Below are positions 1 through 37,748 of a stretch of DNA of 37,748 nt, one piece after another. Where the stretch lies: positions 1-37,748 of IMG/VR virus record IMGVR_UViG_3300037493_001661. One strand, written 5' to 3'. Positions within the stretch are counted from its first letter, which is position 1. Each line of letters begins with the position of its first letter. The notes below the pieces were generated by a model. It searched no databases. It saw only the letters and a program-made list of their open reading frames with translations, and had not been told where the DNA came from. This stretch comes from a virus. The position numbers were made by a program, and so were the translations under genes.

Positions 1-1561
1 CAGTAACTAAATTATCTAAATTTTCTGTCTTTAACTGTTTGTTTATTTTATGTACAGTTACACCGTTTTTGAATCCATCAATTCCTTTTGCTATTGTCAA
101 AGGAGATCCATATAATCCACCGCCGCCTACGCCAAGAACAAAAGAGTCTAATGTTCCTTCAAAAGGATTCTTGTTATTAATCATGTTCTGAGTAACGGTA
201 GTTGCCACTTCTTCAATACCTTCACCAAGCATTGCTGCAGGCGCTCCAAACTTCTTAAGGGCGGATTGATACATGGTAACTAATCCGTCTTTAAATATTT
301 TAGAGCCTACTTCAGTTCCCTCTTTCTTGATTATATCTTTATATACTTTACCAAGACTACCTTCTCCAATTGCTGAAAAAACACTTTCTGCCCCGGCCAT
401 TCCAAACCCCTTAATAACGGAAGTTAATTCTGATTGCTCTGGGTTTTCTTGTTCTTGTTGTCTTATGTTCGGGCCAGCTAATGCTACTGTTGATCCAGCA
501 GCTAATTCGCCTAATTTTAATTCTGCTCCACCAGCCATCATAGCTATGCTAATAGGAGCACTTTCTGCTAAACCACTACCCATTAATTTAAAAGCATCAA
601 CATAATTACCATCGCTAATGTTTTCTGTTATGCTAGTTGAGTCGTAGTTTGCATTATTGTATATAGTTTGTGCCTTGCCAAGACGCTCTTGCTCGGTTAT
701 AAATTTATCCATAATTGGATTTTCTACCCCGAAAGTCTTTTTAAACTTTTCCGGACTAGCTTCCCAGTTTTTGTCGCCGGATATTGTCGCATATATATTC
801 TGCGGTATTGCACCAATAGTATATATTGTTTCAGGAACAGAAGCAAATGCTTCACCTAAATAATTTAATCCTTTTAGGAAATCAACGTTTAATAGTTTGC
901 TGCCATAAGATTCCTCTGCAATTTCTTTTTTAGTTTGCTTTGCTTTTGATAAGATTTCCCTGGATTTTAATTCTATTTCCGATGGTGATAAATCATATTG
1001 TGAATCTTTACCATATGCGTTTTGCAATATATTAACTGCTTTATCGTCTATATATAGTTTTTCTTCAGGGGCTAACTTATCATAGTCATTCCCCTGAACA
1101 TTTGTTGATATATCTAGAATATCTTCCTCTGATGGTAATGATATTTTAGCTTTTAATTCACGTTTTGGTTTGTTTATTTCTTTTGCCTCTTGCAAAATTT
1201 GTTTACCCTCTTCTACCTTCTCTTTTATTGTAGGTTCTTTTGCAACTTTGGGTTTTAGTATTTTTGGTTTTGCAACAAAAGTTCCATCAGTTTGCGTTTG
1301 TGGTTGAACTTCTTCTTTAAATAGTTTCTTTCTGGAAGCCGAAGAAGTAGTCACCGGCTTGGATGCCGTACCTTTTGTTTTTCCTGTTGCAGGCGCACCC
1401 TTTTCCGCAACAGGTTTCTTCTTTCCCGGCTCACCTTCGCTAGTTGGCGTCATTCCAAATTCAGCAATATAATCATCAAGTGACATATCGCTTTCTGTAG
1501 CAGCTTCTAAGATTTCATCTTCAGTGTATTCGTAACCTTCGGTACTTTTATATAATCTCAT
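1..1561 (-). CDS. Large putative internal virion/ejection protein, N-terminal part (runs off left edge)
   Basis: An open frame of 520 codons starts with ATG at 1561 (MRLYKSTEGYEYTEDEI) and leaves the window without a stop. Residues 40-90 are basic, rich in P, K, T and S, and low in complexity. A charged helical stretch follows, and then from about residue 250 onward there are glycine/alanine-rich amphipathic or hydrophobic stretches such as SAPISIAMMAGGAELKLGE. I see no catalytic motif in the visible part. It follows two other putative internal virion genes at the end of the structural module, where podoviruses usually keep very long ejection proteins that may carry lytic domains further on. 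That role is inferred from position and composition only. Confidence is high that it is a gene and low for its function. Confidence 0.75.
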   Translation of the reverse strand, partial: MRLYKSTEGYEYTEDEILEAATESDMSLDDYIAEFGMTPTSEGEPGKKKPVAEKGAPATGKTKGTASKPVTTSSASRKKLFKEEVQPQTQTDGTFVAKPKILKPKVAKEPTIKEKVEEGKQILQEAKEINKPKRELKAKISLPSEEDILDISTNVQGNDYDKLAPEEKLYIDDKAVNILQNAYGKDSQYDLSPSEIELKSREILSKAKQTKKEIAEESYGSKLLNVDFLKGLNYLGEAFASVPETIYTIGAIPQNIYATISGDKNWEASPEKFKKTFGVENPIMDKFITEQERLGKAQTIYNNANYDSTSITENISDGNYVDAFKLMGSGLAESAPISIAMMAGGAELKLGELAAGSTVALAGPNIRQQEQENPEQSELTSVIKGFGMAGAESVFSAIGEGSLGKVYKDIIKKEGTEVGSKIFKDGLVTMYQSALKKFGAPAAMLGEGIEEVATTVTQNMINNKNPFEGTLDSFVLGVGGGGLYGSPLTIAKGIDGFKNGVTVHKINKQLKTENLDNLVT

Positions 1562-1581
1562 AACTTAATTTACGTTTATTA

Positions 1582-3063
1582 TTATTTTTTTCTTCGTGGC
1601 GGACTTGGTTTTACAGAGTAGGTTCCGGCTTGTTCTGCTAAAGTAAAAATATCATCACTGCTATCCATTTTATCCCATACCCCTCCTTGACTATTCCATT
1701 TTTGCAGTTCTCCTTTGCCGTCCTTTACAACTACTCGTCTATTATTTGTTCCTGGTATTATTCCATTTTTTTGGGTTATAACTGCTTGAATTTTTCCATT
1801 CCATACTTTAGCTTGTCCAGCGCTTACTCCGCCGCCGGAACCTCCTGTTCCACTAGCTATAACCTTCATTGTTTGTTTCAATTTTCCATTTTCCATAGCT
1901 GGATAATCTTGTATATGGTTTACGTAGAATTGAGCAAATAATTCTTTGAACTGTTCTGGCTTTACTATTTCTGTAGCGTCATTAGGAACTGTTCTTTGAT
2001 CTTTTGGGTGACTTGCATTCCACGCGGGTATTAATACATCCCTATACAAATCAGTTGCTCCATATTTTGATTCGTTTAATATACCAGCAGATACTGCGTC
2101 TACCTGGCTTATAAAAGCTGGGTTTGTTTTTAACTTTTCGCGGTTTATTACTGTTTTATAGGTTGTAACCTCCATTATTGCATTGTTAGCTCCTTTGGCC
2201 TGCGTTGTCTCTTTGTTTGGTTGTACTGATACATATTCCGGGTCAGTGACCTGGCCATCCCATGTCATTGTTCCTTTATCATCTTTTTGCATCCCTAATA
2301 TTTTATTGAACATTGGGCCATTAAATGAATTAGTAACAATTTTCTCTACATCCGGTACATACCTAACTAGATCTCCATCGTTTTTTAATATGGTACTAAG
2401 CTGCGTTAAGTTAATATCTTTTGGCGGATTGCCATCTGATAAAAGAGAAGAATTTTTATTAAATTTTATAACCATGTTTGGGCTACTGTTATCCTCATTG
2501 TAATCAACAGCATAATTAGGGGTTTTGCTAAATATATTATTAGCCTGAGCAAGTGTGGTTTCATCGTTGGCGCTTGCTATCCCCCCTTGTTGTTTCATTC
2601 CTCTTTGAATAGCTTTGCTATACTGATCAGCCCCGGTTGCCGAGTATCCAATAAAGGTTTTTACTTGATCTACAGTGCCATCTAATCCAACAAGTTTTTT
2701 CTTTAATGCAAATGAGTCCACAGTTGGATCATTAGCTTCCTGGTTTAAAGCGGCAAAATTATTAGCAACCGTATTAAGGCCGACAAAATCAACACCAGGA
2801 TTTGTCACCTTGAGCGAACTAACATCACTATTGTATTTAGTAAAGTCCGACAATACCATTGCTTTTTTAGTCTCAATTTCCTTATCGTCTTTTTTGGCTT
2901 TTTCTTTTTTAGCCTCCTTTTTTTCCTCTTCCTTTTCTTTTTGGCTGGCAATTATTGTATTCGTAACATTCTGCCCTGCGGCTGTTATAGTTTGTTGCAA
3001 ATTTCTCCAATGTTGCCCTGATTGGGTATCTATTGCTGTTTCTGGATTTTCGTATGCTCCCAT
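1582..3063 (-). CDS. Putative internal virion protein (493 aa)
   Basis: A complete frame that starts MGAYENPETAIDTQSG, 12 bp after the previous gene stops and 20 bp before the next starts. Residues 42-68 are an unbroken run of lysine and glutamate (KEKEEEKKEAKKEK), a long charged helix or coiled coil. The rest is mixed alpha/beta, with a glycine patch (GTGGSGGGVSAG) near residue 408 and a basic end (PPRRKK). No signal peptide, membrane segment or enzyme motif is visible. It lies between the 258-residue ejection-like protein and the giant protein at the left edge, so a component of the internal or ejected protein complex is plausible. I do not recognise the family. Confidence 0.7.
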   Translation of the reverse strand: MGAYENPETAIDTQSGQHWRNLQQTITAAGQNVTNTIIASQKEKEEEKKEAKKEKAKKDDKEIETKKAMVLSDFTKYNSDVSSLKVTNPGVDFVGLNTVANNFAALNQEANDPTVDSFALKKKLVGLDGTVDQVKTFIGYSATGADQYSKAIQRGMKQQGGIASANDETTLAQANNIFSKTPNYAVDYNEDNSSPNMVIKFNKNSSLLSDGNPPKDINLTQLSTILKNDGDLVRYVPDVEKIVTNSFNGPMFNKILGMQKDDKGTMTWDGQVTDPEYVSVQPNKETTQAKGANNAIMEVTTYKTVINREKLKTNPAFISQVDAVSAGILNESKYGATDLYRDVLIPAWNASHPKDQRTVPNDATEIVKPEQFKELFAQFYVNHIQDYPAMENGKLKQTMKVIASGTGGSGGGVSAGQAKVWNGKIQAVITQKNGIIPGTNNRRVVVKDGKGELQKWNSQGGVWDKMDSSDDIFTLAEQAGTYSVKPSPPRRKK

Positions 3064-3075
3064 ATTTTATTTTTA

Positions 3076-3852
3076 TTATTTTTTGCCCCAATTACTAGCA
3101 ACCCCTGCTTGAGCCACTTGACTACCTGCGCTAACAACGCCGCCTATCATACCGGTAAGCGCTCCTGTATAATCTGCTGATGCCTGCATTTCTTGTTGTT
3201 GAGCACCGCCTAATTGAGAACTTAATCTGTTCAATTGACCAATGTCTCTGTTTTCCTGTGCCTGGAACATGAATTCTTTGCCAGCTACTCCAGCTTGTTG
3301 CATTCTTTGTTCTTCAGACATCTGAATACCTTGCATTCTTTGCGCTTCTGATAATTGAATACCCATTTTTTGTTGTTGAAGATCGGCTTGACCTTGTGCT
3401 CTTAGTTTATCGTTTTGAGATTCCTGTTGCTCTAAAGTAGCGGAAATTCCTTGTTTAGCTTTTAACGCGGCTTGCGCTAATGCCGTTGCTCCACCTGCAC
3501 TTGCTCCGGTTTCTCTTAATGTATCTAAAGTGTTAGCTAAAGACAAATCAATTTGTTCAGCTTCAAATTTGGCGGCATTAGTGGCAACACCTAAATTTGC
3601 ATAGGGATTACTTAATTTATCAGCAAGATATGACATGTCTTTTGCTAAGCCACTAACATTCTTAACACCCGCATAAGGGTTTATTATTGCTTGTCTATTT
3701 TTTTCAATAGAAGATATTTGTGCATTTAGAGCAGCCGCCCGCCTGGCCGCCTCGCGGCGTGCTTTATCAGCCGCACCCATTCCTATTATTCCACTCGCTA
3801 TGGAAGCAAGTGCGGTGGTTCCACCTATTATTCCTGCCGCTACCATTGTCAT
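3076..3852 (-). CDS. Putative internal virion protein, T7 gp14-like in layout
   Basis: The product has 258 residues. Residues 4-28 form a glycine/alanine-rich hydrophobic segment (AAGIIGGTTALASIASGIIG), and residues 30-50 a basic alanine-rich helix. A long glutamine-rich helical region at about 150-205 repeats QLSEAQRMQGIQMSEEQRMQ. A second glycine-rich hydrophobic stretch (TGALTGMIGGVVSAGSQVAQAG) precedes the end NWGKK. Hydrophobic ends around a Q-rich helix are typical of small ejection proteins that form a channel in the host envelope (T7 gp14 and its analogues). The assignment rests on this architecture and on position after the tail genes, not on sequence identity. The gap to the cupin-like gene is 3 bp. 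Confidence 0.6.
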   Translation of the reverse strand: MTMVAAGIIGGTTALASIASGIIGMGAADKARREAARRAAALNAQISSIEKNRQAIINPYAGVKNVSGLAKDMSYLADKLSNPYANLGVATNAAKFEAEQIDLSLANTLDTLRETGASAGGATALAQAALKAKQGISATLEQQESQNDKLRAQGQADLQQQKMGIQLSEAQRMQGIQMSEEQRMQQAGVAGKEFMFQAQENRDIGQLNRLSSQLGGAQQQEMQASADYTGALTGMIGGVVSAGSQVAQAGVASNWGKK

Positions 3853-3855
3853 AAT

Positions 3856-4329
3856 CTATTCTTTTAAAAGTTTGTATTCATTATATTGATCATAAGAATC
3901 AAATGTTAATATGCTTTCTAATTCGTCTATATCAGTAATATTATCTGGATTAAAAAATACATTAACAAATATAGAGTCTTCTACTGCTCGTATTACACGT
4001 TTTGTTCCTTCCGGTGCATTAACATAACAAGGAGCAATAAAATAATTTACCCCCTCATCAGTTGCTATTTCAAGTTCACCGCTTAATAAGAACCAAGTAT
4101 GATTATATTTATGCAGTTTACCCACTACTAAACCATCTTTCATCATAAACATTTCTCTTATATAAATGCCATGCGCAAAAGAATGCTTTAATGGGAATGC
4201 ATCTGAATTACCAACAACTACACCAGGCAGATCACTAGCAATCAGATTTTGCTCTAGCATTGTAACCTTATCTATAAAGGTTTTACTTATAATTCTATTT
4301 TCTTTATTTAATTGAATTTCATTTGTCAT
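3856..4329 (-). CDS. Cupin-like small protein in the tail module
   Basis: This 157-residue product has a cupin-type core: GKLHKYNHTWFLLSGELEI (about 71-89) followed by APEGTKRVIRAVEDSIFVNV (about 110-129). This resembles the two cupin motifs (HxH...G.. and PxG...H), but the second-motif histidine is an arginine here, so metal binding may be weak or lost. The ATG shares one base with the stop of the upstream 519-residue gene (TAATG), which suggests translational coupling. Related small cupin-like proteins occur among tail or host-recognition genes of other phages, where their role is unclear. A structural or accessory role in the tail is inferred. An enzymatic role cannot be excluded. Confidence 0.55.
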   Translation of the reverse strand: MTNEIQLNKENRIISKTFIDKVTMLEQNLIASDLPGVVVGNSDAFPLKHSFAHGIYIREMFMMKDGLVVGKLHKYNHTWFLLSGELEIATDEGVNYFIAPCYVNAPEGTKRVIRAVEDSIFVNVFFNPDNITDIDELESILTFDSYDQYNEYKLLKE

Positions 4330-5888
4330 TAATATGATGAATTTGAATAATTTGTAGAGGAAGCAAATATCTCTGTACGGGTACCAGGGGATCCATATAA
4401 GGAGTTATCTAATGAAAATTGCACTGTAGCATAGAAACCTTTTAAACCACTCATAGATTGGCCGTAAATAACATCTCCTTGACCTATTTGTGTTATATTC
4501 ATTAGGTTTGCAAAATATTTATTTTCTTTCTTTTTAAAATTGTTAGAAAATAGTTGAGCCTCCATCACGCCTATTGAATTTACTTGCGAGTATTCAGCAA
4601 TTGCCGCAGCATTATCAGTGTCAGTATACATAGAGGTCATTGTCCAACCTATGCCACCTTCGTAATTGATTGTACTAAAATTCTTAACAGTAGATGGGGC
4701 GTCGTTAAATACAAAAGTTATACTAGACGGGGAAATAGTACCATAAAAAGAACTATTATTTACAGTATCAGAATAATGTTTCCAAATCCCACCGCTTTTA
4801 AATGTGTAAAAATTATTTTTTAAACTTCCCCCAAATTCTGGTCGGTAAGAATATCTACTAACCCATCCATTTGAGTCTTCATCAAATGCTAATGTAGCAT
4901 AATTATCAGCTGTAGTTCCTTGCCCAATGTTATTCACTGAGGGCTGTACAGATAGCACGTATTGCTTATTATGCATGTCCCACATTCCAGCCATTTTACT
5001 ATTATCACCCGTATTGAAAAATAGATCTCTAAAATAATCCGTCAATCCATACGCTGATATTTCTGTTATACCATCTTGTGATAATCTTAATACGGCATTC
5101 TGACTTTTATCGGTAAAATATTTTCTATATCCGTAAACAGCAAAACTTTCAGGATCTCTACTTATACCATAATTACCAGCATAAGCTTGTATCTGTCCAA
5201 TAACAAGATTGCCAGAAGTTGTCATTGCTTGTCCATCAGCTGAATAAACAGCTTGTTTATCAATCAATGCTCTACTGACTTTTGATTCTTGAAATATTGT
5301 TAAATTAGTATCTTCAGCGTATAACTTTTGTATTGATCCATTTGAAGGGTCAACAGATCTAGTTATGTCTTCACCGGTAGGGAACTGGTTTGTATTATTA
5401 ACATTTGTTTTAGGGTTATATAATCCAGAATATATAATATGGTTTGGTAAATATTTTTGATTGATTTTATCTTCCTCAACATAAGCCTTTGCGCCTAAAT
5501 CGGTTATTGTATTGTTATATCCACCACGTATCCTAGCTTCCTCAATCACCCAGTCAACCTCTATGTCCTCCCCATATGCGGCTGGTATATATGTAAAATC
5601 AACAATTGGTCCAAATTCTAATACGGTTGTATCTGCTATCGTTTGGTTAGAGCTAACGGTTATTGTTGATCCAGAAACCCCTATAACAAATGGTTCTGTC
5701 GCGCTTATGCCACTACCTCTAACCCTTTGTCCAACGCCTATTAATGGATTTGATGCGCTTAATACTATTGTTGGGCTAGTAGAGGTTGCTCCGTTAACCG
5801 TACCTGTTGTATCTCTAACGGATGTTATTGATCTTAATTTCTTCAGCCAGAATGAGTTAAAGTATTTTAATTCTAATGTTGCAGCCAT
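4329..5888 (-). CDS. Tail stabilisation/propeller-like structural protein (519 aa)
   Basis: It starts MAATLELKYFNSFWLKKLRS and carries an early Ig-like or beta-rich insert (about 25-95). From about residue 190 there is a series of beta-strand blades with recurring aromatic turns: LTIFQESKVSRALI, FAVYGYRKYFTDKSQN, MAGMWDMHNKQYVL, DEDSNGWVSRYSYRP and FKSGGIWKHY. This pattern resembles the beta-propeller of P22 gp10-like tail-needle-hub or stabilisation proteins and parts of crAss-like muzzle proteins. It lies directly after the 1,936-residue tail gene (29 bp gap), so the two may form one tail-tip assembly that in related phages can be a single chain. The structural role is well supported by context. 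The exact homology is inferred. Confidence 0.6.
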   Translation of the reverse strand: MAATLELKYFNSFWLKKLRSITSVRDTTGTVNGATSTSPTIVLSASNPLIGVGQRVRGSGISATEPFVIGVSGSTITVSSNQTIADTTVLEFGPIVDFTYIPAAYGEDIEVDWVIEEARIRGGYNNTITDLGAKAYVEEDKINQKYLPNHIIYSGLYNPKTNVNNTNQFPTGEDITRSVDPSNGSIQKLYAEDTNLTIFQESKVSRALIDKQAVYSADGQAMTTSGNLVIGQIQAYAGNYGISRDPESFAVYGYRKYFTDKSQNAVLRLSQDGITEISAYGLTDYFRDLFFNTGDNSKMAGMWDMHNKQYVLSVQPSVNNIGQGTTADNYATLAFDEDSNGWVSRYSYRPEFGGSLKNNFYTFKSGGIWKHYSDTVNNSSFYGTISPSSITFVFNDAPSTVKNFSTINYEGGIGWTMTSMYTDTDNAAAIAEYSQVNSIGVMEAQLFSNNFKKKENKYFANLMNITQIGQGDVIYGQSMSGLKGFYATVQFSLDNSLYGSPGTRTEIFASSTNYSNSSY

Positions 5889-5917
5889 ACTTAATAATTA
5901 CTTATTTTTTCTATATT

Positions 5918-8900
5918 TTAGATAATTGTTTGTGAAATATTTTCATGATAATTATTTACAAACCAGCGAGTAGCCCCTTCTCCATCTATCCATGTCTTAG
6001 ACATATTATTTGTCCATGCTGTCATTATTAGTGGAGCAAGATGCGGTAACTTCTTGGTCATCGTTACATCTTTTACATAATAAATGTCGTTTTCTTGTCC
6101 CTCGGTCAATGGTATTGGTGACTCATACATTGCTAATGGGTTCCAGTTCAGGTCGCCTAAATCCCCAAATGGAATAACTAAACCACTTGCGTTGAATCTA
6201 GCACAAAAATTAGGTTGATTAGTGACATCTGGCTGATGATCATCATCATCTGCTGATCCCACTTGGTATTGTCTAAGTTTATTTCTGAATGTGTAAAAAG
6301 CATCCGCAACAGGTGGTATCCATTTTTGTGTCATCAGACTGTCCGTGTAAAAGAATTTAACCTCCGTTCCTGAATTTGTTGGAGAAAACACGTCAACAGA
6401 TGTTGGAACGCCTGACTGCGGTTCTATATCAAAAACGTGCCCGGCTGGTATTGTTACGTTATTTGAGATTGTTATTACGCGGGTTATATAATTTACAGCG
6501 GTTATAAGGGTACCTCCCGGAATAAGACTTCCTGATACTTGCATTCCGTCTGTTAATATTATTGGACTAAGTGCTTCCCAAGATGTTTGGTTAAGAGTTA
6601 TTTCATAGCCACTTGCGACCGCGGCTTGAGCGGTAACAGTTCTTTTAAAATCCCAAATCTTTGCGTCTTGCTTATTTAATGGAACGCCAGACGCGTTTCC
6701 GCCGGCGCTATTTATTCTAAAACAATATTCATACGCTGTGTCTGGGTTTCTATTCCCGCTGCCATCATACGTATAATTAGCATCATCTATTTCAACGGTA
6801 ACATATGGTCCAATATCTTCTCCGTCTATTGTTTTTATAAATGCAACATTTGAAGTATCTATCATTCTTACAGCTAAGCAATATTCGCCTGGCCTAGAGG
6901 TTGTAAAAGAAACGGATCTTTTTATTGTAGCGTTTACATGGGTGTTATAATATGTTGGCGGACTGGATATACCGGGGTACATCCATATAGATAGCCCGCC
7001 GTCGCTTGACGTAAGCCATGGCTTATGTCTAGATAACACAAGATTTTTACCACTAAAAGCATTTATTAAATAATCCCCATCCGGTGGGTTTATTGCCGCG
7101 TCATTTAATGACATTATGCATCTATAAAGAACCGGATTACCAGTGTTTGGGCCGTAGTCATTAATAATCCCTGTTCCCCAAATTGCTGTAACTCCGTACG
7201 CGTTTGGTAGCGGGAAACCAGGGATAGGCTGCGGGCTTGTTCTTTGCATAACAAGTCTTTGGTATGGCGCGCAATAAACATCCGGCGCTCCTCTATAATT
7301 TAATACTTCATTTGGAGTTGTAACGTATGTTGACATATTGAGTGCTCCGCTGTATGCTATAGCGTTGATGTAAACCGTATTATTACTAATTGGAGTACTA
7401 AATGCCCCCCAGTTATACCCGCCCCGTGTGCCTTGTTGCATTGAGTTTGCTGTAGATTTAGCTACATTCCATACCCTACCCGCCATACTTTGCTGCTGCC
7501 AAACATTACCGCCAGGATAGCCAACATTTGAGTAAGGGGTGTCACCGCCAGCGGACGTGTCCCAGAGCATTTCTGTAAAATTATAATTATTATCTGTATT
7601 AGGCTGCGCATTAACATTAGCATCAGCTAATTTCCAATCAGCTGGATTTGTACTTCCAGTAGGTCTCCAGTATAATAAGAAACTAGCGTGAGCTGCTTGA
7701 AACTGCCAAGCTCGTATTGTGCTTACAGGTGTCGTATTTGGCATTCTATGCCCGTGTAAATTTACTGTCCATCTCATTGTGCCTTGAGACAAAGCGGTTG
7801 CGGCATAACCGTTTTCAACCGCTGCATTTTGTACAGTTTGAAATTGTCTATCCGCGGTTGGAACATTAGGCATTCTAAAATACCTATAAGATATTTGATT
7901 AAAAATACCTACTGGAGTAGGCGTTGTTGCATTTGCTTGTGCACCAACATATACTAGACCATATCCGTAAGGATGCGCTAATCTTGATACCGGCTGAAGA
8001 TCATTTTTAGTAAGATCCACTGTTCCAGATGGAGCAGCGTTTTGCCATACTAATGGACCAGAATTGTATCCTCTAATATGGTTATTTAATTCTGCGGGAA
8101 TAGATTTTATTATTATTGTTTCGGTTGCGGACCTACTTGAAAAAGGAATTGAACCAGTTGTAACCAATTCCTGAGGTGATAAAGGATTAGCAAAGGATAC
8201 CGCGTCCGTAATTTGTACCGTAATGGTATATACATCTACGGGAGGGAGAGTTAATAAGCTCAATTCGCCAGTAGTTTGGTTTATACTAAAATAACCACCA
8301 CTATTTCCCCCGGTTATTTCCCACCATAACCCATTAGGTAAGCCTAGCGAGGATCCATTTTCTGCCACAATAGTTTCAATCACGGTGCCTACATTAGTAG
8401 AGCTAACTTCCATGTTATAACCGCCGGGGGTTAAAAACGCAGGTTCCTCATTTTCTAATGAAATTTCAAAAGAATATGGATACGAAATATTATTATATAC
8501 AAATGAAACATTAAACGTATATTTATTTACTGTTAAGCTATCATGCAAAAACTGAAAATTGTCTTTAATATATATACGGTAGTCCCCACTCGCGGCTGGC
8601 GACTCAATTATGCCAAAAGATCCGGCTACAGAATTATTTGATCCCGCGATAAAGACAGAGTCTATTGAAGCGCTAGATGTTGCAACCTTTATTCCTGATT
8701 GGTTTAGCGGATATATGTTATCCGTTATCCAAGAAGAACCCGCAACTCCAGTTGGCCCGTTAAACACGTGAGGGTCATCTTTGCTTTGGCTCTCTATAAG
8801 TTTACTGTCAAATTCATTTATTTCTACCGGGCCATCAAATCCAGTAATAACATCGTAATTTAAGTCAGATATTAATCCAGTTGTGCTTGTTTCCCAAAAC

Positions 8901-11728
8901 ACATCCAATAATGACTGTACTGGTTTTGTTTCATAAACACCCAAGTATGGCACCATATAAGTGCCTTCTTCCCCTATAGCCGCTGAAGTTGATATTCTGC
9001 CTATCAGCGAGTTTGTTTGTAATTGATACAAGTTTAATCCGGCTGTGCCTTGTATATTGTCTACAGAGTTTTGTAAAAAATTAAAATCTGTCGCATTTGC
9101 TATTGAAGAAACTATATCTGCTTTTCTTGTAGGGTAATATTGTTTATTGTCTCCTTTAACTATATATAATGAATCGGTTATTGAAAAACTATTTTTTGTA
9201 CTTATATATATTTTATTATTAGGGATGTCCTCCTCTATTTTTGTTACAAATGTATTCCAATACCATGGCGCTGCTGATGAAGAATTTGCGCCATAATGAA
9301 TCGCGTCTCCAACTTCAATTTCAGCAAATAAACCAGGGTATACCGCTGGATCGTATTCTATTATATTTGTATTAGATCCGGCGATTGCGGCTACAAATGG
9401 ATCAGAAAGAGAATATGTATTTTCCACTCGCCCATATAATTCAACGCTACTTCTATATTGTTTTTGGTCTGGTCCAACTTCACTTAAATCTCTAGGTATT
9501 TTATTTATATTGTCATTTATTAAAACAATGTGCGCGGTTCTATTAACTTCGTTAGTTGGAAAATCAGCAATATTTATTCCATTGTTTAATGTTGGATCAA
9601 ACGTAGCACCTGAGTATGTCACCTGAGATCCAGATGTTTGTTGCAAAGGATAAGCATTTAACATGCCGGGTAAATACGCATTGTAGTAATCATGTTCTTG
9701 CTGGCGTACCACCACCTTATATGAATACCAGCCAATTGGATTTATTGAATACGCGAATTTTATATCTGGAACAGGTGATAGTGTAGGATCAAATTCATAT
9801 ATATCCGAAATAGGCCCGTCTGTAATTATAGTGTATTCAAGGCCGGGTCCGCTCGGTCCAGACCCGGGTAATACTTCTACATAATCAGTATATCTTCCTC
9901 TTAAATAGTCGCCTTCTTCCGGCACTGCGCTTTTGGTACCTGGCGTTGAGTCAAGATTAAAAACATAAGTATTGCCAATTATACTAGAATATATAATTGA
10001 AAATCCAGAGTTTGGCCAATTAGTCGGCGTTGCATATAACCCAGGTGTGCCATTCTGTATATCTCTTATGGAATTGATTTGTGAATTTATAATTGTAAAC
10101 AAAGCAGAACCCGGCCAATCACGCGGGGTTACATCATTAATGCTAGATATATATGGCGCATACACAGTTGATCCGCCAAATTGGGCTGGCACCACGCTTC
10201 CTGTTTGCGCAATGTCTACTGTAGATAATATAACCGATGATTGTCTTCCGAATTTGTCGGATAATATAAATCCTACTTGATAATTTCTGTTCTGTTTTAG
10301 TGTATGGTTTGGGTATTCAATAAAACTATCGTATACTTTTGATTTATTAGATACGGCAGTATTATAATTTATTGAAGAAGGAGGGGTATAGTTTGAACGA
10401 TAATTGCCGTACATTATTCTATTGCCAGAGCTTTCTTGAGCAAGCGCCCGCGTTGGAACAGTATCATATACACGGGTTGTTTGCGATTCAGGTAAAGTTT
10501 TATGTGGCTTTTGAGATTGATATTTATATGAATAAATATTTGTATCAACAGCAGAATTACTAATTTCACCCACCTCTATCGTGTCAACCACCTGCACCGC
10601 AAGAGAATCCGATTCCTTGTACAGTATCTCTATTTCTTGTATTTTGTAAGAATCCGCAATACGGTTCCCTGTATCAGGCAACGGGATTAGAAGTTCTATG
10701 TTATTAATATTATTTTCCATCCACCTAACAACGGTACTTTGAAAAGCATTAGATTCATCTTTATTTATAAAAAATCCCTTTTGTTTTGGTATATAAGCTA
10801 TTTGCGTAAACGGAGCCATTATAGAATACTCGTTGTCGTCATATTTTATCCTGTAGCTAAATCTAACGAACTTGTCTTCTAAAAAGTCGGGATCACCTGG
10901 CCAGGATGGCACATCAGCTTGGTCTGACATTGTAGATGTTGCAAAAGTTAAAACATCTCCAACGGCAACCGTCCCAGGATAAGCCTGATACAACGTGACT
11001 ATATTACCAGTAATATCAGTAACAAGAGCGTAATCACTTATATCAATATTTTCACCAATAACCGTCATACCAACAGTTATGCCAACTACGGTATCAAGTT
11101 CTAATTCATTCGCGGAAGTTAGCGTATCAACAGTTGCTTGCGCTTTTCTTATTAATGATATAGGTTCAACCGGAGCATATTTTGCTACTGAAATTTGAGT
11201 TTCATTAGTATAATATGTTGGGTTGGCCACCTTTGTTGGATTAGCAAGGTTAACATTTATTTTCCTTGGCTGATTCCTATTGTCGGTCCAGAATAATAAA
11301 TCCTCTATTAAATTTACCCCGGTAATTTGGCATTCTTTATTTGTAGCGAAATTTAAAAACAATCCTTCTACTAATGTTACACTAGTATTTGAAATAGTGT
11401 TATATGAGGTTATTTTCATTATATAGCTGTTCCCATCGTCAGGCAAATTAATTTGCGCAGGAACTGGATCCGTATAGTTTGTTAAAAACCTATAAATCCT
11501 ATTATTATTGTTATCCATGAACATACCTATACACTGCAAAGAACTGTCCTCCTGTGAAGCAATTACCAATGAATTACCCCTAGCGCTTTGCGCTGCGCCA
11601 ATATCATCTTGTTCGGATTTGCCTATCTGTATATTTAACGCGTCTCTATATTGTCCATTTGGAATAAGTCTATCATCTAGGTCTTTATTCATTTTAGACT
11701 GCAAAAAAGTATTTTTAATTTCTGCCAT
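5918..11728 (-). CDS. Giant tail (muzzle-like) structural protein, 1,936 aa
   Basis: This is the largest gene in the window. The N-terminus has LQSKMNKDLDDRLIPNGQYRDA (about 9-30) and LLFWTDNRNQPRKINV (about 144-159). These motifs recur at the start of large tail-stabilisation proteins in Bacteroidota phages, where they form the docking part of a propeller. The rest is overwhelmingly beta-rich. At about 1100-1185 a cadherin-like domain is visible, with the turn GYFSINQTTGELSLL followed by YTITVQITDA. The C-terminal third is aromatic- and glycine-rich without recognisable enzyme motifs, and the end contains a short acidic-histidine patch (SADDDDHQPD). The position after the 411-residue ring protein (4 bp gap) matches the crAss-like order ring then muzzle. 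I infer a distal tail barrel or adhesion role. Confidence 0.65.
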   Translation of the reverse strand: MAEIKNTFLQSKMNKDLDDRLIPNGQYRDALNIQIGKSEQDDIGAAQSARGNSLVIASQEDSSLQCIGMFMDNNNNRIYRFLTNYTDPVPAQINLPDDGNSYIMKITSYNTISNTSVTLVEGLFLNFATNKECQITGVNLIEDLLFWTDNRNQPRKINVNLANPTKVANPTYYTNETQISVAKYAPVEPISLIRKAQATVDTLTSANELELDTVVGITVGMTVIGENIDISDYALVTDITGNIVTLYQAYPGTVAVGDVLTFATSTMSDQADVPSWPGDPDFLEDKFVRFSYRIKYDDNEYSIMAPFTQIAYIPKQKGFFINKDESNAFQSTVVRWMENNINNIELLIPLPDTGNRIADSYKIQEIEILYKESDSLAVQVVDTIEVGEISNSAVDTNIYSYKYQSQKPHKTLPESQTTRVYDTVPTRALAQESSGNRIMYGNYRSNYTPPSSINYNTAVSNKSKVYDSFIEYPNHTLKQNRNYQVGFILSDKFGRQSSVILSTVDIAQTGSVVPAQFGGSTVYAPYISSINDVTPRDWPGSALFTIINSQINSIRDIQNGTPGLYATPTNWPNSGFSIIYSSIIGNTYVFNLDSTPGTKSAVPEEGDYLRGRYTDYVEVLPGSGPSGPGLEYTIITDGPISDIYEFDPTLSPVPDIKFAYSINPIGWYSYKVVVRQQEHDYYNAYLPGMLNAYPLQQTSGSQVTYSGATFDPTLNNGINIADFPTNEVNRTAHIVLINDNINKIPRDLSEVGPDQKQYRSSVELYGRVENTYSLSDPFVAAIAGSNTNIIEYDPAVYPGLFAEIEVGDAIHYGANSSSAAPWYWNTFVTKIEEDIPNNKIYISTKNSFSITDSLYIVKGDNKQYYPTRKADIVSSIANATDFNFLQNSVDNIQGTAGLNLYQLQTNSLIGRISTSAAIGEEGTYMVPYLGVYETKPVQSLLDVFWETSTTGLISDLNYDVITGFDGPVEINEFDSKLIESQSKDDPHVFNGPTGVAGSSWITDNIYPLNQSGIKVATSSASIDSVFIAGSNNSVAGSFGIIESPAASGDYRIYIKDNFQFLHDSLTVNKYTFNVSFVYNNISYPYSFEISLENEEPAFLTPGGYNMEVSSTNVGTVIETIVAENGSSLGLPNGLWWEITGGNSGGYFSINQTTGELSLLTLPPVDVYTITVQITDAVSFANPLSPQELVTTGSIPFSSRSATETIIIKSIPAELNNHIRGYNSGPLVWQNAAPSGTVDLTKNDLQPVSRLAHPYGYGLVYVGAQANATTPTPVGIFNQISYRYFRMPNVPTADRQFQTVQNAAVENGYAATALSQGTMRWTVNLHGHRMPNTTPVSTIRAWQFQAAHASFLLYWRPTGSTNPADWKLADANVNAQPNTDNNYNFTEMLWDTSAGGDTPYSNVGYPGGNVWQQQSMAGRVWNVAKSTANSMQQGTRGGYNWGAFSTPISNNTVYINAIAYSGALNMSTYVTTPNEVLNYRGAPDVYCAPYQRLVMQRTSPQPIPGFPLPNAYGVTAIWGTGIINDYGPNTGNPVLYRCIMSLNDAAINPPDGDYLINAFSGKNLVLSRHKPWLTSSDGGLSIWMYPGISSPPTYYNTHVNATIKRSVSFTTSRPGEYCLAVRMIDTSNVAFIKTIDGEDIGPYVTVEIDDANYTYDGSGNRNPDTAYEYCFRINSAGGNASGVPLNKQDAKIWDFKRTVTAQAAVASGYEITLNQTSWEALSPIILTDGMQVSGSLIPGGTLITAVNYITRVITISNNVTIPAGHVFDIEPQSGVPTSVDVFSPTNSGTEVKFFYTDSLMTQKWIPPVADAFYTFRNKLRQYQVGSADDDDHQPDVTNQPNFCARFNASGLVIPFGDLGDLNWNPLAMYESPIPLTEGQENDIYYVKDVTMTKKLPHLAPLIMTAWTNNMSKTWIDGEGATRWFVNNYHENISQTII

Positions 11729-11732
11729 TTAA

Positions 11733-12968
11733 TTAGTGTTTAATCCATTTAGATTTACCTCTCATTACTTGGGTAATTTCTTCTAATTTGATATTAGATA
11801 ATCTTATCTTAGCGTTTCTTAATTTTGCGCTTTTTTCCCTGTGTAATCTGTTTACTAGATACTCGGGCTGATTTGCTCGGGTTGAAATAACGGCATGAAG
11901 AATGTACGCGTATGCCGCCTCTTCTGCCATTTTTGGTATTCTTGAATCTAGATCATAGGCTAAACCATCTGATATATATTCAAAAGTTATAACGAGACCA
12001 ACAAGGTCACTTGAAAAATTAATCTTATTTTCTCTGTCATTTATTGTAAACGACCCATTTATGTTTGCGTGTTGTGGGTCTATGCCGTATCGTCTGCCAT
12101 AAAAGTCTCCATATCCCCAATCATAATTTTGCCAACCATATGGGTACTGAGAATTTAAACTTCCTGCTAAACCATTGCTTGCATTCCATCTTTCTTCTAT
12201 TATAGCGGTACCCTCAATGTTGTCATCAAAACTACTTTGTATTGGTACACCTAAATTATCCTGTATTGGCATCTCTGTAGGATTCAGAGTAAGTGAAGTA
12301 GGTAAAATTCTATGTGTTATACCCATGCTATCAACAAAAGACAGCTTAACATAGTTTACATAGTCTTGCGGTAATGGGACAGATAGGTTGTTTGGAATAC
12401 TTAGTTCTTGTATTTTTATGCTTTTTAACGTATCATAACTAAACTCTTGTAAAGCTCGCTTGGCATGAAAAATAATATCTGTTCTTTTTGCATTACCAAT
12501 TAACTTGCCTGTTCCAACATACGCTGCCATGAAGTTATTAATTATATCATTGAGCTTCATATATGCATAGCTGCCGTAGTTCTCTTCTACAGTTCTACCA
12601 TACGCGTCTTGATTCCCATAATTACCGCCATTGACAGATTTTAATTGAACAACTATTATATCGTCTGTATTAAGATATACAGGCACGCTTTCTGTGCCAA
12701 TCCTTACTGTATTCCCTTCAAGATAATATACGCTAGTATATTCGGTGTAAACAACGCCATTGCCTGGGCCGGCAGGACTATAGTATAACTTAAAATTATT
12801 AAGTTCGTAATCTGGTTCTAATGGATCCCAGTTTCCTAGAAAAAGGTTGGTATTAAAAGTGCATGGGAATGTATCCGCTGTTACTGGATCTGATACCTGA
12901 AAACCTTGAGCGCCTTCGTAATATTGTCTATTAGTTTCGGTTATTAAACCTCCGTTTGGAAATGGCAT
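11733..12968 (-). CDS. Ring / tail-tubular-A-like connector protein (411 aa)
   Basis: After a beta-rich N-terminal 130 residues comes a helical block, MKLNDIINNFMAAYVG (about 137-152), then IIFHAKRALQEFSYDTLKSI (about 165-185) and LPQDYVNYVKLSFVD (about 200-214). These blocks are typical of the adaptor or ring proteins that attach beneath the portal in podoviruses of the T7 gp11 or crAss ring-protein type. The C-terminus is helical and basic (NRLHREKSAKLRNAKIRLS, ending in SKWIKH). It sits between the 304-residue connector-like protein (6 bp gap) and the giant tail protein (4 bp gap), as expected for head-to-tail assembly order. The connector role is confident in general terms. Which ring it forms is inferred. 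Confidence 0.65.
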   Translation of the reverse strand: MPFPNGGLITETNRQYYEGAQGFQVSDPVTADTFPCTFNTNLFLGNWDPLEPDYELNNFKLYYSPAGPGNGVVYTEYTSVYYLEGNTVRIGTESVPVYLNTDDIIVVQLKSVNGGNYGNQDAYGRTVEENYGSYAYMKLNDIINNFMAAYVGTGKLIGNAKRTDIIFHAKRALQEFSYDTLKSIKIQELSIPNNLSVPLPQDYVNYVKLSFVDSMGITHRILPTSLTLNPTEMPIQDNLGVPIQSSFDDNIEGTAIIEERWNASNGLAGSLNSQYPYGWQNYDWGYGDFYGRRYGIDPQHANINGSFTINDRENKINFSSDLVGLVITFEYISDGLAYDLDSRIPKMAEEAAYAYILHAVISTRANQPEYLVNRLHREKSAKLRNAKIRLSNIKLEEITQVMRGKSKWIKH

Positions 12969-12974
12969 ACCTTA

Positions 12975-13889
12975 TTAGCTTTTTGAATTTATATTTTCTG
13001 CTTGAGCCTGTTGCGCAGCTATCTGTATTACTTGTGGATCATTTATTATAATTCCAGAATATAAAAGTATTTTGGTTATAAGCATGGTTTGCTCACTTGG
13101 ATGCAACTCAAAGTTTATGGATGCATTCGTATTATATACATATTGATAATATGGAGCGGTTGTTGTAAATGCCCATAGCGGATTTGAAGGTTTCCTTAAA
13201 TATGTAACCGATATATCGGAAGTTATGGATGACGGTGATACATTTATTAAGTAATTTTTATATGTATAAACCGGGTAATCTGTAGATGGTTTTGACAATG
13301 TTGATAAGCTCAGCTCTAATAGCTCGTTAGGCCTCACGTACTGAACTTCTTTGTCGCCATTATATATAACTGTGCCTAACTTATATAAATTGTTTACATA
13401 AGCCGAAACGATTATATTTGAATTTGCTGTTGGTGTGTTCTGTAATGTTAGGACATTGCTAGATATTGTCCAACTACTAGTAGGTAGAATAGCCCCGTCA
13501 ATACTGACTGTGGCGTATCCGGAACCAATGAGTTGGCTTGATATTGATTGTAGTGAATATTGTGAAACATTTTGAACTGCTAAAAAAGCCTCTGTAATCG
13601 GAAGCGAACTTACGGCAGGGATATAAAAAGAATCTCCGTTATAAACACAGTTATTCATTTCTTCAAATACAGATATTTTTTCTTGCAGACTTTTTACACG
13701 ATCTGAATATTCACTATCATTGTCTGGTATGCGCAATTGTTGATTCAAGTCATCAAAATAACTTTCGAAAATTTCAAGTTGTACTTGAGCGGCTGTTTTA
13801 TTAAACTCGTCTGGAGTCATATAACCGCGTTGCTCTTTATTTAGTATTAATAATACTGTTCTATAAACTGTATCTACACTTACCGCCAT
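12975..13889 (-). CDS. Head-tail connector/ring candidate (304 aa)
   Basis: The N-terminal helix bundle VYRTVLLILNKEQRGYMTPD and FNKTAAQVQLEIFESYFDDL (about 8-48) resembles the start of connector or ring proteins in marine Bacteroidota podoviruses. A beta-rich middle (about 95-235) follows. The C-terminal helices have ELHPSEQTMLITKILLYSGI (about 260-280) and an alanine/glutamine-rich tail (QIAAQQAQAEN). The gene begins 68 bp after the upstream gene stops, and that gap holds a strong hairpin. The location between capsid and tail genes supports a neck component. I know of no enzymatic function for such proteins, and the name is by context. Confidence 0.55.
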   Translation of the reverse strand: MAVSVDTVYRTVLLILNKEQRGYMTPDEFNKTAAQVQLEIFESYFDDLNQQLRIPDNDSEYSDRVKSLQEKISVFEEMNNCVYNGDSFYIPAVSSLPITEAFLAVQNVSQYSLQSISSQLIGSGYATVSIDGAILPTSSWTISSNVLTLQNTPTANSNIIVSAYVNNLYKLGTVIYNGDKEVQYVRPNELLELSLSTLSKPSTDYPVYTYKNYLINVSPSSITSDISVTYLRKPSNPLWAFTTTAPYYQYVYNTNASINFELHPSEQTMLITKILLYSGIIINDPQVIQIAAQQAQAENINSKS

Positions 13890-13905
13890 TTTGTATATTT
13901 ATTAT

Positions 13906-13942
13906 AATATTAAGGCGGTAACCTGAGCTACCGCCTAATATT
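13906..13942 (-). terminator. Hairpin downstream of the 281-aa gene
   Basis: A perfect 8-bp GC-rich stem, AGGCGGTA/TACCGCCT (13913-13920 with 13929-13936), has an 8-nt loop and is extended by AATATT pairing on both sides with one bulged A. It lies about 20 nt after the stop codon at 13957 in the transcription direction. There is no clean U-run, so it may be a partial terminator or an mRNA-stabilising 3' structure. Confidence 0.55.
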
Positions 13943-13956
13943 AGTATTACGTGTTA

Positions 13957-14802
13957 TTATAATTTTTTCTCTATGGATCGGTATATTTCTACACCTTCAT
14001 CCGTTTTAAAGAATGCCGCCATTGCTGAGTATGGATTTTCATCAAATGGAACTGTCATTAATTTTCTATCATTTGCTGCCCAATGGAAAGTTCTTTGATC
14101 TTGTGAGAGTCTAATGATGCCAGCTTCAGTTGCTCTAATTGCAAAATTACGTAGTTGTACATTATCGTCATTTGCAAGTTCAATAAACAATGCTGGATTT
14201 CGTTTTGCAAACAACATTAAGTCTCGCTTAATTTCTTTTGAACTCATTTTAGAAACAGCCGATCCAAGTTCTACTCGCATAATCGCTTCTGCTGCATCAA
14301 TATCTAAATCTTTAGCTGCGTTCATTGCAACCAATTCCAGTTCTAGATCTTCTAATTCATCTTCTGCTTCTGCAATTCCATCAAATTCTGCATACCTTTT
14401 ATTAAGGAATGGATGATATAATGATAGCATCTTTTGCAAACTTTGCATTTCTTTAGGCACAAATAATGCGCCGTCTTCAAATACAATATGTCCTAATACA
14501 GCTTCACCTTTTTGGTCTTCTACGAATGCTGAACTATGGTTTGTTGTATATCTTAATTCTTTTTGCTCACCCGTCTCTTCATTAAGCCATAATAATGGGT
14601 ATCGAGCTGAATGTCTTGTTGGTATACTATAAGTTAAAGAAGAAACATTACCTAATAAATAATAATTTCTATCTTTAATTTCCCATGTTGGTTTTGGTTT
14701 TGTTTTTGGTGTAACCATTGAAACCGTTTCCTCAACCTTAATTTCTTTTTTTACTTCTAAGTCAATATGCTTTTCAGTAACTTCTTTTTCTAATCTTGCC
14801 AT
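13957..14802 (-). CDS. Capsid-adjacent structural protein of unknown role (281 aa)
   Basis: The first 38 residues are charged and lysine/glutamate-rich (KEVTEKHIDLEVKKEIKVEE), followed by PKTKPKPTWEIKDRNYYLLG. A beta-rich domain (about 50-120) includes YTTNHSSAFVEDQKGEAVLG and HIVFEDGALFVPKE, a pattern I associate with a conserved protein encoded next to the capsid gene in many Bacteroidota phages. An acidic helix (AEAEDELEDLELELVAM, about 143-160) precedes a helical C-terminus. The gene is isolated by hairpins on both sides (14835-14875 and 13906-13942), which suggests its own expression level. A head accessory or vertex protein is a reasonable guess, but no function is shown by the sequence. 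Confidence 0.55.
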   Translation of the reverse strand: MARLEKEVTEKHIDLEVKKEIKVEETVSMVTPKTKPKPTWEIKDRNYYLLGNVSSLTYSIPTRHSARYPLLWLNEETGEQKELRYTTNHSSAFVEDQKGEAVLGHIVFEDGALFVPKEMQSLQKMLSLYHPFLNKRYAEFDGIAEAEDELEDLELELVAMNAAKDLDIDAAEAIMRVELGSAVSKMSSKEIKRDLMLFAKRNPALFIELANDDNVQLRNFAIRATEAGIIRLSQDQRTFHWAANDRKLMTVPFDENPYSAMAAFFKTDEGVEIYRSIEKKL

Positions 14803-14834
14803 AATATAATATAATTTAATAATTTTTAGTTAAG

Positions 14835-14875
14835 GTAAATATTACCCCTGCAAATACAGCAGGGGTAAATATTAC
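14835..14875 (-). terminator. Strong hairpin downstream of the major capsid gene
   Basis: A perfect 10-bp stem, TTACCCCTGC/GCAGGGGTAA (14842-14851 with 14859-14868), encloses a 7-nt loop. It extends outward across a 3-nt internal bubble to a 17-nt arm on each side. It starts about 15 nt after the capsid stop codon in the transcription direction. What follows on the transcript is A/U-rich but without a pure U-tract. It may be a terminator, or a stability element that raises capsid mRNA levels relative to downstream genes. Confidence 0.65.
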
Positions 14876-14889
14876 CATTTTGTTTGCTA

Positions 14890-16335
14890 CTATGCTGTAA
14901 ACAACACAAAGTTGTTAGCGGCTTGTACGCATAAACATCTTTCAGACAAGAAGTGAATCTCCATTGCATCAAGATCAGAAGTGTAAGCACCTCCAACAGA
15001 TCCAGTTGTCCAAGATTTCATACGACGGTCATCGGCTTGAGAAGCGCGGTAACGTACGTGTAAGAATGGACGACGAATGTTTGTACCTAATTGTTCATCA
15101 TAAACAGTAGATGTTCCAGCTGGAAGCAATACACCATCAATGGCGTTGCTAGCAACTGCTCCACGAGTAGAAGCGTCATTTAAGTATTTCCAGTCAGTTT
15201 TGTAGAAATCGTAAGATCCACGACGGAAACCGGTAAATCCTAAGTTCAATGACATTTGCTCTGAGTTTTCAAACAAACCGTAAGCAACACCACCAGCAGA
15301 TCCAGAAGATAATGCAGCAAGCATATCATCAAAATCTAAGGAAGTTTGACGGTTTAAGAACAACATGTTTTCCTCGATTGCACCTTGAGTATCTAAGTTT
15401 TTCAATACAGCATCAAAATTAGTAATACCAGCTGCAGCAGAAAATCCTGTTACTTGGTTACCACGAGCTTTAATAGCAGCAAATAGACCTTGAGTTCCTT
15501 TTAATGCCGTACCATTAGGTGGTGTAAATCCAATAGCGGCAGAAGATAAAGCAGCTAATTCGCCTTCAACAACGGACATTTCTAAGTAATCTTCAAAACG
15601 CAAACGAGTTTCAGAAGCGGCTTTCAAATACCATAAGTATCCAGTAGCGCCATCCTCTGTTGCAACATCTACCCATCCAATTTGAGCCGTATCTGAACCA
15701 TTTACGGTATATTTTGAACGGATGATAATTGGTGAATTTGAATATTGAGTAAATGAAGGAGCAACTGAAACGTAGTTAGAGTTAATTTGAGAACCTTTTG
15801 AATATTCAGAACCGTATACAAAGATTTTAAATCCACTTAAAGAAGTAGCAAATCCCGCGGCAAGCAAAGAAGAGGCTGTATATGGAAGCAATGTAAGCAA
15901 AGCTGTACCTGTTCCAGGGGCTGTGCTAGCAGAAACATAACATTTTACTTCAACTCCCGTTGCGGGGTTCATAAGGACTACGGTAGACCCAACGCTAATA
16001 ACGTTAACAATAGTCGTAGACTCTGTAAATGATACTTGATTTGTTGTAGCTGTTGTAGAAACGCTGTTGTAAGCAATATGCAAACGGTTTTGCTCTGACC
16101 AAATAACTTGATCCGATGTCATTGGCATTTCAGCACCCACCATGCGTAAGAATCCAGAAAGAGTTCTGTTCCCATAACGCTCTACTTCATTCTCGTAGAT
16201 TTCAGGTAAATATTGTTTAGCGAATGTACCTCCGCCAGTTGCGCTGTCAAAGGTTAAATAATTTGTAGCAAGCGCTTGTTGCACTTGCGAAGGCACGATA
16301 CTTCCGAATGCGCCACTTGGTGATGTAAAAGCCAT
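14890..16335 (-). CDS. Major capsid protein (putative HK97-fold)
   Basis: The 481-residue product, MAFTSPSGAFGSIVPSQVQQ, is of the usual length for a podoviral or crAss-like capsid protein. An N-terminal arm leads into LPEIYENEVERYGNRTLSGF (about 43-62), a helix of the type seen at the start of HK97-fold capsid proteins. A beta-rich inserted region occupies about 85-150. The middle and C-terminal parts contain RLRFEDYLEMSVVEGELAAL (about 240-260), MLFLNRQTSLDFDDMLAAL and the hydrophobic end QAANNFVLFTA. It is preceded by an acidic scaffold-like gene and followed by a strong hairpin, both usual for a highly expressed capsid gene. The identification rests on size, order (TerL, portal, scaffold, capsid) and these features. 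No cleavage site is evident. Confidence 0.75.
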   Translation of the reverse strand: MAFTSPSGAFGSIVPSQVQQALATNYLTFDSATGGGTFAKQYLPEIYENEVERYGNRTLSGFLRMVGAEMPMTSDQVIWSEQNRLHIAYNSVSTTATTNQVSFTESTTIVNVISVGSTVVLMNPATGVEVKCYVSASTAPGTGTALLTLLPYTASSLLAAGFATSLSGFKIFVYGSEYSKGSQINSNYVSVAPSFTQYSNSPIIIRSKYTVNGSDTAQIGWVDVATEDGATGYLWYLKAASETRLRFEDYLEMSVVEGELAALSSAAIGFTPPNGTALKGTQGLFAAIKARGNQVTGFSAAAGITNFDAVLKNLDTQGAIEENMLFLNRQTSLDFDDMLAALSSGSAGGVAYGLFENSEQMSLNLGFTGFRRGSYDFYKTDWKYLNDASTRGAVASNAIDGVLLPAGTSTVYDEQLGTNIRRPFLHVRYRASQADDRRMKSWTTGSVGGAYTSDLDAMEIHFLSERCLCVQAANNFVLFTA

Positions 16336-16352
16336 AATTTTGGTTTTTTAGT

Positions 16353-17492
16353 TTAAAATTGTTTTTGAATTTTTAGTTTGGTAGAGTCAACGCCGTTAAT
16401 TGCGCGCACTTTAAATCCATTAACAAAAGCTTCCCCAGTACTTGTTTTACGTCCTTCGGGATTTATATTATTAGATTTAGCAACAACCTCCTTAATCGCA
16501 TCGGCTTTGCCTTGCTCATAAAAATGTTTTGCAATAGTGTCTACGTTTTCGGCAGCATACATAGCTTTATGGTAACCCTTCAAGTCCACAACCTCTCCAG
16601 AATCATTCAAGAACTTCTTGACTAGATTAGTTATATTTGATTGTTTTTCCGCCACACTCTCGCTATTTTGTAAATTATACTTAAATGATTTTTCACCTAA
16701 ATTGAAATCAAAACCTTTGAATTCTTGTGTGAAAAAGCTTTTTGTATCACTTACAAACTTAGAGTGTTTTTGCTCTATAAGCTTTTGCTCTTCGTTATAT
16801 CGGTTAAAAAAGTCAGATGCTTTTTTCTGATCTGTATTCAATGATGGTCTCAACTTGATTTCATCATAATATTTTACTTTAAGATCATCCAAAAACGTTC
16901 TGGCTTTGGCAACTTCTTCTTTAAATGCGAGTTTCTTTTTTCTGATGTCTCGCTCATCATCTTCGTCCTCATCATAACTAAAATTGTCTTCCATTAAGAA
17001 ATCAATTTCTTCGTTATCTAGGTGAGGTCTTGATTTTTTGTAATATTCTTTTAACAATGCCTCTGTATTGACATTTGAATAATCCGTATTAAGTCTAATG
17101 TAGTCTTCAACTGTTCCACCTGTTTCTTCCATAAATGAAACAAGTTTCTCGATGTTTTCAGGCAAGCTTTTACCTGTTTTTTCAGAAAAAGCAATAGCCT
17201 CCTGCGCTTCTTCTTTTAGTTCAGCCGCTTGCTCATTAATTACTATTACTTCTTTTTCATCCTGTTCGGCAACGATTTTGGATTCTTCGTTTCCTTCGAC
17301 CACTTCTTGCAATCCCATTTCGGGTTGTTCTGAGACCAACAGGCTTTCATTTGCGATTTGCTCTTGAATGGCATCTTTTTCTTTCTTATTAGTTAAATCT
17401 ACTTTTGTAATGGCTTCTTGTTCTACCATTTTTTTCATACGGGGTTTTGTTTTTATTTTGAAATCCCCTTCTTGGTTTACTGCTTCTGACAT
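16353..17492 (-). CDS. Putative capsid scaffolding protein (379 aa)
   Basis: The protein is highly charged and mainly helical. The first 90 residues alternate basic (KIKTKPRMKKM) and acidic (EEAQEAIAFSEKT) stretches. Residues 165-182 are strongly acidic (LMEDNFSYDEDEDDERD). A long coiled-coil-like region follows (about 183-270), and the C-terminal 40 residues are basic (KTSTGEAFVNGFKVRAING...IQKQF). An acidic body with a basic C-terminal capsid-binding tail, encoded between portal and capsid genes, is the classic scaffold layout. The gaps to portal (28 bp) and capsid (17 bp) are short. Crassvirales have an uncharacterised gene at the same place, so a head-internal protein is the alternative. 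Confidence 0.6.
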   Translation of the reverse strand: MSEAVNQEGDFKIKTKPRMKKMVEQEAITKVDLTNKKEKDAIQEQIANESLLVSEQPEMGLQEVVEGNEESKIVAEQDEKEVIVINEQAAELKEEAQEAIAFSEKTGKSLPENIEKLVSFMEETGGTVEDYIRLNTDYSNVNTEALLKEYYKKSRPHLDNEEIDFLMEDNFSYDEDEDDERDIRKKKLAFKEEVAKARTFLDDLKVKYYDEIKLRPSLNTDQKKASDFFNRYNEEQKLIEQKHSKFVSDTKSFFTQEFKGFDFNLGEKSFKYNLQNSESVAEKQSNITNLVKKFLNDSGEVVDLKGYHKAMYAAENVDTIAKHFYEQGKADAIKEVVAKSNNINPEGRKTSTGEAFVNGFKVRAINGVDSTKLKIQKQF

Positions 17493-17520
17493 AATATGAT
17501 AATATATAATTGGTTATTTT

Positions 17521-19941
17521 TTAAAGTTGGTCCATTGTGCCTAAGCCAAAACCGCTACTAATGTTATCAAATTCTGATTCAAAGTTTTTAGGCATTGTAT
17601 CATTTTTCCTTTGATCAATTAGTTCGCTTTGCTGGCTAGCTTGCATTTTAACTCGTTTGTCTTTACGATCTTCTATATCGTTTATTTTTTGTTGTTGCGC
17701 ACCTACTTGAGCCTGAGCTAGTTGCATGCTGTATTTGAATTCTTCAGCCATTAATAACTTTTTGATTTCAAATTCTTGTTGAATTCTGCTTATATCAAAT
17801 TGTGATTTTGCTTGTTGAATCTGTATTTCTGTTTGAGCAAGAGCTTGTTGTTTTTGCACCTCTGCCATTGCCGCAGCCTCAGAGGCTTGAGCATTTGCTT
17901 GTGCCTGCGCCTGCATATTCTCTTGTTGCATTTTTTGATCACGTTCAATTTTCTTCTTGCGTTTGTATTTTAATGATTGATTTGCAAGTTTAAGATTTCT
18001 AATTTGACGTAAATCAATTGCGTCTTCAAGATCAATTCCTCCTGATTGTAATGCTATTTGTATATTTTGTTCTAATTGTGCTTTTTCCTCTTCGTCAGGT
18101 TCTAGTTCTAAAAATATACCAAAGTCATGTAATGTCATTTCTATTAATTCATTCAATGTCTCAACATTAAAACTTGATATACTCTCTCTTAAGGATTGAG
18201 CAGTCAAAGGGAATCTTAATGAATCAGCGACTCTTAATGATATATTTTCGCATAAACGTAATGTTAAGTATAAACTAGATTGTACTATGTGTCTGGTTGC
18301 CGTGTTTGAATTTGCAGCTGCCATCTTCTGTAATCCTACTAATGCTTTTGGATCTGGCGTACTAGCATCTCTAGCTTCATTCAATCCAGTAACATCCCGT
18401 ATCATTTGTAAATAATATTGGTATGTAGTTATTAAAGATTGTATTTTTCCGTTGCCATTTGAAGTTTGCAGCTCTTGTATTGGTACTCTAGCTGGATTGC
18501 CTGTTCCGTCTTGTGTTTGCGATCTACCAACAATACTACCGGTTTGAAAATACATATTCAACGCTTCTGCGGGATTGTATTTTGTACCGTTGCCAAGGTC
18601 AACTTCCATTAATCCATCAACGTCCATAAATACACCATCGGGCACCATTCTTGACAATACCTGTTGAAGTTTTAAGTGTGTTAATTGGATAGTGTCAGCA
18701 AATCCAGTTATTCTACTAACAATAGATTCTATGCGACCCTTGTACATTCTTGGCGCACATATAACGTAATTCATCTCTACCTTTGTGGTATCGGCTACAG
18801 GACGTGTCATATTTTCAGACATTTCCCATTTCAACATTTTATTATGCCCAAGTATTTTTGCACCAGAATATAATACTTCTATGCTTCTTGATACTCTATT
18901 AAAGTTATCGCTTTGAGGCGGATTAAATGTATCTGGTTTTTCTAATGCTTTTTCTAATCCAAATTCCGTTTGTTTAATCTTAAATACTTGATCAGTATAT
19001 GTTTTATATTCAAAATATAAAACTTTAATAGCAGAAGGATCATAGTTCTGCCCATAATAATTTCTAGTATAAGTATTATCACCGGGATATTTTTGTATTT
19101 CCTCTAAGTCTTCATTCGTAAGATCTGGAAATTCTTTTTTAAGTTCTTCTAATTGTATTGCCTTTACTTCTCCAACATAATAAATGTCATCAAAGTTTGG
19201 GTCTTCAGTATACGAGTACACTAAGTTAGCCGGATCAACATAATCCAGTACGATACCATTAGCTTTATTCCAACTTGTTTTAGCGGCAGCAATGCCTAAT
19301 ACGGTTAAATCATAATTGAGTCTTCTATTTATTAACTCATATTTATTACGATCTAATATTTGATTTATTAATTCTTCCTCAGCTATTTCAACAGATTGCT
19401 TGTAACTTAATTGTAAATGCAATTCAAGTTCTTCGTCGCTTTCAGGCAAAGAGTTTGGATCATTAGTATTAAATAAATCTTGACCTAATTCGTTTTTTAC
19501 ACGCATTAGGTACTCTTTTGCATTCATGTCCCTAATTATCTTCTCCGCGTATCTTGTTCTTTTTCTAGTAGATTCAGGGTCTTGTGCGTATGCTTTTATT
19601 TCGTAATTTTTGCTGGATATACCATTTACTAATATGTCAACAAACTTTGGTATTACCGGTACAGGTTTCCAATCAATGTTTAAATAAGACAAATCCCCAT
19701 TAACGGATAATTCATCTTTATATTTTTGTACCGATTGTTCTCCTCTAGCGTATAATCTTAATGAGTGGAATCTTTGCCAGTTTGCACTCCATCTATCGCT
19801 ACCACCAATTGCGGCGGCTCCTCCTCTAAACCATTCATTCTCAATAGCTCTACCAACTGCGGTGCCATACTCGTAACTTTGTTTGACCTCGTCTGGTACT
19901 ACCTGACTTGGGAAAGAACTATTAGTATTAGTATAAATCAT
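17521..19941 (-). CDS. Portal protein
   Basis: At 806 residues the length fits a large podoviral portal. The N-terminal region contains ANWQRFHSLRLYARGEQSV (about 53-71) and VPVIPKFVDILVNGI (about 93-107), a layout typical of portal wing regions. The central part is mixed alpha/beta, with NYVICAPRMYKGRIESIVSR before the helical stem. Residues 660-770 are an extended glutamine/alanine-rich coiled coil (QAQAQANAQASEAAAMAEVQ) resembling the barrel extension of long portals. The gene begins one base before the terminase stop (19942), so the two are directly abutting. The order TerL-portal-scaffold-capsid is the main support. Confidence 0.75.
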   Translation of the reverse strand: MIYTNTNSSFPSQVVPDEVKQSYEYGTAVGRAIENEWFRGGAAAIGGSDRWSANWQRFHSLRLYARGEQSVQKYKDELSVNGDLSYLNIDWKPVPVIPKFVDILVNGISSKNYEIKAYAQDPESTRKRTRYAEKIIRDMNAKEYLMRVKNELGQDLFNTNDPNSLPESDEELELHLQLSYKQSVEIAEEELINQILDRNKYELINRRLNYDLTVLGIAAAKTSWNKANGIVLDYVDPANLVYSYTEDPNFDDIYYVGEVKAIQLEELKKEFPDLTNEDLEEIQKYPGDNTYTRNYYGQNYDPSAIKVLYFEYKTYTDQVFKIKQTEFGLEKALEKPDTFNPPQSDNFNRVSRSIEVLYSGAKILGHNKMLKWEMSENMTRPVADTTKVEMNYVICAPRMYKGRIESIVSRITGFADTIQLTHLKLQQVLSRMVPDGVFMDVDGLMEVDLGNGTKYNPAEALNMYFQTGSIVGRSQTQDGTGNPARVPIQELQTSNGNGKIQSLITTYQYYLQMIRDVTGLNEARDASTPDPKALVGLQKMAAANSNTATRHIVQSSLYLTLRLCENISLRVADSLRFPLTAQSLRESISSFNVETLNELIEMTLHDFGIFLELEPDEEEKAQLEQNIQIALQSGGIDLEDAIDLRQIRNLKLANQSLKYKRKKKIERDQKMQQENMQAQAQANAQASEAAAMAEVQKQQALAQTEIQIQQAKSQFDISRIQQEFEIKKLLMAEEFKYSMQLAQAQVGAQQQKINDIEDRKDKRVKMQASQQSELIDQRKNDTMPKNFESEFDNISSGFGLGTMDQL

Positions 19942-22167
19942 TTATTGTATTATTTGTGAATTATATCCTTTATTGTCGTATTTTTTAAATCCAAGAGAAA
20001 CATTTTGTCTTTCTACTTTTGCTATTGGAGTATATAAGTGTCTGTTACAAGCCATTATAGCTAACCCAGAACTGATGGACGCATCATGATTTGTTCTATT
20101 GGTTATATTAAATCTAGCCCAGTCTTCCAATGTTTTTTGAAAGTACATTGTACCATATTCTCCTTCCCTTTTTAAACCAATGTGTTCCTCTATATGTGTC
20201 TCAATAGCTGACGCGTGCGCTTGCATTACATCAACTGAAGAGTTCGGAATTCCACCAACTTCTTTTTCAAATGGCGAAAGTTTATTTAATATCTTATCAG
20301 GTCTATTCATAGAGTAACCACGATACCCTCTTCTTTTTAGATAATATAATAACCTTGGCTTATTATTTTCTGCAAGTATTGGCATACCGTAAAACACTAG
20401 TGCCATTAATACCTCCTCAAAAAATATTTCAGATGTTTGAGGTCTAGCTATATATTCTAAGAAAAAATGGTTTGGTGGTATATCCTCCATAGAGAACTTA
20501 GTTAACCCATGCAGCGATCCATTTGATCCTCTTGCATTAACTGTACCGGATATATCATAACTATCGCAACCAAATGCACCACAGTGTTCATTGCCTGGGT
20601 ATTTGTACCCATCCTTTATTATCACTCGGTTTTGCAAATATATAGGCGGAACCCAAGAAATTAAAAACCTTCCGTCTTTATTGGGGTAAAATTGTACCCT
20701 TGTATCTTGTATCCCATTTTCCCATTGAAAATTTCCACGTGTAACCACATTAGTATTTCGCAGGTCTTCGTTGTAATCTATTTGTTCATATATTTTTGTA
20801 AGGTTGAACAAAGATTGCTTTGTCTCATCTCTAAATGCATGTTGTTCTGTTCTTGGGAACTGGCGGTAATATTCATTTAATCCGTCGGAGTCTTGCTTTA
20901 ATCCATCAACTTCATTTTGCCAATGTTCAATAACGCCGTATTCAATCCAATTTCCATCAACCCCTTTTACCGGCTTTTCTGGAGTGTCGAAGACAGGTAA
21001 CCCATAAGTATCAATGAATCCCTCGTACGACCATTCCATAGGTATGAACAAACTATATAATCCTGAACTAGTCTGTCCATTGCGGTTTCTTTTCGATACG
21101 TCTGAGTCATGATAAAGTCTTTTAAAGTTTTCCCCTCCTTTGTCTAATGCATTCGAGGTTGATCCCATCATACATTTACCAATAATCCTACTACCTAATC
21201 TTAATGTTGTTTTTGTTACGCGCCAGTTATTTAAAATATTATCTGGTCGCTCCCATTTACCGCTTTCATCATGAACCAATAACTTTAACTTTTCACCATC
21301 ATAACTATTGTCCCCGGTGTTTTTCCAGTCAATAGTTGTGTCAAGTCCTTCAAGTTCCGCTAATTGCTCATTTGAATCTAACTTCCTTCTTGTTAATTTT
21401 GAAGCAGGTACACGATAAGCCAGTTCTGTTTTAGGCCTATCCATACCATCTTGTATTGGTTTAAAAAAGAAAGGATAGTTGACAGAGATTGGTACAACCT
21501 TGTCAGTAAACATTTTTTTAGCATCAGCCCCAGACTTTGATAAAACACCAAAGCGGGAGTCGCTAGACATAGTTGCTTGGTTTACAAGCTCTGAAGAAGA
21601 CATAAAAGAAAATCCGGAACGTCTATTTTTTAAATAACACATTCCATAACATCTTGGATCCGCTTTGCAAGCTTCCCAAAATATAAAGAACAATCTGTTT
21701 GATTCCCTGAAGTCAGGTGCACCTACGTCGATTTTACTCCACTGTAGGTACATGTAATGAGTTCCAGTTATATATGTTGGTTTTCCATTATTGTAATAGA
21801 AAAAACCTTCGTCCCTGTATTTAAACTCGCTATCTATATAATCATACCATCTCTCTTTAAAGTGATCCGGCTGTTTATTCCAATCAAAAACACTTTTTAA
21901 TCTATCCAATTCTTTTGGATAAGAAAACTGTTGCCAAAATTGTTCTTCTTTTACTTCCGATTTTTTATATACATTTTCCTCTAGAGGTAATGCAATCTTT
22001 AAGTTTTGTATCTCGTATATTTCACCGATCTTTCCGGTTTTGCTAATGACAACCATATCGTTATCTTTGTCATACCCGTACTTCCATTTTTTATTTCTAT
22101 TACTTTGGTCTAAAGTCTTCTTTGTTATATAACCAGGTAATATTTTGTATAAGCTTTGTTCGTACAT
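19942..22167 (-). CDS. terL: Terminase large subunit (TerL)
   Basis: This 741-residue packaging motor has an N-terminal ATPase and a C-terminal RNase H-like nuclease. The ATPase shows a Walker A-like element, LKNRRSGFSFMSSSE (about 179-193), which is degenerate relative to GxxGxGK[ST]. It also shows Walker B LKLLVHDE (about 294-301) and a coupling motif, GKCMMGSTSN (about 330-339). Acidic residues fitting a nuclease triad are D535 (in AFGCDSYD), E600 (in GMPILAENNKPR) and D695 (in TNHDASISSGLA). The start codon overlaps the stop of the preceding small gene (TAATG). Together with the portal downstream this identifies the headful or site-specific packaging motor. Residue roles are assigned by family knowledge. 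Confidence 0.85.
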   Translation of the reverse strand: MYEQSLYKILPGYITKKTLDQSNRNKKWKYGYDKDNDMVVISKTGKIGEIYEIQNLKIALPLEENVYKKSEVKEEQFWQQFSYPKELDRLKSVFDWNKQPDHFKERWYDYIDSEFKYRDEGFFYYNNGKPTYITGTHYMYLQWSKIDVGAPDFRESNRLFFIFWEACKADPRCYGMCYLKNRRSGFSFMSSSELVNQATMSSDSRFGVLSKSGADAKKMFTDKVVPISVNYPFFFKPIQDGMDRPKTELAYRVPASKLTRRKLDSNEQLAELEGLDTTIDWKNTGDNSYDGEKLKLLVHDESGKWERPDNILNNWRVTKTTLRLGSRIIGKCMMGSTSNALDKGGENFKRLYHDSDVSKRNRNGQTSSGLYSLFIPMEWSYEGFIDTYGLPVFDTPEKPVKGVDGNWIEYGVIEHWQNEVDGLKQDSDGLNEYYRQFPRTEQHAFRDETKQSLFNLTKIYEQIDYNEDLRNTNVVTRGNFQWENGIQDTRVQFYPNKDGRFLISWVPPIYLQNRVIIKDGYKYPGNEHCGAFGCDSYDISGTVNARGSNGSLHGLTKFSMEDIPPNHFFLEYIARPQTSEIFFEEVLMALVFYGMPILAENNKPRLLYYLKRRGYRGYSMNRPDKILNKLSPFEKEVGGIPNSSVDVMQAHASAIETHIEEHIGLKREGEYGTMYFQKTLEDWARFNITNRTNHDASISSGLAIMACNRHLYTPIAKVERQNVSLGFKKYDNKGYNSQIIQ

Positions 22168-22448
22168 TATTTGGATCTCCCTTCTGCAAAACCCTTAAAT
22201 GCTTTTTGCGTGGTATCTGTTTTAGCAAGTTCTTCGTCATTGATTAGTTTTTCTTCCAGCTCAATGCGTGTTAGAATTTCAAATGCATCGAATATTGCTA
22301 ATTTCTTAGTTGCTGCTGCATTCTTTAATCTATCTGCTGATATATCATCGCCACTATCTATAATTGCTTCCTCCGCTACTTTGACTAATTCATCAACTGC
22401 TTTTCGCCCAGCCCGGATTATACTCAACTTCGTCTCCTTTGTATTCAT
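22167..22448 (-). CDS. Candidate terminase small subunit (93 aa)
   Basis: A short, helical, acidic protein: KLSIIRAGRKAVDELVKVAE (about 7-26), then DDISADRLKNAAATKKLAIF (about 34-53), a helix with many E residues, and a basic tail (KGFAEGRSK). It lies immediately upstream of TerL and is coupled to it by a TAATG overlap, the usual place of TerS. The proposed start overlaps the preceding gene by 56 bp, and no later in-frame ATG would keep the first helix. A helix-turn-helix cannot be proven by eye, so the TerS call rests mainly on position, size and coupling. Confidence 0.5.
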   Translation of the reverse strand: MNTKETKLSIIRAGRKAVDELVKVAEEAIIDSGDDISADRLKNAAATKKLAIFDAFEILTRIELEEKLINDEELAKTDTTQKAFKGFAEGRSK

Positions 22449-22998
22449 ATTTAATTACAATATCATTTGATTTCATACAATATAATCTCTCTCCATCTAT
22501 TAAAAACTCAAATTCACCAAATGGAGTATACCCAACAAGGTCTCCACGGCTTATTTTAAGCTCATCTAAGGAACTATTACCATACTTTAATATACCAATA
22601 TGTTTTCGTTCTTTATCTAGCTTTAAATAGTCTGTATTTTTAATAGGTTTAACGAAACAACGGTCATTAACCGAGTTCCAATTTCCTTCTCTTTTATATA
22701 AATATATCTGGTCTAAATCACAAAAATATAAATCTTCTTCAAAATAGGATCTACTATTTTTTTGTTTGCCCTTCATATCATAAAATCTTCTAAACACATT
22801 ATGATGCATAACAATTATGTCTCCTGGTTTTATATCTGTTTTTATAGCTAATGGAGTTGCTACTACCTCGGCTAATTTATTCACAGATTTAAAACTTTCT
22901 ATTTTTGTGTTTATTATAAGTTCTTTACCGTCAATATCTACTTTGTTATTGTATCTTTCGCCGACTGGTTTAACTATAAAACTAAATACACTTCTCAT
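22393..22998 (-). CDS. Tandem GroES-like (double co-chaperonin-like) protein, 201 aa
   Basis: Both halves follow the GroES pattern. In the N half, FIVKP (about 7-11) corresponds to the GroES first strand. It is followed by a polar loop with a hydrophobic tip (DGKELIIN, 23-30) in the mobile-loop position, AEVVATP (43-49), KPGDIIVM (57-64) and DLDQIYLY (94-101). In the C half, NDRCFVKPI (111-119) is followed by HIGILKYG, RGDLVGYT (151-158), IDGERLYCM (167-175) and SNDIVIKYE (177-185). The C half aligns without gaps to the end of E. coli GroES (GDIVIFNDGYG...IDNEEVLIMSESDILAIVE). The second half lacks a long mobile loop. Chloroplast Cpn20 is a known tandem GroES. I infer a co-chaperonin-like partner, perhaps for the phage GroEL encoded on the same strand. 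It could instead be a structural protein reusing the fold. Confidence 0.55.
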   Translation of the reverse strand: MRSVFSFIVKPVGERYNNKVDIDGKELIINTKIESFKSVNKLAEVVATPLAIKTDIKPGDIIVMHHNVFRRFYDMKGKQKNSRSYFEEDLYFCDLDQIYLYKREGNWNSVNDRCFVKPIKNTDYLKLDKERKHIGILKYGNSSLDELKISRGDLVGYTPFGEFEFLIDGERLYCMKSNDIVIKYEYKGDEVEYNPGWAKSS

Positions 22999-23225
22999 TA
23001 ATATTCAAGATCATATTCAACGGATATTGCCATGTGCGAATTAAATTTCTTCCACGGCATTACCTCGTCGTTTTTTTTAATATAAATGTTATAGGATTTA
23101 TCTTCGCTATCAAACATTATATGGGAGATCTCATGCCCCCCATATACCGTTTGTGTAACAGAGTAATGCATTGCGTCGTTTTTATAATCGGCACCAATGC
23201 TTATCTTTCTTATAATTCTTCCCAT
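22998..23225 (-). CDS. Small conserved-looking protein, function unknown (75 aa)
   Basis: The start MGRIIRKISIGADYKND is followed by predicted beta strands (MHYSVTQTVYGGHEISHIMF, KSYNIYIKK) and ends MAISVEYDLEY. It has no membrane segment. It overlaps the upstream coiled-coil gene by 16 bp and its stop overlaps the start of the double-GroES-like gene (TAATG), so the three are translationally linked. Alternating hydrophobic and polar residues suggest a small beta domain. I do not recognise a family. Confidence 0.5.
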   Translation of the reverse strand: MGRIIRKISIGADYKNDAMHYSVTQTVYGGHEISHIMFDSEDKSYNIYIKKNDEVMPWKKFNSHMAISVEYDLEY

Positions 23226-23494
23226 TGTGCTTCAGGTACCGCGATTGCAGAATATGTACCATCCGCAACATTTATATTAATTGGCCCATATTGTGCCTCG
23301 AGTTGCGCTTTGAATTCTTCAACTTCTTTATTTAGCATTTCCAACGCGTGCAACGCGCCATGCTTTTGAGATTCCATGATTCCAATGTTTACCAATAAAT
23401 TCTGCAAATCTTTTTGTTGCTTTTGCACAACCTCTAATTGTTCCGTTGTGATCTTGTTCTCGTTGTTCTCGTTGTTTTCTTTTACTACTTCCAT
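23210..23494 (-). CDS. Small coiled-coil protein (94 aa)
   Basis: An asparagine/glutamate-rich start (KENNENNENKITTEQLEVVQ) leads into a continuous helix with heptad-like leucines, roughly residues 17-70 (QKDLQNLLVNIG, ALEMLNKEVEEFKAQLEAQY). A short beta-like C-terminus follows (NVADGTYSAIAVPEAQWEEL). Small coiled-coil proteins of this form are common among phage virion accessory or assembly proteins, but nothing shows a specific role. It precedes and overlaps the 75-residue gene. Confidence 0.5.
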   Translation of the reverse strand: MEVVKENNENNENKITTEQLEVVQKQQKDLQNLLVNIGIMESQKHGALHALEMLNKEVEEFKAQLEAQYGPININVADGTYSAIAVPEAQWEEL

Positions 23495-23509
23495 TTTATT
23501 TAATTTAAT

Positions 23510-23758
23510 TTATTTTTTAAATATTCTATTGTATATTTGTTTTTTGTTTTTTGTTCCAAGTTTAAACTCTACTACAGTGTCACCCGCAAAAGAGTAATCT
23601 TCGCCTGGTTTCATTACTATTGACTTACCTTTATTGTCTATACCTAAAACGGGAAACTCAACATCTTTCATTGTGATTTCCCCGCTTGGTATAACATTAT
23701 AAGGTCTATCTTTGTCAGGACTATTTTTTTTATAACCTGTGGTAGATAGATTTTTCAT
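23510..23758 (-). CDS. Hypothetical protein (82 aa)
   Basis: A basic protein whose N-terminus is polar (TTGYKKNSPDKDRPYNVIPS). A predicted small beta-barrel-like region follows: GEITMKDVEFPVLGIDNKGK and MKPGEDYSFAGDTVVEFKLG. It ends in a lysine-rich tail (IYNRIFKK). It begins two bases after the preceding gene stops, in line with tight operon packing. The phrase VIPSGEITMKDVEFPVLGID resembles short peptides of some virion-associated proteins, but I recognise no family and assign no function. Confidence 0.5.
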   Translation of the reverse strand: MKNLSTTGYKKNSPDKDRPYNVIPSGEITMKDVEFPVLGIDNKGKSIVMKPGEDYSFAGDTVVEFKLGTKNKKQIYNRIFKK

Positions 23759-23760
23759 GT

Positions 23761-24231
23761 TTAGCTTCTTCTAGTAAAACCGCCACTTAACGAAGCTCTA
23801 AAGTTTTGAGATTTTGCGTTAGCTGTTCTAGAGTCTTCTGTGAAGGCTTTTTGTTTATCGTATTCTTTTTTCAAAGCTTCAACGTCCTTATTGCCATGTG
23901 GATTATATTTGGCGGATTTAATTGTTTTACCAGATCCATCTACCATAAACGTATCTCCACTTGGTTGTGTAACAAGTTTTTTCTCATAAGCATTAGCAGT
24001 AGATTGACCTGTGGTTGAACTAATTGAAGTTCCCGGAATCAAACCAGTTCCAGCTGCGCCAGAAGCTAAGTTTTTAGAACTTTCTAATTCTTTTTTGCTA
24101 TATCTATTATCGGCTTTTCTAGTCGCGATATAAGCATCTGTAGTTGCTGTTTTTTGCTGAAGCAATGGACTTGGTATTCCATGTCCTGTTTTAGGAAAAC
24201 TTTGTCTTCCAGGTTTTTGAGTAAATGCCAT
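23761..24231 (-). CDS. Hypothetical low-complexity protein (156 aa)
   Basis: The start MAFTQKPGRQSFPKTGHGIP and the body are rich in S, T, G, K and A, and look largely disordered (SGAAGTGLIPGTSISSTTGQ, residues 56-75). A charged helix, KDVEALKKEYDKQKAFTEDS, lies near 115-134, and the end is basic (SLSGGFTRRS). The MAF start with a proline/glycine-rich N-terminus recurs in neighbouring putative virion genes (24659-24982 and 35719-36270). A virion-associated or internal protein is possible. There is no motif evidence. Confidence 0.5.
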   Translation of the reverse strand: MAFTQKPGRQSFPKTGHGIPSPLLQQKTATTDAYIATRKADNRYSKKELESSKNLASGAAGTGLIPGTSISSTTGQSTANAYEKKLVTQPSGDTFMVDGSGKTIKSAKYNPHGNKDVEALKKEYDKQKAFTEDSRTANAKSQNFRASLSGGFTRRS

Positions 24232-24248
24232 TTTGTTTATTTTTTTAA

Positions 24249-24608
24249 TTATTTAACTTTAGTATATACAACACTATCTTTTATTGGGCCATTTATTTTG
24301 CAGATTAAAGTGTCTTTACCTATGAAGTTAAAAGTTCTTTCTGTCTCCCAATTTGTTTTATCAAAAATGGTTTTAACAACTAAAGATTCATTTTCTATTT
24401 TCATAGATATGAGTCTTAAAACGTCTCCACCTATTGTACTAAATTCAACCATCTGAAGATTGTTTTCAATATCATTCCAGATAATCATTCTACTAGCATG
24501 TTTGTCTGGTTCCCAATAACCAATCAAATCTTTTCCAGTAAATCTTTTTTGTGCAAAAACGTTTAAACTAATTAACAAAATTCCGATAATTAAAAATACT
24601 TTTTTCAT
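24249..24608 (-). CDS. Secreted/periplasmic protein with Bacteroidota-type signal peptide (119 aa)
   Basis: Residues 1-20 are a clear signal peptide (MKKVFLIIGILLISLNVFAQ), with a basic start, a hydrophobic core and cleavage likely after FA or FAQ. There is no lipobox cysteine. The mature part of about 100 residues is predicted beta-rich, with GYWEPDKHASRMIIWNDIEN (about 30-49) and repeated strands ending TLICKINGPIKDSVVYTKVK, like a lipocalin-like or small beta-barrel domain. An export signal is unusual among virion-module genes. The product probably acts in the infected cell's periplasm or at its surface. The function is unknown, and an origin from a host secreted protein is possible. Confidence 0.6.
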   Translation of the reverse strand: MKKVFLIIGILLISLNVFAQKRFTGKDLIGYWEPDKHASRMIIWNDIENNLQMVEFSTIGGDVLRLISMKIENESLVVKTIFDKTNWETERTFNFIGKDTLICKINGPIKDSVVYTKVK

Positions 24609-24613
24609 AATTA

Positions 24614-24641
24614 AATAATATTAAAGTTATATAATATTATT
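24614..24641 (-). other. AT-only perfect inverted repeat upstream of the secreted-protein gene
   Basis: AATAATATTA (24614-24623) and TAATATTATT (24632-24641) are exact reverse complements around an 8-nt spacer. They sit six bases before the start codon at 24608 and just after the stop of the metallopeptidase-like gene at 24659. It could be an operator, a weak leader hairpin or chance in AT-rich DNA. Confidence 0.3.
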
Positions 24642-24658
24642 ATTACATGTATTATTTA

Positions 24659-24982
24659 TTATTTAACATTTTGTTTTTTATAAGCCTCCATTTCCCACGG
24701 AAGTTTTCTAGAACCTTCTTGCATAGTTGCACGAGAATACTTCTTACCTTTCCAGAAAACGTACGAGTCGTTGTAATCTAAATCCCCTCGTTTTATTTGG
24801 TCAACATGAACTTTCTCGTGTTCTATAGTTTTATTTGCCTTTAATTCTAATGGAGACGCGTTTTTATTGATTAGTATGGTTCCATTTGACTGTGCCATTC
24901 CAAGTATATTATCGTCCATGTCAACACTATAAATAGGTGTATTATCTAAATTATAAGGGGGACCGGCCATTTTAAAAGCCAT
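24659..24982 (-). CDS. Mini metallopeptidase-like (HExxH) protein, 107 aa
   Basis: The zincin motif HEKVH stands at about residues 54-58 (KTIEHEKVHVDQIKRGDLDY). A downstream acidic helix, LPWEMEAYKK (about 94-103), could supply the third zinc ligand, as in ExxA-type gluzincins. An N-terminal glycine/proline stretch (MAFKMAGPPYNLDNTP) precedes a short beta region, so little more than a minimal zincin core is present. Possible roles are virion-borne peptidoglycan or protein cleavage, or prohead proteolysis. Catalytic activity is plausible but not shown, because domains this small are sometimes inactive. It is surrounded by tiny virion-like genes. Confidence 0.55.
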   Translation of the reverse strand: MAFKMAGPPYNLDNTPIYSVDMDDNILGMAQSNGTILINKNASPLELKANKTIEHEKVHVDQIKRGDLDYNDSYVFWKGKKYSRATMQEGSRKLPWEMEAYKKQNVK

Positions 24983-24983
24983 T

Positions 24984-25130
24984 TTATTTCTTTTTTACTT
25001 TTTTCTTCATAGGAGTTTTCATCTCTCCTTCTTTCATCTTCATTGCTTTTGATTCACCTTTTTCGTGTTTCATCATTGCAGCTTTTGAAGTGTACTTTTC
25101 ACCCGTCTTTTTTTCTACTACTTTTTTCAT
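24984..25130 (-). CDS. Very small lysine/methionine-rich protein (48 aa)
   Basis: It starts ATG at 25130 (MKKVVEKKTGEKYTSKAAMM) and ends with a poly-basic tail (MKKKVKKK). Nearly 40 percent of residues are lysine, with six methionines after the first. It is separated from the next gene's start at 24982 by one base. Such K/M/A-rich mini-proteins are recurrent in phage late operons and may bind DNA or the capsid interior. The function is unknown. The A-rich codons could exaggerate its coding appearance, but start, stop and spacing fit the operon. Confidence 0.5.
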   Translation of the reverse strand: MKKVVEKKTGEKYTSKAAMMKHEKGESKAMKMKEGEMKTPMKKKVKKK

Positions 25131-25145
25131 AATCTACTTATTTAT

Positions 25146-25442
25146 TTATATTTGACATGCATTATAAGCTAAAGATCCATCCTGTACGATTATAAAAGTA
25201 GCCGGACTTGGCAACGATGTAACTAGTGTTCCCAATAGGATTCTTTTGCCTGTATAAGGTCCCGCTATCCTTGTTTCTATATAATCCCCCGTTTTGTATG
25301 GCATACCCTCTAAAAAGTCTGTATAAGGATTGGATGGTAGAGTAAACGCGCACCCGGCATCTATAGCAAACCACCCGGTTACTAATGGTGTATTTGGCGA
25401 AGCGCCACCAATACCCATACCTATGCCTATACCTATTGACAT
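25146..25442 (-). CDS. Small structural-type protein (98 aa)
   Basis: A glycine/isoleucine repeat opens the protein (MSIGIGIGMGIGGASPN), followed by a beta-rich domain with TGDYIETRIAGPYTGKRILL (about 51-70) and a hydrophobic end (ATFIIVQDGSLAYNACQI). The ATG overlaps the stop of the preceding gene (TAATG), so translation is coupled. It is one of three consecutive beta-rich genes of about 100 codons that look like capsid decoration or head-fibre components. This is an inference from size, composition and neighbours. Confidence 0.5.
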   Translation of the reverse strand: MSIGIGIGMGIGGASPNTPLVTGWFAIDAGCAFTLPSNPYTDFLEGMPYKTGDYIETRIAGPYTGKRILLGTLVTSLPSPATFIIVQDGSLAYNACQI

Positions 25443-25747
25443 TAGTACAAGGCGATTATATCAGCAGCGGTGGTTACAGTAGTGCTTCCATCATCAGCCC
25501 ATACATAATCTACTATTATTGGCAAAAATGAACCAGATGGTACGCTTTTAAAAAAAGTTGCGCCACCGCCGGCAAAAGCACCGTCGTCCTGCCCATAAGC
25601 CAAGGTAACTAGTAAATCACCGCCTGTCCCAACATACAGGGCTGCCTTCCCTAAATAGACACCGCTACTTAGGGAATCAGATGAACCTGTTGGGTCTGTT
25701 GTTAAAGCTTTCGTGCCGAAATCCGGCTGATTACCATATTGTCCCAT
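25442..25747 (-). CDS. Small decoration-like protein (101 aa)
   Basis: The start MGQYGNQPDFGTKALTTDPT is followed by GVYLGKAALYVGTGGDLLVT (about 29-48), a glycine-rich loop (FAGGGATFFKSVPSGSFLPI), and an end with VWADDGSTTVTTAADIIALY. The phrase ALYVGTGGDL with a late ADDGST.TADIIALY strand resembles short beta-sandwich proteins found in marine phage virion modules. I believe it is virion-associated but cannot name the family. It lies five bases after the 105-residue gene and is coupled to the 98-residue gene. Confidence 0.55.
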   Translation of the reverse strand: MGQYGNQPDFGTKALTTDPTGSSDSLSSGVYLGKAALYVGTGGDLLVTLAYGQDDGAFAGGGATFFKSVPSGSFLPIIVDYVWADDGSTTVTTAADIIALY

Positions 25748-25752
25748 AATGA

Positions 25753-26070
25753 TTATGCGTAAAGCGCAGATGTAACGGTAATCCCAGTAGGCATAGGCAC
25801 CGCAACAATACTACCACCAGGGTTTGCATTTAAAGCTTCATAAATTGCATTAGACATAGTAGGCAATGTACCCGTAGTAGCCGTATGTGTTAATGTAAGT
25901 GTTTTTTGCCCAGCGCCTTGTTTGTTGTCAAAATAGATTACAGTAGTTGTAGTTGCTGTTTGTTTTACATCAAAAATGTAGTCAATGTTTAATTGAATTG
26001 GTCCACCGTTTGGAACGGTAGCTGTTGCAAATCCTGTAGCTGTTGACGGAATCGTGATAAATTTTGCCAT
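25753..26070 (-). CDS. Small beta-rich virion-like protein (105 aa)
   Basis: The protein MAKFITIPSTATGFATATVP is almost entirely threonine/alanine-rich beta strand: GGPIQLNIDYIFDVKQTATT (about 22-41), VIYFDNKQGAGQKTLTLTHT (about 44-63) and SIVAVPMPTGITVTSALYA at the end. There are no cysteines or membrane segments. The composition fits a capsid decoration, head-fibre or tail accessory protein. It is the first of three adjacent genes of equal size and similar character, which may form a complex. Confidence 0.5.
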   Translation of the reverse strand: MAKFITIPSTATGFATATVPNGGPIQLNIDYIFDVKQTATTTTVIYFDNKQGAGQKTLTLTHTATTGTLPTMSNAIYEALNANPGGSIVAVPMPTGITVTSALYA

Positions 26071-26103
26071 TTTGTTTTTGTTTTTGTTTAGTTATTATTA
26101 TTA

Positions 26104-26247
26104 TTACTTGTTATTTTTAGATTTTATCTTTTTTTCTTCAGCAATCATTTTTTTTGTAGGTTTTTTGCCAGATCCTTTGTTTTCTCGTATATTGTCCCAT
26201 AATCCTCTTCTGGATTTTGAACCATCTTTTCTTTTTAACAGTTCCAT
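26104..26247 (-). CDS. Very small basic protein (47 aa)
   Basis: The ATG at 26247 lies inside the end of the DUF6321-like gene (13-bp overlap, different frame). The product starts MELLKRKDGSKSRRGLWDNI, continues RENKGSGKKPTKKMIAEEKK, and is about one-third lysine or arginine. The core GLWDNIR...GKKPT recurs in other phage mini-proteins of similar length that I have seen next to DUF6321-like genes. No function is known. Nucleic-acid or capsid-interior binding is only a guess from charge. Confidence 0.5.
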   Translation of the reverse strand: MELLKRKDGSKSRRGLWDNIRENKGSGKKPTKKMIAEEKKIKSKNNK

Positions 26248-26507
26248 TTTCTTAATGCTAACGCTTTTCTACTTGGTTCGCCATTCGGTTTTTTCATTGG
26301 ACCCGGCATCCCAGACATTCTTGCGCAAAATGATTTTCTACGGTTAGCGTCTTTACTACCTGGCTTCAATTCCGACGGTTTCTTTGTAACAGCGGTTTGT
26401 AATTTTGATCCTGGGTTTTCTCTTCTGTAACTAGCAACGCCTTTTGCGTTTAATCCCCCTTTAGGATCTTTGCCTTCTTTCCTAGTCCAAGCAGCAGTTT
26501 TAGCCAT
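26235..26507 (-). CDS. DUF6321-like basic protein (90 aa)
   Basis: I place the start at 26507 (MAKTAAWTRKEGKDPKGGLN), not at 26567. The later start gives the conserved TAAWTRKEGK...GGLNAKG beginning and an 8-bp overlap (ATGGCTAA) with the preceding stop. The C-terminal motif KSFCARMSGMPGPMKK (about 58-73) plus SRKALALRKWNC is characteristic of the DUF6321 family found in many marine phages. The two invariant cysteines (in FCARM and WNC) could bind a metal or form a crosslink. The function is undescribed. It sits in a run of small late genes. Confidence 0.7.
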   Translation of the reverse strand: MAKTAAWTRKEGKDPKGGLNAKGVASYRRENPGSKLQTAVTKKPSELKPGSKDANRRKSFCARMSGMPGPMKKPNGEPSRKALALRKWNC

Positions 26508-26727
26508 TGCGAGAAGCCCCCGCTTTTTTAGTGATTGGCATAACACAGCCACAATACGGTTTATCAAATCTTAATTTCATACCGTATGTCCCAGAGCTAG
26601 AACCTTTACCTTTTGGGTAAGCAGTCGTATCTAATGGGCCATTCCATAATGCGTTTGCTCCTACGCCAGACATTTTTGCTTCTTTATCGAATGCAGTTAA
26701 TGGGTGTATTTTTGTTTTTAAATCCAT
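26500..26727 (-). CDS. Hypothetical protein (75 aa)
   Basis: It opens MDLKTKIHPLTAFDKEAKMS and continues with a glycine-rich stretch (GVGANALWNGPLDTTAYPKG). A cysteine pair follows in FDKPYCGCVMPITKK (about 54-68), and the end is basic (AGASRNG). The CGC pair could coordinate metal, but there is no full motif. The stop overlaps the next start (ATGGCTAA). Size, charge and setting match its neighbours; I do not recognise the family. Confidence 0.45.
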   Translation of the reverse strand: MDLKTKIHPLTAFDKEAKMSGVGANALWNGPLDTTAYPKGKGSSSGTYGMKLRFDKPYCGCVMPITKKAGASRNG

Positions 26728-26747
26728 CTTATATATTTATTAATTGT

Positions 26748-27011
26748 TTAAGCTACACTATTTAAGTCGTATGGTTGAGCTACCGGGGTAGCTACACTAA
26801 CGGGTGGCTGTACTGGTTGCGCTGCTATTTGAGGTCCAACGCTTCTTTCATATTTACCCTGGTAAGATTGCCCAAAAGTACTAGCTATTCTAGTTTGATC
26901 GGCTGGAGAAAAATTAACGGGTGCACCGCTATCCTTGACCCCCATATTAACTGGTCTTGGTGTATTTACAACAGGTTGCGCCGGGGCAATTGCTTGATCG
27001 TTTACTAACAT
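26748..27011 (-). CDS. Proline/valine/alanine-rich hypothetical protein (87 aa)
   Basis: Low-complexity P/V/A/Q composition (AIAPAQPVVNTPRPVNMGVK and AAQPVQPPVSVATPVAQPYD) around a short central helix (FSPADQTRIASTFGQSYQGK, about 34-53) suggests a flexible linker-like protein. The start overlaps the stop of the winged-helix-like gene by 7 bp. It may be a virion-bound flexible tether. Nothing in the sequence specifies a function. Confidence 0.45.
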   Translation of the reverse strand: MLVNDQAIAPAQPVVNTPRPVNMGVKDSGAPVNFSPADQTRIASTFGQSYQGKYERSVGPQIAAQPVQPPVSVATPVAQPYDLNSVA

Positions 27012-27454
27012 CTTGTTTTATCTTTATTTAAGTTATCGACTGCATTGATTAATACTTTTTCAGTATATGATCTTTTGCTTATTGGTTTTCTTCTTGCTTT
27101 GCTTGTGGGCACATCTTCTTCTCCAAGTAATATACGATACATTCTAGCGATAAGTTGTCTGCACTTTAATGAAACTTTATATATGTGATACTTTTGGGTT
27201 GTATGGTTTCTTTTTCTCCATACTGTTATCCACCCTTCTTTAAGTAAATCGTTCCAGCGCCTGTTATTCCAACTATATGCATGTGTACCCGTTATAAAAT
27301 CTTGTCTTGTAAATAAATCTATGCAGTCCAAGTATATTAATAACTCTAAATCCGCGTCTGTAAGATTATTGTTGACGCAAGCCCATTTTCTAACCAATCT
27401 GTAATACTTAAATAAGCCAATGCTTTTTAATTCATCTGCGCTTATTTTTCTCAT
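27005..27454 (-). CDS. Winged-helix-like DNA-binding protein (149 aa)
   Basis: The N-terminal helices (ISADELKSIGLFKYYRLVRK, about 4-23; LTDADLELLIYLDCIDLFTR, about 31-50) are followed by RRWNDLLKEGWITVWRKRNH (about 65-84), which reads as a recognition helix plus wing with basic residues. YKVSLKCRQLIARMYRIL then resembles the final MarR/winged-helix helix. The end is strongly basic (KARRKPISKRS). It begins by a 4-bp ATGA overlap with groES, so it is co-expressed with the chaperonins. It could regulate late genes or bind packaged DNA. The fold call is by pattern only. Confidence 0.5.
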   Translation of the reverse strand: MRKISADELKSIGLFKYYRLVRKWACVNNNLTDADLELLIYLDCIDLFTRQDFITGTHAYSWNNRRWNDLLKEGWITVWRKRNHTTQKYHIYKVSLKCRQLIARMYRILLGEEDVPTSKARRKPISKRSYTEKVLINAVDNLNKDKTRC

Positions 27455-27714
27455 AATACCGCAACAACATCACTAATTTTAATAACAGTATAATTATCAC
27501 CTTCAAACTCTATTTCATGGCCAGCATGCTTATCGTAATAAATTTCATCACCAATTTCCATGAATTTAATATCCTCACTAATAGAGACTATTATTGCTTG
27601 TTTGTATCTTATGTTTTCTTTATCGGATTCTTTTAATAATAATCCGCCTTTTGTTTTATCTGTTACCGCTAGTTTCTTTGGTAGGATAACTATATTATTA
27701 CCTATTGCCTTCAT
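27451..27714 (-). CDS. groES: Co-chaperonin GroES (phage-encoded)
   Basis: The 87 residues follow GroES throughout: NNIVILPKK (about 6-14), a mobile loop ending in the hydrophobic tripeptide GGLLL (23-27, equivalent to GGIVL of E. coli, which binds GroEL), IGDEIYYDK (54-62), a roof hairpin region KHAGHEIEFEGDNYTVIKI and the C-terminal strand SDVVAVL. It is slightly shorter than the usual 94-97 residues, mainly between the mobile loop and the GD strand. The start overlaps the end of groEL by 17 bp and its stop overlaps the next start (ATGA). Gene order groEL then groES is the reverse of most bacteria. It likely caps the adjacent GroEL ring. Confidence 0.9.
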   Translation of the reverse strand: MKAIGNNIVILPKKLAVTDKTKGGLLLKESDKENIRYKQAIIVSISEDIKFMEIGDEIYYDKHAGHEIEFEGDNYTVIKISDVVAVL

Positions 27715-29257
27715 TTACTCGTAAGTTATTGATTACACAATCGGTTGATAGTATTGTTGTAGCAACAGATACTGCGTTTCTTAATGCTGACTTAGTTACA
27801 AGTAATGGATCAATAATACCAGACTTAATCATATCAACGTATTTACCAGTAACAACATTCAATCCCCAGCCTAAGTCTCTATCTTCACTTACCGTCTGAA
27901 CAATACCCGCGTTATCTAGTATCTTATTAAACGGAGCTTTTATTGCATCAATTAAAACCCAATCACCTAAACTGACAGCCCCAATCATTTTTGCGGCATC
28001 CATTAAAGCAATTCCGCCTCCAGGTACAATGCCCTCTTTAATCGCGGCCTTAGTTGCGCAAATTGCATCTTCAACACGATCGGCTTTTTCTTTAAGTTCC
28101 ATATCAGAACTTGCACCTACTTTTACAACAGCTACTTTTCCTGATAAACGCGCTAATCTTTTTTCAAGTCTTACAACTTCACCGGGGCTTTTTGCTTTTT
28201 CTAATTGTTCTTTAACGTGCTTAATTAACCCCAAAACTTCCCCTGATGTTTCTTCAATCTGAATGATTGTTTCTGAATCAGTTGTAATGCTTTTTAAGCA
28301 TCTACCAAGATGCTCAGCGGATATTAAATCCATATCATCTCCAAGGTCTTCGTTAATAACGGTTGCCCCTGTTAATGCAGCAAGATCAGCTAATGTATCT
28401 TTTTTATTAACGCCATATGTTGGCGCATTGATAACATTAATTTTAAAATTGCCCTTTACTTTATTCATTGCTAATACGGATACCACTGCCGGTTCCATGT
28501 CCGCTATAATTAACAGAGACATATTTGTCTTCATTACGTATTCTAATATTGACTGTATCTGTCTTATATTTTCAACAGGCGACTCAATTAACAATACAGC
28601 CGGACGTTCTAACTCCGCAGCTTTTTTATTCAAGTTTGTGACAAAGTGCATGTTCATTAAACCTTTGTCATACTGAACGCCTTCAATTAATTCAATCTCT
28701 GTTTCAGCACTTGTGGATGATTCCATCATTACTACGCCGTTTTCGCCAACCATTCTAAACGCGTCGCCAATTATTTTGCCTAATTCTTTATCATTGTTTG
28801 TAGATATTGTAGCAACGTGGTCAATCATATCGCCCGTCACGGGTACTGAAATACTTTCTAAGTAATCAATTACCAATCTACAAGTATGTTCTATATCTTT
28901 TTTTAGATCTCTACTATTTGTTTTATCTTGAACCTTATAGGCTTCTTCTAAAATAGCGTGAGCTAATACTGTTGCGGTAGTTGTACCGTCTCCAGCTTCT
29001 TTAACCGTTTTGCGAGCCGCCTCTTTTAACAAGCGTGCACCCATATTTTCGATTGGATCCAACAAAATAATACTGTCTGCAACAGTAACTCCATCTTTTG
29101 TGATTACAGGATTCCCTGTTCCATCTTCAAGCATTACACATTTTCCACTAGCCCCAAGGGTTGAACTAACTGCTCTTGTTAGTTTTGTAATGCCCCCAAA
29201 TACTTTATCCCTGGCTTCGTTCCCGAAACTAAGGTTTTTTACAATTCCATCTGACAT
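27698..29257 (-). CDS. groEL: Chaperonin GroEL (phage-encoded, 519 aa)
   Basis: The full equatorial-intermediate-apical layout is present. ATPase elements are kept: ITKDG with D55, GDGTTTAT (89-96), VEDAICATKAAIKEG with D397 and VPGGG (411-415), plus IIDPLLVTKSAL. Differences from E. coli include TLGASGK (33-39) for TLGPKGR in the phosphate-binding loop. In the apical substrate site, L200 and H204 replace Y199 and Y203, while F204 is kept (F205). The C-terminal GGM repeat tail is absent, the chain ending VINNLRVNEGNR. The length is about 30 residues below typical GroEL. It probably folds capsid or giant tail proteins with its own GroES. Phage GroELs are known (Pseudomonas phage EL) but uncommon. 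Confidence 0.95.
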   Translation of the reverse strand: MSDGIVKNLSFGNEARDKVFGGITKLTRAVSSTLGASGKCVMLEDGTGNPVITKDGVTVADSIILLDPIENMGARLLKEAARKTVKEAGDGTTTATVLAHAILEEAYKVQDKTNSRDLKKDIEHTCRLVIDYLESISVPVTGDMIDHVATISTNNDKELGKIIGDAFRMVGENGVVMMESSTSAETEIELIEGVQYDKGLMNMHFVTNLNKKAAELERPAVLLIESPVENIRQIQSILEYVMKTNMSLLIIADMEPAVVSVLAMNKVKGNFKINVINAPTYGVNKKDTLADLAALTGATVINEDLGDDMDLISAEHLGRCLKSITTDSETIIQIEETSGEVLGLIKHVKEQLEKAKSPGEVVRLEKRLARLSGKVAVVKVGASSDMELKEKADRVEDAICATKAAIKEGIVPGGGIALMDAAKMIGAVSLGDWVLIDAIKAPFNKILDNAGIVQTVSEDRDLGWGLNVVTGKYVDMIKSGIIDPLLVTKSALRNAVSVATTILSTDCVINNLRVNEGNR

Positions 29258-29317
29258 ATTTGATTTTATTTGATTTTATTTAATAATTACATTATTACGT
29301 AATTTTCTGGTTTTTAA

Positions 29318-29788
29318 CTAAAATATTTTATATTCTAGAACTATACCGTAATTTGGTGGACTATATTGTTTTACACTGTACATCGCGCCTAACTTAAATT
29401 TGTTTAATCCAGCAGCCACTGAACCGTATAACATAGGTAAACCCAATGTGAACTTATCACTTATAATCCCTATACCGCCTCCAAATTTTATTCTGCTGGT
29501 CTTACTAAGTATTTTATCTTGTAACGCGATATACGCGTCCTTATACGATATAATAGAGTCTTTAATAGCTAATTGATTCTTGAATTCTGTTTCCTTATTT
29601 AAAAAGTTATCAATTCTTTCGTCTTTAACTTTCGATATTGCTTTGCAGACATCATATCTAACTAAATCCGCAACAACTTGTCGAGCCTGTTCTTCTGTTA
29701 AGGTTACTACGCTATCTTTTGTAACGGTCTGCGAAATACTCTTGTAACTTACTAACAGGCAAACTATCAATAATCCTAATTGTTTCAT
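29318..29788 (-). CDS. Outer-membrane spanin-like protein with signal peptide and beta-strand C-terminus (156 aa)
   Basis: Residues 1-20 form a signal peptide (MKQLGLLIVCLLVSYKSISQ). VTLTEEQARQVVADLVRYDV (about 27-46) and a helix to about residue 95 follow. The last 60 residues look like amphipathic beta strands (RIKFGGGIGIISDKFTLGLP... YGIVLEYKIF) ending in phenylalanine, as outer-membrane proteins do. It lies just downstream of a type II membrane protein and overlaps it by 77 bp, as Rz1 and Rz partners often do. I infer an outer-membrane half of a spanin pair, but the small beta domain is unlike a classic lipoprotein o-spanin, and no lipobox is visible. Confidence 0.5.
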   Translation of the reverse strand: MKQLGLLIVCLLVSYKSISQTVTKDSVVTLTEEQARQVVADLVRYDVCKAISKVKDERIDNFLNKETEFKNQLAIKDSIISYKDAYIALQDKILSKTSRIKFGGGIGIISDKFTLGLPMLYGSVAAGLNKFKLGAMYSVKQYSPPNYGIVLEYKIF

Positions 29789-30032
29789 ATTCTTTTTCCT
29801 TAATTAATTTAATTTTAGTAAGCAACACGGTATCTACTTTTGATAGACTATCTATAAGCAAAGCGCTTGCGTGGTCTTTTTCCTCCAAGTCTTTAATTAC
29901 TAATTGCATTTCTTTTGCTTTGTCTTCTAATCTTTTTATCTCCTTATCACTGGATACCCAAAATAAAGTCATAAATAAGATTAACACAAAACCTAACCAC
30001 TGATTTTTTAATGAATTAAATATAAGATACAT
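29712..30032 (-). CDS. Inner-membrane spanin-like protein (106 aa)
   Basis: One N-terminal membrane segment (WLGFVLILFMTLFWVSS, about 12-28) is followed by a charged coiled coil (DKEIKRLEDKAKEMQLVIKD, about 29-48, continuing to about 85). The end is IIDSLPVSKLQEYFADRYKR, a closing motif I associate with i-spanin-like proteins of Bacteroidota phages. It follows the endolysin gene with a 17-bp overlap and is itself overlapped by the putative outer-membrane partner. The i-spanin (Rz-like) call rests on topology and place in a lysis cassette. Confidence 0.6.
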   Translation of the reverse strand: MYLIFNSLKNQWLGFVLILFMTLFWVSSDKEIKRLEDKAKEMQLVIKDLEEKDHASALLIDSLSKVDTVLLTKIKLIKEKEYETIRIIDSLPVSKLQEYFADRYKR

Positions 30033-30477
30033 AAGTTGTTTTTCCTCCTTGTTTAATTGCTTTTAAAATTTGTTTGCGTTGTTTCCCGGTTGATTCGTAT
30101 GATACATGCACCCAATCAGGATTAGCTGCTGTACCAAATTCCCAAATTAACTGATCGAAGCTTAAGTTGTCTTTGATGTAATTAAACACTTGGGCATTGG
30201 TAATTGCTGTTCCATCCATGTCAATATCAATTGCTTCACCGGAACAATGTTGCGATGTAAGCGATCCGCCTACCTTTTTATTTAAAGCAGCACTCCTGTA
30301 TCCGCTGGAAATATGAATAGGCACTTTAAAATTTTCTCTAATAGGTTCAAATACTTTCTCCGCTAACTTTTTAAAGTTTTCTAAATGTTCCGCGGTTGGT
30401 TCATTGCTGATACCATTTCTTTTTGCTGATTCGCTTCTTGTAACTTCAGCGAGAGATAAGTGTTTACTAAGTTGCAT
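30016..30477 (-). CDS. Endolysin, peptidase M15 family (M15_3-like)
   Basis: A single-domain peptidoglycan endopeptidase or carboxypeptidase. In SGYRSAALNKKVGGSLTSQH (about 58-77), SQH is followed by CSGEAIDID to give SxHxxGxAxD, the zinc-binding signature. DWVHVSYE (about 120-127) supplies the last histidine. I place the start at 30477 (MQLSKHLSLAEVTRS, 153 residues), since the earlier ATG at 30498 adds only a lysine-rich MVQKKKK that lies within the preceding gene. The chosen start overlaps that gene by 11 bp. There is no signal peptide, so release probably depends on a holin. It precedes the spanin-like pair in transcription. Confidence 0.8.
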   Translation of the reverse strand: MQLSKHLSLAEVTRSESAKRNGISNEPTAEHLENFKKLAEKVFEPIRENFKVPIHISSGYRSAALNKKVGGSLTSQHCSGEAIDIDMDGTAITNAQVFNYIKDNLSFDQLIWEFGTAANPDWVHVSYESTGKQRKQILKAIKQGGKTTYVSYI

Positions 30478-30772
30478 CTTTTTCTTTTTTTGTACCAAAA
30501 TAATAACTAAATATCATTAAAGTAAGGGTTTTTATTAAATCAAATAATTGGTCATTTTGATGTTCTGATAATAAAGGCATGCCAAAAGCTACTACTTTAT
30601 CTACTACAAATACACCAACTAAAGCTGTAAATACTAATAGTATAAATCTAACAAGGATTTCTTGTGTGTTATCTGAAAACATTCTATTTATATAATAAAC
30701 AGAATAGCCGATAAATGACATTGCAAATACCACAGCAAATATTGTTATGTATTGATTGTGTGTACTAAACAT
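30467..30772 (-). CDS. Holin-like membrane protein with three hydrophobic segments (101 aa)
   Basis: Three membrane segments are visible: ITIFAVVFAMSFIGYSVYYI (about 9-28), ILVRFILLVFTALVGVFVVD (about 39-58) and DLIKTLTLMIFSYYFGTKK (about 78-96). The end is basic and acidic (KKEKDAT). A three-helix protein of about 100 residues directly before an endolysin is the standard class I holin position. Two other small membrane proteins follow upstream in the operon, so which is the true holin cannot be told from sequence. Confidence 0.55.
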   Translation of the reverse strand: MFSTHNQYITIFAVVFAMSFIGYSVYYINRMFSDNTQEILVRFILLVFTALVGVFVVDKVVAFGMPLLSEHQNDQLFDLIKTLTLMIFSYYFGTKKEKDAT

Positions 30773-30777
30773 ATAAT

Positions 30778-31071
30778 TTATTTTGTAAACGCTTTTACTA
30801 ATAGTGTAGCTAATGCCGCTATGAATGCAACTATTAAAACCTTTGCTTGTCTAATATAAACCTGTATTTCACCTTCGTGTTCTTCAAGACCCTGCACTCT
30901 ATTATCTATATCTGATATTTTCCAAACAAGACCCTTGTAGTCATTAAGAGCATTCCCTAATAAGGCTTGTTTGATTTCTTTTATATCTGCTGAACGAATA
31001 TTTGAATCTTCTTTCAATAATTTTAAGTGTTGTTCTATACGATCTAGTCGTTCGCTTTCTAGGTTGCTCAT
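30778..31071 (-). CDS. Coiled-coil protein with C-terminal membrane anchor (97 aa)
   Basis: Residues 1-75 are helical and charged (LESERLDRIEQHLKLLKEDS, KISDIDNRVQGLEEHEGEIQ), with heptad-like hydrophobics. A single membrane segment is at the end (VLIVAFIAALATLLVKAF, about 78-95). This topology matches the XhlA/hemolysin-type accessory lysis proteins that act with holins. It overlaps the upstream 65-residue membrane gene by ATGA. The assignment to the lysis cassette is by topology and place. Confidence 0.5.
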   Translation of the reverse strand: MSNLESERLDRIEQHLKLLKEDSNIRSADIKEIKQALLGNALNDYKGLVWKISDIDNRVQGLEEHEGEIQVYIRQAKVLIVAFIAALATLLVKAFTK

Positions 31072-31265
31072 GCTGATTTTGCTTTAATTAAGCGTTCTAC
31101 AATATTTGTTGTTCCTTCTATAGCAATATATGCTGTTGATATTATTACCCAGTCTTCAGATGTTATATTTCCTAGGAATAAACCTACGGATCCAACTATG
31201 AATACTATTAGCTTTCTACTGATCCATTTGTTTAGGAATAAATCAATTTGCTCCTTCCGACTCAC
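31068..31265 (-). CDS. Small membrane protein, holin-like (65 aa)
   Basis: A helix with basic residues (KEQIDLFLNKWISRKL) leads into a membrane segment (IVFIVGSVGLFLGNI, about 20-34). A second, weaker hydrophobic stretch (VIISTAYIAIEGTTNIVERL, about 40-59) follows, and the end is basic (IKAKSA). It is small enough for a class II holin or holin antagonist. The start lies 23 bp inside the preceding gene and its stop overlaps the next start. The function is inferred only from hydrophobicity and neighbours. Confidence 0.45.
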   Translation of the reverse strand: MSRKEQIDLFLNKWISRKLIVFIVGSVGLFLGNITSEDWVIISTAYIAIEGTTNIVERLIKAKSA

Positions 31266-31389
31266 TTGCTTTTAGTTTTTCTTCTAGCTTAGCCAATGTT
31301 TGGTATATTGCTACAACATCGTTCATTCCAAATGCACCCTTCTGAGTTGCAATCTCTAATGCTTGTTTAATTACGTTTAATTCTTCCAT
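31243..31389 (-). CDS. Very small helical protein (48 aa)
   Basis: The ATG at 31389 begins MEELNVIKQALEIATQKGAF, followed by NDVVAIYQTLAKLEEKLKAS. It consists of two predicted helices joined by a G-x-F-G turn, with acidic ends. The gene fits exactly between the 83-residue gene (1-bp gap) and the membrane gene it overlaps by 23 bp, which supports it being real despite its size. Similar two-helix mini-proteins occur before holin genes in Bacteroidota phages. No function can be given. Confidence 0.5.
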   Translation of the reverse strand: MEELNVIKQALEIATQKGAFGMNDVVAIYQTLAKLEEKLKASESEGAN

Positions 31390-31390
31390 T

Positions 31391-31642
31391 TTAGTAAGTT
31401 AAGATTATTATTCCTTTATCGTTTGCAACGCAGGTTTCTACCCACGTGTTGTCTGTTCCCCACTCCGCGAATTCCTCTTCTGTTAGAGTATAATTCCAAT
31501 TAGTACACATCAACCCTTCTTCAGTTAGAAGTTCATTGTAAGTTGTGCAAGTAATTGCATTTGATTCAAAGTTAAGGATTAAAACTTTTAGTTGTGTCGC
31601 TTCGCCTGTAAAGGGAAAGTCAATCGGTTGAATTTGTGCCAT
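31391..31642 (-). CDS. Hypothetical protein following the tail fibre (83 aa)
   Basis: It opens MAQIQPIDFPFTGEATQLKV and shows beta strands (LKVLILNFESNAITCTTYNE), then an acidic tryptophan-rich part (LTEEEFAEWGTDNTWVETCV, about 53-72) ending DKGIIILTY. It starts 11 bp after the fibre gene stops. A small virion or fibre-associated protein is possible from position. I recognise no family. Confidence 0.5.
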   Translation of the reverse strand: MAQIQPIDFPFTGEATQLKVLILNFESNAITCTTYNELLTEEGLMCTNWNYTLTEEEFAEWGTDNTWVETCVANDKGIIILTY

Positions 31643-31653
31643 TTTTTATTTAT

Positions 31654-34600
31654 TTATATTGATGTTATTGTTTCCCAAGCTGCTGCGCCTCTTACGCATA
31701 GTTTTCCAAGTGTTGTATCGTAAACAACCAACCCCGCGGCGGGTGTAGCTATTGCGTTTTTTTGCGTGGTGGTCATTCTCGGTGGTAGGAAGCCTTGAGT
31801 TGTACTTTCAACTGTTAGTTTTGAACTTGCAACGTCGGTTGTGGTGTTGATTAGTACGTTATTTGTTGTTGCATTTATAGTTAATGCTTCAACTGAAGTT
31901 TCGTTGAAAATTGAAAAATCATTCCTTGTGGCTCTTATACCTACAGACCAATTATATGTACCACTTGTTTTTAAAAAAAATCTTGCTGCATTAGATGTGG
32001 CATCTCTTTTAATTGAAAATCCTGTATTACCTGTTGAGCTTATTTCTAATGTTTCAGCAGGAGAAGTTGTTCCTATACCGACATTACCTGTATTAGTAAT
32101 ACGCATTCTTTCTGATATAGATGTATTGTTTCCAGTTGCTAAGGACAGTCCTAATGCACCTCCACTACCAGCATCATAAGCAGATATACTCGCTGCTACA
32201 TTTCCTTCATACCATCCTATAATACCGCCATAGTTGTCTGCTGTTGTGGGTGCGTATAATAACAAAGAAGCATCTGCAGGTGTATTTGAAATTGTAACTG
32301 AATTTAAAACTTTTGAAGATTCAATTTGGTCATTTGTCCTAATGCTGCCGACAACATCAAGTTTTTTAGCAGGCGTTGCCGTTCCAATACCTAAATTACC
32401 AGTTGATGATAACCTTGCTAAATCAGTTCCTCCGGCATTTCTAAACCTAAATTCACCATAAGAAGTATTACTTCCATTCCCAAACTGAAATGCAACTCCT
32501 ACCTCATCTGGTCTAATTACATTACCAACCGACGGTAGAGAAACTATTCTTAATGAGCCATTTATTACTGAATTACCATTACCAGCAATACTTAACAAAT
32601 CAGTTGTATCTGCACTATTTCTAACTCGTAAAGCGATGTCAGTACTTAACGCTCCTTGAGCTTTAACCCTCGCCGTGCCGTTTACGTCTAATTTATACCC
32701 TGCGTCGGTTGTGGTGTTTATAAGAACGTTGCCTGTTGTTCCGTGTATTCGTAGCCTTTCAGAACTATTAGTCCAAAAAGAAATAGGATTTGCTCCACCT
32801 TGAAAAAGCACCATACCCCCACTAAAAGCAGATACAGAATTAATCATAGAAGTGTTTGCCCAAGGAGAATGTGTTGATGAGTGCGCCCTAAGGCTTATTG
32901 AGCCAACTAATGATGCACATTCAATAGCTCCAAAAGCGCCTGTGCCTGTGTTTGTATTTCTTGCCCAAATACCATTAGTTCCGTTAGTACTAGTTTCTAA
33001 TTGTAATTTATAGAGTGGTGTTGCCGTTCCAATCCCTAAACGATTATTCGTGTTATCCCAAAACATTCCTGTGCCTGAAGCACCAAATAATACATTTCCT
33101 GCTGTTGTTTCAATCGCTCGAAAATCAGCAGCAGCCGTTAAAGTAGGGTCAATAAATAAACCTCTTGTTATTCCATTCGCTCCACCTGTTTGGTTTATTG
33201 TTGGAGTTAATTTTAAAGCATTAAAGGAAGGTGTGCCGCTTACAGATGTTGGCGCGTATATTCCCGTAAAATGTCCAAATCCTTGCTCGTTACTTGTTGA
33301 ATTTAATGTGTTGTAAGATTGTGCATTAACTACATATCCCGAACCACCTATTAAATTTGAGCGAAAATTTAAATTATTGCCCAAACTTGCTACTGCAAAA
33401 CCACTACTTATAAAAAAATTGTTTTGAATCCTCGCCGTGCCGTTTACGTCTAAGCGATACCCTGCGTCGGTTGTGGTGTTTATCCCTACGTTTCCCGTAT
33501 TCAATAAAACCAATCCATCAATAACCGCACCATTAAAATAAGATAATGACACACCTTGGGCTTGATATAGTTGAGCTCTATTAGAAACTGTAGATAAATT
33601 TAATCCAACTGCATTTGCAAATTGATTACTGCTTCTAATGCTGCCGACAACGTCTAAAGCAACTCCTGGAGTAGCCGTTCCAATCCCTAAACGATTATTA
33701 GTATCATTCCAAAATAAGTTCGCATTGTCTTGCGCTATTGTTGTGCCATTTGAAAATAAAACGCTGCCGCTTGTGAGTGCAGGAAGTGTGAATTTATTAT
33801 TAAATGCAGTCCAATCCGTAGACGATAACGCCCCACGATTTGCAGCCGATGCCGTTGGTAGATTAAATGTGTGAGTACTTGTCGCTGAACTTATAGCGAA
33901 GTCCGTGCCGCTTGTGCCTGTCGCAAATGATTGTACCTGTGTAGTCAATCCGTTTAACGCAGTCAAACCTGTTGAAAATGTTGTAATGACTTGGCACAAA
34001 TGACTGTTTTCTGTATGTAGTGTAATTGTGCGCCCTGAGTGCGTTACATATATTCTTACTGCCAACCTATCCGTAGCTAATAGCGTTGTTTGTGGCACTG
34101 CTAACGCACTCACGTATAAATCAATTGCAGTTCCGTTGGTAATACCTTCGGGATTAGCTGAGTTCGACGCTATCAAAGATAAAGTTACCCCATTCCACTT
34201 GTACAATTCAACGTAAAATGAAGGCGAACCGCCACCACTTGACGCGCTAAAATAGGTCTCAAAGTTCCAATTCCCCGCAGGAATTTCCAATAAATTAGGA
34301 ACGTTTGCGTCGGTTATAAATGATTGAATATATCCGTTTGCGTTTATTGTAAAATCAGTACCCGCTCCTAAAATTGGAGTTCTATCCATTTCCCTAAACG
34401 CAACGCCTCCGATTGTGCCTTGTGAAACTGAGCCGTTTAAGTAAAAAGACAAAGACGCTCCGCCACCTGTTGAAGTAGGGAAATTTGCAAGTGAGCCATC
34501 GCCTCGCACGTATTGACTAACCACGCCCGCCCCTGTAACTGCTATATCTCCACTTGAAGTTATTGGACTATTTGTAACACTAAATGCTGAAGGCATTGTT

Positions 34601-35157
34601 AAACCTACCGATGTAACTGCTGAAGGAATATCAGCAGTAGTTGCTATTGTATATGTTCCTGAAGGTTTATTTGGTAAGTTAAAATAAACATTTAGATTTG
34701 CAGCATTAGAACTTAAATACGAGTATGCGCTACCATTTCCAAACGAAATAACACCACTTGAAAGTAACCCTACTCCTGTTGGAGCCCCTTTTGTGTTTGT
34801 TGATATATAGCTATTTGAGATAATAGACTCATACAAAGCAGAGTCTACCACTACATCATTTGTAGTTGTATTCCCCGCATCTGTTACGCTCTGTAGTGTA
34901 GGCGCAACGTATCCCGCATTATAGTCTGGTATATTTAATATATCACCTATTAGCGTGGCCGGACCGCTTGTTCCAATTGTGGTTAACGTAATGCCTACAT
35001 CCGGAAAATTAGCTGACATAAATTGGCCCAGCGATTGCAGAGTGAAATTTTTTGTTATTAATTTCTTATGTCCGTCTATTTCCGTAATGGAAGTTCCAAC
35101 TAACATGTCCTCTAATGACAGCTGCGTTTCTTGGGAGTAACTATAAGATATTGCCAT
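31654..35157 (-). CDS. Tail fibre / receptor-binding protein (1,167 aa)
   Basis: The N-terminal 70 residues (MAISYSYSQETQLSLEDMLV...GTSGPATLIGDILNIPDY) are shared with the next fibre gene and probably anchor it to the virion. The shaft holds seven repeats of about 20 residues of the form NVGIGT-T-P-LDV-G (e.g. RLGIGTATPGVALDVVGSIR, NVGINTTTDAGYRLDVNGTA) separated by beta-rich inserts. The C-terminus (GFLPPRMTTTQKNAIATPAA...KLCVRGAAAWETITSI) is a common ending of Bacteroidota-phage and bacterial surface repeat proteins. No S74 chaperone catalytic domain, usual for fibres with such repeats, is visible. It is likely a trimeric adhesin. Receptor unknown. Confidence 0.75.
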   Translation of the reverse strand: MAISYSYSQETQLSLEDMLVGTSITEIDGHKKLITKNFTLQSLGQFMSANFPDVGITLTTIGTSGPATLIGDILNIPDYNAGYVAPTLQSVTDAGNTTTNDVVVDSALYESIISNSYISTNTKGAPTGVGLLSSGVISFGNGSAYSYLSSNAANLNVYFNLPNKPSGTYTIATTADIPSAVTSVGLTMPSAFSVTNSPITSSGDIAVTGAGVVSQYVRGDGSLANFPTSTGGGASLSFYLNGSVSQGTIGGVAFREMDRTPILGAGTDFTINANGYIQSFITDANVPNLLEIPAGNWNFETYFSASSGGGSPSFYVELYKWNGVTLSLIASNSANPEGITNGTAIDLYVSALAVPQTTLLATDRLAVRIYVTHSGRTITLHTENSHLCQVITTFSTGLTALNGLTTQVQSFATGTSGTDFAISSATSTHTFNLPTASAANRGALSSTDWTAFNNKFTLPALTSGSVLFSNGTTIAQDNANLFWNDTNNRLGIGTATPGVALDVVGSIRSSNQFANAVGLNLSTVSNRAQLYQAQGVSLSYFNGAVIDGLVLLNTGNVGINTTTDAGYRLDVNGTARIQNNFFISSGFAVASLGNNLNFRSNLIGGSGYVVNAQSYNTLNSTSNEQGFGHFTGIYAPTSVSGTPSFNALKLTPTINQTGGANGITRGLFIDPTLTAAADFRAIETTAGNVLFGASGTGMFWDNTNNRLGIGTATPLYKLQLETSTNGTNGIWARNTNTGTGAFGAIECASLVGSISLRAHSSTHSPWANTSMINSVSAFSGGMVLFQGGANPISFWTNSSERLRIHGTTGNVLINTTTDAGYKLDVNGTARVKAQGALSTDIALRVRNSADTTDLLSIAGNGNSVINGSLRIVSLPSVGNVIRPDEVGVAFQFGNGSNTSYGEFRFRNAGGTDLARLSSTGNLGIGTATPAKKLDVVGSIRTNDQIESSKVLNSVTISNTPADASLLLYAPTTADNYGGIIGWYEGNVAASISAYDAGSGGALGLSLATGNNTSISERMRITNTGNVGIGTTSPAETLEISSTGNTGFSIKRDATSNAARFFLKTSGTYNWSVGIRATRNDFSIFNETSVEALTINATTNNVLINTTTDVASSKLTVESTTQGFLPPRMTTTQKNAIATPAAGLVVYDTTLGKLCVRGAAAWETITSI
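32671..32720 (-). repeat. 50-bp direct repeat inside the fibre gene, copy 1
   Basis: It matches 33433-33482 except for four adjacent-to-near positions and encodes NTTTDAGYKLDVNGTAR. It is a target for recombination between shaft repeats. Confidence 0.8.
33433..33482 (-). repeat. 50-bp direct repeat inside the fibre gene, copy 2
   Basis: It pairs with 32671-32720 and encodes NTTTDAGYRLDVNGTAR. The near-identity at DNA level, beyond protein need, suggests recent duplication. Confidence 0.8.
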
Positions 35158-35160
35158 TTA

Positions 35161-35712
35161 TTAAAATATTTTTATCTCCAAAGGAGTATCCAATAATAAT
35201 CCGTCCGATAACGCTCCAGCTTTGTATGTATAAATTGTAATTACATTGCTGGCTGTTTTGTTTATTACCATGTAATTTTGATTTATACCCAACGAAAACC
35301 TATTATCCGTTATGGCATACCATGCGCTAGTAAACGTATCTACCCCTGTAATTGTGCATGTATACGTGCCAGTTGCCGTTCTAGCGAATTCAATTGTACC
35401 ACTTACGTTATTATACAATACCGTTTTTGCGGGATCAGTACCACCGGATTGCGTTAATAAAACTGTATACATTTTATATGGCGTACCGCTGTACTGTGGT
35501 ATATTTAACACCCCGCCTACAAGTGTAGCGGCGCCGGTTGTCCCGGTTGTTGTCAAACTACTAAACGCCAAACTTAATTCAAATAAATCGAATATATCAC
35601 CAATAAGAAAACTCTTGGTGGTTATTCTACTCGTCACGTCGTCAATCATTGTACCAAGTAACATACTAGAACTATCAGGTTCCGCTATTGAATAACTATA
35701 TGATATTGCCAT
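35161..35712 (-). CDS. Short fibre with shared N-terminal anchor (183 aa)
   Basis: Residues 1-75 (MAISYSYSIAEPDSSSMLLG...ITTKSFLIGDIF...GTTGAATLVGGVLNIPQY) parallel the start of the long fibre encoded next. The remainder is a different beta-rich tip (TVLLTQSGGTDPAKTVLYNN, AWYAITDNRFSLGINQNYMV) ending DTPLEIKIF. It lacks the GIGT shaft repeats. It may be an alternative or companion adhesin attached to the same virion site, or a truncated remnant of a fibre. Start and stop are intact and it lies 3 bp before the long fibre gene. Confidence 0.65.
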   Translation of the reverse strand: MAISYSYSIAEPDSSSMLLGTMIDDVTSRITTKSFLIGDIFDLFELSLAFSSLTTTGTTGAATLVGGVLNIPQYSGTPYKMYTVLLTQSGGTDPAKTVLYNNVSGTIEFARTATGTYTCTITGVDTFTSAWYAITDNRFSLGINQNYMVINKTASNVITIYTYKAGALSDGLLLDTPLEIKIF

Positions 35713-35713
35713 A

Positions 35714-35746
35714 TTACTTTACTTTATATTTTTTACCACTTTCTTT
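35714..35746 (-). repeat. 33-bp exact direct repeat, copy 1
   Basis: This copy forms the 3' end of the YfiM-like gene, whose stop is at offset 5 in the repeat. It is identical to 36272-36304, which is read in another frame. Confidence 0.85.
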
Positions 35747-36270
35747 TTTGTAGCTTTTATATCTGCTATTCTTTCTTTTCTAGTAGCTTCACTCATGCCA
35801 GAGTTTCCGTATTTTTTTATATTTCTATATAAATTTTTACTATTTGATAAACTGCCTATAAAATTATTAGCTATATCTTTAGCGCCCTCAGCTGCCCCGC
35901 TTAAATACCCATGATCCGTATTAAAAGAACTTATTTCATGACCCACTCCTAAAATATTGCTGCCTATTACTCCCGCTGCTTTGCCCAATATACCACCCCC
36001 TAATTTTTTAGATATAGCGTCTTTAGCATACATACCTGCAGCCCCGTGACGTACCTTATCTGATTCAACCCAGTTACCTTTGTTTTTTTTAGCATATTCA
36101 TCTGCGAAAATACCGGCTTTATCCAAAGGGTTTCCAAGCTTAGCATTAACACTTTCTTCCATATCACTTAAAGCACTATATACAGGCGTAGCGGCTCCCT
36201 CATAAGCTTTTCTTACGCTACTTGGTTTCTCCTGCTTTATGGGGGTTTGACTTCTTAAATTAAATGCCAC
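35719..36270 (-). CDS. YfiM/DUF2279-like protein of unknown function (183 aa)
   Basis: The central part reads SDKVRHGAAGMYAKDAISKK (about 69-88), NILGVGHEISSFNTDHGYLS (about 109-128) and GAAEGAKDIANNFIGS (about 129-144). This resembles the DKxxHxxAG...GxxKExxD...DLxANxxG pattern of YfiM/DUF2279-type proteins, with HE in place of KE. The N-terminus is polar (MAFNLRSQTPIKQEKPSSVR) and the C-terminus basic (IADIKATKKKVVKNIK). Helical glycine-rich stretches may associate with membranes. It starts one base before the preceding gene's stop region ends. The function is unknown, and the match to the family is from memory of the motif. Confidence 0.5.
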   Translation of the reverse strand: MAFNLRSQTPIKQEKPSSVRKAYEGAATPVYSALSDMEESVNAKLGNPLDKAGIFADEYAKKNKGNWVESDKVRHGAAGMYAKDAISKKLGGGILGKAAGVIGSNILGVGHEISSFNTDHGYLSGAAEGAKDIANNFIGSLSNSKNLYRNIKKYGNSGMSEATRKERIADIKATKKKVVKNIK

Positions 36271-36271
36271 G

Positions 36272-36304
36272 TTACTTTACTTTATATTTTTTACCACTTT
36301 CTTT
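36272..36304 (-). repeat. 33-bp exact direct repeat, copy 2
   Basis: This copy encodes the C-terminus KESGKKYKVK of the 79-residue protein, with the stop codon at the first three bases of the repeat. It is identical to 35714-35746. Confidence 0.85.
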
Positions 36305-36511
36305 CTTAGTACCTAATCCGTCATTGCCTCTATTCTGCTTAACAGGCTCCCATCTACTATTCTTATGGTCCCAGTCCTGTTTACCCTCTCCATTTGTATT
36401 ACGATGCAACTTCTGCGCATGAGCTTTCTTTGCTCTCCTATCCGGAGTCTTCGCAAATGCAAGATCTCTTGCCGCCTTTTTCTTCTTTGCTTCTGGTGAT
36501 AATTTCTGCAT
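36272..36511 (-). CDS. Small basic conserved phage protein (79 aa)
   Basis: This is the first gene of the leftward late transcript. Residues 1-35 are alanine/lysine/arginine-rich (KKKKAARDLAFAKTPDRRAK), followed by KQDWDHKNSRWEPVKQNRGN (about 44-63) and DGLGTKKESGKKYKVK. The DWDHK...NRGNDG.GTKKESGK pattern recurs in small proteins of other Bacteroidota phages. It is highly positively charged, so DNA, RNA or capsid binding is possible. The presence of one H and several D residues does not make an HNH site. No function is known. Confidence 0.55.
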   Translation of the reverse strand: MQKLSPEAKKKKAARDLAFAKTPDRRAKKAHAQKLHRNTNGEGKQDWDHKNSRWEPVKQNRGNDGLGTKKESGKKYKVK

Positions 36512-36780
36512 TGTTATTCATTTTAATATACTGTATATACTTACGTGTAATCTATAAATCTTACCTTATAATAAGTGTGACAATAGCCTACTACTATTGT
36601 ATATAATTAGCTAATGTCGCGTTTATTTATTATAATAAGGTGTCGTATGGATGTTATAATTTAATGTGTGAAAAATTTTTTGTCAGACATATATAAGTTG
36701 TCTATTACAGCCTACGTTTTCGCCGCCCACCCCGAAAGGAAAATGAATCCAAAATCAGGGGGTCCCCGGTCTTTTTTTAC
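36512..36780 (-). promoter_or_regulatory. Leader and putative control region for leftward late genes
   Basis: About 270 bp without a credible gene before the first late gene. On the minus strand it contains TTATATATGT, matching part of the rightward promoter element. Around this are inverted repeats AGACA (36685-36689) / TGTCT (36699-36703) and TGTC-A-GACA (36681-36689), which could be an operator. GACACCTTATTATAATAA and CACACTTATTATAAGGTAAG are two related AT-rich motifs further downstream in the leader. A short G-run/C-run followed by T7 (36758-36777) is too tight for a normal hairpin. Promoter identity is inferred. Confidence 0.35.
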
Positions 36781-37170
36781 GTGTACCCGAAACGGTTTGC
36801 CTTTTCCCGTGGGCTCCGCGTAACGGTCTGGCTATTTGCTGTGCGTATGCGTGCCGTGCTGTGCCGTGCGTCGGTCTGCGTGTGGCGCCGTGCTGTGTGC
36901 TGTAGCTGTGCGTATCATGCGTATCGTACGAATTATGTATTGCGTTACATGCGTATCGTATGCGCATCGTATGCGTGTCTGCTGCCTGTCTCGTGCGTCT
37001 CGCGTGTATCGTACGTGTCGTGTCGTGATGCCGTGCAGTACCGACTGCTGTGCCGTGACCTGTGACCTGTGCCACACGCCTGCCCTGCCCTGTCCTGTCC
37101 TGCTCCTGCTCCCGTTCACGTGTGACTGTCGACTGCGCGTGCCGTACCGATTCGTGCGTACGAATTTCGT
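36781..37170. other. A-depleted, iterated low-complexity noncoding region
   Basis: The plus strand is built from short words such as GTGCCGTGC, GCGTATCGTA, TGCGTGT and CCTGT. In 36841-36900 only one base of 60 is A, with 26 G, 17 T and 16 C. Overall A is roughly 10 percent across 36841-37140, against A/T-rich late genes. GCGTATCGTA-like units occur near 36910, 36920, 36951 and 37006. Several overlapping frames are open on both strands only because stop codons need A, so I call no gene here. Candidate roles are a replication origin with iterons, a packaging or control site, or a structured RNA. Confidence 0.6.
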
Positions 37171-37176
37171 CTATAG

Positions 37177-37222
37177 CATTTACGAAACCGACACGATTGG
37201 TATTCGATTATATATATGTAAC
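37177..37222 (+). promoter_or_regulatory. Repeated rightward promoter-like element, copy 1
   Basis: CATTTAC (37177-37183), a 22-bp spacer containing ACGAT, and GATTATATATATGTAAC (37206-37222), 35 bp (start to start) before the ATG at 37241. 34 of 46 positions match the copy at 37669-37714 with identical spacing. The AT-rich downstream box resembles a Bacteroidota -7 element (TAnnTTTG) only loosely, so it could be a phage-specific promoter. Confidence 0.6.
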
Positions 37223-37240
37223 CACTAAAAATTAATTACT

Positions 37241-37414
37241 ATGAAAAATACAATTATTACTTGCTGTTTGTTTGTTGTCGCGATTTGTGTGTGCTTCGCG
37301 TGTGGGCTTGGGATTGATGCGTATCGTAACGAGTGCGTGTACTTGATCGGTCTTGCTGAGCTGTGTGTTGTGGTCGCGTTGTTCTTGGCATTCGTACGAG
37401 GCGTGAAAGAATAA
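37241..37414 (+). CDS. Tiny cysteine-rich two-helix membrane protein (57 aa)
   Basis: It starts MKNTIITCCLFVVAICVCFA and has two hydrophobic segments: about residues 5-24, and 33-51 (VYLIGLAELCVVVALFLAF), joined by DAYRNE and ending RGVKE. Six cysteines lie within or beside the helices. It is the first rightward gene, preceded by a promoter-like element and an A-rich leader (CTAAAAATTAATTACT). Its codons are G/T-rich like the adjacent noncoding region, unlike the late genes. A membrane-targeted early protein (for example superinfection exclusion) is possible. Topology is the only evidence. Confidence 0.5.
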   Translation: MKNTIITCCLFVVAICVCFACGLGIDAYRNECVYLIGLAELCVVVALFLAFVRGVKE

Positions 37415-37668
37415 CGTACACGAGTCCTAGTTGAGTCAACGCCTTAGGGACTATAAATAATACGAGCATGCGTTGTTGCCTAACCCCTTGCAGCCGTAAG
37501 TGCCACAGATCGCACTATCGTGCGCCGCATGCAGCCCGTTGCCGTGCAATGGTGCCGTAAAGTGCCGTGTAACGCACTAACACGCGAAACCGTGTATAGC
37601 ATACGTGTATAGCAACCTGTACGAAAAACCTATCAAACTTGATCAAACTATAGATTTTATTTATATAC
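37415..37668. other. Intergenic region between the two rightward units
   Basis: About 250 bp without a convincing gene. It keeps the GTGCCGT-type word bias of the upstream region (37500-37570). It has an 11-bp palindrome, GTTGAGTCAAC (37430-37440), then becomes AT-rich near TTGATCAA before the second promoter-like copy. A 30-codon frame at 37468-37560 (MRCCLTPCSRKC) has no leader resembling that of its neighbours and I do not call it. Confidence 0.5.
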
Positions 37669-37714
37669 CATTTACAGAATGAATACGATGATAATTTGAT
37701 TATATAAATGTAAC
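37669..37714 (+). promoter_or_regulatory. Repeated rightward promoter-like element, copy 2
   Basis: CATTTAC (37669-37675), the same 22-bp spacer length with ACGAT in the same place, and GATTATATAAATGTAAC (37698-37714), followed by AAATAAAAACTTAACT and an ATG at 37731. Conservation of spacing with copy 1 argues for a functional element. Confidence 0.6.
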
Positions 37715-37730
37715 AAATAAAAACTTAACT

Positions 37731-37748
37731 ATGACTATCAAATTAAAA
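37731..37748 (+). CDS. Start of a rightward gene, truncated by window edge
   Basis: Only MTIKLK is visible. It is called because its promoter-like element and A-rich leader match those of the gene at 37241. Nothing can be said of its function. Confidence 0.4.

Follow-up and report, generated by a model that had tools for sequence, protein, structure and literature searches.

A phage GroEL/GroES pair and a probable tandem co-chaperonin in a lineage related to Callevirus and Elemovirus

Callevirus (Pervagoviridae), Elemovirus and Maribacter phage Panino are relatives of an old, uncultivated phage lineage that carries, in addition to a groEL–groES pair, a third gene beside its terminase that probably encodes a second, tandem co-chaperonin of the Cpn20 type. 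We consider it fairly likely that GroEL, a single-domain lid and a tandem lid together make up a virion-assembly folding system of this lineage. The DNA analysed, referred to here as the window, is IMGVR_UViG_3300037493_001661, a linear IMG/VR fragment of 37,748 nt and not a complete genome; the relevant features are listed in Table 1.

The GroEL/GroES pair as such is already known in phages. The first-pass annotation of this DNA held that, as a rule, phages encode just one of the two proteins, a view that is out of date given the pairs in Panino, Elemovirus, Callevirus and Immutovirus and the published statement that many phages encode GroES alone, some both and a few GroEL alone (PMC7185714). 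The publication on Panino already states that both proteins are present, GroEL has been reported in 36 genomes of environmental origin that belong to the phi38:1 group (PMC5332604), and the core genes of Pervagoviridae include Cpn10 (PMC8776804). Adjacent or near-adjacent pairs are annotated or readable in Panino, ctfjg026, Elemovirus, Immutovirus, Bacteroides phage SJC03 and Callevirus; in Vibrio phage Va1 the two genes are widely separated. In an unrelated 39-kb uncultured myovirus (MW202566), GroEL directly follows a 107-aa 'mhsp60' gene and adjoins the terminase; the mhsp60 product looks GroES-like, with a score below the GroES profile threshold. The presence of three chaperonin genes in one lineage, including a Cpn20-like tandem lid, appears to be undescribed in the literature searched.

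Table 1. Chaperonin genes and reference genes in the window
Feature	Coordinates	Strand	Evidence or remark
groEL, group I chaperonin, 519 aa	27698..29257	-	Pfam Cpn60; PHROG 5725, E=3.7e-132; GroEL fold in AlphaFold model
groES, single Cpn10 domain, 87 aa	27451..27714	-	Pfam Cpn10, E=9.3e-13
17-bp overlap between groEL 3' end and groES 5' end	27698..27714	-	Shared by 61 of 80 relatives
GroES mobile loop, residues 14-35, GroEL-binding motif G-G-L-L-L	27610..27675	-	
Probable second co-chaperonin (G2), 201 aa, two Cpn10 domains predicted in tandem	22393..22998	-	phrog_13932
Terminase large subunit	19942..22167	-	phrog_6681, E=4.2e-166; the 201-aa co-chaperonin gene is tied to it
Portal protein	17521..19941	-	phrog_6547, E=1.8e-145; lineage marker
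Virion protein, 481 aa, candidate major capsid protein	14890..16335	-	phrog_13704 'head and packaging', E=3.3e-90

The GroEL/GroES pair and its working parts

As the first-pass annotation described, both genes of the pair are intact open reading frames that overlap and lie on the minus strand with the portal, terminase and structural genes. The pair starts 60 bp past the preceding gene and overlaps the next gene by 4 bp. No Bacteroidota-type promoter consensus was found upstream of groEL, which is weak evidence for co-transcription. An M15-peptidase endolysin (30016-30498, Pfam E=5.9e-20) is encoded ~750 bp upstream of groEL, so that the pair is flanked by a lysis gene on one side and the packaging genes on the other; upstream of the endolysin lies a gene for a 1,167-aa protein (31654-35157) with weak matches to tail-fibre PHROGs.

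Among deposited phages, relatives of the portal protein are confined to phages of Flavobacteriaceae and a single uncultured phage, and terminase and portal relatives together come almost entirely from Flavobacteriaceae phages, so a flavobacterial host is likely. One protein of the window contains a crAss-type muzzle domain. Sequence searches of solved structures returned no relatives of the portal or of the 481-aa protein, whose candidacy as major capsid protein follows from gene order, and defence-system models gave no match.

Assignment of the GroEL is supported by Pfam Cpn60_TCP1 (E=1.2e-58, covering 26-510), by NCBIfam PRK00013.1 (480 bits, above the cut-off of 397) and by an AlphaFold model (pLDDT 81.6) with TM values of up to 0.89 to Hsp60 chains. 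Its score against the TIGR02348 equivalog (471.8 bits) falls below the cut-off of 582.1, marking it as a divergent member. The 87-aa protein has a Cpn10 domain and a mobile loop with a G-G-hydrophobic motif, and its closest solved relative is the chloroplast Cpn20 7ekq_R (E=2.7e-13), with both domains of Cpn20 matched.

The ATP site and the GroES mobile loop are retained. D52, D87, D398, D495 and the GDGTTT stretch (TTT motif) of the ATP site are identical to E. coli GroEL, and P33 is the sole changed residue among the E. coli ATP-site positions examined. Across 67 distinct GroES sequences of the lineage, G24 is conserved in 100%, L25 in 99% and L27 in 96%, and the mobile-loop motif reads G-G-L-L-L as compared with G-G-I-V-L in E. 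coli. The lid- and substrate-binding groove is altered. Of the positions compared (Y199, Y203, F204, L234, L237, L259, V263 and V264 in E. coli numbering), the lineage GroELs carry Y199L (21/21), L234Q (20/21), V263A (20/21) and V264M (20/21), as well as a lineage-wide Y203H/N, and F204 and L237 are kept; Y, L, V and V at 199, 234, 263 and 264 are near-invariant in 43 cellular GroELs. A changed groove combined with a fixed GroES loop fits a cognate, host-independent pair as judged from these sequences. Phage GroEL and GroES may thus be matched to one another and avoid the host GroES, but the phage GroEL could also be served by the host GroES.

Contacts between rings may differ as well. The segment equivalent to E. 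coli 421-459 has 32-34 residues in the phage lineage, compared with 37-42 in the 43 cellular GroELs, segment 456-486 has 25-29 compared with 29-32, and A109 is replaced by D, E, N or P or by a gap. With these ring–ring segments shortened, weak or single rings are possible, and the phage GroEL might work as, or split into, single rings that offer a larger chamber, like the chaperonins of EL, OBP and AR9. We treat this reading as tentative and give it somewhat less than an even chance: the lost contact residues depend on the alignment used, with two alignments disagreeing at E461-V464, the segment lengths are kept in other phages of the clade, and ring number is not deducible from sequence. An exact loss of the single-ring-mutant positions R452, E461, S463 and V464 was considered and dropped because a more careful alignment shifts the gaps; the shortening of the segments stands.

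A probable second co-chaperonin gene beside the terminase

The first-pass annotation spoke of a complete GroEL/GroES machine. This is sound insofar as the pair is matched, co-inherited and phage-type, with ATP site and loop conserved, but it overlooks the 201-aa gene next to the terminase. The 201-aa protein matches its PHROG, annotated 'co-chaperonin GroES', with E=1.6e-23, and its AlphaFold model (pLDDT 89.3) has two beta-rich halves. The best fold matches in the PDB are the Chlamydomonas tandem co-chaperonins Cpn20 (7ekq_R, E=3e-5) and Cpn23 (7ekq_Q, E=2.5e-4), which align with the model over its full length (~204-215 columns), and single Cpn10s rank next. By profile comparison the C-terminal half is a Cpn10 (E=9.6e-13, probability 97.8); the N-terminal half gives a weak, suggestive match (E=2.4e-4, probability 44), and its predicted Cpn10 fold comes from the model and the fit of that model to Cpn20.

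Judging by the strand limits in the model, the N-terminal half contains a long, loop-like insert (~residues 12-41) in which an 'L-I' element is conserved. The mobile loop of the C-terminal half is short, about 9 residues. With one long insert and one short loop, each 201-aa subunit may contact GroEL once. We infer that this protein also serves as a lid, either by itself on host or phage GroEL or in combination with the single GroES.

Homologues of the 201-aa gene number 138 in the contigs examined, and 134 of these end 100-399 bp upstream of the terminase. The terminase loci that lack a homologue all end within 351 bp, and the gene is present wherever the contig extends that far. In named phages the homologue is mostly annotated cpn10 or GroES (Elemovirus, Callevirus, Panino) and is hypothetical in ctfjg026. 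The complete genomes of the Pachyviridae phi18:3 and phi13:2 encode a homologue of the 201-aa protein and an 85-aa GroES without a GroEL; the Cpn20-like lid is thus kept even where GroEL is missing, and the lids of these phages presumably act on host GroEL.

The constant association with the terminase, in every contig with room for the gene, could also mean that the 201-aa protein has a structural or packaging role and retains the Cpn10 fold alone, leaving groEL and groES as the whole chaperonin system. Its persistence in Pachyviridae without GroEL and a C-domain mobile loop that, as read from the model, is down to about 9 residues would agree with such a role. We nevertheless find it rather unlikely. 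The top structural matches are tandem co-chaperonins followed by Cpn10s, and a search of the 201-aa profile against solved structures by sequence found no relatives and matched no solved virion protein. The GroEL-less Pachyviridae, moreover, retain the 85-aa GroES too, which makes a lid acting on host GroEL a natural arrangement, as for T4 gp31. A second co-chaperonin remains our preferred reading of the 201-aa gene.

Inheritance and origin of the chaperonin genes

A scan of IMG/VR viral contigs with the window GroEL identified at least 309 relatives, and the closest 80 (70-92% identical) were used for comparison. In all 80, groES follows groEL on the same strand and both genes are intact. In 61 of these contigs the genes overlap by 17 bp, in seven by 4 bp, in five by 20 bp, in three by 1 bp and in one by 23 bp; the other three relatives (L065, L066 and L083) have a gap of 361-374 bp, space for one small inserted gene. 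The adjacent groES in 80/80 relatives sets the lineage apart from the EL/OBP type, defined by having no GroES encoded. All three chaperonin genes have dN/dS values of 0.07-0.15 (window compared with two relatives), indicative of purifying selection at the sequence level. The recurrence in 80/80, the overlap in 61 and these dN/dS values argue that the arrangement is not due to chance.

Position and divergence are also shared. The pair lies 6-10 kb upstream of the terminase in 11 of the 16 terminase-anchored contigs that have >=8 kb upstream; the other five comprise one (L173) with GroEL elsewhere in the record and four fragments of 12-20 kb without GroEL. Protein distances of GroEL, GroES, the 201-aa co-chaperonin and the terminase are correlated (Mantel r 0.75-0.91, n=51), which points to vertical co-inheritance of the chaperonin genes with the terminase. 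Taken together, the fixed order, low dN/dS and correlated distances imply that the pair was inherited with the phage rather than recently acquired and is a fixed and old trait of the lineage.

Other phage GroELs do have a captured look: in our GroEL tree (74 rows), SJC03 and a 735-kb phage have GroELs that fall within Bacteroidota, and those of Vibrio phages (Vibrio phage Va1) group with E. coli. By analogy, the window pair could be a recently captured host groESL, a passenger with no special role for the phage, but we consider this very improbable. Among cellular GroELs from a limited sample of genomes, none exceeds 42% identity to the window GroEL and the best ones are spread over phyla, and groES precedes groEL in 74 of 75 cellular loci, the reverse of the order in the phage lineage. 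In the tree, the lineage forms a clade (support 100/100) on a long private stem. It groups first with Panino, ctfjg026 and elemo (99/96), next with phi40:1 (96/98), and stands separate from the sampled cellular GroELs. The GC content of groEL is near that of the window. These results, with the purifying selection and the co-divergence with the terminase, answer the phylogenetic check proposed in the first-pass annotation, and the disrupted copies in relatives that it named as the signature of a passenger are not seen in any of the 80.

The age and source of the gene are harder to fix. An AU test on the full set rejects a grouping with Bacteroidota (p=7.6e-6), whereas with the other divergent long-branch phages left out the grouping is not rejected (p=0.056). 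A firm rejection of a Bacteroidota origin was dropped for this reason, and an old capture is possible. Long branches weaken the deep GroEL tree, and the sequences are best described as an old phage-type GroEL for which an ancient capture from cells is possible.

Two sets of records call for caution in other contexts. The GroEL of a Candidatus Rokubacteria MAG contig (L221) sits among Flavobacteriaceae beside Aequorivita, so this contig is probably MAG contamination. Bacterial-like GroEL/GroES in OR846590, PQ520251, OR848861 and similar short, unannotated Listeria and Enterococcus phage records probably represent host DNA in the assemblies.

A proposed folding system and its relation to known chaperonins

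In the folding system that we favor, the phage GroEL would bind nascent virion proteins and use ATP to enclose the client under a cognate lid built from the phage's own Cpn10 domains. Virion proteins are the clients we would expect, and the candidate capsid protein (~53 kDa) is most likely among them. The GroEL cage encloses about 60 kDa. The candidate capsid protein would fit; the 1,936-residue tail protein, parts of which were put forward as possible clients in the first pass, is far over this size. The accompanying notion of a late operon is apt for the window lineage, but does not extend to its relatives: the Elemovirus pair is on the opposite strand to the packaging genes, and the Callevirus pair is beside the DNA polymerase. 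Since the latter adjoins replication genes, a role confined to late, structural functions cannot be generalized.

A more elaborate possibility is a chloroplast-like lid system, independently evolved, in which one- and two-domain co-chaperonins combine in mixed seven-domain lids (e.g. one GroES and three tandem subunits). The phage GroEL that they cap would, through its altered groove, no longer use the host lid. We think this improbable, but phage lid mixing is the most interesting question raised by our analysis, given that in plastids one-domain and tandem co-chaperonins form hetero-oligomeric lids (PMC5780408). If confirmed, the set of three chaperonin genes with a Cpn20-like tandem lid would offer a phage parallel to lid mixing in plastids that is simple and can be cultivated, as Callevirus and Elemovirus are lab-grown, and a test of lid specialization for capsid proteins, as in T4.

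The closest known systems are those of Callevirus (phi38:1, phi40:1 and Calle), Elemovirus, Panino and ctfjg026, which likewise have a GroEL, a single GroES and a ~180-195-aa co-chaperonin beside the terminase, and whose GroELs form one clade with that of the window. Their GroELs are, however, just 34-39% identical to the window protein, gene order, strand and position differ, and the groove residues of the window GroEL are specific to its lineage. Bacterial groESL (E. coli, Bacteroidota) shares the GroEL fold, ATP site and GroES loop at about 40-42% identity, but there groES precedes groEL, and the window GroEL lacks the GGM tail and has altered groove and ring–ring segments. The chaperonins of phages EL, OBP and AR9 are similarly phage-encoded, and weak ring–ring contacts are a possible common feature. 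They are described as GroES-independent, with the EL protein ~22% identical to GroEL (PMC7185714, PMC5934643), whereas the window phage has its own GroES.

For the lids, T4 gp31 provides the model of a phage co-chaperonin dedicated to capsid folding. T4 has no GroEL, though, and gp31 is a single domain whose fold matches that of the 201-aa protein weakly (1g31, E=0.15). The chloroplast set of Cpn10 and tandem Cpn20 is the precedent for one- and two-domain co-chaperonins occurring together, as predicted for the window phage, although the 201-aa protein is at most 16% identical to the chloroplast tandem lids. Mixed-lid assembly is an established property of the plastid proteins; in the window phage, whose proteins were modelled as single chains, it is a possibility.
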